This document shows, one piece after another, positions 1-64,000 of a DNA stretch of 64,000 nucleotides (positions within the stretch are counted from its first letter, which is position 1; the number at the start of each line of letters is the position of its first letter). The stretch spans positions 1-64,000 of the forward strand of contig SXID01000092.1 in the NCBI GenBank assembly GCA_005772955.1, written 5' to 3'. The notes under the pieces are model-generated. The model was not told the DNA's origin. It saw nothing but the letters and a program-made list of their open reading frames with translations, and did not search any database. The position numbers were made by a program, and so were the translations under genes. Source of the stretch: Planctomycetia bacterium. Its GTDB lineage: Bacteria; Planctomycetota; Planctomycetia; Gemmatales; Gemmataceae.

Positions 1-792
1 GCGGCCGGGGCCGCGCTCGCGGAGGCGCTCACCGCCGCGACTCCCGGTGATGTGCAACTCGCCGCAGTGAAGTCGCTTTCCGCTCACACTGACCCGAAGG
101 TGAGCGAATTGTTGCTCAAGGGGTGGGCGGGCTATGGTCCGGCGCTGCGGCGCGAGGCGCTGGACGCGATGCTCGGCCGTGCCGACCGTGTTCTGAAACT
201 GCTTGAGGCTGTCGAGGCGAAGAAAGTCCCCGCGACCGATTTCGCGCTCGCGCAGGTGCAACAACTCAAGGCGCACCCGAACGCCGCGGTTCGCACGCGC
301 GCGTCCGCGGTGTTTAAGCAGACGACCGACGCCGACCGCGCGAAGGTTGTCAAAGAATACGCGTCCGTGCTCGACCTGAAAGGCGACGCGATGAAGGGAA
401 GGGCGGTGTTCAAGAAGTCGTGTTCCGCGTGCCACAAGCTCGATGGCGTCGGCTTCGACGTGGGGGCGAACCTGCTCGCCGCGCTGCCAAACAAGTCCGG
501 CGAAGACCTGCTCATCGCGGTGTTCGACCCGAACCGCGAAGTCGATCCGCGGTACATCTCTTACAACGTGGTGACGGCCGACGACCGCGTCCTGAACGGC
601 GTGGTTGTAGCGGAGACACCGACGAGCATCACGCTCCGCCGCGCCGACGGCAAGGAAGATGCGATTCTGCGGTCCAACATTTCTTCGCTGCGTTCGACGG
701 CACTTTCGCTCATGCCAGCGGGGTTGGAGAAGGAGATGCAGCCGCAAGATGTGGCGGACCTGTTCGCGTACTTGAGAACCGCGGGGAAGTAG
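1..792 (+). CDS. PVC-type haem-binding domain protein (C-terminal part; 5' end outside window)
   Basis: ORF open to the window start; GRAVFKKSCSACHKLDGVG (CxxCH) followed by the NREVDPRYISYNVVTADDRVLNGVV pattern typical of planctomycete cytochrome-like proteins. Confidence 0.85.
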   Translation, partial: AAGAALAEALTAATPGDVQLAAVKSLSAHTDPKVSELLLKGWAGYGPALRREALDAMLGRADRVLKLLEAVEAKKVPATDFALAQVQQLKAHPNAAVRTRASAVFKQTTDADRAKVVKEYASVLDLKGDAMKGRAVFKKSCSACHKLDGVGFDVGANLLAALPNKSGEDLLIAVFDPNREVDPRYISYNVVTADDRVLNGVVVAETPTSITLRRADGKEDAILRSNISSLRSTALSLMPAGLEKEMQPQDVADLFAYLRTAGK

Positions 793-794
793 TC

Positions 795-832
795 TTCCTG
801 GAGCGCGGGTGTGACGCTCACGCTCCCAGGAG
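795..832. terminator. Inverted repeat between convergent genes (possible bidirectional terminator)
   Basis: tcctggagcg ... cgctcccagga between the CDS ending at 792 (+) and the CDS ending at 834 (-). Confidence 0.5.
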
Positions 833-833
833 A

Positions 834-1862
834 TTAGAACTCGTACTGGTTCTTGATCTTGTCCTTCGGGATGAGTTCGATGTCAGTAACGTCAAGGAGT
901 CGCACGACCGGTACATACCGCTCCTGGCCGGTCACTTTGATGAACTCGACGACGCCCTTGATGCGGACCCAGTCGAAGTAGTTGAAACCGGACACGGACT
1001 GGGGAGCGATGATCCGCACCTTGAGCATCACCGCGTCAGTGCCGCAACACGTCATCTTCTGACGGAACAGCGTGAACTCCTTGCCACCGCCGAGCGGTTG
1101 GAACCGCCCTTCCATTATCGCGGTCTTGCCCGTGTAAGACTGGCGCTTGCCCTCGTCGAATGCGGCTTCTGTCAGGTCGTTGAACCGCATTTCGGTGCCG
1201 GCCTGCGCGACCATTGAATAGACCGGTTCGCCGCCCTTCGGCGTCACCTCGCGCAACTGAAGACCATTCTGAGTGCGGAGCGTACGCACAGTGGCCCCGT
1301 CCGCGAGTGTTTCGGTCGATTCCACGGTGGCGGTTGCCGCCATGTCCTTGAGCGATGCCGCGTCAATTGACTCAGTCAGACGGGCTTCCGCTGCAAGAGC
1401 CTCTGGGCTGAGGCCCGAGTTCGGGATTCCCAGCGCGAACAGCGCGATCGGGAATACCAGAATCAGCATCCGGGCAAACACCCAGGACATGTCGTGACTG
1501 TGGCCATGGTCGTCCACGAGTTCGGCGTCCAGACCGGGCGCACCAGGGAGGCCCGGAAGGTGGTTGCACGCGGCTGTGTGGACGTGGTTCTCCTTACACG
1601 TCGGGTCATCAGGATCGCCCGCGGGGACCAGTTCGCCAGCTTCCCGCCACACTGCGAGCGCCCGCAGTGTGACCAAAGCGATTACGCTGATGCCGCCGAT
1701 GAGCACCGGCAGATGGAATTGCGGGGCGAGGATGTGTTTGAGCATGTCGTTCAGGTACAACTGGATGGCCACGAACCCCAACCCGCCGCACACCAGGATG
1801 GTCAACAACTGTTCGGTGAAGTAGTCGCGCGGCGACTGGCAACCGGCGTGATTGTGTGGCAT
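834..1862 (-). CDS. TIGR03943/DUF1980-type (YcgQ-like) permease-associated membrane protein
   Basis: 342 aa; N-terminal TM segments, His-rich loop (KENHVHTAACNH...DDHGHSHD), conserved C-terminal domain; directly downstream of a COG0701-like permease. Confidence 0.7.
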   Translation of the reverse strand: MPHNHAGCQSPRDYFTEQLLTILVCGGLGFVAIQLYLNDMLKHILAPQFHLPVLIGGISVIALVTLRALAVWREAGELVPAGDPDDPTCKENHVHTAACNHLPGLPGAPGLDAELVDDHGHSHDMSWVFARMLILVFPIALFALGIPNSGLSPEALAAEARLTESIDAASLKDMAATATVESTETLADGATVRTLRTQNGLQLREVTPKGGEPVYSMVAQAGTEMRFNDLTEAAFDEGKRQSYTGKTAIMEGRFQPLGGGKEFTLFRQKMTCCGTDAVMLKVRIIAPQSVSGFNYFDWVRIKGVVEFIKVTGQERYVPVVRLLDVTDIELIPKDKIKNQYEF

Positions 1863-1889
1863 CTCGCGTTCTCCCTTGTGTGCGCTATT

Positions 1890-2879
1890 CTACCCGCCGG
1901 TCGGCGAGCCAGGCAAACCGGTCCAGCCCTTGAGTTGGTAGACGAGGTGCAGCAGCATACACAAAACAAGCACCTGGATCACAACGCACGTGGCAATAGT
2001 GACGATCAACCGGAGACGGAACACTCGGGTGTACATGAGCAGCAGTTTCAGGTCGAGCATCGGCCCGAGGACCAGAAACGCAACCTTCGCGCTCAGGTGC
2101 ATCTTGGTGAAACTCGCGGCGACAAACGCATCCGCTTCACTGCACAGACACATCAAGACCGCGAGGAACATCATTGCGGGAACCGCGAGGAACGGCTGTT
2201 CGCTCGAGAAGGCCTGGATCTCGCGGTCGGTAATGTGCTGGCGCGCAAGCGCGGCGAGGACGCAGCCGAGAATGAGGAACACCATGATGTCCACGAAGTC
2301 GTGCAGACCGGTCGCGGAGATGTTCCCAAGCCGCCTGATGAACGGTTGTCTCGCGGGCGATTCCGTCGGGGTCGTGCTGGGCGCGCCAGTCTCGACGGGG
2401 GGAGTAAGGGGGGGCGCAGTGAGCGGCGTCAAAAGCGCATTCCCGTACTTCTTGTACTGGTAGTGAACGACCAGCGCCGTCATGCAGGCGATGAAGAACG
2501 CCAGCCCGACGCGAAGCCCGACCATCTCCGCGCCGATCTTGTGGTCCTTGAACGCGACCCACGTGCTGAAGATCACGACGCCGTTGATGATTGGCCCAGC
2601 CAGCATGTAAGCGATACAGCACGAGAGCGGTAGCCCCTTGCGGAGCAACCGGCGCATCACGACCACGATGCCACACTCGCACATCGGGAACAGCAGCCCT
2701 AGCAGCGCGCCGATCATCACCGCGGGGAGGACGGACTTCGGGAGCAACCGTGTCAGGAGCGTTTGCGGGAGGAACTCTTCGAGGATGCCAGCGACGAGCG
2801 CGCCGAGAACGACGAACGGCATCGCCTCCCACAGAATGGAGCTGAACCGGAAGAGGAAGTCGTAAATGCTTGGCTGCAC
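1890..2879 (-). CDS. COG0701-type permease (YraQ/YcgR-like)
   Basis: 329 aa polytopic protein; LWEAMPFVVLGALVAGILEEFLP and LFPMCECGIVVVMRRLLRKGLPLSCCIAYMLAGPIINGVV motifs. Confidence 0.85.
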   Translation of the reverse strand: MQPSIYDFLFRFSSILWEAMPFVVLGALVAGILEEFLPQTLLTRLLPKSVLPAVMIGALLGLLFPMCECGIVVVMRRLLRKGLPLSCCIAYMLAGPIINGVVIFSTWVAFKDHKIGAEMVGLRVGLAFFIACMTALVVHYQYKKYGNALLTPLTAPPLTPPVETGAPSTTPTESPARQPFIRRLGNISATGLHDFVDIMVFLILGCVLAALARQHITDREIQAFSSEQPFLAVPAMMFLAVLMCLCSEADAFVAASFTKMHLSAKVAFLVLGPMLDLKLLLMYTRVFRLRLIVTIATCVVIQVLVLCMLLHLVYQLKGWTGLPGSPTGG

Positions 2880-2947
2880 CAGATCACCCGACGCGGGAAC
2901 GGTGGGACACTGTAACTACGCCGGTCCCCGCGGACGGGTTCGGGCGT

Positions 2948-3967
2948 CTACGGGCATTGTCCGAACGGGTGGTCCGTACCGCAAGGGTCGTCCGGGCCGT
3001 GCTGGTGGAACGCGCGGAACTGTTGGCCTCCAAAAATGGGCGCGAAACGGTTCCACACCGCGACAACCATCATAGAGCCGAAGAACAGCGCCACGCTCGT
3101 CACTACAATCACGCCACTGGGGCCGAACTCCACGCTACTCATCGGACCGATCGAGAGCTTCATGTTCCGACTAAGTAAGTACCCGATCACACCAGACCCG
3201 AGGCAGAACACGACGGTGAACCAGAACATCTGGCGCAGGTTCCGCGACACGTTCGCGGCGGCCGCGGCCGGCACGATCAGTAGCGCGTTGATGAGCAGCA
3301 CGCCGACCGCCTGGATGGACAGGTTTACCACCAGCGCGAGCAGGATGATGAACAGGTAGTTGTTAAGCGTGACGTTGATCCGCCGCGTGCGCGCCAAACT
3401 CGGGTTGAAGCTCGCGAACATGAGCTGGTTGTACCGCCACAAGAAGACGCAGACGACCAGCACGAGAACTGCGCACAGGTAGAGTAGGTCTGCTTCAGGT
3501 ATGAAGAGGAGGTTGCCGAACAGGAACGTTTCGAGGTTCACAGTACTGACCTTCTGCACCATCTTGGTGAGCATCGCGCCGAACCCGAGGGCGAGCGCGA
3601 AGAACACGCCGATGACGGTGTCGTGCGCCAAACCGGTGCGGTCACGCACGTAGATCATCAGAACGCCGACCGTGACTCCGAACGCGACCATCACCATCGG
3701 GACTATCCACGCTGCGCTGACCTTCCGTTCTGCGGCGTCACCCCCGGTAAGAAGTACGCTCACATAGCCGAGCGCGACGCCAGCGAACGCACAGTGCGCC
3801 ATCGCGTCGCTGAAGAACGCCATCCGGTTGCCGACAACGAGCGAACCCACCATGCCGCAGATGAGGCACATCACGAGCAGCGTGATGACGCTCTTCACCA
3901 CGAATACATAGGTGTCGAGTGAATCGGCTATCACCCGGATCAGGTCGGACATCCAGACGTCGGGCAT
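2948..3967 (-). CDS. Metal (Zn/Mn) ABC transporter permease, ZnuB-like
   Basis: 339 aa; FFSDAMAHCAFAGVALGY, TVIGVFFALALGFGAML and VVNLSIQAVGVLLINALLIVPAAAA motifs. Confidence 0.88.
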   Translation of the reverse strand: MPDVWMSDLIRVIADSLDTYVFVVKSVITLLVMCLICGMVGSLVVGNRMAFFSDAMAHCAFAGVALGYVSVLLTGGDAAERKVSAAWIVPMVMVAFGVTVGVLMIYVRDRTGLAHDTVIGVFFALALGFGAMLTKMVQKVSTVNLETFLFGNLLFIPEADLLYLCAVLVLVVCVFLWRYNQLMFASFNPSLARTRRINVTLNNYLFIILLALVVNLSIQAVGVLLINALLIVPAAAAANVSRNLRQMFWFTVVFCLGSGVIGYLLSRNMKLSIGPMSSVEFGPSGVIVVTSVALFFGSMMVVAVWNRFAPIFGGQQFRAFHQHGPDDPCGTDHPFGQCP

Positions 3968-3983
3968 GAATCCCTCGGCATCC

Positions 3984-5375
3984 TTAACTGGTCAATCGGC
4001 GGGCGCAACGTTGCATCAAGACGAGGGACGCGGTCGCTTCGTCTGGTGTGATGATGAGCGGCGGCGAAACGCGAACCACCTTCTTCGCGAGCGGGCCGAG
4101 GAGGTGAATCCCATCGTTGCTGGTGCCATCGCCGAGGTAGCACGCGAGGACGACTGCGTTTGCCCAGTCCGCTGCGGAGCGGTCTCCGTGGTCGCGCATC
4201 TCGACGCCCCATACCATCCCACCGCGTTCGCCGCGAACCTGGGCCACGAACGGGAGTTCCTTCAGGGCGAGCAACCCGCGTTCGATGATGCTGGAACTGG
4301 CTTTCATTCCCGCGATCACGTCGCGGCTCTCGAACTCGTCCAGTGTAGCCTGTACGGCCGCGCAGCAGAGCGGGTTCGCACTCCACGTGTCGGAACCTTC
4401 GCCATAACCGAGAGAACCGAAAATATCCGCACGGCCGACAGCGGCGGCGACAGGGATACCATTCCCAAGCCCCTTACCTAACACTACGACATCCGGTTCG
4501 AGGCCGTAGGTCTCGAACGCGAACATCGCGCCCGTGCGGCCGAAGTTTGATTGCACCTCGTCGATAATAAAAACGATGTCATGTTGGCGGCAGAACCGCT
4601 GAAGTCCTTGCAGGTACGCCGCAGGCGGGTGGTACGAGCCGCCACCACCGAGGTACGGTTCCGTGATCAGAGTTCCGATCTTCGCACCGAACTGGTGGAG
4701 CAGGGCGTCCAGTTCCTTTTGGTAAGGGGAGAAGTCGAACGGCGCGTCACGCAGTGTCACGTCGCGACACTCGTTCATTGGGAACGAGATGAATCGCACG
4801 CGTGGGTCGCGTTCCGCGTCCGTTTCCGAGCCGGTGACGGCGTTTGCCAATCCTTTCTTCCCGTGGAACCCGAAGCGCGTCGCGAGGATCATCGGTCGGG
4901 TGCGGTCCAGCGCAAGCGAAGCCCACAACGCCTTCTGGATCGCCTCGGACCCGGACGCAGCCCACATCACCTGCTCGATGCGTCCGCCGCCCGGCGTGGC
5001 ACGCATTAACTTGAGGAGACGGTTCGTTGCGCCGACCTCAACGGGTGTGATCGCGTTGTACGCGGTCATCGGCACGGCCGCGGTGAACCCCAGAGGGGCA
5101 GGGGGGGTAGCAGTGGATGCTCGTTCCCAACCCATGTAACGCGAGTACGCGCTCAGCCAATTCGTCGGGTTGTGGCCCAGGTTTGAGACAAGCACACCGG
5201 ACGTGAAATCGTAGAGCCTCCGGCTTTCCGGTGTCCAGTGGTAGACCCCAGCGCTATGGCTGAGGACGGCTTGCGTCGGAGTGAAAGTGCGGAGTGAGTA
5301 CGGTTCCGAGTTCGCAAGGTCCGCTCGACTGCTGTTTGAGTTGGGCTCGCGAGTGTGCTGAATCGGGGGAGGCAT
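3984..5375 (-). CDS. Class III PLP-dependent aminotransferase
   Basis: GSEAIQKALWASLA, FIIDEVQSNFGRTGAMFAFE, VVLGKGLGNGIPVAAAVG. Start moved to ATG at 5375 (MPPPIQ..), preceded by aggag; the longer ORF would overlap kptA. Confidence 0.88.
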   Translation of the reverse strand: MPPPIQHTREPNSNSSRADLANSEPYSLRTFTPTQAVLSHSAGVYHWTPESRRLYDFTSGVLVSNLGHNPTNWLSAYSRYMGWERASTATPPAPLGFTAAVPMTAYNAITPVEVGATNRLLKLMRATPGGGRIEQVMWAASGSEAIQKALWASLALDRTRPMILATRFGFHGKKGLANAVTGSETDAERDPRVRFISFPMNECRDVTLRDAPFDFSPYQKELDALLHQFGAKIGTLITEPYLGGGGSYHPPAAYLQGLQRFCRQHDIVFIIDEVQSNFGRTGAMFAFETYGLEPDVVVLGKGLGNGIPVAAAVGRADIFGSLGYGEGSDTWSANPLCCAAVQATLDEFESRDVIAGMKASSSIIERGLLALKELPFVAQVRGERGGMVWGVEMRDHGDRSAADWANAVVLACYLGDGTSNDGIHLLGPLAKKVVRVSPPLIITPDEATASLVLMQRCARRLTS

Positions 5376-5391
5376 GGCGTGATCTCCTGTG

Positions 5392-5937
5392 TTACTGCAC
5401 CCGAAGGTACTCAGGCGGCACGTGTTCGACAAGCCAAACGCCGTTCGCGGAGCGGTAAAACACGTGACCGTCGGCTTGCATTTTCGCCGCGTCAACGACG
5501 AGAACGACCGGCTTTCCACGGCGCTGCCCGACTTTCGTGGCGGTCGTGGTGTCAACGGACAGGTGGACGTGGTGACGGGCCATCTTCAACAGGCCATCGC
5601 GGAGAATGATCGCGCCGGTCTCGTTGGCCGTTCCGTGGAAAAGTTCTGCGGGCGGTTCAACTTCTTCGAGTCGCAAATCGACTTCTGCTGAGTGGCCTTG
5701 GTTTGCGCGGATCATCGTTCCCGTGTCGTCGAACGCAAACCGGTGTTTTTCGCAGTTCGTGACGACCTCGGTGAGTTCCTCGTGCGTCAATCTGTTACCG
5801 GCGATTGCAAGGCCAGACAAGAGATCGGTGATGAGAACCCAGCCGCCCGGTTCAAGGGTCAGCCCGACCGATTCCGGCTCGTGGCGAAGAACCTTTGAAA
5901 TGAACTTGCTGGTGCGCACCCTTCGTTTTTCGTCCAC
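5392..5937 (-). CDS. kptA: RNA 2'-phosphotransferase (Tpt1/KptA family)
   Basis: SKFISKVLRHEPESVGLTLEPGGWVLITDLL ... FHGTANETGAIILRDGLLKMARHHVHLSVD. Confidence 0.93.
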   Translation of the reverse strand: MDEKRRVRTSKFISKVLRHEPESVGLTLEPGGWVLITDLLSGLAIAGNRLTHEELTEVVTNCEKHRFAFDDTGTMIRANQGHSAEVDLRLEEVEPPAELFHGTANETGAIILRDGLLKMARHHVHLSVDTTTATKVGQRRGKPVVLVVDAAKMQADGHVFYRSANGVWLVEHVPPEYLRVQ

Positions 5938-5939
5938 GA

Positions 5940-7259
5940 CTATACCCGTCCTTCGTAAAGGATGAGCGGTGTGGCGTTGCCGGGTTCGTAAAGCGCCAGA
6001 CCGCCAGCCGAACCGTTGACCTTGACGACACAGCCAGATTCACCCGCGACCGCGCGGGCAAGGATCGCTTCGAGGCTTTGTACGATTGCAACGCAGTTAC
6101 GGTCGGCCGTGATGTCGTTGTAAGTGAGCGCCCGCATCAGCGCAAGGCGCTCGTTCCGGCTTGCATCAGGCCCGCCGAATTCGACGTTGGCCACCTCGAG
6201 GAAGAACCTCTCGATGACTTCGATCCCGTAGCCGCGTTGAGACCGTTCTCCCCACGGTTCAAGGAACGTTCCGTTGTAGTGATAGTTCGGAGTGTTCTTG
6301 AGTTCGCCCGGAGTGCGATTTTCCACCGTGAGTTCGACGCCGCGCTTGCGCTGGTGGGCGCACCAGACAGCGTTATCGAAGCGGAATTGCACCTCTTGCT
6401 CGACGTACCCCGGAAAGTTATCAGGCGTGACCCAACTCGTGTGAATGTCGAACGCGGCCTCACGTGAGTCGGGGTGGCGGTACACGACTTGAAGTTGGAC
6501 CGAATCCCACGTTGGACCGTCGACCGGTCCAACAAGACCGCGCTGTCCCGTCGCAAGGACTCGATCGAGCGACCAGTTCGGCCCGAAGGTGAAGTCGATA
6601 AGTTTCAGGTAGTGGACCGCGACATACGTCGCCGGGTTCCGCCCCGCGATCCACTCCGCGAATTGACCGCCACTGATTGACTTCGGTTCAAGGAGAGAAC
6701 AGTAGCCATTGTTGACGTGTTGGAGAACATCGTCCTGGTAGAGCGTACGGAGTTTCTTGTGGTCTGGATCGGCGAGTTTGTGGTACACGACCTTTGCGAG
6801 CACGCCGTTCTCGGTCGCGAGCCTCGATAGTTCATCCAGTTCGGTCAGCGAGAGCACAGACGGCTTCTCGATAAGGACGTGCTTGCGCGCGAGGATGGCA
6901 TCGCGTGCAGCCACGAAATGACGATCATCCGGGGTCGCGATGCAGACGACATCCACGTCCGAGGTGAGAAGTGTGCGACTCGCGTTGGCGCCCGAATAAT
7001 TCGTGAACGGTCTTCGTTGTCCGTACTCGGATCCGAGGTACTTCGCGCTGCGTGCGCCAGTTCGGGACGCCACCGCGCAAAGCTGGATGCTCACCGGTCC
7101 TGTTGCAGAAGAATGGAGAGGATCGTGATGGCGCCGCTCAAAGACCGGTCGATACGTGTCCTCGAAGATCATCCCAAAACCAATCATTCCGCAGCGAAGG
7201 ACTCGCACCGGTCTCTCCTGTGTTGAAAGCTTTGGAGTGCGTGTTGTAGTGGTGTGCAC
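5940..7259 (-). CDS. Gfo/Idh/MocA family oxidoreductase
   Basis: N-terminal VLRCGMIGFGMIFEDTYRP Rossmann-like start, VDVVCIATPDDRHFVAARDAILARKHVLIEKP. Confidence 0.85.
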   Translation of the reverse strand: MHTTTTRTPKLSTQERPVRVLRCGMIGFGMIFEDTYRPVFERRHHDPLHSSATGPVSIQLCAVASRTGARSAKYLGSEYGQRRPFTNYSGANASRTLLTSDVDVVCIATPDDRHFVAARDAILARKHVLIEKPSVLSLTELDELSRLATENGVLAKVVYHKLADPDHKKLRTLYQDDVLQHVNNGYCSLLEPKSISGGQFAEWIAGRNPATYVAVHYLKLIDFTFGPNWSLDRVLATGQRGLVGPVDGPTWDSVQLQVVYRHPDSREAAFDIHTSWVTPDNFPGYVEQEVQFRFDNAVWCAHQRKRGVELTVENRTPGELKNTPNYHYNGTFLEPWGERSQRGYGIEVIERFFLEVANVEFGGPDASRNERLALMRALTYNDITADRNCVAIVQSLEAILARAVAGESGCVVKVNGSAGGLALYEPGNATPLILYEGRV

Positions 7260-7301
7260 GAAGTCCGAGAAGAGTAAAATAGTTGCCGAAAAAGTTATTA
7301 C

Positions 7302-7398
7302 TACATAAGATACATTATCGGACGTGACTCAGTTACACTTGCAATTGCCCAAACGATCCCCGATGCCGACTTTAGGTCTGATAATTGATATTATGTAA
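7302..7398. repeat. AT-rich imperfect inverted repeat (possible regulatory or MITE-like element)
   Basis: tacataagatacattatcggacgtg (7302-7326) is inversely matched by aggtctgataattgatattatgtaa (about 7374-7398); a third copy of the motif is at 33458-33483. Confidence 0.5.
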
Positions 7399-7430
7399 TT
7401 AATAAGTCCCAACAACAGAACAAAAAACGG

Positions 7431-8384
7431 TCAAGCCAAGAAGCCCATCCGACGAAATTTTGCGTACCGGCCTTCCAAAATTGATTCATCCGACTGCGGC
7501 TCAAGCCGCCGTAATTCTCGCGAGAGGTGTGTCTTCAGAGTCGTACCCATTCCCCGCGGATCGCGATGCGCCCCCCCGAGTGGTTCGGTCAGAATGGTGT
7601 CGATCATGCCAAACCCGTGAAGATCCTTCGCAGTCAACTTAAGCGCGTTCGCCGCCTTGGATTTGGATTCGTCAGTCGCCACTTTCCAGAGAATCCCAGC
7701 ACAACCTTCTGGACTGATGACGGAGTAATAGGAGTATTGAAGCATTCCGATCGCGTCACCGATACCGATACCAAGAGCTCCGCCAGATCCACCCTCTCCG
7801 ATGACAACACACACGATTGGTGTCTTAAGTTTCGTCATCTCAAGGATGCTAGTCGCGATCAACTGGGCCTGGCCTCGTTCCTCCGCTCCAGTTCCGGGAA
7901 AAGCACCCGGGGTGTCGATCAGGCAAACGATCGGGATGCGATACTTCGCAGCCAGTCGCATTTTCGAGAGCGCCTTCCGGTAACCCTCTGGATGAGCGCA
8001 GCCGTAGTGACACTGAAGACGCTCCGCAAGCGTCTTCCCCTTCTGGTGCCCGATTAGCATGACCTCGTGCCCATCGAGACGGGCAAATCCGGCACGGATT
8101 GCGCGGTCGTCCCCAAAAGCGCGATCCCCATGCAATTCGGTGAAATCCTCGAATACCATTTCGATATAGTCCAGCAACTGCGGACGGTTCGGGTGACGCG
8201 ACACCTGCACCGTCTCCCAGGCTGACAGGTTCGAGTACTTCTCCTTCTTCATCGAAGTGAGTTTCTTACGGAGTTGTCTAATCGTCTCGCCACTAATGTC
8301 CGCCTCTGGAACCGACTCCAGACGGAATAGTTCTGATTCCACCTCGTGGATCTCTTGCTCGAACGGCAGTGGAACCGGAATCAT
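7431..8384 (-). CDS. accA: Acetyl-CoA carboxylase carboxyltransferase subunit alpha
   Basis: 317 aa; SAWETVQVSRHPNRPQLLDYIEMVFEDFTELHGDRAFGDDRAI, IDTPGAFPGTGAEERGQAQ, GEGGSGGALGIGIGD. Confidence 0.97.
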   Translation of the reverse strand: MIPVPLPFEQEIHEVESELFRLESVPEADISGETIRQLRKKLTSMKKEKYSNLSAWETVQVSRHPNRPQLLDYIEMVFEDFTELHGDRAFGDDRAIRAGFARLDGHEVMLIGHQKGKTLAERLQCHYGCAHPEGYRKALSKMRLAAKYRIPIVCLIDTPGAFPGTGAEERGQAQLIATSILEMTKLKTPIVCVVIGEGGSGGALGIGIGDAIGMLQYSYYSVISPEGCAGILWKVATDESKSKAANALKLTAKDLHGFGMIDTILTEPLGGAHRDPRGMGTTLKTHLSRELRRLEPQSDESILEGRYAKFRRMGFLA

Positions 8385-8425
8385 CGCTCACCTCGTGTCA
8401 GATTACTCGTTTGGAAGAAGACACG

Positions 8426-9295
8426 TCACCTCTCCTCGAGATCCTTCTCGACCACCGACTTGTAAACCTGCTTGATCTTCTGCAGTTCTATCAACACTTG
8501 GTGAAAGTTCTCAGGTCGGTCCGTTCTCTTCTTCGCGAGCATCCTCACCACGAACGTCGAGAACTCGTCAGTCAGGTCCGGATTGTACGCAGAGGGGGGC
8601 GCGGGTTTCTCCGTGAGGTGCTTGCCGAGCAAGTCGCTCTGCGATGTTCCACGAAACGGCGGACGCCCGGTCGTCAGTTCGTACAGCGTGCAGGAGTAAC
8701 TGTAAATGTCCGCGCGACCGTCTAAAATCTCGTTCCGGATCTGCTCAGGACTCATGAAACTCGGCGTCCCCTGAACTTTCCCACGCCAGTGAAACCACTT
8801 TGCTAACCCTGTCGGGATCTTCTTCGTAATCGCGAAGTCGATCATCTTCGTCTCGCCACTCGAGTTCACAAGAATATTGTCTGGCTTCACGTCGCGATGG
8901 ACAAAACCGGTCGCGTTCATGTATGCCAACCCGGTCGCGGCGCCCTTGAAGATCTTCCGAGAGTGCTCCTTGATGAACGCAAAATCCTTCGTCTGGAGCC
9001 GCAAGCGAAGTGCGCCCGACGGAAAGAATTCCATGATGAAGTGTGGCGTGTCTTTGGCCCGGTTCACTTTCACAATGCGGATCACGTTCGCGTGAGTCAG
9101 TTTCACGCCAACTTCGGCCTCGTTGAACAGCGCACGCCGGTGTTCGCTTCTAGTCGCTGCTTCGGGAAGTAGGATCTTCATCGCGAAGTGCCGATTGCTC
9201 TGGACCTCCACGACCTCGAACACCTGCGACGTCGCCCCAGTTTGGAGCAACGTTCGCAAGCGATAGCCGGCGAGAGTCGTGTTAATGTCCGCCAT
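8426..9295 (-). CDS. Serine/threonine protein kinase
   Basis: FAMKILLP, GFVHRDVKPDNILVN, MIDFAIT (DFG to DFA), GTPSFMSPEQIRNEILDGRADIYSYSCTLYELTTGRPPF. Confidence 0.93.
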   Translation of the reverse strand: MADINTTLAGYRLRTLLQTGATSQVFEVVEVQSNRHFAMKILLPEAATRSEHRRALFNEAEVGVKLTHANVIRIVKVNRAKDTPHFIMEFFPSGALRLRLQTKDFAFIKEHSRKIFKGAATGLAYMNATGFVHRDVKPDNILVNSSGETKMIDFAITKKIPTGLAKWFHWRGKVQGTPSFMSPEQIRNEILDGRADIYSYSCTLYELTTGRPPFRGTSQSDLLGKHLTEKPAPPSAYNPDLTDEFSTFVVRMLAKKRTDRPENFHQVLIELQKIKQVYKSVVEKDLEER

Positions 9296-9304
9296 CCGAA
9301 CTCC

Positions 9305-10234
9305 TTACCAGTATTCTTCAAAGTGAACGTTACCCTTGAATTTCGTTGCGGCAATGTCCACGTTCAGGCCGCGAGCCTCAAGTACCTCGATGACACCCAC
9401 GGGCTGCGGGAAAGTGGTCACCCCGGTATGGTGATCCCGGACTGGGACGCCAATCATTTTTGGATTGCCACACAGAAATACGTGCGTGGTTACGGGGTCG
9501 AGCGGAGTACCTAATTCCTGCTCCAGTTCCCCACTCGTTATCAGGTCCTGGATGTAGACCTTCCGTGAAACACCAGGCTCTCGCGTGGTGAGTGCCAGGT
9601 ACTTGTAATTTGGATACCGGGCCATCAGTTTCCGATGTATCTCGTGGTAACCTAGATCGCGCGAGTATCGCACACAGCAGGCATTGAGGATCTTCCCGGT
9701 GTGCCCGCGAAGAAGCAGCTCCCACGTCATGTAGTTGTGCGGCGCCTCGCCGGTGCCTGTGCCGAGGAACACAACACTGTCACCGGGCTTCACAGGGTCG
9801 AGTGTGTAGTGGCCAGTGATCCGTTCCCCAATCTGAATGCGGTCCCCTTCCTGGAGCGCGAACAATCGCGGCGTGAGCGCCGGAACACGTCCGTCCAGGT
9901 TCTCACGAACGAGTACGATGTAGAACTCGAGCCAGTCGTTGTCTTCGAGGCGCATCAGACGGTCTGATTCGTCGAGAATTGAGCAACTCATGGAATAGGC
10001 GCGGCGAACTACTTTCGTGACATCCCTTTCTGGGAGCGTTTCTACCTGACACCCTTCGGTTCTGCGCTCCCAATAGCCCAAGCCGAGGGTGCAGTACTGA
10101 CCGGCGTGGTGGTGTGCTCGTACGAAGTCCGGCTTGACGCGGAGCACCATCAGGTCAGGGTTGAGCAGTTTGAGTGACACAACGGTTGCGTTGTACCGCC
10201 GGTTCCGAAGTTCGCTGAGTTCTTCGACTGTCAT
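9305..10234 (-). CDS. Ferredoxin--NADP reductase-like flavoprotein
   Basis: RRAYSMSCSI, GDSVVFLGTGTGEAPHNYMTWELL, HVFLCGNPKMIG; start chosen at MTVEELSEL, with the ORF extending to 10273. Confidence 0.85.
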   Translation of the reverse strand: MTVEELSELRNRRYNATVVSLKLLNPDLMVLRVKPDFVRAHHHAGQYCTLGLGYWERRTEGCQVETLPERDVTKVVRRAYSMSCSILDESDRLMRLEDNDWLEFYIVLVRENLDGRVPALTPRLFALQEGDRIQIGERITGHYTLDPVKPGDSVVFLGTGTGEAPHNYMTWELLLRGHTGKILNACCVRYSRDLGYHEIHRKLMARYPNYKYLALTTREPGVSRKVYIQDLITSGELEQELGTPLDPVTTHVFLCGNPKMIGVPVRDHHTGVTTFPQPVGVIEVLEARGLNVDIAATKFKGNVHFEEYW

Positions 10235-10269
10235 TCGCGATGCCTGCGAGAGCGTTGACACCAAATACA

Positions 10270-10300
10270 GCACCCCCGCGAGAGCGGCCCGCGAGGGTGC
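10270..10300. terminator. GC-rich hairpin between two - strand genes
   Basis: gcacccccgcg agagcggcc cgcgagggtgc; 10 of 11 pairing, downstream of the 10339-11199 gene. Confidence 0.5.
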
Positions 10301-10338
10301 GTAAGCCCGTTTCGAGATTGTATGGCGCGGGAAGCGGC

Positions 10339-11199
10339 TTAGCCGAGCTTACCGGCGGCCTGTTTCACATACGCGACACACTTCTTCATGTCGGGCGACG
10401 GGTCGTTCGGATTGGCTTCGTACTCGATCGCGATGTGGCCCGTAAACTTGGCCGCCTTCAGTGCCTTCAGCACTGCAGGCACGTCGAGTACGCCGGCTGG
10501 ATCGCCGAACACGACGTCGGTTTTCTTCTTGTTGTCGTGATCCTTGAGATGCATCGCGAAGTTGCGGTCACCCATCAGTTTCACTTGCTGAGCGGGGTCG
10601 AGTTTCTCCCCGAGTTGCTCCATCCGGAGTAGGTGACCTGTATCAAGGCAGGTGCCGATGAGTTTGTGGTGGTCCTTCACTACTTTCAGAATCACCTCGG
10701 CCGACCACCACTGGTGCCTCCCCTTCCCCGCCGGACCGTGCGGGTGAATCGCGATCGCGATCTTGTACTCTTCGCAGAGCTTGTCGAGGCTGTCGAAACT
10801 GTCCATCGACGGGTCGGCGCTGAGGTACTTCACCCCGATCGCCTTGCCGAAGTCAAACATCTTCTTGTTTTTGTCGTGATCTTTACTGAATGGCGAAACC
10901 CCGAAACCGAGGGGCGTGACCTCGTACTCTTTGCACAGCGTGAGGATCGCCTTGAGCTTGTCCGGCGTGCTATCGACCGGGATATGCTTCGAGTAGAACT
11001 CCGCGGACTTCAGACCGAGTTCCTTGGTGCGCTTGAGCATCTGCTCCAGGTCGAAGTTGCGGAATGTGTAGCTCTGTACGCCGACGGCGAACCCGCCAAA
11101 ATCGTCCGCGGCGGCCGCGGTGTACGGGGCAAGCATGCCTGCGGCAGTGGCCGCGGTCGCGGTGAGGAACGAACGGCGGTTCAAATTGTGCGATGTCAT
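10339..11199 (-). CDS. Sugar phosphate isomerase/epimerase, Tat/Sec-exported
   Basis: MTSHNLNRRSFLTATAATAAGML signal peptide; VGVQSYTFRNFDLEQML ... GTCLDTGHLLRM ... GHIAIEYEANP. Confidence 0.88.
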   Translation of the reverse strand: MTSHNLNRRSFLTATAATAAGMLAPYTAAAADDFGGFAVGVQSYTFRNFDLEQMLKRTKELGLKSAEFYSKHIPVDSTPDKLKAILTLCKEYEVTPLGFGVSPFSKDHDKNKKMFDFGKAIGVKYLSADPSMDSFDSLDKLCEEYKIAIAIHPHGPAGKGRHQWWSAEVILKVVKDHHKLIGTCLDTGHLLRMEQLGEKLDPAQQVKLMGDRNFAMHLKDHDNKKKTDVVFGDPAGVLDVPAVLKALKAAKFTGHIAIEYEANPNDPSPDMKKCVAYVKQAAGKLG

Positions 11200-11280
11200 A
11201 AAAGTCCTGCAAGAAAAGGAGTGAGATGGAATTGTGCCAGGGGTGCGTGTCGAACGCTACGAGAAAAGCTGCGAACATTG

Positions 11281-12705
11281 TTACCAACGCGTGGTGATCT
11301 TCTTCGACTGGGTCCAGAACTCGATCGAACTCTTGCCAGTAATGTCACAGACGCCGAATCGCGAGTCGTTCCAACCGCCGAACCCGAACGGCTCCAGCGG
11401 CACCGGCACCCCGACGTTCACGCCTATCATGCCGGCACTCGCGCGCCGCGCGATCGCCTTTGCTTGTGCCCCGTTGGTGGTGTAAACCGCCGCGGCGTTG
11501 CCGTAAGGTGAAGCGTTTTCGATGGCGATTGCCTCGTCCACGTCTCGCGCCCGGATGATCGCCAGCACTGGGCCGAAGACTTCTTCTTGTGCAATGCGCA
11601 TGTCCGGGCGCACATTGTCGAGAACCGTGGCGCCGATGTAGAAACCGCCCTCGCGACCGGGGAGAACGGCCCCGCGACCGTCCACCAGCACCTTCGCGCC
11701 GGCGGCTACGGCCTCCGCGATGAAGCCTTCGATTCGCGCCTTTGAAGCGGCTGAAATGACCGGGCCGAGATTCTTCCCGAGAACCATCTTTCGAGCTTCG
11801 TCGCAAACTTGCTGAATGATCGCGTCCACTGCACCAACCGCGAGCATTGACGCAGCGGCCATACACCGTTGGCCGGCGCACCCTGCCATCGACGCGACAA
11901 CGTTTGCGGCGGTCGGGCCGACCAGCGCATCGGGCAGCACGATCAGGTGATTCTTCGCGCCACCGAGCGCCAGCACACGTTTGAAGTGACTCGTCGCGCG
12001 GACGTAAACACTCTTCGCGACCGCCGTCGAACCGACGAACGTGATCGCCTTCACGTCGGGGTGATCGCAGAGCGATTCGACCACCGTTCTCTGCCCGTGA
12101 ACGACGTTGAACACACCCGCGGGCAACCCGGCTTCGTGTAGCAACTCCGCTGTGCGGTTCGTCGTGAGCGGAACTTTCTCCGACGGCTTGAACACCATCG
12201 TGTTGCCGAGGGTGATCGCGATGGGAATGGTCCAGTGCGGCACCATCGCGGGGAAGTTGAACGGCGTGATCGACGCGACCACACCCAGCGGCGCGCGCTC
12301 CACGCGGCACTCGACGCCCTTGCTCACCTCCAACGCTTCACCGCACGCCAGTTGAGGCAGCGAGCACGCGAACTCGGTGACCTCGATTGCGCGAACGATC
12401 TCCGCGCGTGCTTCGTCAACCGTCTTGCCGTTCTCTTCGTGAATCAGTCCGGCGATTTCGTCGATGTGTTTGCGGAGCAGCTCGCGGTAAGTGTAGGCGA
12501 CCTGCGACCGCTGTCTGAGCGTCTCGGTCGACCACGCTGGGAACGCCGCCGATGCGCTGCGGACAGCGGCATCGACATCGGCGGTCGTGGAGAGCGGCAC
12601 GAGTGACAGGTGGGTGCCGTCGAGCGGCGAAATTACGTCCGCGCTATCGCCGTGCCACTTGGCCGCACGGCCACCGACGAAGTTCTGAATCGCGGGGTAT
12701 TTCAT
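11281..12705 (-). CDS. mmsA: CoA-acylating methylmalonate-semialdehyde dehydrogenase
   Basis: ALDH fold; FNFPAMVPHWTIPIAITLGNTMVFKPSEKVP, LGGAKNHLIVLPDA, GCAGQRCMAAS; start ATG at 12705 (MKYPAIQNFVGG). Confidence 0.92.
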   Translation of the reverse strand: MKYPAIQNFVGGRAAKWHGDSADVISPLDGTHLSLVPLSTTADVDAAVRSASAAFPAWSTETLRQRSQVAYTYRELLRKHIDEIAGLIHEENGKTVDEARAEIVRAIEVTEFACSLPQLACGEALEVSKGVECRVERAPLGVVASITPFNFPAMVPHWTIPIAITLGNTMVFKPSEKVPLTTNRTAELLHEAGLPAGVFNVVHGQRTVVESLCDHPDVKAITFVGSTAVAKSVYVRATSHFKRVLALGGAKNHLIVLPDALVGPTAANVVASMAGCAGQRCMAAASMLAVGAVDAIIQQVCDEARKMVLGKNLGPVISAASKARIEGFIAEAVAAGAKVLVDGRGAVLPGREGGFYIGATVLDNVRPDMRIAQEEVFGPVLAIIRARDVDEAIAIENASPYGNAAAVYTTNGAQAKAIARRASAGMIGVNVGVPVPLEPFGFGGWNDSRFGVCDITGKSSIEFWTQSKKITTRW

Positions 12706-14105
12706 GGTGTTCCTTGATTGCGTCGGGTTACCAGCGTCAGCACCTCGTCGAGAGTCTCGACGAGGAAATCCGCGTCGTCTTTCGTGATGCACATCGGCGG
12801 CTTGATACGCAGCGTGTTGCCGAGAAGCCCGCCCTTACCAATGAGCAGCCCGCGTTCCTTCGCGAGTTCCAGCACGTCCGCGGTCGCGGTATTCGCGGGT
12901 TCCTTCGTGACGCGGTCGCGGACCAACTCCACGCCCAACATCAGGCCCATGCCGCGCACTTCGCCGATCAGCGGTTGACGCTCCGCGAGTTCCATTAGCC
13001 GCTGTTTCAGATGTGTGCCGACCGCGTACGCATTCTGTTGGATGCCGTCGCGGTCGATAATGTCGAGCGTCGCTAGCCCTTGCGTGACGCTCACCGGGTT
13101 GCCGCCGAATGTGTTGAAGTGAACGCGTCGAGCCATCATTGCGGCGATCTCGGGCGTCGTTACGCACGCGCCAAGCGGAGCGCCGTTGCCGATCCCCTTT
13201 GCCATCGTCACGAGGTCGGGCTTCACGCCCCAGTTCTCGAAGCCCCAGAACGCGGTACCCGTGCGTCCGAACCCGGTTTGCACTTCGTCCGCGATGCACA
13301 GCCCGCCGTGCTGACGCACGATCTCGTACACGATGCGGAAATACTCCGGCGGTGGGGTCACAACACCGCCGACACCCTGAATCGGTTCGCCGATAAAAGC
13401 GGCGACCGCGCCCGACGTTTCGTAGCGGATGAGTGGCTCAACGTCCTTCGCGCAGCGCACATCGCACGACGGATACGTGAGACCGTAAGGGCACCGGTAG
13501 CAGTAGCCCGGCGTGGCGTGTTTGATGTTCGCCGCGGGACTGGTCTTGAACTTCCACGTGCCGACGGCGGTCAGCGCCATCGCGCCTTGCGTGCCACCGT
13601 GGTAGCCGTTGCGCAGGCTGATGACATCGACGTTCCCGGTGAACTCGCGAGCGGAGAGAACCGCGATCTCGTTCGCCTCGCTCCCGGAGTTGGTGAAGTA
13701 GCTCACCGAGAGGCCGCTGTCCGCGGGCATGTGTTCGGCCATCCGCCGGCCGAACTCGCCAATGTTCGGGTGGAGGTAGATCGTGGTAGTGTGCTGAAGC
13801 ATGCCGATTTGCTGCTGCACGCGTCTGACGATCTCCGGGTGGCAGTGCCCAACCGACACGCTCACGATCCCTGCGAATCCGTCGAGGTATCGTGTGCCAG
13901 TTTCATCCCAGAGGTACTGCATGTGGCCTTCGACCAGCAGCAGCGGCTCGCGGTAGTAGGTGAGCAGGCCGGGCGTGAGGTACTGCTTGCGGAGGGCCAG
14001 AACTTTCGCTCGCGGCGGTCCGTCGTAGGGACGCGGAACGTGATCGGTAACCGGCAGTTCACGGCGAACGCGTGGAACCGCGGGCCGCGGATGGTTGTCG
14101 CTCAT
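12702..14105 (-). CDS. Class III aminotransferase (AGXT2/omega-amino-acid type)
   Basis: LWDETGTRYLDGFAGIVSVSVGHCHPE, GSEANEIAV, CIADEVQTGFGRTGTAFWGFE, MAKGIGNGAPLGA; start ATG at 14105; 4-nt overlap with mmsA. Confidence 0.92.
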   Translation of the reverse strand: MSDNHPRPAVPRVRRELPVTDHVPRPYDGPPRAKVLALRKQYLTPGLLTYYREPLLLVEGHMQYLWDETGTRYLDGFAGIVSVSVGHCHPEIVRRVQQQIGMLQHTTTIYLHPNIGEFGRRMAEHMPADSGLSVSYFTNSGSEANEIAVLSAREFTGNVDVISLRNGYHGGTQGAMALTAVGTWKFKTSPAANIKHATPGYCYRCPYGLTYPSCDVRCAKDVEPLIRYETSGAVAAFIGEPIQGVGGVVTPPPEYFRIVYEIVRQHGGLCIADEVQTGFGRTGTAFWGFENWGVKPDLVTMAKGIGNGAPLGACVTTPEIAAMMARRVHFNTFGGNPVSVTQGLATLDIIDRDGIQQNAYAVGTHLKQRLMELAERQPLIGEVRGMGLMLGVELVRDRVTKEPANTATADVLELAKERGLLIGKGGLLGNTLRIKPPMCITKDDADFLVETLDEVLTLVTRRNQGTP

Positions 14106-14332
14106 GCTAGCTCGGCCCTTCTTGTTTGGCTTGACTCGGCATGACGAAAAGAGCCGGGAGGTGCTACCCCCGGCCCGAATCGTGTTAGCGGTCGCGTTAC
14201 TTCTTTTCTGGCGAGGGCGGGCGGAGCCGCACGGCAAGTGTGCCAGGATAGCCGCGACCTGCCCACCGGAAACACGTTTGTGATCGAACACGTCCGTGCG
14301 AGCGGTGGCGGTCGATACATGCGGGAAGAGCT

Positions 14333-17300
14333 TCACTTCTTGGGGGGTGGATTGAAGCTCTCCTGGCCCTTGAACAGCAGACCCATCGCGATCATCTCTT
14401 TATCAGTCGTTCGTCCGACGATGCCGATCACCGGCGTGCCGTCGCCGAGTGTAGTTGTTGCGCGGTTTTCGTTGAACCCGATCCACTCGCTCTCGTACTT
14501 GTCTTTCGGGTCGAGTTTGCCGTCCACCACCTTCATGAAGGTCACGGAACACCCCTCGTACGCCAGCCCGTGCTTGACCGTGACTTGGCCCACCGCGTAA
14601 CCCTCCTTGGCCTTCACGGTCACCGCGTTCTTTGGTGCTTCGCCCCACTGCTCACCGAATGTCTCCTTCCCGGTGGTGCGGTAGATCGGGCGTGCCGCCC
14701 GGATGCGGTCCACGTTGAAGGATTTCACCAGCCCGAACTCGAACCCCACCAGCAGCCCGCCCTCCGTGGCGGAGTCCTTGAACACGTTCCGGTTAAACCC
14801 GCCGAGCAGCGCCGGCTCCTTCGTCACCGGCGTCGGTTCCTTCGCGACCGGAGGCTTCGGATTTGTCTCGAAGTCTTCCTGGCCCTTGAACAGCAATCCC
14901 AAACCGTTGAGTTCACGGTCGCTACCGCGGCCAACGATCCCGACGACCGGCGTGCCGCCGCCAGTAATCGAAGCCGATCTCTTTATGCCCACGTAACCAA
15001 CCCAGTCGCTCTCGTAAGCGTCCTTCGGGTCGAGTCCCCCCTCAACTCCCTTCATGAACGTGACCGAACACCCGTCGAAATTGAGCCCGGACTTGTATGT
15101 GAACGCGCCGATCGCGTACCCGGCCTTCGCCTTGACCGTGGTCACCCGGTCCGGTGGTGTGCCCCGCTGCACCCCGAACTGCTCCTTGTCGCCGACCCGG
15201 TAAATCGGGCGCACCGACTTGATCACGTCATCCCTGCCGAACTTCCCCAGTCCGAATTCGAGGCCGATGAGCAACCCACCCGCAGGAGCGACGTCTTTGA
15301 ACAGCGGTGCGCCCCCCCCGGCGATGATCTGTGGCTTATCGGTGCCCTTGACCGGCGGGGTGACCACGTCTGGCCCCTTAACCTCCTTGTACAGCAGTCC
15401 CACGCCGCTCGCCCCGCGGGTGCTCGTCTTGCCCATCAGCGCGAGCGCGATCTCGCCCTTGCCGCCGACGTTGGTTATCGCGACCCCCGGCCCGTCCTTC
15501 CCGCCGAGCCACTCGCTCTCATAACTGTCCTTCGGGTCGAGTTTCCCGTCTCCGACTTTCATGAATGTGATCGAGAGGGCGTACACGCCGATTCCGGCGC
15601 CCCGCACGTTGAACGCGCCAACCGCGTAGCCCGGCTTTGCGACCGCTCTCACGACGTCCTTCTCAGTGTCTGGGCCGGTCGCCCCGTGCCACTCGCCAAA
15701 CGTCTCCTTGTCACCGACGCGGAACACGCCGCGCACCGCCTTGACCAAAGTGACCGCGCCGGCCTTCGCGGCTGTCAGTTCCAATCCCACGAGCACGCCC
15801 TTGTCCGGCACCAGGTCTTTGAACTCGGTGTCGATTGGCGCTCCGCCGGCAATCACCGCGCCCGGCGTGACCGGCGGGCGGACCACCACCTGAAGGCGGC
15901 ATGATTCGAGGAAGATCGTGCTCTGAACTGCATCGACTTGCGCGCGGGTGCCGATGGAACGGAGCAGGTAGATGCTGCTACCAATGATAAACCCGCGTGC
16001 GCGGGTCGCGGTAGCACCGCGTTCAACAAGGAACTCTTTGCCCGCGAACTTCCCCATCTTCGCATCGACCTCGCGCGTCACCCTCGCACCGAGTCCGTCG
16101 CCGAGCGCCACGTTGCGGAGAATCGTCATGATCTCGTCGCGGTCGAGTTGCTTGCCGCTCCGCGGAGGGAGGAGAACCTGTTCGACGATGTACGTTACCC
16201 CATTCGGCATTTCGGTGATGATCGCGTTGAACGTCACGCGATTCGGCCCGGTTCCCGACGTGCGCTGCTTTTCGCTCTGTCCCTTGGACTTCTCCGGCAC
16301 CCATACCTTGAAGGTCTTGTTGGTCGCGGTGTATTCGGTCCATCCCACTGGCGCGGGAACCTCGCCGGCGCCCGAACCTGGTGCGGCGCTGCCCACCGGC
16401 GCGAGCGTAACCGACCCGGCTACGGTCTTCGGCAGTACCAACGAGAAGTCCTGAACCCGTGTGGTGCCTGCCGCGCCCAACCCGCCCTCAGGAACCGCTT
16501 GAACGTACAGGTCGCCTTCGGTCGCATCGAGCGGCACTTCACCGGTCGCGATGCCACTGGTTACCTTCAGCGCGACTTTCTTCACCCCCGGTTGCTTCTC
16601 CAACGGCTCTTTGGCTTTCGGCTTCGCGCCCTTCGGGGGCACCACCAGATAGTGGAGCGTGACGCCCTTGACCGCGGCAGTCGGATCGAGAACCCCGACC
16701 TCCGCGCGCACAGTGAGTTTGCCGTCGGCACCTTTGGTCGCGGTCACGAGGAACCCATCGAGCCGCCCTTTCATGATCTTGCCGAGTTCAGCGCACGGCA
16801 CCGCGAAACCAATCCCCTGGCTATCCTTGATGGTTGCTACCGCGACCCCGACCAGCCGCCCCTTCGCGTCCACGACGGGTCCGCCACTGTTGCCCGGGTT
16901 CAGAGCGCCGTCGATCTGTACCACCGCCAACTCACCGTCATCGTTCATTCGCAGGCTCGACACTGAACCTTTACCGACGGTGATCGCCGGCGACCCCTTG
17001 GTTGTGGAGAGTGCCTGTCCGAAGGGGAATCCGAAGGTGTACACCGACATCGTCTCGGACAACTTTGGCGGATCCGCGTACGCGATGGGCTTGGGCGGGT
17101 CTTTCAGTCCCGTGATGCGCAAAACAGCGAGGTCGTTCTCCGGGTCAGCTGCGATCACTTCGGCCTTCGCGGTCACTTCGGTCTTGGTACCGCTGTCGAA
17201 CACGACGCTGACGGTCGGTGCCCGGAGGCTCTTCATCAGCTCAGTGGGGCCGGGGCGCGGCTTCTTGTCGTAGTCCGCCGGAGCGATGACATGGTAGTTG

Positions 17301-17500
17301 GTGGCGACGAGGACGCTGTCTTTGTCTGTCGAGACGACGAACCCGGACCCGCTGGCCTTCCAGGTGGGGCCCTGCACGCGAACAAACACGGTGGCGTGCT
17401 TGACCGCCGCGACGGTGTCGGGTGGGATCGCGTCGTCGGTGCGGGCCGTGTCAGCGAAAATGAGTACGAGTCCGACGAGCGGTGCGAACCGACGGAGCAT
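14333..17500 (-). CDS. Trypsin-like (S1C/HtrA-type) serine protease with three tandem copies of an uncharacterised ~140-aa C-terminal domain
   Basis: Signal peptide MLRRFAPLVGLVLIFADTA; NYHVI, NDLAVLRI, NPGNSGGPVVDAKGRLVGVA; C-terminal repeats GGLL(I/V)G(L/F)EFGL...RPIYR..GKE.FG...CSVTFMK...LDPKD.YES(D/E)W(V/I)G. Confidence 0.9.
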   Translation of the reverse strand: MLRRFAPLVGLVLIFADTARTDDAIPPDTVAAVKHATVFVRVQGPTWKASGSGFVVSTDKDSVLVATNYHVIAPADYDKKPRPGPTELMKSLRAPTVSVVFDSGTKTEVTAKAEVIAADPENDLAVLRITGLKDPPKPIAYADPPKLSETMSVYTFGFPFGQALSTTKGSPAITVGKGSVSSLRMNDDGELAVVQIDGALNPGNSGGPVVDAKGRLVGVAVATIKDSQGIGFAVPCAELGKIMKGRLDGFLVTATKGADGKLTVRAEVGVLDPTAAVKGVTLHYLVVPPKGAKPKAKEPLEKQPGVKKVALKVTSGIATGEVPLDATEGDLYVQAVPEGGLGAAGTTRVQDFSLVLPKTVAGSVTLAPVGSAAPGSGAGEVPAPVGWTEYTATNKTFKVWVPEKSKGQSEKQRTSGTGPNRVTFNAIITEMPNGVTYIVEQVLLPPRSGKQLDRDEIMTILRNVALGDGLGARVTREVDAKMGKFAGKEFLVERGATATRARGFIIGSSIYLLRSIGTRAQVDAVQSTIFLESCRLQVVVRPPVTPGAVIAGGAPIDTEFKDLVPDKGVLVGLELTAAKAGAVTLVKAVRGVFRVGDKETFGEWHGATGPDTEKDVVRAVAKPGYAVGAFNVRGAGIGVYALSITFMKVGDGKLDPKDSYESEWLGGKDGPGVAITNVGGKGEIALALMGKTSTRGASGVGLLYKEVKGPDVVTPPVKGTDKPQIIAGGGAPLFKDVAPAGGLLIGLEFGLGKFGRDDVIKSVRPIYRVGDKEQFGVQRGTPPDRVTTVKAKAGYAIGAFTYKSGLNFDGCSVTFMKGVEGGLDPKDAYESDWVGYVGIKRSASITGGGTPVVGIVGRGSDRELNGLGLLFKGQEDFETNPKPPVAKEPTPVTKEPALLGGFNRNVFKDSATEGGLLVGFEFGLVKSFNVDRIRAARPIYRTTGKETFGEQWGEAPKNAVTVKAKEGYAVGQVTVKHGLAYEGCSVTFMKVVDGKLDPKDKYESEWIGFNENRATTTLGDGTPVIGIVGRTTDKEMIAMGLLFKGQESFNPPPKK

Positions 17501-17629
17501 GAGAGGTCTCGGAAGGAAACTGGAGTATTCACCTGCCATGAGACTCCCAGTTTCACCGGCCGTCAACCCAATTCCATGAGTGATTCTGACCCGCGCAGTG
17601 AAGCAGATGGTGGCTAGTGGCGTTTGCTC

Positions 17630-19270
17630 TCAAGCGCGGTGCGCCGGGTCGAGTTGCGTCTCGACTGGCCGGGTTTCGAATCGTGCCCGCCCGGACGCAC
17701 TCGTGCCGTTCGTGCCGAGCACCCCATCATCGGGGCAGGTTGCTACCGATTCCGGCTCCGCCGCGGGTGCGGAGTCCGGGTGCTCGGCACGCCACAGCAG
17801 GTCGAGCGCAAGTTGGGCGCAGCGTTCCTGGAACTGGGCCGGCGTCTCCTTGCGGGCCGGCTCGTTTTCGATCATTCGACAGATCTTGCGATACCCAACC
17901 TCGTTGTCGAAGAAAATCCTCCGGGCCAACTTCAACTTGTCCTCGTCCTCCATGTATCCGAGTTCGATGGCCTTATCGATCCGCCCCGGGCGGGTCGAGA
18001 TGAATTCCATCGTCCCGTCTTCCCGCTTTCGGGGCCGCCCCATGGCGGGGTCCAACTTGTCGATGTGGTTGGTCGTGATCACAGTGAAGATCCCGTTGCT
18101 CTTCTCAACCCCGTCCAGGCAATTCAAAAGGCAATCAAAACTCAACCGTCCTGTGTTCAGGATGGTCGCTTGTCCGCCGGCGTTGCCGCCGTTGGCGTTC
18201 GCGTTGTTTGCGCCGTTGCCCGCCGACGCCGTTGCCGCGATCAGATCGGAGAGTTTGGGCTTCCCGTACACGTTCTCGCGCCCGTGGAACACATTGTCGA
18301 AGTCCTCGAACAGAGCGATGCACGGCACGTGCGCCTGCATCTCGGCCCAGGATTGCTCGAGGTCCTCGTTGAGCATCTGCCCGAGGGAGTACACGAACAG
18401 TGGCATGTCCAGATCCTCGGCAATGGCGCGTGTGATCGCGCTCTTGCCGGTGCCCGGCGGCCCGTACAGCACCCAGCCCCGCTTCCATGGGATGTCCCGC
18501 TCCGCGTACCAATCCCTGAGTTTTCGCCACATCTCGACCTCCCGGATGAGCCTGCGGACGTGCTCCGGGAAGTAGAGCTTTTCGGTCGAACGACCTGGGG
18601 ACAGGGGCGAGGTTCCCTTCCCGAGCTGATCGGGGCTGTGCGAGATGAGCCGGTAGAGGCCTTCCAGGTACCAGGCCTGACTCGTGCCGGCCGAATGCCG
18701 CTGGGCGCCGGTTTGGGTCGCATCGGGGATCCGCTTGATGAAGAACCGCTTCTGCTCCGACACGCCGTTCGCCCAGTACACCTGGTTGCGGGCCTCGGAG
18801 GCCGCGCGGACGATCGCCTCGACGTCAACCGTCCCACGGAAGAACGATAAACTCGCCTTCATGTTCGCCTTGGGCTTGCCGCCCCAGTAGATCACGCTCC
18901 CCCCCGCCACGGGCTTATCTTCGGTCACGTTGAACCACAACGGCCGCCAGCCGACCCAGAAGAGAACTCGGTGACCGCCAAAGTACTCGAACGGGACGTG
19001 CCCGAACTTCCCGTCGCGGAACGACTCGTGCTTCCCGCCGAATGTTTTCTCGCCGAGCGTGGACCGCTTGTTGTTGCGGATCAGGTGTGCGAGAACGGCC
19101 TGGGAGGTGGCCTCGTCCTGGAGGTGGACCTGTGTCACGACCAGCCGGAAAGCGGTGTGGATGAGACCCTTGATGCTTGACCAGCCGCGGAGCACCACCC
19201 CGAAAACCGTCCCGAGGATGGCAAATCCGGCGAGCATGGGCGCGATCGTTTCCAGTTTCACTTCGCTCAT
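17630..19270 (-). CDS. BCS1-like membrane-anchored AAA ATPase
   Basis: Single N-terminal TM; GWVLYGPPGTGKSAITRAIAEDL, CIALFEDFDNVF, TVITTNHIDKLDPAMGRP ... RPGRIDKAIELGYM; BCS1-type N domain. Confidence 0.88.
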   Translation of the reverse strand: MSEVKLETIAPMLAGFAILGTVFGVVLRGWSSIKGLIHTAFRLVVTQVHLQDEATSQAVLAHLIRNNKRSTLGEKTFGGKHESFRDGKFGHVPFEYFGGHRVLFWVGWRPLWFNVTEDKPVAGGSVIYWGGKPKANMKASLSFFRGTVDVEAIVRAASEARNQVYWANGVSEQKRFFIKRIPDATQTGAQRHSAGTSQAWYLEGLYRLISHSPDQLGKGTSPLSPGRSTEKLYFPEHVRRLIREVEMWRKLRDWYAERDIPWKRGWVLYGPPGTGKSAITRAIAEDLDMPLFVYSLGQMLNEDLEQSWAEMQAHVPCIALFEDFDNVFHGRENVYGKPKLSDLIAATASAGNGANNANANGGNAGGQATILNTGRLSFDCLLNCLDGVEKSNGIFTVITTNHIDKLDPAMGRPRKREDGTMEFISTRPGRIDKAIELGYMEDEDKLKLARRIFFDNEVGYRKICRMIENEPARKETPAQFQERCAQLALDLLWRAEHPDSAPAAEPESVATCPDDGVLGTNGTSASGRARFETRPVETQLDPAHRA

Positions 19271-19631
19271 AGGTACAGTTCAATTCGCAGTGTTGTGTGG
19301 TGTCGCAGGGCGCCGGGATTCGAGCGCCGGTTCGGATCGGGATGTCCGACCTCGCGCCGCGGTTCTTGGTTGAGTCTTCGGTACTATCGCGGGGCGGTTG
19401 ATGGAGAGGGGTTCGGGACAGAAGGTTCGCATGAAACCGTTCGGCGCGGGGTCTCCACCCTGATCTCGTTGAGGTCTCGGGCCTGCCGTTCGTCGGCATT
19501 AATAACACTGGGAACCTCTGGAATGCCTGAAGAATCAACCGGCAGTTATTTCCTTGCCCGACCCGCCGCGTAGTTGTAATTGACACACGCCTCAACCGAT
19601 CCGTGCTCGTACGACTCGCTGGGCCTACCCC

Positions 19632-20930
19632 ATGACGACGGACGATTCCGAACCCGCGGCCAACCGCGGGGCACCGTCGCCACCGCCTTCCGGACCCGAT
19701 GCCCGCCTCCACGGCGAGGTGCTCGTCCTGTGGGTCGTCTGGCTCACCTACGGCTCGTTCTACTTCTGCCGCCAGAACATCGCGGCAGCGGTTCCAGGCC
19801 TGAAGAGTGAGGGTCTCAACGCAATCCAGATCGGCTGGATCTTGGGCGCGCTCAAGGTCGCGTACGCGATCGGCCAGTTGGTAAACGGCCAGTTCGCTGA
19901 GCGGATCCCGGCCCGCCGACTCCTCGCCGTCGGGATGCTCGGGTCGGCCGCGATGAACGTGGTCTTCGGCCTTTCCGAAGGGCTGTACTTTCTCATCTTC
20001 GTCTGGGCCTGTAACGGCTACTGTCAGGCTCTGGGCTGGACCCCGTGCGTTCGCGTGGTCGCGAACTGGGTTCCGGCCACCCGCCGCGGTCGGGCCATCG
20101 GGGTCGTCGGCACGAGTTATCAGTTCATGGCAGGCGTGACGTACCTCGTCGCCGGCGCTTCGGTACACTGGCTCGGCTGGCGCGGAGCCTTTTACGTCCC
20201 CGCGGTCCTCCTGGCGCTCGCCGCCATCCACATGCTGATGTTCTTGCGGGAGTCGCCCGGCGACGCGGAGGAACGCGCGACCGCGACTTTGCGCCGCGCA
20301 GCAAAGCGGGGGCGGTGGACCGAAACCGTCTGGCTCACACTGGCCAATCCTGCACTCTGGGTGCTGGCCGTCACACTGTTCCTCCTCGACGCGACCCGCT
20401 ACTTCTTCCAGGACTGGGGATTGGCTCACCTTCTGGAGGTGCAAAAGAGCAGCGTGCTGGGGACCGCGATCAAGTACGCTGTCTTGCCTGCGGGCGGGAT
20501 CGTGGGGGCGCTGTTCGGCGGGTGGGCCACGGACCGCTATTTCGGCGGGCGTCGCGCGCCCGTGATTTGCGGATTGTTGCTCCTGCTGGGCGGTCTGACC
20601 GTGGCGTACGACGTTCTTTCTCGAACCAGCGTCGCGGCCACGGTGGTTCTCCTGTTTTGGATCGGGTTCGCGATCTTCGGCGCGCAGGTTTTGTTGGTCG
20701 GCACCGCTCCGGCCGACCTCGCCCGGCGGGGGACTGCTGCCGCTGCCGCCGGGTTCGTCAACTTCATGGGCTACATGGGCGCGTTCACCGGCGACCTCGT
20801 GACCGGCTACCTGAAACACCATTACGACTGGCAGACGGCCATTCACTTCTGGGCAGGTTGCGCCGTCGCAGCCGCTGCGGTGGTGGCGATCTTGTGGCGC
20901 GTCGGCCCGCTTCGGAAGGATGAAGGATGA
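19632..20930 (+). CDS. MFS transporter, organophosphate:phosphate antiporter (GlpT/UhpT-like) type
   Basis: 432 aa polytopic; TYGSFYFCRQNIAAAVPGLKSEG, NGYCQALGWTPCVRVVANWV, VGTSYQFMAG. Confidence 0.85.
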   Translation: MTTDDSEPAANRGAPSPPPSGPDARLHGEVLVLWVVWLTYGSFYFCRQNIAAAVPGLKSEGLNAIQIGWILGALKVAYAIGQLVNGQFAERIPARRLLAVGMLGSAAMNVVFGLSEGLYFLIFVWACNGYCQALGWTPCVRVVANWVPATRRGRAIGVVGTSYQFMAGVTYLVAGASVHWLGWRGAFYVPAVLLALAAIHMLMFLRESPGDAEERATATLRRAAKRGRWTETVWLTLANPALWVLAVTLFLLDATRYFFQDWGLAHLLEVQKSSVLGTAIKYAVLPAGGIVGALFGGWATDRYFGGRRAPVICGLLLLLGGLTVAYDVLSRTSVAATVVLLFWIGFAIFGAQVLLVGTAPADLARRGTAAAAAGFVNFMGYMGAFTGDLVTGYLKHHYDWQTAIHFWAGCAVAAAAVVAILWRVGPLRKDEG

Positions 20931-20967
20931 AGCGAGCAACTTTTCTGCTCCTCCACCCCTCATCCTT
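20911..20967. repeat. Intergenic inverted repeat carrying the MFS stop codon (AAGGATGA ... TCATCCTT)
   Basis: ttcggaaggatgaaggatga ... ctcatcctt; related copy at 21737-21819. Confidence 0.6.
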
Positions 20968-20988
20968 GTAACAGAGGAAACTGATACG

Positions 20989-21756
20989 ATGCAGGCGATC
21001 ATCATTGGGGCGGGCCGCGGTCAGCGGCTGATGCCCACCACCGCGGACACTCCCAAGTGTTTCGCCGAGGTCAGCGGCCGGCGCATCCTCGACTGGACGC
21101 TCGCCGCCCTCCGGGCCAACGGCGTCGAACGCATCGCTTTCATCGGCGGCTACCAGATCAACAAGGTGCGCGCGGCCTACCCGGAACTCACGTTCCGCCA
21201 CAACGCGGACTGGCCGAACAACAACATTCTCGCGTCGCTGTTTCACGCCGAGGATCTGATGGATGGGCCGTTCCTGTGCTCGTACTCGGACACCCTCATC
21301 ACTCCCGAAGTAGTACGCCTGGCGCTGGCGAACACCGACGACCTGGCTCTGGTGGTGGACACCGACTGGCGGAAGCGGTACACGGACCGTACCGAACACC
21401 CACCGGACGATGCCGAGAAGGTGCTGATCGAGGGGAAGTGGGTTACCCGCGTCTCACGCGACATCGACACCGAACTGGCGCACGGTGAGTTCATCGGGGT
21501 GGCGAAGTTCTCGGCCTCAGGCGCGACCCGACTCCGGGAGCACCATCGTCGGTGTCGCGAACGGTATGCCGGCAGGCCGTTCCGCGAAGCCCGCGTGTTC
21601 GAGAAGGCGTACATGATTCAGTTGTTCCAGGACATGGTCGAGGCGGGCGAGTTGTTCGCGCAGGTGGACACGCCCGGCGGGTACATCGAGATCGACACCC
21701 AGCAGGACTTCGAGTACGCCCGACGGCACTGGACCTTTCGGAAGGATGAAGGATGA
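20989..21756 (+). CDS. Sugar/choline-phosphate-type nucleotidyltransferase
   Basis: MQAIIIGAGRGQRLMPTTADTPKCFAEVSGRRILDWTLAAL, IAFIGGYQINKVRAAYP; start ATG at 20989. Confidence 0.85.
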   Translation: MQAIIIGAGRGQRLMPTTADTPKCFAEVSGRRILDWTLAALRANGVERIAFIGGYQINKVRAAYPELTFRHNADWPNNNILASLFHAEDLMDGPFLCSYSDTLITPEVVRLALANTDDLALVVDTDWRKRYTDRTEHPPDDAEKVLIEGKWVTRVSRDIDTELAHGEFIGVAKFSASGATRLREHHRRCRERYAGRPFREARVFEKAYMIQLFQDMVEAGELFAQVDTPGGYIEIDTQQDFEYARRHWTFRKDEG

Positions 21757-21819
21757 AAGAAGACAGGCACAACGCCAACGTGTCTTCTACCTCGGTTCGC
21801 ACCTCATCTCTCATCCTTT
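21737..21819. repeat. Second copy of the AAGGATGA...TCATCCTT intergenic repeat, carrying the nucleotidyltransferase stop codon
   Basis: tttcggaaggatgaaggatga ... ctcatcctttc; 20-nt left side nearly identical to 20911-20930. Confidence 0.6.
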
Positions 21820-21828
21820 CAACCGGGC

Positions 21829-22902
21829 ATGGATCAAATGAGCACGAAGCAATTATTCCCCACGTCCGTCGTTGGCTCGCTCCCGCGGCCGGACTACGTC
21901 AAGGATCTCATCAACCGCGAGTCCCCTGCCCCACCCGACGAATATCGTCGGCTCATGGAACGGGCGGTCTCCTCGGCCGTGGCCCTGCAAGAGATGGCGG
22001 GTTTGGATGTCGTAACCGATGGGGAGTGGTGGCGGAAGTCCTACATCGGGGTGATTGCGGAACTGGCTCACGGCTTCCGGGTAGACCACTACTCGGATGG
22101 CCGACCGCGAACGGTCGTCGTGGACCGGTTAAGCCCGAAGAACCCCGGCTTCATCGCTCGCGAAGTGTCCTTTCTCAAGACGCTCACGGGCAAGCAGATC
22201 AAGGCGACACTTCCTTCCCCCGCGCTGCTTGGCGAACGACTCTGGGACGCCGAACTGTCGTCCGGCGCGTACCCGAAGCGCGAGGACTTCGTCCGCGCCT
22301 GCGTGCCGATCCTGCGCGAGGAACTTCAGCGCCTGGTTCGCGAGGGTGTCAGCGTCGTTCAGATTGACGACCCGCACCTCTGCCTCTTCGTCGATCCCGG
22401 CGTGCGCAGCCAATACGAAGACCCAGACAAGGCCGCAGGGTTCGCAGTGGACATGACGAACGAGGTGGTAGCCGGGATTGGTGGGGTCAAACTGGCGTGC
22501 CATCTGTGCCGGCGCGCGGGTGCGCGGGCGCGCGGGGAGGCTCGCTTCTGCGGCGGGTACGGCCCGATCCTGCCACACCTCAACCGGCTCAAGGTGCACC
22601 ACCTCACACTTGAGTTCACCGCCCCAGAAGCGGGCGACCTTGCGGTCCTCCGTGATCTTCGTGAAGACATGGAGATCGGGTTGGGTTGCGTCGGCACCGA
22701 GCCGGGGCGGGTGGACACGGTGTCCGAGATCGTCGCGCGAGTCGAGGCCGCGATGAAACACCTGGACGCGGCCCGGATCACGCTCAACCCTGACTGCGGA
22801 TTCGCCCCCGGTTCGGCCGCCGTGGTGAGCCTCGACGAGGTCTACCAGAAGCTGAAGAACGAGGCCGCGGCCGCGAAGGTGTTGCGCGACAAATACGCCT
22901 GA
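21829..22902 (+). CDS. Cobalamin-independent methionine synthase (MetE C-terminal domain)-like protein
   Basis: FPTSVVGSLPRPDYVKDL, VVTDGEWWRKSYIGV, VQIDDPHLCLFVDP, ITLNPDCGFAPGS. Confidence 0.85.
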   Translation: MDQMSTKQLFPTSVVGSLPRPDYVKDLINRESPAPPDEYRRLMERAVSSAVALQEMAGLDVVTDGEWWRKSYIGVIAELAHGFRVDHYSDGRPRTVVVDRLSPKNPGFIAREVSFLKTLTGKQIKATLPSPALLGERLWDAELSSGAYPKREDFVRACVPILREELQRLVREGVSVVQIDDPHLCLFVDPGVRSQYEDPDKAAGFAVDMTNEVVAGIGGVKLACHLCRRAGARARGEARFCGGYGPILPHLNRLKVHHLTLEFTAPEAGDLAVLRDLREDMEIGLGCVGTEPGRVDTVSEIVARVEAAMKHLDAARITLNPDCGFAPGSAAVVSLDEVYQKLKNEAAAAKVLRDKYA

Positions 22903-22981
22903 CGTCGCCCGCCAACGGCAAGGTGAGAACATGAGCAATCAACTAACCGTGTTCCGGTTGGAAGGTCTGGGCGCCTCCAAC

Positions 22982-23100
22982 TAGAGCGCGTTTGGGAACG
23001 GTGTAGCGTTGTTTAACGAGCCGCGACCGCAAGGGAGTGGTTGAGCTTTGCCGCTCCCTTGCGGTCGCGGTTCCTTGAGGTGCTACGCATTTCCGGAAAG
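22982..23100. repeat. Palindromic MITE-like repeat, copy 1
   Basis: Core hairpin ccgcgaccgcaagggag (23021-23037) / ctcccttgcggtcgcgg (23054-23070), perfect 17-bp arms; TAGAGC at the left edge; similar element at 26471-26595. The right limit is approximate. Confidence 0.7.
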
Positions 23101-23556
23101 CGATCGAGCGGCACACCCGTTCCGGTAATTCGAGTGTCTGCGGTTGGATAACAAGCCGTGACCGGTAGAGTGGGCCCGACACCTTCACAGGAGATGCTTG
23201 GCCCACACTCCCGGTCGCGACGCATGACAAACGCGAACAGTAGAACATCCGGTACTCGACGCGAACGAGATTCTTGTACCACACCTCACCCGTCAGCGAC
23301 CGCCCGTATCCAACGTACAGGTCCGAGCGCGTCGGGTACGGCGAGCCAAGAGCGAGTGCTCCGAACCCAATCCGCACGCCGACCTTGGCGTTCACAACCG
23401 TGTCGACGGTGGTGAACAGCGCATGGACCGACGTCTTGTACGAATCCGGCACCGGCACTCGGGTCGTCCTCAAGCCGCAGTGACCGCGCACTGCCATTCC
23501 CACTCAGTCGGCGTCAGTCAGAAACTCTTGTCGATGCGCGACCACACTTCCCCGAC

Positions 23557-24369
23557 TCAACCCGGTCCGGTGCCACGCAGCCCAAACGCGCGCATCACCA
23601 CGAGTACAGCCACCGCCACCGCGATCATCAATAGCGACACCGCGAGTGCCGCTTCCAGGTTCCCGACGCTCAGCTCCAGGAACACGCTCGTAGAAAGCAC
23701 CTCCGTGCGCATCCGCGTCGCACCGCAGAACACGAGAATCGGTCCGAACTCGCCAAGCGCCCGCGCCCACGCGAGCGCGAACGCGGTCAGCACACCACGC
23801 CGCGCCTCCGGGAGTGTGACGCGCCAGAACGCCTGCGCCCGGCTGCACCCGAGCGTGCATGCGATGTCCTCGGCTCGCGGGTCGATCTGGTCAAACGTCA
23901 CCCGCATGGTCCGCACCGCAAACGCAGCGGACACCACGAACTGCGCCAACACCACCCCCGCGACCGCGTACGTCACCGGAAACACGTGCCGCTGGAACCA
24001 CGCGCCCGGTTGCGTCTGGAACAGGATCAGGAGGCTCAGACCAACGACAAGCGGAGGAAGTACGATCGGCACGTCGAGCAGAACGTCCAGAACGGTGCGG
24101 CCGGGGAACCGTGTTCGCGACAGCAGGTAACCGAGCGGCACGCCAACCCACACGGAGAGGATCGCGGCGGCCGAACTACTCAACAGACTTAACCACACTG
24201 CGGCGCGGATCTGCGGAGACGCGAGCGCCCGCCCGATGTCGCCAAACGAGGTATGCGCGATGTCGGCCACGACTAGCGCGGCAATCAGGCCGACGTACAC
24301 TCCGCCAAGCAGCCCCATGCACACGTAGAACGGCGCGTTTGATCGGGCATCGCGGGTCGGTGCCCTCAC
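23557..24369 (-). CDS. Molybdate/sulfate-type ABC transporter permease (ModB-like)
   Basis: AAVWLSLLSSSAAAILSVWVGVPLGYLLSRTRFPGRTVLDVLLDVPIVLPPLVVGLSLL ... LGCSRAQAFWRVTLPEARRGVLTAFALAWARALGEFGP. Confidence 0.9.
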   Translation of the reverse strand: MRAPTRDARSNAPFYVCMGLLGGVYVGLIAALVVADIAHTSFGDIGRALASPQIRAAVWLSLLSSSAAAILSVWVGVPLGYLLSRTRFPGRTVLDVLLDVPIVLPPLVVGLSLLILFQTQPGAWFQRHVFPVTYAVAGVVLAQFVVSAAFAVRTMRVTFDQIDPRAEDIACTLGCSRAQAFWRVTLPEARRGVLTAFALAWARALGEFGPILVFCGATRMRTEVLSTSVFLELSVGNLEAALAVSLLMIAVAVAVLVVMRAFGLRGTGPG

Positions 24370-25280
24370 GGTCCAGCCCCCTCACGGGGTGAGAACGAAT
24401 CACGGACCAGCGGCACGAAGCCGCCAGCCCGCACTTCAACGCGAAAGCCGAAGTCGCGGAACCGGACCAACCCGCGATCCGGGTCGGTGACGTAGCGGGC
24501 GAACTTCAGCGCCGCTGCCGGATCGCGCGACTGGGTGAGCAGCGCCACCTCGACACGCCCCGTGACGCCATCGAGTTCCGACAGCACGAGGATCGTTTGT
24601 CCCTGGTAGGCCGGGCCGCTGGCGACCGCGTCCCACACAACAGCCGCGTCCGCGCTTCCAACCTTCGTCGCGTTCGCCGCCTCGGTGACGGTCCCCGTAT
24701 CCACCACACGCGGTTCCAGCGCCGCCCACTTCCGCGTGTTCGTGAGGTGTTCGCGAGTCAGTTTCCCGACCGCGGCGCCCGGGTTCGGTACGGCCACGGT
24801 CACGCCCTCGCGGAGCAGGTCAGCCCACGTTGCGATCCCCTTCGGGTTGCCCTTCGCGAGCAGCACCACGGCGCAAACGCGTGCGAGTGGTACGGACTCC
24901 TCAGCAAGACCGAGGTCGCGTGCCTGACGAACGTAGCTATCGTCGGCGGGGATGAACAGGTCGGCCGGCTCACCAGGAGCCTGGTAGCGGACTTTCGTGA
25001 GAATATCTTCGGACGGGCCGAAACGCAGTTCGATGCGCTGCCCGGTTTCGCGATCGTAGTCGGCCGCGATCAGTTCGAGCGGCAACCGGCTCGTTGGCGC
25101 GGCGTAAACAACGAGCGGCCGGCTGAGAGTTCCATTACGGTGCTGATACTCGCGCCACCACAAAGCCGCAGTCAACCCGACGAGAACGACGAGCGAACCG
25201 GTGGCGACAGCGAGCGAGGACACGCGGATGATCAATGAGAATACTCCACGGAGCGACGGGAGGTTCCGCCCACGCAACAC
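24366..25280 (-). CDS. Extracellular molybdate-type substrate-binding protein (ModA-like)
   Basis: LVVYAAPTSRLPLELIAADYDRETGQRIELRFGPSEDILTKV ... ADLFIPADDSYVRQA; 4-nt overlap with the permease gene. Confidence 0.88.
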   Translation of the reverse strand: MLRGRNLPSLRGVFSLIIRVSSLAVATGSLVVLVGLTAALWWREYQHRNGTLSRPLVVYAAPTSRLPLELIAADYDRETGQRIELRFGPSEDILTKVRYQAPGEPADLFIPADDSYVRQARDLGLAEESVPLARVCAVVLLAKGNPKGIATWADLLREGVTVAVPNPGAAVGKLTREHLTNTRKWAALEPRVVDTGTVTEAANATKVGSADAAVVWDAVASGPAYQGQTILVLSELDGVTGRVEVALLTQSRDPAAALKFARYVTDPDRGLVRFRDFGFRVEVRAGGFVPLVRDSFSPREGAGP

Positions 25281-25450
25281 GTTCAGTTTACCGGTTCACG
25301 CGATCCCGCCCGTAGCAATCACCGGTTGACCTATCTCGCGGCGTCCGCGTCGGGTGGTGCGAGGAACGATTTCTTTTCTTCCGTTCACGATTGACTTACC
25401 CCGAGCGGGTATACTTCGCGATGTCAAGAACCTTCAGGAGGTGCTGACGC

Positions 25451-26473
25451 ATGCGTACCACAACCCTCACAACCTGGGCCACAACTGCTGTCTTCGCCCT
25501 GCTGTTGACACCGGCCCCAGACCACGCCCAGCCACCGGGCGGCGGTAAGCCCGCAACGCCCAAACCGCCGCCGGACGAGTTCCGTTCGCTCGTCAAGGAG
25601 GTCGAGGAGGCGTACAAGGCGCCCTTTGAGGCGGACAAGGACATCCTCGACGAGTTGCGCAAGCAGTACAAGAATCCAACGCCTGAGCGTGAGGCGAAGA
25701 TCTTCCGCGAAATCCGCCGGCTCTACAACCTGACCCCGGATCAGCAACAGGCCATCTCACAGGAACTGCGCAAGGCCTACGAGCGACCCTCCCCCGAACT
25801 TGAGACGCGGCTCTTCCAGGCGATTCGCAACAACGGGCGGCTCCCGCTGGGCACGGTGCCCGACTCGGTCCAGGCCGAACAATCGGCGAAGCTGTTTCGC
25901 GGGTTCGACCGGAACGCGGACGGACGGCTCGCGACTGACGAGATGCCGGACACACTCCGCGACCAACGGCAGCGGTGGGACCGAAACGGCGACGGGTTCG
26001 TCGACCACGCGGAGTACGCGGACTACTACCGGTCCCAGCTTCGTTCCGTCTCGGACCGAGTCGCGTCAGGCGAAATTTCGATCAAGCTCCCCAAAGGCGC
26101 CTTGCAGCCACCCCCAGAGGTGCGCCCCGTGGTGCCCGTGACACCGGCGCCGACTGGCACGCCGCGCGATGCGCTCCCGTTCGCGGTTCGGTTCGGCAAG
26201 TTACCGCCCGGGCTGCCCGACTGGTTTGTCGCGTACGACACCGACCAAGACGGTCAGGTCGGGTTGTACGAGTGGCGAAAACAGATGCGATCGATCGACG
26301 AGTTTACCCCTATGGACCGGAACGGTGACGGACTGATCGCGCCCGATGAGTTGCTGCGGTTCCTGGCCGACCGCGCGAAAGTAAGAGCACCCGTGTCGGA
26401 CTCCGAGAGCGACGACCCGCCCACAAAATCGCCCGACCCCCAGCCGCGTGACAAGAACAAACCAGGGCGCTAG
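25451..26473 (+). CDS. EF-hand domain secreted protein
   Basis: Signal peptide; calcium-loop motifs DRNADGRLATDE, DRNGDGFVDHAE, DTDQDGQVGLYE, DRNGDGLIAPDE. Confidence 0.88.
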   Translation: MRTTTLTTWATTAVFALLLTPAPDHAQPPGGGKPATPKPPPDEFRSLVKEVEEAYKAPFEADKDILDELRKQYKNPTPEREAKIFREIRRLYNLTPDQQQAISQELRKAYERPSPELETRLFQAIRNNGRLPLGTVPDSVQAEQSAKLFRGFDRNADGRLATDEMPDTLRDQRQRWDRNGDGFVDHAEYADYYRSQLRSVSDRVASGEISIKLPKGALQPPPEVRPVVPVTPAPTGTPRDALPFAVRFGKLPPGLPDWFVAYDTDQDGQVGLYEWRKQMRSIDEFTPMDRNGDGLIAPDELLRFLADRAKVRAPVSDSESDDPPTKSPDPQPRDKNKPGR

Positions 26474-26595
26474 AGCAACTTCCAGACTCGTGTCGTGTAA
26501 CGAGCCGCGCCCGCGTGGGAGTGGCTTACGTTGGCCGCCCTCCTTGCGGTCGTGGCTCGTTACACGACGCTCCATCTTTATCTGGATCCGCTCTA
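26471..26595. repeat. Palindromic MITE-like repeat, copy 2, with TAGAGC/GCTCTA termini
   Basis: Terminal TAGAGCaacttCCAGA / TCTGGatccGCTCTA plus internal gtcgtgtaacgagcc / ggctcgttacacgac (15-bp perfect); first 3 nt are the stop codon of the EF-hand CDS. Confidence 0.75.
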
Positions 26596-26683
26596 ATCGT
26601 GTGGCACATGGAGGCACATGGGGCGCACCGGTTTTCTCCTGTCTCGTTAATGGCATCCAGGTGCCACGATCAACCTACGGCGG

Positions 26684-27982
26684 TCACTCTCGCACCAGGA
26701 TGATGCGGACGTCCATCACGTTGGTGCCGGTCAACCCGCAGCGGATCAACCCGCTAACACGGTCGAAGAAGTGGTATGCATCGTGGCGCCGCAAGAAGTC
26801 ATCCGGCGCGAGTTGCTGTCGCGCTGCGAGAAATGTGGCTTCGTCCGCGACCGCGCCGGCCGCGTCGGTGGGGCCGTCCTCGCCGTCGGTGCCACCGCTC
26901 AGCACGGTCACGCCTCGCGACTCTGCGCCGAGTTTCGCGAGCAGCGCGAGCACGAACTCCTGGTTGCGTCCACCCTTCCCCGGGCGCTCGCCGAGTGTCA
27001 CCGTCGTCTCGCCGCCGAGCAAGATGCACGCGGGCGGCTTCAGCGGGTGCCCGTCTCGCTTCACGCTTCGCACGACACCCGCGAGCGCGGTCGCGACGTG
27101 GCGCGTTTCGCCTTCCACGAATGATCCCATATCAAGTACGCGATACCCCAGTTCTTCCGCCCTTTGCCTCGCCGCGTCGAGTGCCACGCGATTGGTACCG
27201 ATTACACGGTTTTCCACGTTCGCGGGGACTGTCTTTAACGTTTCGGAGACGCGGCCAGCACAGCCAGCTTCCAGGTGAAGTAGAACCGCCGGCGGAGTGG
27301 AGTCACCCAGGTCGTACTTCAGCAGCACCTGGAGCGCGTCCGCGAAGGTGGTTGGATCCGGCGAGGTCGGGCCAGACGCTATCACGTCCAGCGGGTCGCC
27401 CACCACATCTGAAATGATGAACGACACGAGTCGTTTGCCGCGGAATGCTTCCGCGAGTCGGCCACCCTTCACACGAGAGAGGTGTTTGCGCACGCAGTTC
27501 ATCTCATCGATGGTCGCGCCGCATCGGTGTAGGAGTTTGGTGATCGCGAGTTTGTCCGCCAGCGACACGGTTTCGACAGGTGCGGGGAGCAGCGCGGACC
27601 CGCCACCGGACAGCAAGCACACCGCAACATCCTCTGGCCCAGCGCCGTGAAGCAGATTCAACATCTCCTCCGTGCCCGCGACGCCTTCGACGGTCGGTTC
27701 GTTCACGCCCTGCGGGCGCGCCGCGTGCAGCCGAACGCGATCCAGTGGTGCAGTCATTCCTTCCGGCACATTGAGCAATCCTTCGACGCGTTCGAGCCGA
27801 TCCGCGAGTGCGGCTTCCAGACCCGCAGCCATTCCCGGGCCGGCTTTGCCTGCACCTACGATCAAGATCCGCGTGGCTTGGCAGATCGTAGCGTCGGCTT
27901 CGACCGCTGCCCGTACAAGCGGTTCGGGGCGCACCGCATCGACCGCCGCGGACCAGATTGTGAGTGCGTGTTCGCGCGACAT
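26684..27982 (-). CDS. Glycerate 2-kinase family protein (DUF4147/MOFRL)
   Basis: RILIVGAGKAGPGMAAGLEAAL, VCLLSGGGSALLPAP, LLGGETTVTLGERPGKGGRNQEFVLALL, LSGGTDGEDGPTDAAGAV. Confidence 0.93.
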   Translation of the reverse strand: MSREHALTIWSAAVDAVRPEPLVRAAVEADATICQATRILIVGAGKAGPGMAAGLEAALADRLERVEGLLNVPEGMTAPLDRVRLHAARPQGVNEPTVEGVAGTEEMLNLLHGAGPEDVAVCLLSGGGSALLPAPVETVSLADKLAITKLLHRCGATIDEMNCVRKHLSRVKGGRLAEAFRGKRLVSFIISDVVGDPLDVIASGPTSPDPTTFADALQVLLKYDLGDSTPPAVLLHLEAGCAGRVSETLKTVPANVENRVIGTNRVALDAARQRAEELGYRVLDMGSFVEGETRHVATALAGVVRSVKRDGHPLKPPACILLGGETTVTLGERPGKGGRNQEFVLALLAKLGAESRGVTVLSGGTDGEDGPTDAAGAVADEATFLAARQQLAPDDFLRRHDAYHFFDRVSGLIRCGLTGTNVMDVRIILVRE

Positions 27983-28045
27983 GACTCGCCTCCTTCATTT
28001 CGGCCTGTGACAGTACAATAGCGGCTTGCAAGGAAAGGAAACGCG

Positions 28046-28669
28046 ATGAAGTTCGATCTGCACATGCACACGTCCCGACACTCGCCCGACGCCGACAGCG
28101 ACCCCTTCGAGTTGATGCAAGCCGCAATCAAGGCCGGGCTGGACGGAGTTGTGATCACCGAACACGACTACTTGTGGACCGAAAAAGAGTTGGAAGAACT
28201 TCGCGCGGCCGCGCCGCAATTGGTGATCCTCGCGGGCGTGGAGGTAACCGGGCGCGGCGGTGACGTACTCTGTTACGGCGTCACCGACCCTTTCGCACTG
28301 CCGCGCGGCATCCCGTGGCCGAAGCTGTGCGCGGAGATTCACCGGCAGGGCGGCGCGTGCGTCGCGGCGCACCCAAACCGGTGGGACCAACCGTTCGAGA
28401 AGATGCTCGCGGAGCAGAACCCGGCACTCGACGGCATCGAGGTGATGTCCAACAACATGGACAAAGACCTGCGCAAGAAAGCCGCGAAGCTGCTGGAGAA
28501 GTACCCCAACTTCGCCCAACTCGGGAACAGCGACTCGCACCAGCCGTACACGGTGGGTTGCTGCTACACCGACTTCGACTGCGACATCCGATCCAACGCG
28601 GATCTCGTCGCGGCGATCAAAGCTAAGACAGGCATCGCGCGGGTGAACGAGATTGCACACCGAACGTGA
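28046..28669 (+). CDS. PHP domain metal-dependent phosphoesterase
   Basis: MKFDLHMHTSRHSPDADSDPFELMQAAIKAGLDGVVITEHDY ... GNSDSHQPYTVG. Confidence 0.9.
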   Translation: MKFDLHMHTSRHSPDADSDPFELMQAAIKAGLDGVVITEHDYLWTEKELEELRAAAPQLVILAGVEVTGRGGDVLCYGVTDPFALPRGIPWPKLCAEIHRQGGACVAAHPNRWDQPFEKMLAEQNPALDGIEVMSNNMDKDLRKKAAKLLEKYPNFAQLGNSDSHQPYTVGCCYTDFDCDIRSNADLVAAIKAKTGIARVNEIAHRT

Positions 28670-28722
28670 AAAGATGCTGGCGGGCGAGTTGTAAACACGC
28701 GCTACATCGTGCAGCGTGGTGC

Positions 28723-28762
28723 GGAAAGTGTCGACTTTCCAAGCAAGGGCGTCATCGCCCTT
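28723..28762. terminator. Two adjacent perfect hairpins between convergent genes
   Basis: GGAAAGT-gtcg-ACTTTCC (28723-28740) and AAGGGCG-tcat-CGCCCTT (28745-28762) between the + CDS ending at 28669 and the - CDS ending at 28788. Confidence 0.55.
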
Positions 28763-28787
28763 AGCTCGCGCTGCGGGCTTGTCCACC

Positions 28788-30206
28788 TTACGCCAGTACT
28801 TCCTTCACCACCTTACCCTTCACGTCGGTGAGGCGGAAGTCGCGACCCGCGTAGCGGTACGTGAACTTCTCGTGGTCGAAGCCGAGCAGGTGCAGCATCG
28901 TCGCGTGCAGGTCGTGGACGTGGACCGGCTTCTCCACTGCCTTGAAGCCGAACTCGTCGGTCGCGCCGATCGCTTGCCCGCCTTTCACGCCGCCGCCCGC
29001 GAGCCACACCGAGAAGCCCCAGTGGTTGTGGTCGCGACCGTTGATCTTCCCCGCGTTCGACCCCGGCGTCGGCAGTTCCACCACCGGCGTGCGCCCGAAC
29101 TCGCCGCCCCACAGGATCAGCGTGCTGTCGAATAGCCCCAAGCGCTTCAGGTCCGCGATCAGCGCGGCGATGGCCTTATCGACTTGCCCCGCGAGCCGCT
29201 TGTGGCTGATTTCCAAATCGTCGTGACTGTCCCACGGCTGGACCGGGCCGTGACTCACCTGAACGAAGCGGACGCCTCGTTCGACCAGCCGACGCGCAAG
29301 CAGCAGACTCCGCGCCTGCTCGCCGGGGCCGTACGCGTCGATGATGTGCTTGGGTTCCTTCGTGATGTCGAACGCTTCGCTCGCCTCGGTCTGCATACGC
29401 GACGCCAACTCGAACGACTGGATGCGCGCTTCTAACTGCGGGTCATTAGGCCGCGCGTCCTGGTGCATCCCGTTGAGGCGCGCGAGCAGGTCGAGTTGCT
29501 TGCGCTGGTCGGCCTTCGTGGTCGCCTTGTTCTTCACGAACTCGACGAGCTTCTCCACGTCAGTGTGCTTCGAGTCAACGTAGGTGCCCTGGAATACGCC
29601 CGGCAGGAACCCGGACTGCCAGTTCTGGTTCTCCTGGAGCGGGTATCCGTTCGGGCACATCGCGACGAACCCCGGCAAATTCTGGTTCTCGGTGCCGAGG
29701 CCGTATGTGACCCAACTCCCCATGCTGGGGCGAATCTGACGCGGCTCACCGCAGTTCATCAGGAGGAACGACGGCTCGTGGTTCGGCACGTCCGCGTGCA
29801 TCGAGCGGATCACGCAGATGTCGTCCGCATGCTTCGCGGTGTTCGCGAACAGGTCGCTGATCTCAAGCCCACTCTGCCCGTATTTCTTGAACTTGAACGG
29901 CGACGGGAACGCGGCACCGGTGCGGCGCTCAGTGCGGTGATTCGCGATTGGCAGCGGCTTACCAGCGTACTTGTCAAGTGCCGGCTTAGGGTCGAAGGTA
30001 TCGACCTGCGACGGCCCGCCGTTGGCGAAGATGTGGATGACGCGCTTCGCCTTGCCCACGAAATGCGGCTTCTTCGGGCTGAGCGGGTTGAGATTGTCAG
30101 CGGCCAGCAACCCGGAGTCGCCCATGAGTTTCGTGAGGCCGAGCAAGCCCATACCGACGCCGCACCGGGTCAGCATCTCGCGCCGAGACATTGCGATAGG
30201 AAGCAT
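28788..30206 (-). CDS. DUF1501 domain protein (planctomycete sulfatase-like)
   Basis: AKRVIHIFANGGPSQVDTFDPKPALDKYAGKPLP, SWVTYGLGTENQNLPGFVAM, LILWGGEFGRTPVVELPTPGSNAGKINGRDHNHWGFSVWLAGGGVKGG. Confidence 0.95.
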   Translation of the reverse strand: MLPIAMSRREMLTRCGVGMGLLGLTKLMGDSGLLAADNLNPLSPKKPHFVGKAKRVIHIFANGGPSQVDTFDPKPALDKYAGKPLPIANHRTERRTGAAFPSPFKFKKYGQSGLEISDLFANTAKHADDICVIRSMHADVPNHEPSFLLMNCGEPRQIRPSMGSWVTYGLGTENQNLPGFVAMCPNGYPLQENQNWQSGFLPGVFQGTYVDSKHTDVEKLVEFVKNKATTKADQRKQLDLLARLNGMHQDARPNDPQLEARIQSFELASRMQTEASEAFDITKEPKHIIDAYGPGEQARSLLLARRLVERGVRFVQVSHGPVQPWDSHDDLEISHKRLAGQVDKAIAALIADLKRLGLFDSTLILWGGEFGRTPVVELPTPGSNAGKINGRDHNHWGFSVWLAGGGVKGGQAIGATDEFGFKAVEKPVHVHDLHATMLHLLGFDHEKFTYRYAGRDFRLTDVKGKVVKEVLA

Positions 30207-30219
30207 GTGAACCTCTTTA

Positions 30220-30592
30220 TCGTAGTCATCACGCTCCGCGTGATGTCCGCGCCGTGGCGAGCAATAACGTCCGGCGCAAATCGCTACCGCGCCGCGAAGG
30301 CGACATCACGCGGAGCGTGATGACTACGATGAGAACCGCGTGTTGTCTTTATCGTAGTCATCACGCTCCGCGTGATGTCCGCGCTGCGGTAAGCGATTAC
30401 GTTTTGTTCAAAGCGCACCTGAACGGCGAAGGCGACATCACGCGGAGCGTGATGACTACGATGAGAACCGCGTGTTGTCTTTATCGTAGTCATCACGCTC
30501 CGCGTGATGTCCGCGCTGCGGTAAGCGATTACATTTTGTTCAAAGCGCACCTGAACGGCGAAGGCGACATCACGCGGAGCGTGATGACTACG
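30220..30592. repeat. Array of three 110-bp palindrome-ended units with 132-bp periodicity
   Basis: Units at 30220-30329, 30352-30461 and 30484-30592, each starting tcgtagtcatcacgctccgcgtgatgtccgc and ending gacatcacgcggagcgtgatgactacg(a); identical 22-bp spacers tgagaaccgcgtgttgtcttta. Confidence 0.95.
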
Positions 30593-30593
30593 G

Positions 30594-33302
30594 TTAATCC
30601 ACGAAAGCGAACTCGTTACTCAGCAACAGCACCTGCGCCAACTGCGGCCAGCGCCCGAACGCGCTCTTCAGGTCGTCGTCACCGACGAACTCCGTGGCGA
30701 GCGCAAGTTCGTCCTTTGTCGGACTACGCCCCAGCGCGACGCGGTACAGTGCCGTCACCTTCGCTTGCGCGGTCTTTGCTTCAGTGATTTCTTTGCGCCC
30801 CGCGAGCGCCTTCGCCTGATCTTGCACGTACGGGCTGTTGAGCAGGAACAGCGCCTGTTGCGGCACGGTGGTCTGGAAGCGCTGCGGGCTGTGTGTGTCG
30901 AGACTCGCCACGTCGAAGACCCGGAACGTTCCGGGCAGGTTGGTCCGATCCAGCAAGCCGTACACGGTGCGCCGCGTCGAATACGGTGCCTTGAGCAGAT
31001 CGACCGGCTTCCCGCCGCTGGTTGTGTCGAGCTTGCCTGATGCAGTGAGCAAGGAATCGCGTAAGCCCTCGAAGTCGAGCCGGCGGCGGTTCTGGTGCGC
31101 GAGTAGCCGGTTCTCGGGATCGAGCTTGTACATGTCACCCGACACCGCGCTCGACTGCTGATAGGTGGCCGACAGCATGATGCGCTTGTGAAGGCGTTTG
31201 ATGCTCCAACCGTCCTTCATGAAGTTGCTCGCGAGGTAGTCGAGCAGATCGGGGTGCGTTGGCGGGTCGGACCGCATACCGAGATCGGAAGGAGTGCGCA
31301 CCAGACCGTGCCCAAAGTGGCCTAGCCACACGCGATTCGCCATCACGCGCGCCGTCAGCGGGTTCTCCGGGGCAGTAATGGCCTTTGCGAGTTCGAGGCG
31401 CCCGCTGCCTTGCGTGAACGGTTTGCGGTTCGGCGCCACGATCTCGGGCGCTTGTCGCGGTACTTGAGGGCCGCGGTTGTTCTGGTTGCCGCGGAGGAAC
31501 ACCACAGGCTGCGTCGGGGATGCGTTGTCTTTCAACACGTGCGCCCGTGGTGGGGCGTACGGGTTCGCAACCTTGAAGGAGTCGATCTTCTTGCGGAGCG
31601 CCGCGAGCGCATCGCGGTCGGCGCGGTTCTGGATCTTGTCCGCGTCCGCGACCAAAATGTCGATCGGCCCGCCGGTAGCCCACACCTTGAAGAGTTCCGC
31701 CTGCTCCTTCGTGAGGGTGCCCGGAGGCGGGTTCGCGCCAACCGTGTTCGCGAGCGTCTCGGCCACAGCCTTCACGTTCTTCGGTTTCGCGTCCGTAATC
31801 GCCTTCAGCACCAATGGGTTCGTGTCTTTTGCGAGCGCCCCGAGCGCCTTCGCTTCAAAGTCTCTCTCCTGGAGCGCGACGAGCGCGAGCAGAGGTGAAT
31901 ACACGGGTGATTTGGCTTTCCACTCCGTTTCGAGGAACGTGCGCCAGCGGTCGTAGACGAGTCGCGTCAGGTCGCGCTGCCGCAGTAGCGCTTGCACCTC
32001 GTCGTTCGGTTTGCCGCGCAAGTCCAGCACCGCGCGGAAGTACTCGGCCACAGTGAACGGGTCGCGAAGTTTCTTCAGCGTGGTCGCGTGCCGCCGCGCG
32101 CTTTCAGCTTTGAAGTCGGCCTCGCGCCGGTCGAGTTCCAACTCGTAGGCGAGGACTTCTGGTGTCTGCTTCACCTCACCGATCAGCGGCAGTTCCGCCG
32201 GTTCGTTGGTGCTCGCAAACACGCCGTAAAGCGAGTAGTAATCCTTTGTCGGTATGGGGTCGTACTTGTGGTCGTGACAACGCGCGCACGTCACGGTGAG
32301 GCCCATGAAACCACGCGTCACTACGTCGATGCGGTCGTCAATGATGTCGGCTTGGTTGTTCAGGAACCGCCGCCCCAGCGTGAGGAATCCCATCGCCGCG
32401 AGCGGACGCTTATCCTCGCCGAGCGGAAGCAGGTCGGCCGCGATCTGTTCCGTCACGAACCGATCGTATGGCTTGTCTTCGTTGAACGAACGGATGACGT
32501 AGTCGCGGTAGGTGTAAGAAAACGCGAAGGCACGTTCCTGTGTGAGGACGTAGCCCTTCGAGTCGGCGTAGCGTGCGATGTCGAGCCAGTACCGGCCCCA
32601 GCGCTCGCCGTAGCGCTCGCTCGCGAGTAACCGGTCGATGAGTTTCTCCCACGCGTCTGGGGATTCGTCCTTCACGAATGCTTCAATTTCTTCGGCTGTA
32701 GGCGGAAGACCGATCAGGTCGAAGTACGCGCGGCGGATCAGCGTGCGTTTATCCGCTCGCGGCGCGAGTGACATCCCCTTGTCACTGAGCTTCGCGAGAA
32801 CGAACGCATCAATGGGGTAGAGCGGACCGTTCGCCTTCGGCTCACGGCTAACTTTGGGAACATCGGGTAGCTTGACAGGCTGGAACGCCCAGTGCTTCTT
32901 TGGATCCGTCGCCGGTCCAATGGCGATATCGTCAGGGATCGCGGCCCCACTCTTCACCCACTCCACCAGAATCTCGATCGCTGCTGGCGGAAGCGGCGTC
33001 TTGGGCGGCATCGGCAGTTCGTGCTCGCGCCGCACCGACTTGATGAGGCGACTCTTCGCGGGGTCGCCCGGCACGATGACTTTGCCGTTGTCGGCCCCTA
33101 CTCTGATGCCCGCGGCGGTGTCGAGGCGCAAACCGGCATTCTGCTTCTTCGCACCGTGGCACGAATAGCAGTTTTCCGCCAACACTGGGCGCACTTTCGT
33201 CTCGAAGTATTCGAGTTGCGCCGCAGTCGGTTTGGCGACAGGATCAGCAGCTAGTGCTGGAACGACATATGAAACGGTGCAGAGTGCGAGTAGCAACCGC
33301 AT
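30594..33302 (-). CDS. PSCyt1/DUF1549/DUF1553 domain protein
   Basis: ENCYSCHGAKKQNAGLRLDT; DAFVLAKLSDKGMSLAPRADKRTLIRRAYFDLIGLPPT; TCARCHDHKYDPIPTKDYYSLYGVF; ARVMANRVWLGHFGHGLVRTPSDLG. Confidence 0.96.
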   Translation of the reverse strand: MRLLLALCTVSYVVPALAADPVAKPTAAQLEYFETKVRPVLAENCYSCHGAKKQNAGLRLDTAAGIRVGADNGKVIVPGDPAKSRLIKSVRREHELPMPPKTPLPPAAIEILVEWVKSGAAIPDDIAIGPATDPKKHWAFQPVKLPDVPKVSREPKANGPLYPIDAFVLAKLSDKGMSLAPRADKRTLIRRAYFDLIGLPPTAEEIEAFVKDESPDAWEKLIDRLLASERYGERWGRYWLDIARYADSKGYVLTQERAFAFSYTYRDYVIRSFNEDKPYDRFVTEQIAADLLPLGEDKRPLAAMGFLTLGRRFLNNQADIIDDRIDVVTRGFMGLTVTCARCHDHKYDPIPTKDYYSLYGVFASTNEPAELPLIGEVKQTPEVLAYELELDRREADFKAESARRHATTLKKLRDPFTVAEYFRAVLDLRGKPNDEVQALLRQRDLTRLVYDRWRTFLETEWKAKSPVYSPLLALVALQERDFEAKALGALAKDTNPLVLKAITDAKPKNVKAVAETLANTVGANPPPGTLTKEQAELFKVWATGGPIDILVADADKIQNRADRDALAALRKKIDSFKVANPYAPPRAHVLKDNASPTQPVVFLRGNQNNRGPQVPRQAPEIVAPNRKPFTQGSGRLELAKAITAPENPLTARVMANRVWLGHFGHGLVRTPSDLGMRSDPPTHPDLLDYLASNFMKDGWSIKRLHKRIMLSATYQQSSAVSGDMYKLDPENRLLAHQNRRRLDFEGLRDSLLTASGKLDTTSGGKPVDLLKAPYSTRRTVYGLLDRTNLPGTFRVFDVASLDTHSPQRFQTTVPQQALFLLNSPYVQDQAKALAGRKEITEAKTAQAKVTALYRVALGRSPTKDELALATEFVGDDDLKSAFGRWPQLAQVLLLSNEFAFVD

Positions 33303-33500
33303 TCGTTAGCCTCGGTCATCGGCGGGTTGGGTGCGCAGCAGGAGAGATACTCAGTTTACGCCACACAACGCTTCAGGTCGAACGCGAATTGCCAGCGCCA
33401 GCCCCAGCCCCTGGCTCCCTGCTCTCCCCTTCCGAGGTGCAGTCCCCGCACTATGAATTACATAACATTTACTATCGGACCTGTCTCGGAAACACATGAA

Positions 33501-33566
33501 CCGTAGGCGAGTGCGTCACTCGACCGAATGAGTGACGCACTCGCCTACGGCTTGCGGCTATCCAAC
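33501..33566. repeat. Perfect 21-bp-arm palindrome with a CTTGCGGCTA tail (repeat family shared with 48431 and 53317)
   Basis: ccgtaggcgagtgcgtcactc / gagtgacgcactcgcctacgg, 8-nt loop, then cttgcggcta. Confidence 0.8.
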
Positions 33567-33575
33567 AGTTTCCAA

Positions 33576-36053
33576 TTACTTCTTGACGAACAGCGTGTTG
33601 ATCTCGCTGTCTTCGAGCTTCTCCTTGCCTTGCGTCAAGTCAATGACCAGAGCTGTGCCGCTCGGCGTCATCCACACGACGTGGTTGCCGAGGCGGTACA
33701 CGTCCTTGATCTCCGGGTGCTTCTCGAGAATGCGGAAGTACGCGTCGCTCTGGGCCTTCACCGTGACGGACTTGGTGTCGGCCTTGTACGCGTCGTCGAT
33801 CCAGACGCCGCCGATTTCGAGGCAGTTGCGACCGTACACCTGACGGTTCGCGGTTAGACTCACGCGATCCTGGTTGCGCAGGTTGTTAGCGGCGCACGAC
33901 AGGTCAACGCCGAGTTGCCCGCTCTGGTAGCCATCCTTGCGACCCTTCAAGGCGGTGTTGGAGTCGTCCCAGACCTTCTTCTGCTCCGCGTACTTCTTCA
34001 CGTCTTCGGTAAGCTTCGCGCGGGCGATCGGGTCTTTCTCCGACTTCAACTGATCGATCGCTTCCTTCACCTGGCGCTCGGTCGTCAGACCACGGTTCCC
34101 CGCGAGACCGCTCTTACCGTCGCCCTTATCGCCGGCAGCCTGATTCTTCGCGAACTCTTCGACAGTCTGCGGCTTGCCGCCAGGCGCGGCCGGCGGCAGC
34201 GCGCCGAAGCCACCCATCGGTCCGCCCGCGATCGGCGGCGCGACCGGGAACGGAACCGGACGCGGGCCCTTCGGATCGCCAGGACGCGTGGTCGGCGGTA
34301 CTACCGGCATCACGCCGTCCGGCACCACGAGGTGACTTGTGTACGGCGTCGCGATCCCGTAGCGCTTCGCGAGCGCCACAACTTCGTCGATGAGTTCCTT
34401 TTTCTCGCCATTCACGCGAATCTGATCGAGAATGTACCCGACCTTGCGACGCGCCCAAAGCGGCTCGACGAAGTCCTTGCCGGTGTCCGATTCGGTCTTC
34501 GCGGGGAAGTTCAATTCGTAAACGAACTCCTGCTTCTCCTTCCCCACCATACCTGTCAAGCGGATCGCGGAGTGTCCGCTGCCGGTGTAGCGCCCGATCA
34601 CCACCAACTGCGTGCCCGAGAACAGGTCGGGGAGTTTCGGCGGGTACATCTCGTGAATGCGGACGGTGTCGCCGGTCGCGAGCCGCAGGTCCGTCAGCAC
34701 CGGGTTGCTGATCTTCGCGTACAGCCCCGCGACCTTCGTCTCGATATCTTCGGCTTCGCGAACGTAGGTCGCGACGGCGCGCGTCGAATCGGCGAGTTGG
34801 TCGAGCATCGCAGCGTTCACGTCGTCGCCCACGCCGAAGGTGAAGATGCGGGTGTTACCCGTGTTCTTCTCCTGAACCTTCTTCAGGATCGCGTCCGGGT
34901 TCGTGATGTCCACGGTTGGCTGGCCGTCCGTGAAGAACACCATCGTGAACGGCCGGCCGACGTCCGACGACCGCATGCCCATCGCTTCATCGAGCGCCGG
35001 CCAGATCGCGGTGCCGCCGCTCGGCTTCAGCCCATCGACCCACTTCGTCGCGGCCTCGATGTAGTCCTTATTCGCTTCAATGAGTTTGTCGCGGAAAGGC
35101 GTGACCGTAGTCGAGAACTTGATGACGCCGAACCGGTCCTCAGCCTTCAGTTGCGAGAGGCAGAACTTGAGCGCCTTCTTCGCCTGCTGCATCTTGATGT
35201 CAGACATGCTGCTCGACGTGTCGAGCACGAGCACGAGGTCGCGCGGCATCCGCTTCTTCTCGGCTTCGAGTTGCGGCGAAACGAGGAACATGAAGTAGCC
35301 GTCTTCCGCGGTGATCGGCTTGTAGACAAGCGGCGTGAGGCCGATGTCCTTGTCGCCGAAGCCGTAGTAGAGCTGGAAGTCCTTGTCCAGGATCGCCTGG
35401 TTGCGCTCGAACGAGACGTTCACTTCCTTCTCACCCTTGCGGGTGGTCGTGATCGCGTGCGTCGGGCTGTAAACGTTCTGGACCGCGTGCTTCGACTTGA
35501 TGGTGAGGTTCACCGAGAACTCTTCGAGCGTGCGGGTCGCCTTGCCGTCGGTCTTGAGCGGGTAGATGTACTCGACCACGCTCCCGTCCTTCGGCGCAAC
35601 GAACTTGTAGCTGATCTTGATCTTCTGGTCGCCCTTGGGCGGCACCGGGAAGACGCTCAGCCTGAGCAGGCTGTTCCCCAGGTACTCCAGCAAGCCGGGG
35701 TCTTGCGTGCGGCGCACGATGTCGGTGTAGACCTTGTGTGCGTGCTTGGCGTCGAGGAGTTCGCCACCGAGTTCTTTGCCGTCCACCCACATGGTGAACT
35801 TGTCCACGCTGGCGCCCTTGGGCACTGGGAACAGGTAGGTGGCTTCGAGGTTGCGGTCGGTGTGGTTGCGGAACGTCTGCTCGACGGTGGTGATGGCCAC
35901 CTGTTCGTCGATGGAGACGGTCACCTTGTGGTTGACCATCGCGAGCGGCGGGAGCTTCTTGTCTTCGGGGATTAGCAGTCCGGCCGCGTTTGCGGAGCTT
36001 GCGCTGGCGAGCGCAACGACGAACACGGGAAGTAGATGTCGCAGGAACCGCAT
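33576..36053 (-). CDS. VIT and von Willebrand factor A domain protein
   Basis: VIT: MVNHKVTVSIDEQVAITTVEQTFRNHTDRNLEATYLFPVPKGASVDKFTMWVDGKEL; vWA: LVLVLDTSSSMSDIKMQQAKKALKFCLSQL. Confidence 0.94.
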   Translation of the reverse strand: MRFLRHLLPVFVVALASASSANAAGLLIPEDKKLPPLAMVNHKVTVSIDEQVAITTVEQTFRNHTDRNLEATYLFPVPKGASVDKFTMWVDGKELGGELLDAKHAHKVYTDIVRRTQDPGLLEYLGNSLLRLSVFPVPPKGDQKIKISYKFVAPKDGSVVEYIYPLKTDGKATRTLEEFSVNLTIKSKHAVQNVYSPTHAITTTRKGEKEVNVSFERNQAILDKDFQLYYGFGDKDIGLTPLVYKPITAEDGYFMFLVSPQLEAEKKRMPRDLVLVLDTSSSMSDIKMQQAKKALKFCLSQLKAEDRFGVIKFSTTVTPFRDKLIEANKDYIEAATKWVDGLKPSGGTAIWPALDEAMGMRSSDVGRPFTMVFFTDGQPTVDITNPDAILKKVQEKNTGNTRIFTFGVGDDVNAAMLDQLADSTRAVATYVREAEDIETKVAGLYAKISNPVLTDLRLATGDTVRIHEMYPPKLPDLFSGTQLVVIGRYTGSGHSAIRLTGMVGKEKQEFVYELNFPAKTESDTGKDFVEPLWARRKVGYILDQIRVNGEKKELIDEVVALAKRYGIATPYTSHLVVPDGVMPVVPPTTRPGDPKGPRPVPFPVAPPIAGGPMGGFGALPPAAPGGKPQTVEEFAKNQAAGDKGDGKSGLAGNRGLTTERQVKEAIDQLKSEKDPIARAKLTEDVKKYAEQKKVWDDSNTALKGRKDGYQSGQLGVDLSCAANNLRNQDRVSLTANRQVYGRNCLEIGGVWIDDAYKADTKSVTVKAQSDAYFRILEKHPEIKDVYRLGNHVVWMTPSGTALVIDLTQGKEKLEDSEINTLFVKK

Positions 36054-36241
36054 GGCTAAACCTCCAACGAGTTGAACGGCGCGGCCGGAGCCTGGCGCGC
36101 TGTCATTATGACGAGAGCCACGGGAAATGCGATTGGAACGTGAGGGGTCTGTTACGAAAGGGTTACGGCGTCTGCCACACGCTCAACGGGTTCAGGTAGG
36201 AGAAGCAAGCCGCCCTTCCCCACGACAACCGGTACGCTGGT

Positions 36242-37048
36242 TCACTCGGGATCGAAAGACAGGCTGACCCGACCGAGGACGCCGAAGTCGGCTGTAAGTC
36301 GGTCGCCCGCGTGTGCGAGATAGATGTCGGTCGTGACTCCGGTCGTGACCCGGTCGCCACGGCTCAACCGGCGACCGAACTTCGGCAGTTCATTCGCCAG
36401 CCACGCGACCACGTTCAGCGGATTCCCCAGCACCGCCGCGCCCGAGCCGGTGAACGTCTTCGTGTCGTTCACAACAAGGGAAACCGGGTGCCGGGCTAAG
36501 TCGAGGTCCCGCCAGCCTGGGTATGGTTCACCCGCGACCCACGTACCGTGAATCGCGTTGTCGGCAAGCAGCGACGGCGCACCGACAGACCGCCAGTCGT
36601 TGTAGCGGTGATCCACGATCTCGATCGAGGGCAGCGCAGCCCCGATGAAGTCCCGGATCGTTTCGGCCGTGTAGTTCGGGCCGGGCGGCACATCCTCCGC
36701 CATCTCGAAGCCGAACTCGGCTTCGGCGCACCGGACGGTGAAGTCTGCGCTCGCGAGCGCTGCCGGGGTGCGGTGCGACGAGTGCGAAAGAAGAATCCCG
36801 AAGAACGGCCCGTCCACACCGAGCGCCTTCTGGGCGAGTTCGCTCGTGCAGGCGATCTTGTACCCGATCGGACGACCGCCGAACCGGTTCCGGAGTTTCT
36901 CGACGATCCGCTCTTGGACTTGATAGCCTTCGGCGAGTGTCCGCGGCACGATGTCCGCGGGTAGGGCCGCGACCTGGCCGCGATTGAGCCGCAGATCGAA
37001 GAGGTACTCACACGCGGCGTTCACGCGATCCATTTCCAAAGACCTCAA
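36242..37048 (-). CDS. 2-keto-4-pentenoate hydratase/fumarylacetoacetate hydrolase family protein
   Basis: YQVQERIVEKLRNRFGGRPIGYKIACTSELAQKALGVDGPFFG ... CAEAEFGFEMAEDVP ... GSGAAVLGNPLNVVAWLANEL; start could be 37033. Confidence 0.85.
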   Translation of the reverse strand: MRSLEMDRVNAACEYLFDLRLNRGQVAALPADIVPRTLAEGYQVQERIVEKLRNRFGGRPIGYKIACTSELAQKALGVDGPFFGILLSHSSHRTPAALASADFTVRCAEAEFGFEMAEDVPPGPNYTAETIRDFIGAALPSIEIVDHRYNDWRSVGAPSLLADNAIHGTWVAGEPYPGWRDLDLARHPVSLVVNDTKTFTGSGAAVLGNPLNVVAWLANELPKFGRRLSRGDRVTTGVTTDIYLAHAGDRLTADFGVLGRVSLSFDPE

Positions 37049-37090
37049 AGGGACTCAATCGGGCAGATGGCAGATACCCCGACATACGGG

Positions 37091-39652
37091 CTACCGCCTC
37101 AGCGAGTACAGCACGATCGCGCTAGCGATGCGAAGGGCGCTTTCCTTGTCGTGTCCGAGGCAGTCCGCGGACTTGTGGCCCTCGATCGCACAGCCGATGT
37201 CGTACCTGCTGTAGATCACGACCCAGCGGCCGTCGATCTTGATGCCTTCCAGCATCACCGGGTAGGTCCGAAGTTTCTTCTCCGCACCGGTCCCCTCGGC
37301 GTTCTCGCGGCGGCACTCCACCGAGCCAAGGTTAATCCCCGCTTGCGACGCGATCTTGTACAGTGGCTCCTCCTTGCCGTCGGGCGTGCGCGTCGGGATT
37401 ACCACCAATTTTTGGTCCGGGAACATCTTCAGCATCGCGTCGCGGAAGGACTGATCGAACACCTTCCACTGCTTGATGTCGTTGCACGCCGCGTCCGCGA
37501 GCAACAACCCACCGGTTTGCAAGTTCGCCTTGATGTTGTCCGACTCCTCCACCGTGAACGTGATCGGCTTGCGCCCGTGCAGGTACATGAACTTGTACTT
37601 CGTCAGTTGTACGGCGGACGGCGGAAGCACCTCACTCGTCAGCGCCACGTCGAGCTTCGCGTGTTGGCCGAGATACGCCATCAGGTTCCGCAACGCGTCG
37701 GACGCGGGCGGTTGTTGAACACTCGCGTCGCTGATGTACTTCAGTTGCAGCGCTCGGAACTTGCTTCGCGCGATGCCGCCCTTTTCGGGTGGCACGAGGA
37801 TCGTCTTGGTGAGTTTCGGTTTGGGAAGTTCCATCCCGGTCGCGTAGGCGATGATGTTCCTTGCGAGGCAGAACGCTTTCTCGCCGTGGTTCTTCGGGTC
37901 GCGGCCGTCCACCGGGAAGAATCGCCGTTCTTCCCAGTACCCCGCCAGCGGTCTTGGGCTGAAGATCGCGACCGTGCGGCACCCGCGATCGAGGTACATC
38001 AAGTCCGGGAAGTCACCCGGCCCGATGCCGGGGAACATGGTCCAGATCGCGTGTTCCGGCGGCACCTTCTTGAGCGCGCTGCCGGGGAAAATGCGGGCCA
38101 GCAGTTCCTCGAACGACGCTGCGAAATCCTTGTTGCCGCAGCACGCCTCCGCGAGCAGGAACCCGCCCTCTTCGACGTATCGCTTCAGAATCTGTTCGGG
38201 CACCGAGAGAGCGGTGTCGGTGGGGCGTGTGACGAACGGCATCGACCCGTGCCCGTTCATGTACACGAGTGGCGATTGCAGCAGCAGCCCGACCTCGGAA
38301 TCGATCTTGGCTTGCGTCGAAAGGTCTTGAAGACGCATGTCGTAGACCTGCCACGACAACGGCGCGCCGTCGAAGATTTCGCGCTGTGCGAACTCGACGA
38401 TGTTGCGGCAATCACTGTGCTTCCGGTTCCAGTTCGGAGCGTCCGTGATGGTGCCGTCGGGGTTGCGTTCGGTGAGGATCGCTTGATCCTGTTTGCCGAC
38501 TTCACCCTTGAGATAGTTGCCCCACGCGAACTTGCTGACCAGGACCGGCGTGCGGCCTTTCGAGAGGTAGAGCAGCGCAAACGACGAGGTGATGGTCGGG
38601 TAGCCCTTGTCGATACCGGGCGCGTCGGACGAGTACGCAAACGAGCCGTCAGGTTGCTGGAGTTTCACGAGCTTCTCGCAGCCCTCGCGATACCAGTCCA
38701 TCTTGCCGATGAACCGCTGCCCGGAGAGCCTGCCGAGGCGCTCGATGCCGTAGTAGTTGTAGAAGTACGATTTGCCCTGCTCGAAGTTGAAGTTGGCCCC
38801 GATGTAGAACATGCCCTTCGCGAGAGCGATGTTATCCGGGTAGATGCCGCACTTCGCGGCGACGCCGGTCGCGGCGTTCAGATCCTGCTCGCTCATGTCC
38901 AGCCCCATGTTCGCGATGAGCAGCCCACACGCACCGCCGACGCTCATGGTGTAACTTGGCCCCTCGCCGCCGGCGTTGTGGTACAGCCAATACCCGGCCT
39001 TCGGGTTCAGTTTGTCCTGCTTCTGGGTGCGGGTGTAGTAATCCTGAATGTCCTTCCAGAGTTTGTCCTCGATCTTGACGCCCGCGGTCTTCGCGGCGTA
39101 CAGTCCAAGCAGCGCGTATTGCGTGTTGGAGTTGTCCGCGATCGCGTTACCGGGGTAGCTCCAGCCTTCGAGTTTCCCGCCGCGGCGGATCACGTTCTTC
39201 TCGAACCACTCCACGTTCTTCGCGATCTTCGGAAGGTCTTTCTTGTCTCGCGACAGGATCAGCGCCTCAGACAGTGCCATCGTCTGAAGCGCGACGACAT
39301 ACGTCTTGGCCGGGGTGAGTTTGCGGAGGTAGTCCAGCCCGCCCTTTACGGTGGGGCTATCGACCTTCTCGCCAGAGTTGAGCAACGCGAGAACGGCGAG
39401 TGCGGTGGTGCCGCCGTCCATGTCCACGAGCGACTTGAGGACAACCCCTTCCCAGTGGCCATTGTTCTTCGCGGCGGTGTCCTTGAGGTACTTCACGCCT
39501 TTGTCGATGGAGTCTTTCACCTTGCCGACGAGTTCGCCGTCCGCGTTCGCGGCCTTCGGCGGTGCCGCCGGTTGCGCGGTCGTGGGCGACGAGGACACGA
39601 GAAGTACGCCGACGCAGAGGGCCAAGCCAACAGCCAACAGCGAACGGGTCAT
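37091..39652 (-). CDS. Squalene/prenyltransferase-like repeat plus DUF4159 domain protein
   Basis: Signal peptide MTRSLLAVGLALCVGVLLVSSS; NNGHWEGVVLKSLVDMDGGTTALAVLALLNSGEK; C-terminal DUF4159-like YLHGRKPITFTVEESDNIKANLQTGGLLLADAACNDIKQWKVF, occurring twice. Confidence 0.75.
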   Translation of the reverse strand: MTRSLLAVGLALCVGVLLVSSSPTTAQPAAPPKAANADGELVGKVKDSIDKGVKYLKDTAAKNNGHWEGVVLKSLVDMDGGTTALAVLALLNSGEKVDSPTVKGGLDYLRKLTPAKTYVVALQTMALSEALILSRDKKDLPKIAKNVEWFEKNVIRRGGKLEGWSYPGNAIADNSNTQYALLGLYAAKTAGVKIEDKLWKDIQDYYTRTQKQDKLNPKAGYWLYHNAGGEGPSYTMSVGGACGLLIANMGLDMSEQDLNAATGVAAKCGIYPDNIALAKGMFYIGANFNFEQGKSYFYNYYGIERLGRLSGQRFIGKMDWYREGCEKLVKLQQPDGSFAYSSDAPGIDKGYPTITSSFALLYLSKGRTPVLVSKFAWGNYLKGEVGKQDQAILTERNPDGTITDAPNWNRKHSDCRNIVEFAQREIFDGAPLSWQVYDMRLQDLSTQAKIDSEVGLLLQSPLVYMNGHGSMPFVTRPTDTALSVPEQILKRYVEEGGFLLAEACCGNKDFAASFEELLARIFPGSALKKVPPEHAIWTMFPGIGPGDFPDLMYLDRGCRTVAIFSPRPLAGYWEERRFFPVDGRDPKNHGEKAFCLARNIIAYATGMELPKPKLTKTILVPPEKGGIARSKFRALQLKYISDASVQQPPASDALRNLMAYLGQHAKLDVALTSEVLPPSAVQLTKYKFMYLHGRKPITFTVEESDNIKANLQTGGLLLADAACNDIKQWKVFDQSFRDAMLKMFPDQKLVVIPTRTPDGKEEPLYKIASQAGINLGSVECRRENAEGTGAEKKLRTYPVMLEGIKIDGRWVVIYSRYDIGCAIEGHKSADCLGHDKESALRIASAIVLYSLRR

Positions 39653-39679
39653 AGCGAAGTGCCTCCAAGAACGCGATGC

Positions 39680-39762
39680 ACCCCTCCCCAACCACTCCCC
39701 TAAGAAGGGAGGGGCTAAGATCGGAAGCCCCTCCCTTCTTAGGGGAGTGGTTGGGGAGGGGT
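39680..39762. repeat. 37-bp perfect-arm inverted repeat downstream of purL
   Basis: acccctccccaaccactcccctaagaagggaggggct (39680-39716) / exact reverse complement (39726-39762), 9-nt loop. Confidence 0.9.
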
Positions 39763-39785
39763 TCTTCGTACGGCCCATTATACAC

Positions 39786-42725
39786 TCACCACCGTAGCGG
39801 TTTCTGCCACGCTTCCTTCAGCACACCGAGTTTAACCCACAGCAGCCACTCGCCGTTGGCACCCGCAACGCGCAATCGCGGGTCAGAAACGGTGACCCCC
39901 ACCCGCGTAACCGGCACGCCCGCGAGACACGCCTCGAACGCGGGCGCGTGTTCTGGCTTCACTTCTACGAGGAAGCGCGTTGGCGATTCGCTGAACAACT
40001 TCGTCTCGTCAGAGAGCTTGCCAGGGATCGCGGTGATGTCCGCGCCAATGCCGCCCGCGAAGCACATCTCCGCCGCCGCCACCGCGAACCCGCCTTCACT
40101 CAGGTCGTGGCACGCGCGAATCCGTCCTTGCGCGATGGCCGAATGCACCGCGGCGAATACCTTCGGAGCGGTCGTGAGATCAACCTGCGGCACGGTCCCG
40201 CCGCTGCGCCCAGTCACGAGGTTGAAGTGTGACGCGCCGAGTTCGTCCTTCGTGGTGCCGATCAGATAGAGCAAGTTCCCTGGTTCCTTCAGATCCATCG
40301 TGACGCATTTGCGCACGTCCGTCACGCGACCGAGCGCGGTTACGAGCAGCGTGTGCGGGATATCGAGTCGCTCACCGCCCTTCCCCGTGTAGGTGTTATT
40401 CAGACTGTCCTTGCCGCTGATGAACGGCGTGCCGAACGCGACCGCCACGTCGCGACACGCTTCCGCGGTTCGGACCAGCGCACCGAGTACCTTCGGGTCG
40501 TGGATGTTGCCCCAACAGAAGTTGTCGAGGATCGCGACTCGCTTCGGGTCCGCTCCGACCGCGACCACGTTGCGAACGGCTTCGTCGATCGCGCACGCGG
40601 CGGCAGCGTAGGGATCGAGGTCCGCGAACCGCGGGTTGATGCCACAGCCCACGGCGGCCCCGGTCCACGATCCGAGAACCGGCATCACGACGGCCGCATC
40701 CGAAGGCCCGTCATTCGCCACGCCCACGAGCGGTTTCACCACGCTCCCGCCCTGGACCTCGTGGTCGTACTGGCGGATCACCCATTCCTTGGAACACACT
40801 GAGTAATGCGCCAGAATCGACAACAGAACATCCTGCGCGGTGTGCGTGGTGTCGGAACCTCGTCGCTCCCCCCCACCCGCCGGAGTCGCAGCGACTCCAG
40901 CGGGTGGGGGGTAAGCGTCACTAATCTCCCGCTCCTTCCGAGTGCCCCACTCGGCACTCTTGACAACAGTGGGGCGCCCATCATGGAGGAACTGCATGTC
41001 GAGATTCGCCACTTCCTTGCCCTGATACGAGAGTTTCAGGCGTCCACTTGCTTCAAACGTCCCCAGCACGGCGGCTTCTACATCCTCGCTCTCACAGAGC
41101 GCGCGGAGCTCGGGCCACAGCGCCTGAGATACCGACAGCACCATGCGTTCCTGCGATTCGCTAATCCAGATTTCGGTGTAGCTCAACCCTTCGTACTTCA
41201 GCGGTGCCTTATCGAGATGCACGGTCGCGCCGAGGTCCGCGCCCATTTCGCCGACCGCAGAGGAGAAGCCTCCGGCACCGCAGTCGGTGATCGCGGTGAA
41301 CAGGCCGCGGTCGCGCGCCTGAATGATCACATCTTGGACCTTCTTCTCGGTGATGGCGTTGCCGATCTGTACCGCACCTCCGCTCACCGTTTCCGACTCG
41401 TGCGTGAGTTCCAGGCTGGAGAACGTCGCGCCGTGAATCCCGTCGCGCCCGGTGCGTCCGCCAACGGCAACGATCAGATCACCGTCGAGCACCTTCTTGA
41501 ACGCCTTGTCGTGCGGGATGATGCCGACGGTACCGCAGAACACGAGCGGGTTCGCGAGGTAGCGTTCATCGAAGAGGATCGCCCCGTTCACGGTGGGAAT
41601 GCCCATGCGGTTGCCATAGTCGCGCACACCGGCGACCACGCCGCGCATTACACGCCGCGGGTGCAACACGCCCTGCGGAAGTTGATTCGCGTCGAAATCC
41701 GGCGGCGCGAAGCAGAAGACATCCGTGTTGCACACCGGCTTCGCGCCGAGTCCGGTGCCGAGCAAGTCGCGAATCACCCCGCCGAGGCCAGTGTTCGCGC
41801 CGCCGTATGGCTCGATGGCGCTGGGGTGGTTGTGCGTTTCGACTTTGATGCAGATGTGAAACTTGTCGTCGAACTTCACAATGCCCGCGTTGTCTGAGAA
41901 CACGCTCACACACCAATCGTCCGCACCGAGGTGCGCACGGATGGTTTGCGTGGCCCCGAACACCGTTTCCTTGAGGAGATTCTTGTAGACGCGCGTTTCG
42001 CCAGTGCCGTGATCCGTGAAGGTGATTGTGCCCTTGAGGGTCTTGTGCGAGCAGTGTTCGGACCACGTCTGGGCGATGGATTCGAGTTCCGCGTCGGTCG
42101 GCTCGCGCCTCAGGTCGCGGAAGTGTGCTTGCACCACCTTCATCTCGTCAAGCGAGAGCGCGAGCGTGTTCTCCTTACTGAGTTTTACGAGTCCGGTGTC
42201 GTCAAGTTGCGTGAGCGGCACCGTCAGCAACTTGAATGAGTACGGCGAGCCGAACGCGAGGTGATCGGCCTTCACCGGACCGACGACAATTTGCTCGATG
42301 GCATCATTTGCGAGTACCTTGCGGAACAGCACGTCGCGGTCGAGTGAGGAGATTTCCGGCGGGCCATTGTAGCGGCGGAACGTGCGCACAGCCGTCACCG
42401 GGATGCCGAGCACCTGCACTGTGTCGAGGACCGTTTGCGCGACCGGGTCCATCACTCCGGGCTTCAGCAACACCGAGTACGAATGCGTTGTGCGTGAGCC
42501 GACCGGCGCAAACTCCGCTGCTTCCACCAGCGGATCGGCAAGCACTTCCATTGCGAGCCTCGCACGATGTTCGACGCTCAGGTCGCCTTCGAGCAGGAAG
42601 CCGCGTGCGCTCGCGGTGATATAGTCAGCGCCGCGGTCAGCGTGTGTGAGGAGGTCGAACTCGGCGCACACGCGTTCACGCTCGCCATCCTTACCGGTAG
42701 GCCGAATCTCAAGTTCCCAAAGCAT
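39786..42725 (-). CDS. purL: Phosphoribosylformylglycinamidine synthase subunit PurL with N-terminal PurS-like region
   Basis: QTWSEHCSHKTLKGTITF, VETHNHPSAIEPYGGANTGLGGVIRDLLGTGLGAKPVCNTDVFCF, GNIHDPKVLGALVRTAEACRDVAVAFGTPFISGKDSLNNTY. Confidence 0.96.
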   Translation of the reverse strand: MLWELEIRPTGKDGERERVCAEFDLLTHADRGADYITASARGFLLEGDLSVEHRARLAMEVLADPLVEAAEFAPVGSRTTHSYSVLLKPGVMDPVAQTVLDTVQVLGIPVTAVRTFRRYNGPPEISSLDRDVLFRKVLANDAIEQIVVGPVKADHLAFGSPYSFKLLTVPLTQLDDTGLVKLSKENTLALSLDEMKVVQAHFRDLRREPTDAELESIAQTWSEHCSHKTLKGTITFTDHGTGETRVYKNLLKETVFGATQTIRAHLGADDWCVSVFSDNAGIVKFDDKFHICIKVETHNHPSAIEPYGGANTGLGGVIRDLLGTGLGAKPVCNTDVFCFAPPDFDANQLPQGVLHPRRVMRGVVAGVRDYGNRMGIPTVNGAILFDERYLANPLVFCGTVGIIPHDKAFKKVLDGDLIVAVGGRTGRDGIHGATFSSLELTHESETVSGGAVQIGNAITEKKVQDVIIQARDRGLFTAITDCGAGGFSSAVGEMGADLGATVHLDKAPLKYEGLSYTEIWISESQERMVLSVSQALWPELRALCESEDVEAAVLGTFEASGRLKLSYQGKEVANLDMQFLHDGRPTVVKSAEWGTRKEREISDAYPPPAGVAATPAGGGERRGSDTTHTAQDVLLSILAHYSVCSKEWVIRQYDHEVQGGSVVKPLVGVANDGPSDAAVVMPVLGSWTGAAVGCGINPRFADLDPYAAAACAIDEAVRNVVAVGADPKRVAILDNFCWGNIHDPKVLGALVRTAEACRDVAVAFGTPFISGKDSLNNTYTGKGGERLDIPHTLLVTALGRVTDVRKCVTMDLKEPGNLLYLIGTTKDELGASHFNLVTGRSGGTVPQVDLTTAPKVFAAVHSAIAQGRIRACHDLSEGGFAVAAAEMCFAGGIGADITAIPGKLSDETKLFSESPTRFLVEVKPEHAPAFEACLAGVPVTRVGVTVSDPRLRVAGANGEWLLWVKLGVLKEAWQKPLRW
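40869..40911. repeat. Palindrome inside the purL coding sequence
   Basis: ccccccacccgccggagtcgc a gcgactccagcgggtgggggg; one mismatched pair over 43 nt; encodes the linker YPPPAGVAATPAGGGERRG. Confidence 0.75.
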
Positions 42726-43554
42726 CGCGTACCTGCTTCCCTTCGGTTAACCACCGCACGACCCCGGCACGGTCGCCGGCCTCGAGCAGGGTTTGGAATT
42801 CTTGTAATCTTTGCGTGAACGTGGTCATCGCAGCGAGCACGCTGTCTTTGTTTGCGTCGAAGATCGCGGCCCACAACCTCGGGTCGCCCGCTGCGATGCG
42901 GGTCACGTCACGAAAGCCGCCGGCCGTGAGGTTGAGCCAGTCCGACTGCGTCACACCGGCCACCGCGGACGCGACCGCGTGCGGCAAGTGACTGGTGAAC
43001 GCAAGCACGCGATCGTGTTCGTCGGCGTTCATCAACACGACGCGTGAGCCGAGCGCCTCCCAGAACCGGCCGACCGCGAGCGTGCGTTCCCAGTTCGCGC
43101 CGAACGGACCCATGATTACCGCTACGACGCGATTCTGGAACAGGTCGGCGCAACTGAATTCCGAGCCAGACTTCTCAGACCCGGCCAGCGGGTGAGCCGG
43201 AACGTACTCCACGCCCGGAGGCAGATTCCCTCGAACCGCAGCGACGATCGCAGCCTTTGTACTGCCCGCATCGGTGAACAGCGTGCCCGGCTTCGCGTGC
43301 CGCGCCGCAGTCACGATCACCTCGGCAATCCGGTCCACTGGCGTACAGACGACGACCAAACCTGACCCGGCAACGCCTTCGGCCAGGTCCATGCGATAGT
43401 CGTCGATCGCAGCGAGTGCGAGAGCGTTCGCAAGAGCGTTCGGGTCGGCGTCCACGCCTATCACGCGGCCTGCGACCCCGCGCACACGTGCGGCAAGGCC
43501 GACCGAGCCGCCAATCAACCCGACACCGACGATTGTGATCTGGTCGAACAGCAT
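42709..43554 (-). CDS. tyrA: Prephenate/arogenate dehydrogenase
   Basis: ITIVGVGLIGGSVGLAARVRGVAGRVIGVD, FTDAGSTKAAIVAAV, FVPAHPLAGSEKSG-type motif (YVPAHPLAGSEKSGSEF). Confidence 0.92.
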   Translation of the reverse strand: MLFDQITIVGVGLIGGSVGLAARVRGVAGRVIGVDADPNALANALALAAIDDYRMDLAEGVAGSGLVVVCTPVDRIAEVIVTAARHAKPGTLFTDAGSTKAAIVAAVRGNLPPGVEYVPAHPLAGSEKSGSEFSCADLFQNRVVAVIMGPFGANWERTLAVGRFWEALGSRVVLMNADEHDRVLAFTSHLPHAVASAVAGVTQSDWLNLTAGGFRDVTRIAAGDPRLWAAIFDANKDSVLAAMTTFTQRLQEFQTLLEAGDRAGVVRWLTEGKQVRDALGT

Positions 43555-43717
43555 TCCGAGATTATAAGGATGTCGGCGCAGGTTTCTTCCGCCGCTTGCG
43601 TCTTCGCGGGTGTCTCACCCAGCGCGGCGCTCGCATAGCCGCAAGCGGCACATACGGCGCGCCGAATGGCGTCAGTGCCTGCTTGCGTTGTCAGGTGTGT
43701 TCCGAGATAACAGAAGC

Positions 43718-45100
43718 ATGACCCGCGCTGCCGTCTTCAATGCTGTGCTTCCTTCGCGCCGTGACTGGTTGCGCATTGGCGTTCCCGCCGCGCTCGCAAC
43801 CTGGGGCATGCCCGCGTTGGCCGCGACGCCCCAACCGGCGAGCAGCGGTTTCGGTCGGGCGAAGTCCGTGGTCGTGATCTTCACCAGCGGCGGGCAGAGT
43901 CAGCTCGACACCTGGGATCCGAAGCCGAACGCACCCGAAGAAATCCGCGGCGTGTTCCGCAGTATCCAGACGCGGAACACCGAACTGCGGGTCTGCGAAC
44001 ACTTGCCACTAATGGCCTCGCTCGCGGACCGCTTCGCGCTTCTGCGATCAATGACCCACGACGATCTCGACCACGGTTCCGCGTGCTATCTCGCGCTAAC
44101 CGGTCAGCATCACCCGCGGAAGTCGTCCAACCCACCGCCGCGACAGACCGATTTCCCCGCCCTCGGCGCGGTCCTCAAGCGTCTCAGTCCATCGAAAGAA
44201 TTCCCGCACACCGCGGTTCACGTGAACGGACCGCTGCTCGCGCCGAAGGAAGTTGCGCCGGGGCAGTACGGAGGGTTCCTCGGCCGCGCGTACGAACCGG
44301 CTGAACTCGGCAACGTCACCGACACAGACAAGTTGGTCGAGTCTCTCAATCTGCCTTCCGATGTGCCCGTGGACCGGCTTCATTCGCGCCAGGACTTGCT
44401 CGCCAGACTCGACCCGGGCACGAGCGCCGACCCACTCGCGCAGAAAGCGTTCGAGTTGGTGAACGCGCCACGCGTGCAAGCCGCGTTCGATCTCGACCGC
44501 GAAGCTGAAAAGCTCCGCGACCGCTACGGTCGACACCGCTCCGGGCAAGCGTGCTTGATGGCGCGTCGACTGGTGGAAGTGGGTGTTCCGTGGATCACGG
44601 TGTTCTTCAACCACGGCATTCGCGGGCAGGATGACTCCCCAGACGACACCGACGAATACGGCTGGGACACGCACAACGACATCTTCGATTCGCTGAAGTC
44701 GCACCTGCTCCCGCGATTCGATCACAGTGTTTCTGCGTTCCTCGAAGACATGGGCGTACGGGGGTTGCTCGCTACAACGCTTGTTGTCGTGATGGGCGAG
44801 TTCGGCCGCGCCCCGCTGGTCGCGTTGGAGAAGAACTTCGCCGGGCGCGGCTCGCCAGGTCGCAAGCACTGGGGCGCATGCTATACGGTGTTGCTCGCGG
44901 GCGCCGGCGTCGTGCCCGGTGCGCTCTACGGAAAGTCCGACCGGTTCGCGGCGTACCCAGCGGCTGAACCAACCACACCGGGCGACCTCGCGGCGACGAT
45001 GTTTCACGCGCTGGGTATCAGCCCCGACGCGCACTACACCGACGCCACCAACCGCCCGTACCGCGCAGTCGCCGGAAGCCCAGTCACGAAACTATTCTGA
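43718..45100 (+). CDS. DUF1501 domain protein
   Basis: AKSVVVIFTSGGQSQLDTWDPKPNAPEEIRGVF, LLRSMTHDDLDHGSACYLALTG, VVVMGEFGRAPLV; start at MTRAAVF. Confidence 0.93.
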   Translation: MTRAAVFNAVLPSRRDWLRIGVPAALATWGMPALAATPQPASSGFGRAKSVVVIFTSGGQSQLDTWDPKPNAPEEIRGVFRSIQTRNTELRVCEHLPLMASLADRFALLRSMTHDDLDHGSACYLALTGQHHPRKSSNPPPRQTDFPALGAVLKRLSPSKEFPHTAVHVNGPLLAPKEVAPGQYGGFLGRAYEPAELGNVTDTDKLVESLNLPSDVPVDRLHSRQDLLARLDPGTSADPLAQKAFELVNAPRVQAAFDLDREAEKLRDRYGRHRSGQACLMARRLVEVGVPWITVFFNHGIRGQDDSPDDTDEYGWDTHNDIFDSLKSHLLPRFDHSVSAFLEDMGVRGLLATTLVVVMGEFGRAPLVALEKNFAGRGSPGRKHWGACYTVLLAGAGVVPGALYGKSDRFAAYPAAEPTTPGDLAATMFHALGISPDAHYTDATNRPYRAVAGSPVTKLF

Positions 45101-45134
45101 TCGTAGTCATCACACTCCGCGTGATGACCACACG
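45098..45134. repeat. Solitary arm of the 30220-30592 repeat family abutting a DUF1501 stop codon
   Basis: TGA followed by tcgtagtcatcacactccgcgtgatgaccac; matches the unit start tcgtagtcatcacgctccgcgtgatgtccgc. Confidence 0.8.
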
Positions 45135-45158
45135 GAAGACCAAATCCAAGAAGTCACC

Positions 45159-45821
45159 ATGCGCACCCTGCTCTGTCTCACCACGTTCACGTTCACTTCC
45201 TCCGCAATCGCAGCCGACAAGGGCTTCACGCCATTGTTCGACGGAAAAACGCTCGACGGATGGACGTTCATTGTGAAACCGGACAAGGACGGAAAGAAGG
45301 TGGACCCAATGGACACATGGAGCGTCACCGAGGGCTACATTCGCTGTACCGGCAAACCGAACGGCTGCATGGTCACGAAGAGCGAGCACGCCGACTATGT
45401 GCTGAAACTGAAGTGGCGTTTTCCAGCGAACACCGCCGGCGGCAACACCGGGGTTCTACTACACGTTCAGGATGAGAAGTACTGGCCGACATCGATCGAG
45501 GCGCAACTGTTGACCGGCCGCGCGGGAGACATCCTGCTCACCAACCCGCCAGACGCGAAACTCGAAGCGGACAAGGCGCGCCAAGACCCGAAGTTGGAAC
45601 GTCGCTTTTTCCGCATCGAGACGAAGGAGCCGGCCGAGAAGAAGTTGGGCGAGTGGAACGAACTTGAAGTGACGTGCAAAGGCGGCGCCATCGTCCTTGT
45701 CGTGAACGGTCAGAAAGTGAACGAGGGCAAAAACGGGAACCTTACGAAAGGGCGCATCGCCCTCCAATCAGAGGGCGCGGAGGTTCACTTCAAAGATGTA
45801 GTATTGCAAGAACTGAAGTGA
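45159..45821 (+). CDS. DUF1080 (3-keto-disaccharide hydrolase) domain protein
   Basis: GFTPLFDGKTLDGWTFI ... YVLKLKWRFPANTAGGNTGVLLHV ... EAQLLTGRAGDI; start at MRTLLCLTTFTF. Confidence 0.93.
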   Translation: MRTLLCLTTFTFTSSAIAADKGFTPLFDGKTLDGWTFIVKPDKDGKKVDPMDTWSVTEGYIRCTGKPNGCMVTKSEHADYVLKLKWRFPANTAGGNTGVLLHVQDEKYWPTSIEAQLLTGRAGDILLTNPPDAKLEADKARQDPKLERRFFRIETKEPAEKKLGEWNELEVTCKGGAIVLVVNGQKVNEGKNGNLTKGRIALQSEGAEVHFKDVVLQELK

Positions 45822-45885
45822 GTACCTGCGACATTCCAGCGCAGTTTAGTGTTGGGCCCTGCGGGACCAACCGGTTCTGGGCGTA

Positions 45886-46959
45886 TCACACCAGCGCGAT
45901 GGTGTGGTTACTCAATTGCTCGCTGCCCTGCTCTGTGACGAGATAGTTGTGCTCTATGCGGAGGCCACCGACACCGTCCACGTAGAGACCCGGCTCGAGC
46001 GTGACCACGTCGCCCGCGACCAGTGTTTCGCTCGAATTGCGCACGATGTACGGCGGTTCCGGGTGCGAGATCCCCAGCCCATGCCCGCCGTGCGTGGTGA
46101 AGTAGTCGGCCATGTCCCCGAACGCAGTGCGCATCGCATCGTAAACGTGCTGACATGTCACGCCGGCCTTCAGCGCCTTCGCACCGGCCGCAAGCGCACC
46201 CAGGCTCAGATCCATCAACCTCTGTTGAGCGGTTGTCGGTTTCCCGCCGACGCAAATCGTGTTGGTGAAGTCGCTACGGTAGCCCTGAACGATCACCGAG
46301 TAGTCGAGGATGAAGAACTCGCCAACTTCGAGTTTGTGCGGGGTCGGAGGGCCGCCGCGTTTCTTGCCGCCCGGCGAGACGGTGAAGTCGCCGTACACAA
46401 CCGCCCAGTGGCCAAGCGCCGCGAACACCGCGTTCGCGACTCCAGCGTACACCTCCAACTCGGTCATGCCGGGCTTGATGTTCACGCGGCCCCAAGCGTG
46501 CCCGGCATCGCACGCCTTCATGCACGTCTTGAGTTGCGCGACTTCGTCAGGATCTTTCCGTCGGCGCATGTCGGTGGTGATATCGATGATCTTCGGCGCG
46601 AGTTTGTCCGCGAGTCCGTCGTGTATACGCCCGCCGTTGGCTTCGACCGCGGGTCGAAGGATTAGCCGTCGCGGGGCGAGCGCAGCCTCCTGCCCGCTGT
46701 ACCACGGCAGCGGTTTCCGCTCATCAACGTGAGCAAGTTCGACGCTCTTGGGAAGTTTGCTATCGTGGAGGAGCGTGGCGTGCCCGTCTTCGCGGATCAC
46801 AAGTAGTCCGCCGAAGTCGGCCGACATGCTCACGCCGTCGACGTGGAAGTTCGCGAAGTACCGCAGGTGCAGCGGGTCCGCGAGCACGACAGAGTGTCCC
46901 GGCTTGAGTCGCTCAAGCAATCGCAGGCGTCGCGTTTTACAGCCTTCAGCGGTGAGCAT
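45886..46959 (-). CDS. Xaa-Pro peptidase family protein (M24)
   Basis: VEVGEFFILDYSVIVQGYRSDFTNTICVG-type metal site, THGGHGLGISHPEPPYI, LVAGDVVTLEPGLYVDGVGGLRIEHNYLVTEQG. Confidence 0.92.
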   Translation of the reverse strand: MLTAEGCKTRRLRLLERLKPGHSVVLADPLHLRYFANFHVDGVSMSADFGGLLVIREDGHATLLHDSKLPKSVELAHVDERKPLPWYSGQEAALAPRRLILRPAVEANGGRIHDGLADKLAPKIIDITTDMRRRKDPDEVAQLKTCMKACDAGHAWGRVNIKPGMTELEVYAGVANAVFAALGHWAVVYGDFTVSPGGKKRGGPPTPHKLEVGEFFILDYSVIVQGYRSDFTNTICVGGKPTTAQQRLMDLSLGALAAGAKALKAGVTCQHVYDAMRTAFGDMADYFTTHGGHGLGISHPEPPYIVRNSSETLVAGDVVTLEPGLYVDGVGGLRIEHNYLVTEQGSEQLSNHTIALV

Positions 46960-46968
46960 GTTGTCCTC

Positions 46969-47643
46969 TTATTCTCCGAGCAGGTCCGAACCCACCCCCC
47001 GCGACTCCGACTTGTAGATGACGTCCACCGCGAGCGTCGCGGCCAGCAGGAGCATCTTCGCAAGCGGTTGCTCAGCGAGTTCCGGGTTCACTTTCAGGAA
47101 GTAGTTATCGGACGAAAAGAACAACTCCTTCGCCAGCCCCGCGAGGCCGCCGAGTTTCTTCGACACCTCGCCGAGTTCCACTTTCCCGTCTTCCGTGAGG
47201 AACTTGTATTTGAACCCGAACATCTTGCCCTTCACGTGGGCGAAGTACTTCTCGTCCTTATCGTAGACGTGGAACCCGCCGCTGATCGTGAAGAACTTGC
47301 TCTTAAAGGAGCCTATGAGTTGCCCCTGCGCATCCCGCACTTCGACCCGTGACCGGAACAAGTACCAGCCGCGACTGAGTGTGAACACGAGTGAATCGTC
47401 GGGTTTCTCCCGCACTTCCACCAGGGTCGGGAAGAACTGCTTGCTGGCCACCCACCGCAGTACCTTCGTCAACCCACCAAGGTTCTCGATCGCGGTGCCG
47501 ACGAGGTCACCGGTCTCGCCGTTCTTGATTTCGTAGCTCTGGACCGACGACAGGATCTTCTTGTGCTCGGTAATCGCGAACGTGTTGCACTCCAACACGA
47601 GGTGTACTCCGGGGCGGGGGCAGTTATGCGACGGGCCGGGCAA
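46969..47643 (-). CDS. LURP-one-related/phospholipid scramblase-like beta-barrel protein
   Basis: TFAITEHKKILSSVQSYEIKNGETGDLVGTA ... LFRSRVEVRDAQGQLIGSFKSKFFTISGGFHVYDKDEKYFAHVKGKMFGFKYKFL. Confidence 0.65.
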   Translation of the reverse strand: MPGPSHNCPRPGVHLVLECNTFAITEHKKILSSVQSYEIKNGETGDLVGTAIENLGGLTKVLRWVASKQFFPTLVEVREKPDDSLVFTLSRGWYLFRSRVEVRDAQGQLIGSFKSKFFTISGGFHVYDKDEKYFAHVKGKMFGFKYKFLTEDGKVELGEVSKKLGGLAGLAKELFFSSDNYFLKVNPELAEQPLAKMLLLAATLAVDVIYKSESRGVGSDLLGE

Positions 47644-47698
47644 CGGTTGAAGTTATACACCAGCGCACAACCGGCTACCACCGTTTCGAGATCACCGC

Positions 47699-48433
47699 GT
47701 GTCTTCACAACTGCTCGACAAACGCGAAGTCCGCATCCGCCGCATGTTCGGCCAAATCGCGCCATGGTACGACTTCCTCAACCACTTGTTGAGTCTCAAC
47801 ATCGACAAGCGGTGGCGTGACCGCACCGCGCGGCTCGTTCCACCGGGCCCTGCGGCCCTCGGACCAATCCTCGACCTCTGCACCGGCACCGGCGACCTCG
47901 CTCTCACTTACGACCGAGACGCGAAAGGCTCCGTCCCGGTGATCGGTGCCGACTTCTCGCACGAAATGCTCGTACGCGCGATGAAGAAGGCCGAGTCCGC
48001 CGGGGCGGGCGCCCGCGTGCGGTTCGTAGAAGCTGACGCACAAGCGCTGCCGTTTGCCGACGACACGTTCCAACTCGTGACCAACGCCTTTGGCCTTCGC
48101 AACGTGACCGACACCGACAAGGGGTTAGCAGAAATGATCCGCGTCACGCGACCCGGCGGGCGCGTCGCAGTGCTGGAGTTCTCGAAGCCGCGAAACCCGG
48201 TCCTGGGCCGGTTGTATGGCTGGTATTTCCGCTATCTTCTTCCGCTGGTGGGGCAACTGATCTCGCGGAGCCGCGAGAGCGCCTATCGCTATCTCCCCGC
48301 GAGCGTGCTGAAGTTCCCCGATTATGAGGCGTTGGCAGACAAAATGCGTGCGGCGGGGTTGGACGAGGTAAAGTACCTGCCGTTCACCTTCGGGGTCGCG
48401 ACTCTGTATGTTGGTGTGAAGCCGGGCGGCTGA
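47699..48433 (+). CDS. ubiE: Demethylmenaquinone/ubiquinone C-methyltransferase UbiE/MenG
   Basis: MFGQIAPWYDFLNHLLSLNIDKRWRDRTARLV, ILDLCTGTGDLAL, NAFGLRNVTDTDKGLAEMIRVTRPGGRVAVLEFSKP. Confidence 0.96.
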   Translation: MSSQLLDKREVRIRRMFGQIAPWYDFLNHLLSLNIDKRWRDRTARLVPPGPAALGPILDLCTGTGDLALTYDRDAKGSVPVIGADFSHEMLVRAMKKAESAGAGARVRFVEADAQALPFADDTFQLVTNAFGLRNVTDTDKGLAEMIRVTRPGGRVAVLEFSKPRNPVLGRLYGWYFRYLLPLVGQLISRSRESAYRYLPASVLKFPDYEALADKMRAAGLDEVKYLPFTFGVATLYVGVKPGG

Positions 48434-48460
48434 CGCTCGCCTCCGGCTTGCGGCTAACCG
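48431..48460. repeat. Solitary arm of the CGCTCGCC..CGGCTTGCGGCTAA repeat family on the ubiE stop codon
   Basis: TGAcgctcgcctccggcttgcggctaaccgac; compare cgctcgccttccgcttgcggctaacag at 53354-53380. Confidence 0.75.
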
Positions 48461-48472
48461 ACAGAGTCTCCG

Positions 48473-49489
48473 ATGCCCGATGCATTTCATGAGAAGCACT
48501 TGCTGATCCGCGCGGCGCGCGGGGAGCGTGTCGAACGTGCCCCAGTGTGGGCCATGCGCCAGGCGGGCCGCTGGGATCCGGAGTTCCGCGCGATCCGCGC
48601 CGGGATGTCGTTCTTCGAGTTCTCTGAGAACGTCGAAGCCGCGACCCTCGCGTCTCTGTGTCCGCGGCGATTCGGGGTGGACGCGATCATTCTCTTCTAC
48701 GACATCACCACGCTCCCGCTCGCGATGGGGCTGCCGTTCGAGCTGAAGACCGGCGCAGGGCCTGTCCCGGATCGGCCGATCCGCACGCTCGCGGACCTTG
48801 ACCGGTTGAACCCAACCCCCGCGCCCGATTCCTACGCGCACATCCGCCAACTCCTGAATCGCGTGAAGGAAGAACTGCGCGGCGACCTGCCGGTGTTGGT
48901 GTTCGCGGGGGCACCGTTCACGGTGGCGACGTACTGCATCGGGACCGGCAAGAACGTGGACGCAACCCGGCAGTTCGCCGCCGAAGAACCGACCGTGTGG
49001 AACGGGTTGCTCGAACGGCTCTCAGGAGCCACGGTCGGATTCCTTCGCACGCTGATCGACGACGGCGCGGACGCCTACCAACTCTTCGACTCCTGGGCCG
49101 GTGCTCTCACGCCAACGGAATACGATGCCTGGGCGCAGCCGTATCACGCGAGCATCCTCGCGGGCGCGACCGGCGTGCCGCGCATCCTGTTCGTGAAGGA
49201 AGGCCCGTACCTGGAGCGGATGTGCAACTCGGGCGCGGAGGTCATCAGTTTGGGGAGCATCCACGACCTCGCAGCCGCGCGCCACAAGTACCCGCACCTC
49301 AGCTTTCAAGGCAATGTTGATGAGGAGATCGTTCGGGGCGGTACGCCAGCGCAGGTGCGAGTCGCGGTGAAGGCGTGTCTCCACGCTGGCGGCGGTGAGC
49401 GCCACATCGTGAACCTGAACCACGGTGTCGATAAGGGCACGCCGGTCGCGAATTTTGAGGCGTATATCAGTGCCGCGAAAGGGGAGTGA
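48473..49489 (+). CDS. hemE: Uroporphyrinogen decarboxylase
   Basis: ERAPVWAMRQAGRWDPEFRAIR, AIILFYDITTLPLAMGLPFE, AGAPFTVATYCIG, NLNHGVDKGTPVANFEAYI. Confidence 0.97.
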   Translation: MPDAFHEKHLLIRAARGERVERAPVWAMRQAGRWDPEFRAIRAGMSFFEFSENVEAATLASLCPRRFGVDAIILFYDITTLPLAMGLPFELKTGAGPVPDRPIRTLADLDRLNPTPAPDSYAHIRQLLNRVKEELRGDLPVLVFAGAPFTVATYCIGTGKNVDATRQFAAEEPTVWNGLLERLSGATVGFLRTLIDDGADAYQLFDSWAGALTPTEYDAWAQPYHASILAGATGVPRILFVKEGPYLERMCNSGAEVISLGSIHDLAAARHKYPHLSFQGNVDEEIVRGGTPAQVRVAVKACLHAGGGERHIVNLNHGVDKGTPVANFEAYISAAKGE

Positions 49490-49558
49490 CCCGCGAACGC
49501 TGGCTTTCGTACACCACGCCGGTTACAACGGACTCATCCTTCTGCCTGGAGGCGGTCC

Positions 49559-51088
49559 ATGCGATTCGCCGGTCTGTCTCTCCTCGTGCTGTTCGTCGTC
49601 GCGCTCGCGCTGCCCGCACAGGAGCCGACCAAGAACGACCTGCTGTTCGCAATCGAGAAGCAACTCCAGGCGGTACACGAATCCGCTGGCCCGAGCGTCG
49701 GGTGCGTGGTCGTGTCGCGTAGCGAGCAGTACCCGAAACCGGTCAGAGCTAGCGATGTGCCCGGCACGCTCGGCGTCTTCGACCCAGTGCAGTTCCTCAA
49801 GAACAACCCGCGAGCGAAGCCACTGCTCGCAGTCTCCCTCGACCTCTCAAGAACAGAGAACATCCCCGACCACGGGTTCGCGTGTGGTGTGGTTATCGAC
49901 GAAAAGGGATTGGTTCTCACTCCCTACCACGTCATCGAAGGTGCGACCAAGATTTACGTTCACCTTCCGGGCCGCGTCGGTTCCTACGCGGACATCCACG
50001 CCGCCGACGCTCGCACCGACCTCGCCGTGCTGCGACTCAGCACCCCGCCGGCGGGGTTGAAGGCGATCAAGTTCGCGGACGTGCGACTCGACGAGCGCGG
50101 CACACGCCGCGCCACGGTTACCGTTGGCAAACTCGTCGTTTTGGTGGCGAATGCGTACGCATCGAACTTCCCGGTCGACAAGCCGAGTGCGTCCCTGGGC
50201 AGTGTGACCAATGTGCGCCACCACCTCACAACCAAGGGCCGCGAGAATCTGCCGAGGCTCAACAGTTACTACGATTTTGGTCCGTTCCTGGAACACGAAG
50301 CGAAACTGAACACTGGCATCAGCGGAGCTGCGCTCCTCAACCTCGATGGTGAGATGATTGGGCTGACCACAACCGCGCCTATCCTGGGTTTGGGGGAGAA
50401 GACGCCCGAGTACGCGTTGCCGATAACCGAACCCGTTCTCCGGATGATCCACGTTCTGCGTCGTGGCGAGGAATTCGAGGGCGGCGCACTCGGAGTCGCG
50501 CTGGACAAGGATTCGGTGGTCATCAGCGGTGTCCTCCCGCTCGGACCGGCAGCGAAAGCCGGCCTCCGCCGCAACGACACGATCACCCACGTCAACGGCG
50601 CACCGGTGACTAGGTACGAAGAACTTCTCGGTCACATTGGGCCGGCGATCGCCGGCACAAAAGTAACACTAACCGTCCGGGGTGTCCAGAACCGCGGCGA
50701 CATCGTCCTCACGCTCGGTAAGTGGCAGCATGACCGCCCGGTAATCGCGTCAGTCCGCCCGGCCCCGGTGTTCGGCTTGCGCGTCGATCACGACAGCATC
50801 CTCGCTCAGCGTGTTGGCGACAACGCCCAGGCTATTCTGGAGAACACGGTCAAAGGCATTCCCGAAGGCGTGTCTGTGCGCGAGGTCGCCAACGATTCGC
50901 CAGCCGCGACCGCGTTCAAGAAGGTCGGTGACCGGCCTGAGCGCTGGCTGATCACGCACGTCAACGGAGACACTGTCACCACCCCAACCGAGTTCTATGC
51001 CGCCACGAAGGGGCAAAAGGCAATCAAGTTGACCGTCATCGACCCGACCGAAGCAATGCGCCCACAGCGAGAGGTGAGTTTCCCATGA
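49559..51088 (+). CDS. Secreted trypsin-like protease with PDZ domains
   Basis: Signal peptide; GVVIDEKGLVLTPYHVIEGA, RTDLAVLRL, NTGISGAALLNLDGEMIGLTT (variant of GNSGGP); PDZ GALGVALDKDSVVISGVLPLGPAAKAGLRRNDTITHVNGAPV. Confidence 0.85.
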   Translation: MRFAGLSLLVLFVVALALPAQEPTKNDLLFAIEKQLQAVHESAGPSVGCVVVSRSEQYPKPVRASDVPGTLGVFDPVQFLKNNPRAKPLLAVSLDLSRTENIPDHGFACGVVIDEKGLVLTPYHVIEGATKIYVHLPGRVGSYADIHAADARTDLAVLRLSTPPAGLKAIKFADVRLDERGTRRATVTVGKLVVLVANAYASNFPVDKPSASLGSVTNVRHHLTTKGRENLPRLNSYYDFGPFLEHEAKLNTGISGAALLNLDGEMIGLTTTAPILGLGEKTPEYALPITEPVLRMIHVLRRGEEFEGGALGVALDKDSVVISGVLPLGPAAKAGLRRNDTITHVNGAPVTRYEELLGHIGPAIAGTKVTLTVRGVQNRGDIVLTLGKWQHDRPVIASVRPAPVFGLRVDHDSILAQRVGDNAQAILENTVKGIPEGVSVREVANDSPAATAFKKVGDRPERWLITHVNGDTVTTPTEFYAATKGQKAIKLTVIDPTEAMRPQREVSFP

Positions 51089-51900
51089 AGTACGCCATCT
51101 GCAATGAGACGTTCGAGGGCTGGGACCACGCTCGCGTCTGTGCCAGCGTGGCGGAACTCGGCTACACCGGCCTCGAAATGGCCCCGTTCACGCTTGCCAA
51201 TCGCATCACGGAGGTGAGTGCCGCGCGCCGGACCGAACTGCGCCAGCAAGCGGAAGCAACCGGTGTGAAGATTATCGGTCTCCACTGGCTGCTCGCGAAG
51301 ACCGAAGGGTTCCACCTCACCTCGCCGGACGCCGCGACCCGCAAGCGAACCGGTGAGTACCTCGCGGAACTGTCGCACGCTGCGGCCGACATGGGGGGTG
51401 ACATCCTCGTACTCGGATCGCCGGTTCAGCGCAACCTCGCCGACGGCATGACCCGCGAACAGGGCGAAGCGAACGCGATCGACACGCTCAAGCATTGCTT
51501 ACCGGCGCTGGAACGTGATCGCGTATACCTTTGTCTTGAACCGCTCACACAGGCGGAAACAAACTTCATGACGAGCGCGGCGGAGGGCGTGAGCCTCGCG
51601 CGCAAGTTGGCACATCCGTTCGTGAAACTGCACCTCGACGTGAAGGCGATGTCGACGGAAACCGCGCCGACGCCAGACGTGATCCTCGCCAACCGGGAGT
51701 TCTTCCACCACTTCCACGCCAACGACCCGAACAAGCGCGGCCCAGGGTTCGGCGCGACCGACTTCAAACCGATCTTCCAGGCGCTGAAAGATGTGGCCTA
51801 CAACGGTTGGGTCTCAGTGGAGGTGTTCGACTACTCCCCCGACCCCGACACGATCGCTCGCGAGAGTATCCGCTACATGCGAGAATGCGCCGCGAAGTAA
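51085..51900 (+). CDS. Sugar phosphate isomerase/epimerase
   Basis: MKYAICNETFEGWDHARVCASVAELGYTGLEMAPF ... VYLCLEPLTQAETNF ... YNGWVSVEVFDY. Confidence 0.9.
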   Translation: MKYAICNETFEGWDHARVCASVAELGYTGLEMAPFTLANRITEVSAARRTELRQQAEATGVKIIGLHWLLAKTEGFHLTSPDAATRKRTGEYLAELSHAAADMGGDILVLGSPVQRNLADGMTREQGEANAIDTLKHCLPALERDRVYLCLEPLTQAETNFMTSAAEGVSLARKLAHPFVKLHLDVKAMSTETAPTPDVILANREFFHHFHANDPNKRGPGFGATDFKPIFQALKDVAYNGWVSVEVFDYSPDPDTIARESIRYMRECAAK

Positions 51901-51917
51901 TACGGAAGAGGTTTCCC

Positions 51918-53306
51918 ATGCGATTCGCCTTCACATTCTGCGTGCTGGTCTCACTCGCGCGTCCCGGCTTCGCGGGAGAGTTCAGCGTCGGGTTCGGCAA
52001 CACAGACCTCACGCCCGACGTCGCGAAGAAACGCGTGTACCTCGCGGGCTTCGGCATGGACCGGCTCGCCACGAAGGTACACGACCCAATCATGGCGAGC
52101 GCTGTGGTGATGGCCGATGGCGACGAGAAGATCGCGTTCGTGTCCGTCGATCTGGTCGGGTTGTTCATGCCGAGTGTCGAGCGTATCCGCGAGAAACTAA
52201 CCGGCTTCAAATACGTACTCGTCTCCGCGACCCACAACCACGAAGGGCCGGACACGCTCGGGTTGTGGGGTCCGACACCGATTCAGAGCGGTGTCGATCC
52301 GGTCTACTTGAGGAAGGTCGAGGAAGGCTGTGTCGAGGCGGTGAAGGCCGCGGACAAGGCGCGCAAGCCCGCGACCGTACGCATCGGGAAGGCCAGCGAC
52401 ACGGGCTTACTGCACGACAACCGCAAGCCGGTCGTGAAGCACGACGAGTTGGTTGTGTTGCAGTTCTGCGCACCGAAAACAGAGAAGGTTCTCGGCCTGT
52501 TGGTACAGTGGAACTGCCACCCCGAATCGCTCGGCTCCAAGAACACCGACGTGAGCGCCGATTTTATCCATTACACGGTGAAACACCTCCGCGAGGCGCA
52601 GAAGTGCCCGGTCGCATACTTCAGCGGCACCGTAGGCGGGCTGATGACCACGCTCGGCCTCAAGCTGCTGAACGACAAAGGTAAGGAACTCGCGGACGGC
52701 ACGTTCGAGAAGGCCGAACTCTACGGCCGGTTGGTCGGGAAGCTCGCGGAGAAGGCACTGAAAGACGCAGTGCCGATCACGCTGACGCCGTTCGTGATTC
52801 GCACGCAAGACCTGCTCGTGCCGGTGGACAACAAGCTGTATCGGCTAGCGTGGTCATTCGGCGTCCTCGACCGCACGATGTACGAGTGGGAAGGTAACCC
52901 CACCCCCAAGAAGTTCATCGCGTCGAAGGAGATAACCAAACCGGTCGCGGTGAAGACGGAACTCGGATACCTGAAGTTAGGCGATCTCGAAGTCGCTGCG
53001 ATACCAGGCGAGATCTACCCGGAGTTAGTGTTGGGCAAGGTCGAGAATCCCGCGGACCCCGGTGCGGACTTCCCGGACGCCGCGATTGAACCCGCGATCT
53101 ACGACCAGTTGAAGAGCAAGCACCGCATGCTGATCGGCCTCGCGAACGACGAGTTGGGTTACTTCATACCGAAACGCCAGTGGGACGACAAAGCACCGTA
53201 TTGCTACGGGTTGAAGAAGTCGCAGTACGGCGAGATGAACAGCGTCGGCCCAGAAGCCGCGCCTGTGATCTGTAACGCATTCAAGGACCTGGTGAAAACG
53301 AAGTAA
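51918..53306 (+). CDS. Neutral/alkaline ceramidase-like secreted hydrolase
   Basis: FSVGFGNTDLTPDVAKKRVYLAGFG, VSATHNHEGPDTLG, VQWNCHPESLGS, NDELGYFIPKRQWDDKAPYCYG; start at MRFAFTFCVLV. Confidence 0.8.
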   Translation: MRFAFTFCVLVSLARPGFAGEFSVGFGNTDLTPDVAKKRVYLAGFGMDRLATKVHDPIMASAVVMADGDEKIAFVSVDLVGLFMPSVERIREKLTGFKYVLVSATHNHEGPDTLGLWGPTPIQSGVDPVYLRKVEEGCVEAVKAADKARKPATVRIGKASDTGLLHDNRKPVVKHDELVVLQFCAPKTEKVLGLLVQWNCHPESLGSKNTDVSADFIHYTVKHLREAQKCPVAYFSGTVGGLMTTLGLKLLNDKGKELADGTFEKAELYGRLVGKLAEKALKDAVPITLTPFVIRTQDLLVPVDNKLYRLAWSFGVLDRTMYEWEGNPTPKKFIASKEITKPVAVKTELGYLKLGDLEVAAIPGEIYPELVLGKVENPADPGADFPDAAIEPAIYDQLKSKHRMLIGLANDELGYFIPKRQWDDKAPYCYGLKKSQYGEMNSVGPEAAPVICNAFKDLVKTK

Positions 53307-53316
53307 CATCGCTCAC

Positions 53317-53380
53317 CTGCTAGCCGCAAGCGGGAGGCGAGCGCGGATGTACACGCTCGCCTTCCGCTTGCGGCTAACAG
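53317..53380. repeat. Full palindrome of the TAGCCGCAAGC..GGCGAGCG family between convergent genes
   Basis: ctgctagccgcaagcgggaggcgagcg (53317-53343) / cgctcgccttccgcttgcggctaacag (53354-53380), 25 of 27 pairing; carries the truD stop codon (TAG, 53374-53376). Confidence 0.85.
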
Positions 53381-54537
53381 GCGATCCTCTTCACCAGCAT
53401 CGTCGCGTAGCTTCCCTTGGGCAGGTCGAAACGAAGCACCAACTTCCTCCGGCCCTTGTTCAACTCGTCAGCGTCCGCGAAGTTGCTGATTTTCTCGGCC
53501 TTGATACTCGCGGGGCGGTCGCCCTTCGAGAAGAACGGCTTCTGCATCCCCTTCACTTTTAATTCCGCGAGCGTCAAGCCTTCGGCTTTTAGCACTTCTT
53601 CGACAATTGGTAGCCACGCGACGCCGGGTTCCGGCTTCACGCGTGCCGAAGGCAGCGGCAGCGTGAGCGACTCCCACGCACCGCGGTGTTCTTCGGGTAC
53701 GCGCACCGGCGCGGGCACTTTACCGAGCTTCAGTTCCACATCGGTGAGGTTCGCGGAATCGAGCGTCGAGGTAAGCCACGCAGACAGCATCTTGTTCCAC
53801 AGGTAGCTCTGGTACGCGGAGAGATACAATCCTTGCAGTTCCGGGCGCAGACGCGCAACCGCGCCCTTGAAGTCGGTCGGGTGCGCCGCGAGGTAACTCA
53901 CCAGACTCCGCGCGTGCCCTTTCGGCAACTTCGCCTGGCACTCGGGCCACTTGCCCCAGAGTCCGACGAGCGTGGCCTTTTCGCGCTTCACGTCGGCGCG
54001 GTCGTGTTCGTATGGTGCCGCGAGCGCCAGCCACAGCGCCCGCTCGAAGCGTCCGAACACCATTTCCTTCGCGACGAACTCTGCCCCTTCACCAACCGAG
54101 CCGAATCGCTGGTCGTCGAAGTAGTTTGGCAGTCCCGCGTCGGCCACTTCGCGGAGCGCGGCCTCTGCGTGTGACACCGCGTTGTCACTCATCGACCGCA
54201 TCGTGATTGTGAAACGGTTCGCACGGATATCGGCCGCCGTAAACGGTTCAGCGCACTGGCCAAGGTAAGTGACCGTGACGCGCTCGTGGGACAGGTTTCG
54301 CTTCGATCCGTGGAAGACCGTGACGTGCTGCGACGTGACCGCGTGCCGGTCCTTCAGCCCGCCGTAACTGACTCGCCGAGCGTCGAGTTGCCAGCGACGC
54401 CGAATCGCGGAAAGCGCGTCGGGTGTCGTCCAACCGGTCTTGTCGAGTCGGTACAGGGCGAATTCGCCGGCGGCGCCCGCCACAACGTCGGTCAGTTCCT
54501 CGACGCGGAAGTCGTCCGGTTGTTGCTTCAGCTTCAT
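53374..54537 (-). CDS. truD: tRNA pseudouridine(13) synthase TruD
   Basis: MKLKQQPDDFRVEELTDVVAGAAGEFALYRLDKTGWTTPDAL, GLKDRHAVTSQHVTV, FDDQRFGSV. Confidence 0.92.
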   Translation of the reverse strand: MKLKQQPDDFRVEELTDVVAGAAGEFALYRLDKTGWTTPDALSAIRRRWQLDARRVSYGGLKDRHAVTSQHVTVFHGSKRNLSHERVTVTYLGQCAEPFTAADIRANRFTITMRSMSDNAVSHAEAALREVADAGLPNYFDDQRFGSVGEGAEFVAKEMVFGRFERALWLALAAPYEHDRADVKREKATLVGLWGKWPECQAKLPKGHARSLVSYLAAHPTDFKGAVARLRPELQGLYLSAYQSYLWNKMLSAWLTSTLDSANLTDVELKLGKVPAPVRVPEEHRGAWESLTLPLPSARVKPEPGVAWLPIVEEVLKAEGLTLAELKVKGMQKPFFSKGDRPASIKAEKISNFADADELNKGRRKLVLRFDLPKGSYATMLVKRIAC

Positions 54538-54568
54538 GCGTTTGTTGTACGACAGGCGCGATCTTGGG

Positions 54569-54626
54569 CTTTCACAGCTTGCGGCGTACCGGGGAAATCC
54601 ACTCGCAACGCCGCAAGCTGCGAAAG
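54569..54626. repeat. Palindromic repeat downstream of the lipoprotein/hydrolase gene
   Basis: ctttcacagcttgcggcgt / acgccgcaagctgcgaaag, 18 of 19 pairing, 20-nt loop, 5 nt from the stop codon at 54631. Confidence 0.7.
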
Positions 54627-54630
54627 TAGA

Positions 54631-55434
54631 TCACCGCTTCAACACGACTGGGGCCGCGCTGGTGGTCGGGGCGGTCGGTTGCGCGACCACTTGCGTGCCG
54701 ATGGCGCGTGTCGGGCCGGGTTTGTCAGCGAGAAAGTCCCATTCGCCGGGCTTCCGGGTCGGAGTCTGGCGCGCCTCTGGGGCGTGCGGGTAGTTCCACA
54801 CCGGAACCGCTTCAACTGACGGCTGGCAGTTCTGAACCGCGATATCCTTTAGCAGTTCGGTGATCGCTGCGACGGTCGTCGGGTGGGCCGGCAATCCGAA
54901 GTGGCTTGCGTCAGGAACAACAATCGTCTCGGAGTGCGGTACGCTCGTGGTAGCCCTTGCGCTCATAACGAGCAACGTGGGAACGCCACACGGGTCCGCA
55001 GCGCAGCCCATCGGGTCGATCAGCACCAGCGCATCGACGGGAACGCCCGTCGCCGTGAGATCGCGGGCGAGTGAGATCGCGGCCGCGCCGCCAAAGTCGT
55101 AGCCGACAAGCACGAACCGCGCGTCGGGGTTGTGACGGCGGATGCATTCGATTTCGCTCTTCACCCAGAGAGCACTGTACAGTTCGGCCATGCCGATCTT
55201 CGCAAAACCGTTCTCGCCGAGTTTCAGTCGGAGCGTGTTCAAGCCGCTAGCTGTCGAGGGGGTCAAGCCGTGCATCATGATCACGTGAACCTGCCCGCGA
55301 CACGGCGTTGGCACCTCGTACTCGGCGCCGTTTTCCAGCGACCTCTGATAGCCCTTGTGGCAGCACGTGACGCAGCCTGCGTTCGCGAGTACTGTTACCA
55401 GGATCGCACAAATCATCCAACGTCGCGTACTCAT
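54631..55434 (-). CDS. Lipoprotein-like alpha/beta-hydrolase fold protein
   Basis: Signal plus Cys box MSTRRWMICAILVTVLANAGC; VHVIMMHGLTPS ... RFVLVGYDFGGAAAISLARDLTATGVPVDALVLIDPMG. Confidence 0.7.
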   Translation of the reverse strand: MSTRRWMICAILVTVLANAGCVTCCHKGYQRSLENGAEYEVPTPCRGQVHVIMMHGLTPSTASGLNTLRLKLGENGFAKIGMAELYSALWVKSEIECIRRHNPDARFVLVGYDFGGAAAISLARDLTATGVPVDALVLIDPMGCAADPCGVPTLLVMSARATTSVPHSETIVVPDASHFGLPAHPTTVAAITELLKDIAVQNCQPSVEAVPVWNYPHAPEARQTPTRKPGEWDFLADKPGPTRAIGTQVVAQPTAPTTSAAPVVLKR

Positions 55435-55582
55435 CACTGACCCTCGCGCTTCACCCGTCGGTCCTACCGCTTCAGATCGGCAGAACCCGCGAGACCGCGA
55501 GAACCGTTGCAGTTTAACATTCGCGATTACGGCGGAAGCGGCGAGGTCTCTTCCGGTCACCGCGAATGGGAAACATGGGTAA

Positions 55583-56608
55583 TCACCCGATGGCGACAAT
55601 CTTTCCCGTCTTCACAGACTCGATTTCGCGGTGGCACAGCACCAGCGCATCCCGCGCCAGTTGCCCGCTCAAGAGCGCAGGTTCTTTCCCCACGGTCACG
55701 CCAGTCACCACGGCCTGCAGTTCGTCGGTGAACGCGGAGAGCGCATCGCCCCCGCCCGGCAGCGCCGGTTGCCCAGATTTACCGTCGTTCGTGAGCAGCG
55801 TGAGCGGAACGCCGCCGGAGTCGTAGACGAGCGTCGCGCGTTCGAGGAAGATCTCGTAGCCGTGAACGAACGGACGGCCACTCATGCTCACGGCCCCGCT
55901 CGAACACGTCACAGCGGGTCCGCCGGGACCGTAAAGGTACGACGTGGTGAGATACGTCACCGCGTCGCCTTCGACTGTGCCGACGGAGAACACGTGCTTT
56001 GATACCCCGCATACCAGGCCAATGAAGTGCGTGTCATGGATGTGCAGATCGACGGCTGGGCCGCCGGTCTTCGCGGCGTCGCCGATGTCTGCGGACCAAT
56101 CTGGTTTTGCGATTACCCGCTTGAAGTGCGCCGCGACCACCTTCCCGTATTGCCCGCTGCGAATTACTTCCGCGGCGTACTTGAATTCTGGGAAGAAAGG
56201 CAGCACGTGTGCGACCATCAGCAGCTTGCCGGCGTTCTTCGCGGCGGCGACCATCGCATCAGCGTCCTGTGGCGAAAGTGCAATCGCCTTTTCGACGAGA
56301 ACGTGCTTCCCTGCTTTGAACGCTGCGAGCGCGATTGGTGTGTGCTGGTCGGTGACGGTGCAGATGTCGATAAGGTCGACGTCCGGGTCTGCGAGGAGTT
56401 CACTCACTCCAGCATAGGTCTTCACTCCCGCAAGATCGACCTGCCCCGGCTCTGGCCCGAAGTTGCCGCGTGTGCTGCGCCAGTCGCCAGCGCGTTTGGC
56501 CGCGTCGCGGCTGCAGATGGCCGTGACCTTCGCGCCAATGAGTCGCTGCGACGCGAGGAAGTGAATCCGGCCCATGAACCCAATGCCGACGATGCCGATG
56601 CGAACCAT
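55583..56608 (-). CDS. Gfo/Idh/MocA family oxidoreductase
   Basis: MVRIGIVGIGFMGRIHFLASQRLIGAKVTAICSRD, GKHVLVEKAIALSPQDADAMVAAAKNAGKLLMVAHVLPFFPEFK. Confidence 0.93.
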   Translation of the reverse strand: MVRIGIVGIGFMGRIHFLASQRLIGAKVTAICSRDAAKRAGDWRSTRGNFGPEPGQVDLAGVKTYAGVSELLADPDVDLIDICTVTDQHTPIALAAFKAGKHVLVEKAIALSPQDADAMVAAAKNAGKLLMVAHVLPFFPEFKYAAEVIRSGQYGKVVAAHFKRVIAKPDWSADIGDAAKTGGPAVDLHIHDTHFIGLVCGVSKHVFSVGTVEGDAVTYLTTSYLYGPGGPAVTCSSGAVSMSGRPFVHGYEIFLERATLVYDSGGVPLTLLTNDGKSGQPALPGGGDALSAFTDELQAVVTGVTVGKEPALLSGQLARDALVLCHREIESVKTGKIVAIG

Positions 56609-56872
56609 TTGCGTCTCCGGGAAGAGTGTAGCCTCAAGTTACCGGATGGCGAGCGCCGCGACAGCGCGATCCATTCACGGTGTTGCTCTCGCCACACGGG
56701 AAGTTAGCGTATTCTGCGGCGTCACGCCGCGGGCGGTCCCAGGTGCCGGTCAGTTCAGCATTGAGGTGAACACGCCGATCAGCGTACCGCCGACGGCTGC
56801 GTTCACTGTGCGAGCCAGTAGCCAGCGCAGCGAGAGCGAATTGAGTGGAGGGCAATCGTCGGAGTGAGCGTT

Positions 56873-56963
56873 TGCGGCGGCGTCACGCCGCCGCAGGCTC
56901 TCGAGGCCGAGCAGTTGGAGATTCAGGCACGTGTGGACACCAGTTGTACGCACGTGCCTGAAT
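56873..56963. repeat. Two adjacent perfect palindromes
   Basis: tgcggcggcgt-c-acgccgccgca (56873-56895) and attcaggcacgtg (56921-56933) / cacgtgcctgaat (56951-56963). Confidence 0.6.
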
Positions 56964-57158
56964 CAGCTTACAGTCAGAAAGTAGCCCGGTAGCCCACACG
57001 TCGGATTCACGGGTCGCGCGGACGGTGTGAGCTTCAACTGCGGCGTTCCGCCTTTGGTGGTATGTGGATGGTACCAGTTCAGCGTGCCACGCACGCCTCC
57101 ACGGTGTAACCTCACAGGTCCATGTTACCCTGGAGGAGGGTGACAGGTAGGAGGGTAG

Positions 57159-58762
57159 CCCCAGTTCTGTTGCCATCTTGGACTTACCCAACTGGTTCTG
57201 AATTAGCAGGTTAGGGCTTTCGTTGTGGCGAAATTGGGGTTCAGATGGTGACCGTTGGACGTCGCGTGGTGCGGCGTCCACGAACCCAAGCAGGGAAGCC
57301 GCCGTGATTCTGCCACCCCACCGGCGGACACCTCCCGCCAAGTACCAACAGACCACCGACTTCGCACGACAGGTCTTCGACAGCCTGCCGCTGGCCCACG
57401 CCTCGCTCGCACTCTTCGCCTACGGCGTCACCACGCCGTTCCTCGCCGACCTGTTCCAGCGGCATCGGGGACGCTGTTACGAGGACGTCGTTACCTTCCC
57501 GCAACTCGTCGACTGGATCTTCGATGCCCTCATCGAGCACCAGGGATCCGGTCGCCAGGCACACCTGCAACGCCACCGACAACAGAACGACGCCGGCCAC
57601 GAAGCCTTCTACGGTAAGCTCCGCCGCGTCCCCTCGGGTCTGAGCGAAGCCTTCCTCCGCGAGGTCACCGACCGCTTCACCACCCTCTTCCCCAAGGTTG
57701 TCGCTCACCGCATCCCCGCCTCCTTCGACCGCTCGGAAGTCGTCATCCTCGACGGCAAGAGTCTCAAGAACGTGGCCAAGCGACTGGTCGAAACGCGGGG
57801 CACGCCGGGCAAACTTCTGGGCGGCAAGTTGCTCGTCGCGTACCGACCCCGCGATGGTCTGGTTCTGGACATGGCCTCCGATCTCGATGGCGAAACCAAC
57901 GAGGCCAAACTGATCCCGCATCTGATGCCGCGACAGCGTGCCCGTCCCGGTCTTGCGGCACTCGTGGTCGGGGATCGCCTGTTCTGTGCGCTGAAGCACT
58001 TCGACGAGTTCACCAAGGAAAGCGGCCATTTCGTGGTCCGACACGCCCGGACGTTGTCGTTCGAGCCGGATCCGAATCGCCCGGCCGTCGCGACCACCGA
58101 CGCCGCCCATCGGGCGGTGGTCGAACAATGGGGGTGGGCCGGCAAGCCGAAGGAGAAGCTCCGCCGCTACGTCCGGCGGATCACCGTCGAACGCCCGGCG
58201 GACGAAGCGATCACGATCCTCACCGACCTGCTCGAACCCGACCTGCATCCCGCCGCCGATCTGTTGGCCCTGTACCGGATCCGGTGGAGCATCGAGAGCA
58301 CGTTCCAGAAGGTGACGGAGATCTTCGCGTTGGGTCGCTTCATCGGCTCGACGCCGGAGGCGACGGTGCTTCAGGCGTCGATGTGCTTCGTCCTGGCGAA
58401 CGTGGTGCAGGTGCTCCAGGGGTATGTGGTGGCGAAACAGAAGTTGACCTTCGAGGATTTATCGACGGAGCAGTTCTGCACGGACTGGCATCGTCAACTG
58501 GTGGCGTTGAAGGAGTTGGTGAGCGTGCCCATGATCGTGTCGTTGATTCCGTCGGATCTGACGGCGGAGAGCCTGGCGAAGCTGTTGGATGAGTTATTGG
58601 GCACGATGTGGAAACCGGGCTGGGACAAGACCCGCAACAAGTCGCCCCGAGCTCACCCCCACGCCGCGAAACAGAAAGGGGCACACACCTCCGTTCAACG
58701 TCGCCGCCAAGCCCAGAAGTCCAAGGCTGCCAAGTGAAACTCAGTTGTGCATAGCACTGGGG
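57159..58762 (+). mobile_element. IS4-like insertion sequence (ends inferred)
   Basis: CCCCAGTtctgttgc at the left and its imperfect inverse gcatagcACTGGGG at the right bracket the transposase ORF; TAG directly flanks both ends (57156-57158, 58763-58765). Confidence 0.6.
57223..58737 (+). CDS. IS4-family-like DDE transposase
   Basis: VILDGKSLKNVAKRL, GLAALVVGDRLFC, LLALYRIRWSIESTFQKVTEIFALGRFIGSTPEATVLQASMCFVLANVVQV (Y-(2)-R-(3)-E-(6)-K-type signature). Confidence 0.88.
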   Translation: MWRNWGSDGDRWTSRGAASTNPSREAAVILPPHRRTPPAKYQQTTDFARQVFDSLPLAHASLALFAYGVTTPFLADLFQRHRGRCYEDVVTFPQLVDWIFDALIEHQGSGRQAHLQRHRQQNDAGHEAFYGKLRRVPSGLSEAFLREVTDRFTTLFPKVVAHRIPASFDRSEVVILDGKSLKNVAKRLVETRGTPGKLLGGKLLVAYRPRDGLVLDMASDLDGETNEAKLIPHLMPRQRARPGLAALVVGDRLFCALKHFDEFTKESGHFVVRHARTLSFEPDPNRPAVATTDAAHRAVVEQWGWAGKPKEKLRRYVRRITVERPADEAITILTDLLEPDLHPAADLLALYRIRWSIESTFQKVTEIFALGRFIGSTPEATVLQASMCFVLANVVQVLQGYVVAKQKLTFEDLSTEQFCTDWHRQLVALKELVSVPMIVSLIPSDLTAESLAKLLDELLGTMWKPGWDKTRNKSPRAHPHAAKQKGAHTSVQRRRQAQKSKAAK

Positions 58763-58942
58763 TAGCCCCGCGCAACGCGTGCTTCTTGAACAATCGGTTC
58801 CGCCACACCTCGCGAGCCAGGGTCGCGAGACTTGGTTTCCTGCACACATCGCCTTCTCATTTCTCGAAACTACTCACCCGTCCGCGTGTTCGATACACTT
58901 CGTATACCCACCACACTGCGCTCGCACCCGGAGTAGCCTACC

Positions 58943-61828
58943 GTGCCGCTGTTGTTCGCCGTCACGATGTTCGTGAGCGCGTCGCTACTGTTCATGGTTC
59001 AGCCGATGGTCGCCAAGGCCGTTCTTCCACTACTGGGCGGAAGCCCGGCCGTGTGGAACGGCTGTATGGTATTCTTTCAGGCACTCTTGCTCCTGGGCTA
59101 CCTCTACGCTGACCGAATCACGCGAGTGAACGACACGCGTAAGCAGTGGATGATCCACCTCGCAGTCCTTGCGTTGCCGATCACCGTATTCGCGTTGGCT
59201 GTGTTATTCAGCACGAAACACACACCAATCGCAGTGGTCGAATCGCTCGCACCCACGGACGGCGCCAGCCCTGTCATCAGCGTACTGGCGATTCTCACAG
59301 TCGCGATCGGCATCCCGTTCTTCGTGTGTTCCACCACGGCGACGCTGCTCCAGAAGTGGTTCACGTACACCGGGCACCCGTCAGCACGTGACCCGTACTT
59401 CCTGTACGCCGCGAGCAACTTCGGCAGCCTGATCTCACTCCTCGGCTACCCAATCTTTATCGAACCGAACCTGACGCAAGGCGGGCAGACTTGGGTGTGG
59501 GCCTTTGGCTTCGCGGGGCTGGCCGGCTTGATCGCGTTCTGCGGTAAGGCCGCAGTCAACCCGCTCGGCGTACCACCTTCGACAGCGAAAGCCTCTGACA
59601 AACAAGTGGCGCCCGCGGGCGAGAAGGGTCAGACCTTGCCGCCCAGCGAGCCGCCGCCGACATGGGGGCGCATGGCGAAGTGGACCGCGCTCGCGTTCGT
59701 GCCCAGCAGCCTGATGCTCGGCGTCACGTTCCACATGACGACCGACATCGCGAGCATCCCGCTGTTGTGGGTCGGCCCACTCGCGTTGTACCTGGTCACG
59801 TTCATCATCGCGTACGGGCGAGTCCCGCCGTGGTTCCGGATCCTGATCGGCAACCTCGCTCCTGTGATGATCCTGTTGCTCGTGTTCCTGCTGATCTCGG
59901 GCGTGAACCCCGGTGTCGGTCTGAGCCTGATGTTGCACCTGCTCACGTTCTTCGCCGCGGCGTTGATGTGCCACTACGAATTGGCCCGCGACCGCCCCAG
60001 TCCCCAATATCTGACCACCTACTTCCTCATCATGTCGCTCGGCGGCGTGCTGGGCGGCATCTTCAACTCGCTCCTTGCCCCGATCCTGTTCGCGCAGGAC
60101 TACGAGTACAAACTGGTACTCATCGTCTCGTGTCTGATGGTCCCGCGGCTCAGCCCGCTCGACCAGAACGAGAAGGAAACGAAGATGAGCAACCAGACCG
60201 CGCTGACAGCCGACATGGCGGTCAACCTGAGTACGAACTGGCTGGTTTACGGCGTGCGTTGGGTCATGCGACTGATCGACCGCGACAAGCGGGTAGCGTG
60301 GGCGCTTGACATCGCGATCCCAATTATCGTCGCGCTCGTGTTCTGGCGATTGCAGAAGGTGGGTTCTGTTGAGGTCTACGGGAACGCGTTACGGAGTATT
60401 TCCAAGAACCTGGGCATCGGAGTGCAGACGATTCACATCGTCTTCGTGTACGCGTTACCGGTAATGGTGTGCTTCTTCTTCGTGGACCGGCCGCTGCGGT
60501 TCGCGCTGTGCGTGGCAATCATCCTCGGCATGAGCGTGTTCCGAGACGAGTCGAACGATGAGGTGAACACCGTTCACACCGAACGCAGTTTCTTCGGCAT
60601 CCTGAAGGTCGAACAGCGTGGGCACTTCACTCGCCTGGTCCATGGCACCACGCTGCACGGCACGCAAATCAACGAGAAGTTCCGTCCACATTGGGCCGAC
60701 GAGTTCCAGCGGTTGACCGCAATGCACCCGTTCGAAAACATCGTCGTCACCGGCGCACATCACAGCTTTAACGCCCGTGAGGAACCGCTGACTTACTACC
60801 ATCGCACCGGTCCCGTCGGTGCGATGTTCAGCGAACTGAGTTCGTCCACACGGAAGAATGGCGCAGACGCGAACTCGCACATCGCAATGGTCGGCCTCGG
60901 CACCGGGAGCGTGTCGTGTTACGCCAAGAAGGGGCAGAAACTCACCTACTACGAAATCGACCCGGCAGTGAAACGAATCGTGGAGACTCCGTGGAAGGTG
61001 ATGAACCCTGAGGAGGTGAAAAAGGGCGAGACACCCGTGATGGGGCCCTTCACCTACGTTCACGATGCCCGGCAACGCGGCGCAGAGATCGACTTCAAGA
61101 TGGGCGACGCCCGCCTGAAATTGAAGGAGGACACGGACATCCGGTACTCGCTGCTGCTGGTCGATGCGTTTAGCTCCGACTCGATCCCGGTCCACCTTCT
61201 TACCAATGAGGCGGTGCAACTGTACCTCGACCGGATGACCGACGATGGCATCCTGGCGCTGCACATCTCCAACAAGTTCGTGCGTCTGGAACCGGTAGTT
61301 GCCGCAATCGCGAAGCACCACAATCTCGTTGCACGCGTGTGGAACGACGACGCCGAGGGGCGTCCGGGTAAGACCGCGTCAAGTTGGGTCGCACTGAGCC
61401 GCAAACGCAACCCCGACGACCTTCAGGGGCACCTGGGCGCGAAGATCGGCTCACCGATCGGGGATCTGGTGGGCAAATACGGTAGCGGGTCGCAGTTGAT
61501 ACGTGTTCTACGCGACATCTATCCCGAACTCGTCACGGTACTCGACAAGTCCCCGTTAAACCAACAGGACAAGTTGCTCGAATGGCTCGACAAGCGGACC
61601 GACGACGAGGCGAAACGGTACGCGGCGCTGGTTCGCAAACACACTGCGTTCGCCACGACAATGACGGTTCTGTACGCGGAGACCGGCTACGGGTTCCGTC
61701 CCGTGGACACGCTCGATGGAGTGGAGGCCTGGACTGACGACTACGCCGACGTGATGCGGGTGATGATGATTCCCGAACTCCAGGCGGTGCGGAAGTTCTT
61801 CGGTCTGCCGACGCCGGTGGAACGGTGA
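58943..61828 (+). CDS. Fused polytopic membrane/spermidine synthase-like protein
   Basis: 961 aa; SASLLFMVQPMVAKAVLPLLGGSPAVWNGCMVFFQALLLLGYLYA N-terminus; C-terminal SAM-like region IAMVGLGTGSVSCYAKKGQKLTYYEIDPAVKRI ... YSLLLVDAFSSDSIPVHLLTNEAVQLYLDRM. Confidence 0.88.
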   Translation: MPLLFAVTMFVSASLLFMVQPMVAKAVLPLLGGSPAVWNGCMVFFQALLLLGYLYADRITRVNDTRKQWMIHLAVLALPITVFALAVLFSTKHTPIAVVESLAPTDGASPVISVLAILTVAIGIPFFVCSTTATLLQKWFTYTGHPSARDPYFLYAASNFGSLISLLGYPIFIEPNLTQGGQTWVWAFGFAGLAGLIAFCGKAAVNPLGVPPSTAKASDKQVAPAGEKGQTLPPSEPPPTWGRMAKWTALAFVPSSLMLGVTFHMTTDIASIPLLWVGPLALYLVTFIIAYGRVPPWFRILIGNLAPVMILLLVFLLISGVNPGVGLSLMLHLLTFFAAALMCHYELARDRPSPQYLTTYFLIMSLGGVLGGIFNSLLAPILFAQDYEYKLVLIVSCLMVPRLSPLDQNEKETKMSNQTALTADMAVNLSTNWLVYGVRWVMRLIDRDKRVAWALDIAIPIIVALVFWRLQKVGSVEVYGNALRSISKNLGIGVQTIHIVFVYALPVMVCFFFVDRPLRFALCVAIILGMSVFRDESNDEVNTVHTERSFFGILKVEQRGHFTRLVHGTTLHGTQINEKFRPHWADEFQRLTAMHPFENIVVTGAHHSFNAREEPLTYYHRTGPVGAMFSELSSSTRKNGADANSHIAMVGLGTGSVSCYAKKGQKLTYYEIDPAVKRIVETPWKVMNPEEVKKGETPVMGPFTYVHDARQRGAEIDFKMGDARLKLKEDTDIRYSLLLVDAFSSDSIPVHLLTNEAVQLYLDRMTDDGILALHISNKFVRLEPVVAAIAKHHNLVARVWNDDAEGRPGKTASSWVALSRKRNPDDLQGHLGAKIGSPIGDLVGKYGSGSQLIRVLRDIYPELVTVLDKSPLNQQDKLLEWLDKRTDDEAKRYAALVRKHTAFATTMTVLYAETGYGFRPVDTLDGVEAWTDDYADVMRVMMIPELQAVRKFFGLPTPVER

Positions 61829-62946
61829 CAACGGTTGGTGTCGTTGGGGCGAGCGCGCGGGCGGCGGTTCATGCGCTCACCCGCGCCGGGTTCTCTGCGT
61901 GGGCAGTCGATCAGTTCAACGACCGCGACTTGAAACGCATTGCCGCGTGCGCGTTGTGCCCTTCCAATGATTATCCCACCGCGATTCCAGAACTCGCGGC
62001 GCTATTCCCGCCGGGCCCATTCATCTACACGGGCGGTCTCGAAAACCATCCAGACATCGTTTCGGAACTCTCGCAGACGCGCGAACTCTGGGGCAACCCG
62101 CCCGAAGTGCTGACGCGAGTCCGTGACCCAATCCAACTGACTGCGATGCTCAACGACGCCGGGTTCGCAACGCCACGAGCGGCGACCCAACCGGTCGAAG
62201 GACGCTGGCTGCGCAAGCCACTGAGTTCTGGGTCCGGGATCGGCATCCGCTTCGCACAACCGGGCGAGCCCGATTCACCCCGGCACTACATTCAGGAGTT
62301 CATTGAAGGCGTGCCGATGTCGGCGATCTACAGCGGGACGACGTTCATTGGCGTGACGGAACAACTGATTGGCGAACCGTGGTTGCACGCATTGCCGTTC
62401 GCGTACTGCGGGAACATCGGGCCAGTCGCGACTCCCCCCGGCGCGCTGAACACTCTCGCGGACTCGCTCGGACTTCGTGGCGTCTGGGGACTCGACTTCA
62501 TCCTGAAAGGCGACGCGCCCTACCCCGTCGAACTGAATCCGCGATACACGGCAGCGGTGGAGGTACTGGAACACGCGACAGGGAAGAACCTACCCCCCCG
62601 GCCCCCCTTGCTTCAGGGAGGGGGGAGCCTGACTTCCCCCCCCCCCCCTGAAGGTTGGGGGGCCGGGGGGGTAAGTTCTTCACGGGTCATCGGTAAAGCC
62701 GTCTACTACGCGCCTCGCGCAATGACTTTCCCCCAAAGCGGTCCGTGGGACGCGGACCTCACCGGTACGTTCGACCCGTGGCGCCTACCGGGCTTCGCGG
62801 ACATCCCCGACGCAGGCAACGCGGTCCAGACCGGCTGGCCTGTGCTCACGTTCTTCGCGACCGGAAACACACCCACCGAAGTCCGTGAACGGCTACAATC
62901 ACGCGCGACGGAACTCGATCGTCTCTTCGCGGAGCATTCACGATGA
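61825..62946 (+). CDS. ATP-grasp domain protein of the H4MPT C1-gene neighbourhood (GTG start)
   Basis: TTVGVVGASARAAVHALTRAGFSAWAVDQFNDRDLKRIA ... GRWLRKPLSSGSGIGIRFA ... LRGVWGLDFILKGDAPYPVELNPRYTAAVEVLE; 4-nt overlaps on both sides. Confidence 0.85.
   Translation: MTTVGVVGASARAAVHALTRAGFSAWAVDQFNDRDLKRIAACALCPSNDYPTAIPELAALFPPGPFIYTGGLENHPDIVSELSQTRELWGNPPEVLTRVRDPIQLTAMLNDAGFATPRAATQPVEGRWLRKPLSSGSGIGIRFAQPGEPDSPRHYIQEFIEGVPMSAIYSGTTFIGVTEQLIGEPWLHALPFAYCGNIGPVATPPGALNTLADSLGLRGVWGLDFILKGDAPYPVELNPRYTAAVEVLEHATGKNLPPRPPLLQGGGSLTSPPPPEGWGAGGVSSSRVIGKAVYYAPRAMTFPQSGPWDADLTGTFDPWRLPGFADIPDAGNAVQTGWPVLTFFATGNTPTEVRERLQSRATELDRLFAEHSR
62584..62680. repeat. 97-bp palindromic element inserted in frame in the ATP-grasp gene
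   Basis: aagaacctacccccccggcccccc ... ggggggccgggggggtaagttctt, 23 of 24 pairing at the ends; encodes KNLPPRPPLLQGGGSLTSPPPPEGWGAGGVSS. Confidence 0.9.
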
Positions 62947-63884
62947 CACTCAATGAACGCGCCCAACTACTAGCCGACGAAGTGGAACGCAACGCTGTAC
63001 GACTGCGTGTACACGTGACGAAAGTCGCGGGTGCGCGCGTGATCGATTGCGGCGGTGCGGTGCAAGGGAGCCTCGCGGTCGGATTGCTGCTCGCGCGGGC
63101 GTGCCTCGCGGACGCGGCCGAGGTAGCCTACGTCCCCTGCCCCGTCACTGGCGGTCCTGCGGTCCAGGTGACGACCGACGATCCCGTTCGTGCATGCCTC
63201 GCGTCACAGTACGCTGGCTGGCATGTGAGCGCGGGCAAGTTCTTCGCGATGGGTTCAGGGCCGATGCGCGCACTCGCGGCACGCGAGGAACTCTTCCAGC
63301 ACATCGCTGCTAAGGAAGAATCACCGTTCGCGGTCGGGGTACTGGAAACGCATCAGCACCCAACGGAAGAAGTGATCGCGGCCATCGTAGCGAAACTGCC
63401 GCTGGTTGCGGAACACCTCACGTTGCTCGTCGCGCCGACCACGAGCATCGCGGGCACGACGCAGATCGTCGCGCGCTCAGTCGAGACGGCGCTCCACAAA
63501 CTCCACGAACTGAAGTTCGACGTGAATCAGATCGTGAGCGGTTACGGCGTGGCTCCGCTGCCGCCACTCGCAACGGATTTCGTTCAGGCCATCGGCCGCA
63601 CGAACGACGCGATCCTATACGGGGCGAAAGTCGTGCTGTGGGTCCGCGCGGACGACGAGTTGCTCGAACAGATCGGGCCAAAGGTGCCGTCGTCCGCGTC
63701 GAAAGATCACGGGGCGCCGTTCGCGGAAGTGTTCGCGCGCTACAACAACGACTTCTACATGATCGACCCGCTGCTGTTCTCGCCGGCGGAAGTGGAGTTC
63801 CGCAACTTGAAGACGGGGCGCTGTCACCGGTTCGGCAAGGTCGAGCCGGGTTTGCTGCGAAAGTCGTTTGGGCTAAGCGGATGA
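62943..63884 (+). CDS. mch: Methenyltetrahydromethanopterin cyclohydrolase
   Basis: 313 aa; VIDCGGAVQGSLAVGLLLARACLADAAEV, GWHVSAGKFFAMGSGPMRALA, THQHPTEEVI, GRTNDAILYGAKVVLWV. Confidence 0.95.
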   Translation: MTLNERAQLLADEVERNAVRLRVHVTKVAGARVIDCGGAVQGSLAVGLLLARACLADAAEVAYVPCPVTGGPAVQVTTDDPVRACLASQYAGWHVSAGKFFAMGSGPMRALAAREELFQHIAAKEESPFAVGVLETHQHPTEEVIAAIVAKLPLVAEHLTLLVAPTTSIAGTTQIVARSVETALHKLHELKFDVNQIVSGYGVAPLPPLATDFVQAIGRTNDAILYGAKVVLWVRADDELLEQIGPKVPSSASKDHGAPFAEVFARYNNDFYMIDPLLFSPAEVEFRNLKTGRCHRFGKVEPGLLRKSFGLSG

Positions 63885-64000
63885 AGATTGCAATCCTCTC
63901 CGGCGGAACCGGCTGGCACGTTCAGGACATCGTGCGCGCCGCGACCGAACTTGGTCACCACGCGACGCCGCTCGACTTCCGCGCGGTCTCCGCGAGCGTC
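63881..64000 (+). CDS. RimK-like ATP-grasp protein, N-terminal fragment (runs off window)
   Basis: ATG overlaps the mch stop (ATGA); MKIAILSGGTGWHVQDIVRAATELGHHATPLDFRAVSASV; mch neighbourhood. Confidence 0.6.
   Translation, partial: MKIAILSGGTGWHVQDIVRAATELGHHATPLDFRAVSASV

Follow-up and report, generated by a model that had tools for sequence, protein, structure and literature searches.

The window analysed here, a stretch of 64,000 nucleotides in total, raises the question of what kind of element has placed a regular array of palindromic repeats between two genes that usually stand close together, and whether the position between these particular genes has a meaning of its own. The features on which the answer rests are the following:

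28788-30206, minus strand: DUF1501-family gene, 472 aa, downstream partner of the pair (PF07394, E 1.4e-152)
30219-30330, minus strand: REPIN unit 1, core 64% identical to that of unit 2
30222-30245, plus strand: REP hairpin GTAG-T-CATCACGC-TCC-GCGTGATG, with its inverted partner at 30304-30327 on the minus strand; the REPs of the other two units lie at offsets of +132 and +264 from those of unit 1
30331-30350, no strand: spacer 1, containing a half-REP severed at the tip of the hairpin (minus-strand reading GACAACACGCGG)
30351-30462, minus strand: REPIN unit 2, a single internal base changed relative to unit 3
30463-30482, no strand: spacer 2, identical to spacer 1
30483-30594, minus strand: REPIN unit 3, adjoining the DUF1553 stop codon
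30594-33302, minus strand: PSCyt1-PSCyt2-PSD1 (DUF1553) gene, 902 aa, upstream partner of the pair
45103-45125, plus strand: one decayed REP belonging to this family, located 2 bp past the stop of another DUF1501-family gene (43610-45100)

In full agreement with the initial annotation, the array lies between DUF1553 and DUF1501 genes on the same strand, both minus, and its units recur at exactly 132 bp: a repeat search returned copies at 30214-30345, 30346-30477 and 30478-30609. With unit boundaries set at ATCGTAG...CTACGAT, the array occupies positions 30219-30594 and consists of three 112-bp units separated by identical 20-bp spacers. The 110-bp units and 22-bp spacers described initially represent the same array, cut one base shorter or longer at each side. 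Each unit is built from two inverted REPs of the form GTAG-T-CATCACGC-TCC-GCGTGATG, with the GTAG outside each hairpin. Either end of a unit can form a hairpin alone (CATCACGC-TCC-GCGTGATG), and since the two ends are mutually inverted, perfectly so over 29 nt in the repeat search, the whole unit makes up one long hairpin, as is characteristic of REPINs or BIMEs. The mini-palindromes noted at the inverted ends are borne out by this. The individual repeats share the properties of the GTAG REP super-family, i.e., a GT[AG]G located 0-2 nt 5' of a hairpin with a stem of at least 7 bp; in the family studied here the layout is GTAG, T, an 8-bp stem and a TCC loop, and the third base of GT[AG]G is A in 90% of the copies.

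Comparison of the units allows their relationship to be specified. Units 2 and 3 differ in one internal base (G/A) and in one edge base bordering the DUF1553 stop codon, so that the single difference counted initially holds for the interior and has to be supplemented by the edge. Unit 1 differs from unit 2 at 18 positions, all in the core, while its ends are conserved, just as had been described. The cores of units 1 and 2 both measure 50 bp and are 64% identical, compared with 26% for shuffled cores. On account of the equal length and this degree of identity, the core of unit 1 is regarded as diverged and not, as had been proposed, as replaced. We therefore interpret the array as a pair of diverged REPINs, of which one was copied along with its spacer; the recent tandem amplification put forward earlier can be upheld for units 2 and 3, which are nearly identical together with the spacer. 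Each spacer contains one half of a REP, severed at the tip of the hairpin (GACAACACGCGG/TTCTCATCGTAG), and the same junction is present in the arrays on contigs C148 and C76. This common cut point suggests that REPIN arrays may form by breakage at the hairpin loop.

The TAA stop codon of the DUF1553 gene lies 2 bp before the GTAG of unit 3. At the other end unit 1 borders on the DUF1501 start with its outer edge, ATAAAGAGG, at a distance suitable for a ribosome-binding site, which this edge may indeed supply. The remaining DUF1553-DUF1501 pairs of the genome are mostly 0-100 bp apart, as expected of an operon. The window also contains a DDE_Tnp_1 transposase gene (57736-58401), one of only two such matches in this genome, while up to 82 are present in some relatives of the same genus.

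To what extent the repeat is a family of its own was analyzed in the 5.93-Mb draft genome from which the window originates (G000), using a 17-bp hairpin pattern with at most one mismatch and the reversed pattern as a control. This yielded 74 exact and 16 one-mismatch copies, i.e., 90 in total, and none for the control. Copies of the hairpin outside the array, which the initial annotation had left to be sought, are accordingly found: there are 46 sites, with one REP at ten, two at 25, three at six, four at four and six at the window array, the largest intact site among them. Note that the copy number of an array may be wrong, because the draft assembly breaks in several of them; contigs C148, C76, C77 and C32 end inside this repeat family. 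The inter-unit spacers on C62, C148 and C76 contain half-REPs cut at the same hairpin-tip point (CGCGG/TT).

When the sites were placed relative to genes, using ORF predictions trained on the codon usage of the genus, 26 fell between same-strand, 13 between convergent and two between divergent genes, four were located at contig ends and only one of the 46 inside a predicted gene. The many dispersed copies are therefore chiefly extragenic, as is typical of REPINs and BIMEs. Among the 42 sites neighboring the 3' end of a gene, 35 begin no more than 20 bp from the stop codon, and at nine sites the REP itself provides the stop codon, through the TAG within its GTAG. A CT dinucleotide starts 7 nt before the GTAG in 34 of 86 outer flanks compared with 4.4% per position further out. 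Five sites with dispersed REPs (two on C62 and one each on C148, C85 and C210) follow DUF1553 or DUF1501 genes. This enrichment is weak and was not used as an argument; the association with these genes discussed further below rests on RAYT genes.

The initial annotation had recommended looking for a RAYT elsewhere in the genome. Eight Y1-transposase matches are present, and REPINs of the window family border the match on contig C148 on either side, the arrangement known from REPIN systems:

G000:C148:26497-27174 (L069:2498-3175): cognate RAYT, 225 aa, HUH/Y1

The gene terminates at a TAG that is part of the GTAG of the first downstream REP, and the cores of the REPINs beside it differ from those of the dispersed ones. 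The protein scores above the cut-off of PF01797 and matches NF047646 (REP_Tyr_transpos) with an E-value of 1.1e-17 and 64.3 bits, below the curated equivalog cut-off of 80 bits, so that it has to be considered a divergent RAYT; NF047646 is a narrow naming model, and passing it is no biological requirement of a RAYT. When 32 sequences were aligned, the HUH histidines H140 and H142 as well as Y200 and N204 showed no variation. The best fold match in the PDB for an AlphaFold2 model of the protein (pLDDT 88.8) is 4ER8, the structure of a RAYT in complex with a REP hairpin, followed by the IS608 and ISDra2 transposases. A profile search of the PDB also returned 4ER8 (5e-4), a single-sequence search of the PDB gave nothing significant and a PHROGs search produced no match. 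With a Y1 fold, an HUH motif and a single catalytic tyrosine, the protein has the structural features of a RAYT (TnpA_REP), and the CT at position -7 points to this dinucleotide as the place where it may cut its cognate single-stranded REP. An assignment to IS200/IS605 insertion sequences, which are self-mobile and have several tnpA copies with fixed left and right ends, was rejected: the genome holds no second copy of the C148 RAYT, and the nearest relative there is 55% identical and associated with other REPs.

This relative is encoded on contig C52, where it is flanked by the REP GTAGGTCACTCGCTCCGCGAGTGAC, present in 19 exact copies. As the repeat differs from that of the C148 RAYT, specificity goes with the RAYT. 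A survey covered 85 related RAYT ORFs, mostly from Planctomycetota and Verrucomicrobiota: a GT[AG]G hairpin flanks 40 of them compared with five of 81 control stretches located 1.5 kb away, and 33 of the hairpins in this survey have the TCC loop in common, with different stems. Two relatives are rich in copies of the window REP (182 in G003 and 54 in G016) and harbor no obvious cognate RAYT, so that the number of REPs is not closely tied to the presence of a RAYT. Since the G016 assembly is nearly closed (two contigs), its RAYT may have been lost or another may serve in its place.

Given a genomic repeat family and a RAYT flanked by the same REPINs, we state with high confidence that the array consists of three REPINs (BIMEs) in tandem, i.e., non-autonomous elements presumably mobilized in trans by the C148 RAYT; the suspicion of RAYT-type elements voiced initially was justified. 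The elements, their genomic family, the apparent cognate RAYT, the placement after stop codons, the CT site and the predicted folding can be read from the sequence; we infer the mobility of the REPINs, the order of events in the array and an effect on expression. In single-stranded DNA the RAYT would bind each REP at its GTAG-tagged hairpin, cut at the CT a few bases outside the GTAG and move the whole doublet, with copies surviving where they are harmless, mainly directly after stop codons. The array would have begun with one ancestral REPIN inserted behind the DUF1553 stop codon, joined next by another REPIN or by a copy of the first that diverged with time, and tandem duplication of unit 2 and its spacer would then have given rise to unit 3. 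DUF1553 and DUF1501 are normally joined in a tight operon, so three hairpins of very high predicted stability should separate the cistrons on the transcript. By analogy with intercistronic REPs of other bacteria, their likeliest effect would be to protect the upstream DUF1553 message from 3' decay and to lower DUF1501 expression.

In principle, the hairpins could be there because selection keeps a strong hairpin between DUF1553 and DUF1501 for the sake of their expression ratio, REPINs being just one of several sources. What speaks for this explanation is the state of the orthologous gap in relatives, where other hairpin elements are frequent and no RAYT was found in the relatives examined. 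In the closest relative (G001, DUF1501 96% identical) the gap lacks a REPIN and holds a perfect hairpin, and that of G006, from the DUF1553 stop to the DUF1501 start, contains a GTGG-type REPIN. Inverted ends resembling GAACGGCCGGCGTGAGCCGGCTGGTG occur in G003, G007 and G009, and other inverted repeats in G002, G005 and G012. An exact 12-bp inverted repeat is present in six of 11 orthologous gaps (50-159 bp) compared with 11 of 70 size-matched same-strand gaps from random regions, an excess that is suggestive and weakened by the shared ancestry of some elements: some of the 11 gaps have one element family in common and are not independent. Moreover, the gap is short or free of hairpins in G014 (20 bp, containing almost nothing), G008, G011 and G013, it carries a protein-coding insertion instead in G015, and most REPINs of the genome simply follow the stop codons of any gene. 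Taken together, we consider selection for a hairpin unlikely as the reason for the array. The unrelated hairpin elements in the orthologous gap of different species of the genus are contained in stretches L220-L234.

The stability of the predicted RNA hairpins would suggest that they act as a transcription terminator or as a regulatory RNA element that separates the two genes. A single unit folds as RNA with a predicted -65.9 kcal/mol (z = -8.8), the complete array folds as single-stranded DNA with a predicted z of -17.7, and together with the 90 hairpin copies against none for the reversed control this structure is far beyond chance. However, scans of the DUF1553-DUF1501 gap detected neither a promoter-like site nor a terminator-like one with a T tract, and a search of the array against Rfam gave nothing above the gathering score, the sub-threshold matches being mainly to microRNA models, which fit any long hairpin. 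An intrinsic terminator, i.e., a GC stem followed by a T tract, was rejected on the result of the scans. The same element, furthermore, follows many other genes in both unidirectional and convergent settings, which makes a dedicated function as terminator or regulatory RNA very improbable. Least probable of all is an assembly artefact or mis-assembled repeat, an idea nourished by the draft contigs that end in the repeat family and contradicted by the position of the array inside a 71.8-kb contig, by a unit 1 clearly unlike units 2 and 3, by two-unit arrays of identical design on C102 and C157, set in unique flanking sequence, and by the consideration that collapse of extra copies is likelier than their invention.

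With the array best explained as a REPIN cluster, the position between the two genes can be considered separately. The use of this gap by RAYTs and by unrelated hairpin elements goes beyond the initial annotation, as do the GTAG tag, the CT site and the placement at stop codons. The neighborhoods of 65 RAYT/Y1 genes were surveyed in 26 genomes, i.e., that of the window and its relatives. Eight lie inside a same-strand DUF1553-DUF1501 pair: those on C52, C89 and C148 of the window genome, on G006 C146, G014 C49 and G009 C11, and at 7.44M in G002 and 4.31M in G012. A ninth, on G015 C614, is probable, as the contig start falls inside the RAYT and DUF1501 follows. In the case of the C148 RAYT, the DUF1501 half of the pair is encoded on contig C76 (C76:4000-6984, L269); the ends of C148 and C76 overlap by 108 identical bases, which makes the join likely and not proven because the overlap is repeat sequence. 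Seven further RAYTs follow a DUF1501 gene within 475 bp. For comparison, only one of 30 DDE transposase genes has such a neighbor, and 400 kb of random regions contained two DUF1553 genes. Assuming a generous chance of 1.5% per gene, nine in 65 corresponds to a binomial probability of 6e-7, though the genes are not all independent.

In a tree of DUF1501 proteins that includes 15 RAYT-bearing pairs, among them pairs from further named genomes, the RAYT label needs eight changes, at least six of which are forced by well-supported branches. One group of pairs comprising several genera fits a single old insertion that was inherited vertically. The pair on contig C222 of the window genome (L337), without a RAYT and with 6 bp from stop to start, is the orthologue of the RAYT-bearing pairs of G002, G014 and G015. 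The RAYT insertions in G002 and G014 start directly after the stop codon and are bounded by long inverted repeats. In this genome and its relatives RAYTs thus lie repeatedly between DUF1553 and DUF1501, in at least six separate lineages of the pair, and it is a slot of this kind that the window array occupies. RAYT-like genes in DUF1553-DUF1501 gaps of many planctomycetes are contained in stretches L286, L112, L117, L118, L367, L423, L163, L166, L167, L180 and L215. Those of L117, L118 and L367 have long terminal inverted repeats with inner palindromes, similar to TIRtrons, and in L117 and L118 these repeats begin directly after the DUF1553 stop codon.

We tentatively propose that the planctomycete DUF1553-DUF1501 gap is a preferred home for RAYTs and hairpin elements, entered in at least six lineages, sometimes inherited for long periods and maybe part of how the pair is expressed. 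If true, a single-strand transposase would have been domesticated inside an operon, recurrently and in a traceable manner, in gene pairs that are themselves highly multiplied. RAYTs are known for persisting in host genomes for reasons on which there is no agreement. If the slot has been reoccupied on separate lineages, occupied and empty pairs within one genome would make function versus tolerance of RAYTs and REPINs directly testable. The array itself is ordinary, and the recurrent slot is the less expected part. A search of openly licensed papers returned no report of a link between RAYTs or REPs and DUF1501 or DUF1553 genes, which within this scope is weak evidence of absence.

The array extends a well-described replicator system to another planctomycete, complete with a REPIN population, a cognate RAYT and a probable cut site. 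It was compared with the REPINs/BIMEs and RAYTs of Pseudomonas fluorescens SBW25, E. coli and Stenotrophomonas (PMC3116915, PMC2817692, PMC8266576). The systems have in common short GTAG-tagged palindromes, inverted doublets of about 110 bp in mainly extragenic positions, tandem clusters of near-identical REPINs including flanking sequence, a RAYT gene bordered by copies of the same repeat and a CT at a fixed place outside the GTAG; characterized RAYTs cut at CT (PMC8266576). The present case differs in its planctomycete host, in a divergent RAYT of 225 aa and in an inter-unit spacer that is a half-REP cut at the tip. REP hairpins between two cistrons of an operon recall the intercistronic REPs of Higgins et al. 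1982, as cited in PMC2817692. Y1 class 3 enzymes have been reported from Planctomycetes (PMC6006769), and GTAG repeats from the PVC superphylum and Planctomycetes including Rhodopirellula baltica were described by Di Nocera et al. 2013 (PMC3733652). The same paper gives stop codons supplied by the TAG of the REP as a trait of GTAG repeats. The head-head (HH) dimers described there resemble the window units in having the GTAG outside and their repeats 20-100 bp apart, and the 8-bp stem and 3-nt loop of the window REP lie within the 5-13 bp and 2-20 nt given for the super-family. The window REP sequence itself was not encountered in the text of that paper, family consensus figures apart. The RAYT-like genes in the gaps of G002 (C1:7.44M), G014 (C49) and G009 (C11), with their long palindrome-containing TIRs, resemble the TIRtrons and TIRYTs as outlined there, whereas the window array belongs to a transposase of the REP type and not of the TIR type.

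Follow-up and report, generated by a model that had tools for sequence, protein, structure and literature searches.

The question raised by this locus is whether a palindrome lying inside an enzyme gene is a mobile DNA element that has become protein sequence. The window, the whole stretch of 64,000 nucleotides that was analysed, carries on its forward strand an open reading frame (61825–62946) for a 373-residue ATP-grasp protein (PF02655, ATP-grasp_3, E 2e-17, residues 102–243), and the palindromic element occupies 62583–62681 within it. PDB 3df7 aligns with this protein as far as residue 256, which is where the insert starts, directly past the ATP-grasp core motif ELNPRYTAAVEVLEHATG, and a second conserved stretch begins at IGKAVYY after the linker. 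The inter-domain linker (62576–62690, forward strand) is hypervariable: its content in orthologues ranges over different palindromes, a remnant and a short stretch free of palindromes. The element is an inverted repeat with 43-nt arms that are 88% complementary and separated by a 13-nt spacer. The left arm, GAAGAACCTACCCCCCCGGCCCCCC..., at 62583–62625 (forward strand) is of the C7/C6, genic type described below, and the right arm at 62639–62681 (reverse strand) is its reverse complement, with TAAGTT in place of the TAGGTT of the family. The predicted RNA fold of the element has an energy of -86.7 kcal/mol, with z = -6.9 relative to dinucleotide shuffles. The near-perfect ends described in the earlier note were recovered, but the middle of the palindrome is imperfect. 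No stop codon is encountered where the frame crosses the element, in agreement with the proposed in-frame insertion, and the inserted peptide is the one given earlier, continuing ...GAGGVSSS. The placement in an H4MPT operon was also correct: the adjoining mch gene (62943–63884, forward strand; TIGR03120, E 5e-126; PF02289) encodes methenyltetrahydromethanopterin cyclohydrolase and overlaps the ATP-grasp gene by 4 bp. Judged from the sequence, the cell probably makes enzymes with an extra loop rich in proline and glycine.

Within the 64-kb window, the arm CCTACCCCCCCGGCCCCCC has 3 matches at up to 3 mismatches (0.03 expected), 2 of which are the element's own arms. Other palindromes are also present in the window. 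A 95-bp palindrome (CCCCTCCCCAACCACTCCCCTAAGAAGGGAGGGG...GGGGAGGGGTTCTTCG), probably of a related family, lies at 39674–39768 near the start of the minus-strand ORF 37094–39817. A 43-bp palindrome (CCCCCCACCCGCCGGAGTCGC/GCGACTCCAGCGGGTGGGGGG) is found in frame at 40869–40911 within a 986-residue minus-strand ORF (39789–42746), and a tandem array of hairpin units (GACATCACGCGGAGCGTGATGACTACGAT) with at least 3 inverted pairs is open as a repetitive ORF at 30219–30597.

The element belongs to a dispersed family. A BLAST search of its own genome (G000, 5.93 Mb in 278 contigs) returned 69 pieces, and the exact arm ACCTACCCCCC occurs 73 times there, compared with 0 occurrences of a control pattern. 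Reading of 64 regions resolved about 62 elements, a minimum count because 4 of them sit at contig ends. Each unit of the family is built from an outer stem AAGAACCTACCCCCC(C)NN and one or two GC-rich hairpins, to which an interior, often a further palindrome in itself, may be added. The short form (33–60 bp) is a single hairpin, such as AACCTACCCCCCCGGCCCCCCTCCCTGAAGGGAATGGGGCCGGGGGGGTAGGTT, and the long form (80–156 bp) combines an outer stem with two hairpins and an interior that varies and that in about 10 long copies holds another palindrome of the GCCGC...GCGGC or CTGCGCTCG types. At a cut-off of E <= 1e-3, 14 of the 19 genomes in the genus have matches, for the most part 36–66 each, with 4 and 6 in two of them. 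Outside the genus, 1–9 matches occur in 3 of 18 genomes from the rest of the taxonomic family, and none of 22 genomes from other families has any. An exact-match scan with a strict short-form pattern, which may miss near relatives, matched only 2 of 14.1 million contigs, namely an ORF with the typical peptide in a 'Singulisphaera sp.' assembly and a palindrome of unrelated appearance in an Akkermansiaceae assembly. The Singulisphaera record, the mch gene context and the earlier note are the grounds for placing the genus with the planctomycetes. No published description of elements of this kind in this lineage was found in the literature covered, which comprised papers outside subscription.

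The copies inside genes were classed by comparing the codon-usage frames of both flanks, using a model trained on the long ORFs of the window. In the element's own genome, 18 copies are in frame and open, to which L098 can be added as judged by its ORF; 3 more share the frame and contain a stop, 6 have both flanks on one strand but out of phase, 25 are bordered by a stop codon within 60 bp and 6 lie between opposite strands. Among same-strand copies without a flanking stop, 21 of 27 are in phase, against 9 expected at one third (p 3e-6). Pfam domains flank or span the insert, including those of a NifS-like aminotransferase, ketoacyl synthase, type III PKS, CobW, RarA/MgsA, the CCA-adding enzyme and others. 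A sister genome assembled as a single, complete contig (G007) was read at 60 places and gave 49 copies with both arms, 30 of which are in frame and open in genes. Only 2 of its 32 same-strand copies are out of phase (p 1e-12), and the length of its in-frame copies is divisible by three in 27 of 30, most commonly exactly 132 bp. Hosts in G007 include penicillin amidase, AIR-synthase-like, CobW, antiporter and SMC-hinge proteins, and copies in different genes reach 93% nucleotide identity. As read from the G007 peptides, element interiors are found in either orientation and stay open in each, since a palindrome of 3n length gives both strands the same frame. In-frame insertion without disruption, a behaviour of Rickettsia palindromic elements, extends across 18–19 unrelated genes in one genome and 30 in the other.

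The earlier note held that its proposal would fail if orthologues shared the segment as conserved protein sequence or if the genome had no other nucleotide copies. Tens of other copies are present, and the orthologues do not hold the segment as conserved protein. In the ATP-grasp linker of same-genus orthologues, this family is found in G000, G015, G016, G012, G009, G005 and G007, at junctions that vary and often as a series of consecutive elements. G018 has another palindrome there, the nearest relative G001 keeps a 16-nt remnant (GAAGAACCTCTCCCCC), the left 16 nt, and is not a virgin empty site, and the other linkers of the genus are short or unrelated. All these orthologues remain in frame, and among them are those of G012 and G016, whose genomes are complete or nearly so. 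For the pair G000 and G015, with a common junction, dN/dS is 0.29 before the linker and 0.20 after it; the linker value of 0.83 compares two different inserts and is indicative only. The flanking domains are under purifying selection, and the linker is near neutral. The central claim, that a mobile palindrome can turn into protein sequence, is well supported by the dispersed copies, the in-frame copies of both genomes, the domains on either side of the inserts, the insert-free orthologous loops and the selection on the flanks of two insert-bearing orthologues.

Several observations on unlike palindromes accompany these sites. Unrelated palindromes of the GACCGTCAGGGAGCG and AAGCCGC...GCGGCTT types are found in frame in other species, filling these same loops (L133, L031, L035, L145, L155), and one of the GACCGTCAGGGAGCG type is nested within this element in the G015 ATP-grasp gene. 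A second C-rich family (AACCTAACCCCCTAACCCCCTTCCCTAAGAAGGAAGGGGG, peptide EPNPLTPFPKKEGGTEP) is in frame in genes of G001, G007, G009 and G012 (L137, L142–L149, L161–L165). In G009 the reading frame of RarA breaks off where the element lies, and the NifS-like site contains a stretch of N (L138, L149, L163), reflecting either real decay or assembly trouble at palindromes.

The sharing of sites raises the alternative of old vertical inheritance, according to which a few tolerant loops were entered once in the genus ancestor and their interiors were swapped in place by gene conversion, nested insertion and slippage. The common junction of G000 and G015, the left 16 nt kept in G001, the similar outer ends with different interiors, and the occupation of the RarA, NifS-like, PKS, CobW and ATP-grasp sites in both G000 and G007 are in its favor. 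However, the ATP-grasp junctions lie several codons apart between G016, G005, the group of G012, G007 and G009, and G000; wholly different palindromes stand in the same loop in G018, G003 and G010; and tens of genic copies in G007, with up to 93% identity across genes, need some spread. In the RarA, NifS-like and PKS genes, different palindromes fill the site in some species and others are clean, and a tree of the ATP-grasp core is compatible with more than one number of insertions. As a full account, single ancestral entry is conceivable and on balance doubtful, although a single old insertion whose interior has turned over, and not repeated insertion, may account for some shared sites. The preferred reading, which we hold with high confidence, is a non-autonomous palindromic repeat of the MITE or REP kind, mobile or recently mobile, which multiplied through the genus, was filtered by the reading frame and has its genic copies kept as loops and linkers.

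A role of the reading frame is suggested by two arm subfamilies. Genic copies have ACCTA-C7-NN-C6 arms, and most of their lengths (54, 132 and 138 bp) are multiples of three, whereas extragenic copies mostly have ACCTA-C6-AA-C5 arms, measure 50 and 130 bp and lie directly beside stop codons. The short form is 54 bp, or 18 codons, with C7 arms and 50 bp with C6 arms. Among copies with parsable arms in the own genome, genic arms are C7 in 12 of 12 and extragenic arms are C6 or shorter in 21 of 27 (Fisher p 5e-6). The corresponding counts in G007 are 28 of 28 genic arms with a run of at least 7 C and 10 of 18 extragenic arms with C6 or shorter (Fisher p 1e-5). The simplest account of this association between arm type and position is the reading-frame filter. 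About 86% of the window is coding, so insertion blind to coding by an element of 3n length with one open frame of three would leave about two-thirds of the survivors in genes, which is near the 28 to 8 counted for C7 elements in G007. An element of other length under the same filter is expected between genes only. A more elaborate proposal is that a coding-adapted lineage (3n length, one frame open on both strands, C7/C6 arms) moves by preference between genes, as a module for protein loops, and that an extragenic lineage (C6/C5) targets the 3' ends of genes. We offer this only tentatively and think it rather unlikely; if true, genic and intergenic DNA would be separate niches of one selfish element.

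The extragenic copies have a pattern of their own. In the own genome, 30 gene sides face non-genic copies, and in 24 of them no more than 15 bp separate the element core from the start of the stop codon; one further side has its stop 35 bp away, and the other five extend into the core or beyond it. Stop-abutting copies were noted at loci L060–L122, for example L062, L071, L084 and L120. Such tight hugging of stop codons is beyond what frame filtering alone explains, and it may reflect target choice or function there. REPs in other bacteria likewise lie close to gene 3' ends (PMC3733652). This proximity and the very strong hairpins would suit functional 3'-end signals, that is, bidirectional terminators or mRNA stabilisers whose genic copies are accidental. 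But genic copies equal or outnumber extragenic ones (30 of 49 in G007) and form their own C7 subfamily, a strong mid-gene terminator would do harm, and the hairpins have no following T run, so that we judge this explanation improbable.

Mobility of the repeat is suggested by the dispersal and identity of its copies. It has terminal inverted repeats and, like a MITE, no transposase gene; no transposase, RAYT or parental insertion sequence tied to it was found. Among the exact arm matches in G007 and the own genome, where the assembly breaks at copies, no facing arms lie 0.5–3 kb apart. Direct target repeats are not in excess in the own genome (p 0.85), and G007 has a weak 3–5 bp excess at uneven offsets. 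Inverted target duplication was considered and rejected, with no excess in G007 and a weak one only in the own extragenic copies. In some copies, such as L089 and L085, the flanks extend the palindrome.

An origin as a RAYT-mobilised REP/REPIN family of the GTAG superfamily would account for the hairpins, the dimer-like long form, the TAGGT at the ends and the extragenic copies near stop codons, a placement published for REPs (PMC3733652). Against this, none of the 8 Y1_Tnp matches in the own genome is close to an element copy, the GTAG is found 3' of the hairpin, external to it, and not at the 5' base, and the unit is mostly 50–156 bp. Moreover, Y1_Tnp counts across the genus do not track the element: G007 has 0 with 51 element matches, and G008, G013 and G014 have 4–7 without the element. 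A RAYT/REPtron origin was rejected on these counts, and RAYT mobilisation is very unlikely.

Finally, an assembly or sequencing artefact at GC-rich homopolymers, suggested by the four copies at contig ends, the 13-C run in the window copy and the N runs and broken frame at such sites in a sister genome, is hardly credible, as the single-contig G007 has the same pattern with lengths clustering at 132 bp and the ATP-grasp inserts of G012 and G016 are in frame. The earlier concern about sequencing error is fair for the 13-C run itself, an error-prone spot, but the frame is kept at the same site in other genomes, some of them complete, and an artefact is thus unlikely for the phenomenon as a whole.

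With the repeat mobile or recently mobile, its insertion would be roughly indifferent to coding context, and selection would then purge insertions that shift or stop the frame. Such selection would leave codon-length copies in genes and copies of other length outside them. The codon-length subfamily, 54 or 132 bp with one frame open in either orientation, would survive in surface loops and linkers, where it would be read as a peptide rich in proline and glycine (PTPPSPLPEGKG...SPFPSGRGDGGVGSS); the subfamily of other length would survive outside genes only. In the ATP-grasp gene, the tolerant linker just past the core would have repeatedly gained, overwritten and lost palindromes.

Most descriptions of in-frame 'coding palindromes' come from Rickettsia-like endosymbionts, and scattered cases elsewhere involve REPs and MITEs; we know of no identified enzyme that mobilises the Rickettsia palindromic elements. 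These are dispersed repeats of about 100–150 bp in several families, many in frame in unrelated housekeeping genes as unstructured segments and others intergenic (Ogata et al. 2000, 2002, as cited in PMC10969869). The present family resembles the Rickettsia and Wolbachia elements in its dispersed palindromes, many in-frame genic insertions and other intergenic copies, and its size (33–156 bp in the own genome, typically 54 or 132 bp in G007) and tens of copies are comparable. It differs in its host, a planctomycete-type genus with genomes of 5–10 Mb that is neither an endosymbiont nor a member of Rickettsiales; in its GC-rich sequence coding for proline and glycine; in its division into codon-length genic and non-codon-length extragenic subfamilies; and in having nested palindromes and one loop filled by different palindromes in different species. 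The resemblance to Rickettsia palindromic elements claimed earlier stands for behaviour, as compared by description, and membership is not claimed.

Two other systems are similar in part. GTAG/CGTC REPs are small hairpins, single or in inverted dimers, near gene 3' ends; some are intragenic and encode 20–30 residues, sometimes at the same gene site in related species, as in recB (PMC3733652). The present elements are likewise small hairpin repeats, with extragenic copies near gene 3' ends and some genic, but the 5' base of the hairpin lacks GTAG, there is no RAYT link, the unit is longer and a large share of the copies is genic. Among bacterial MITEs, in-frame fusions are described for ERIC, the enterobacterial RU elements and Coxiella QMITE1 (PMC10969869, PMC2759123). 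These too are non-autonomous, have terminal inverted repeats, occur between and within genes and can add peptides; unlike them, the present palindrome spans nearly the whole unit, and no parental insertion sequence or clear target-site duplication was found.

The best reading is that the element would work as Rickettsia palindromic elements do, but in a planctomycete-type genus. This large-genome genus has dozens of in-frame copies per genome, subfamily lengths that predict genic position, and the same loops filled or empty in relatives. The conversion of selfish DNA into protein sequence thereby becomes measurable in its rate, its reading-frame filter, its tolerated sites and its effect on enzymes. 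The family also carries a warning for annotation, as segments of the PTPPSPLPEGKG...GAGGVGSS type in these proteins, rich in proline and glycine, are DNA repeats and not conserved domains.
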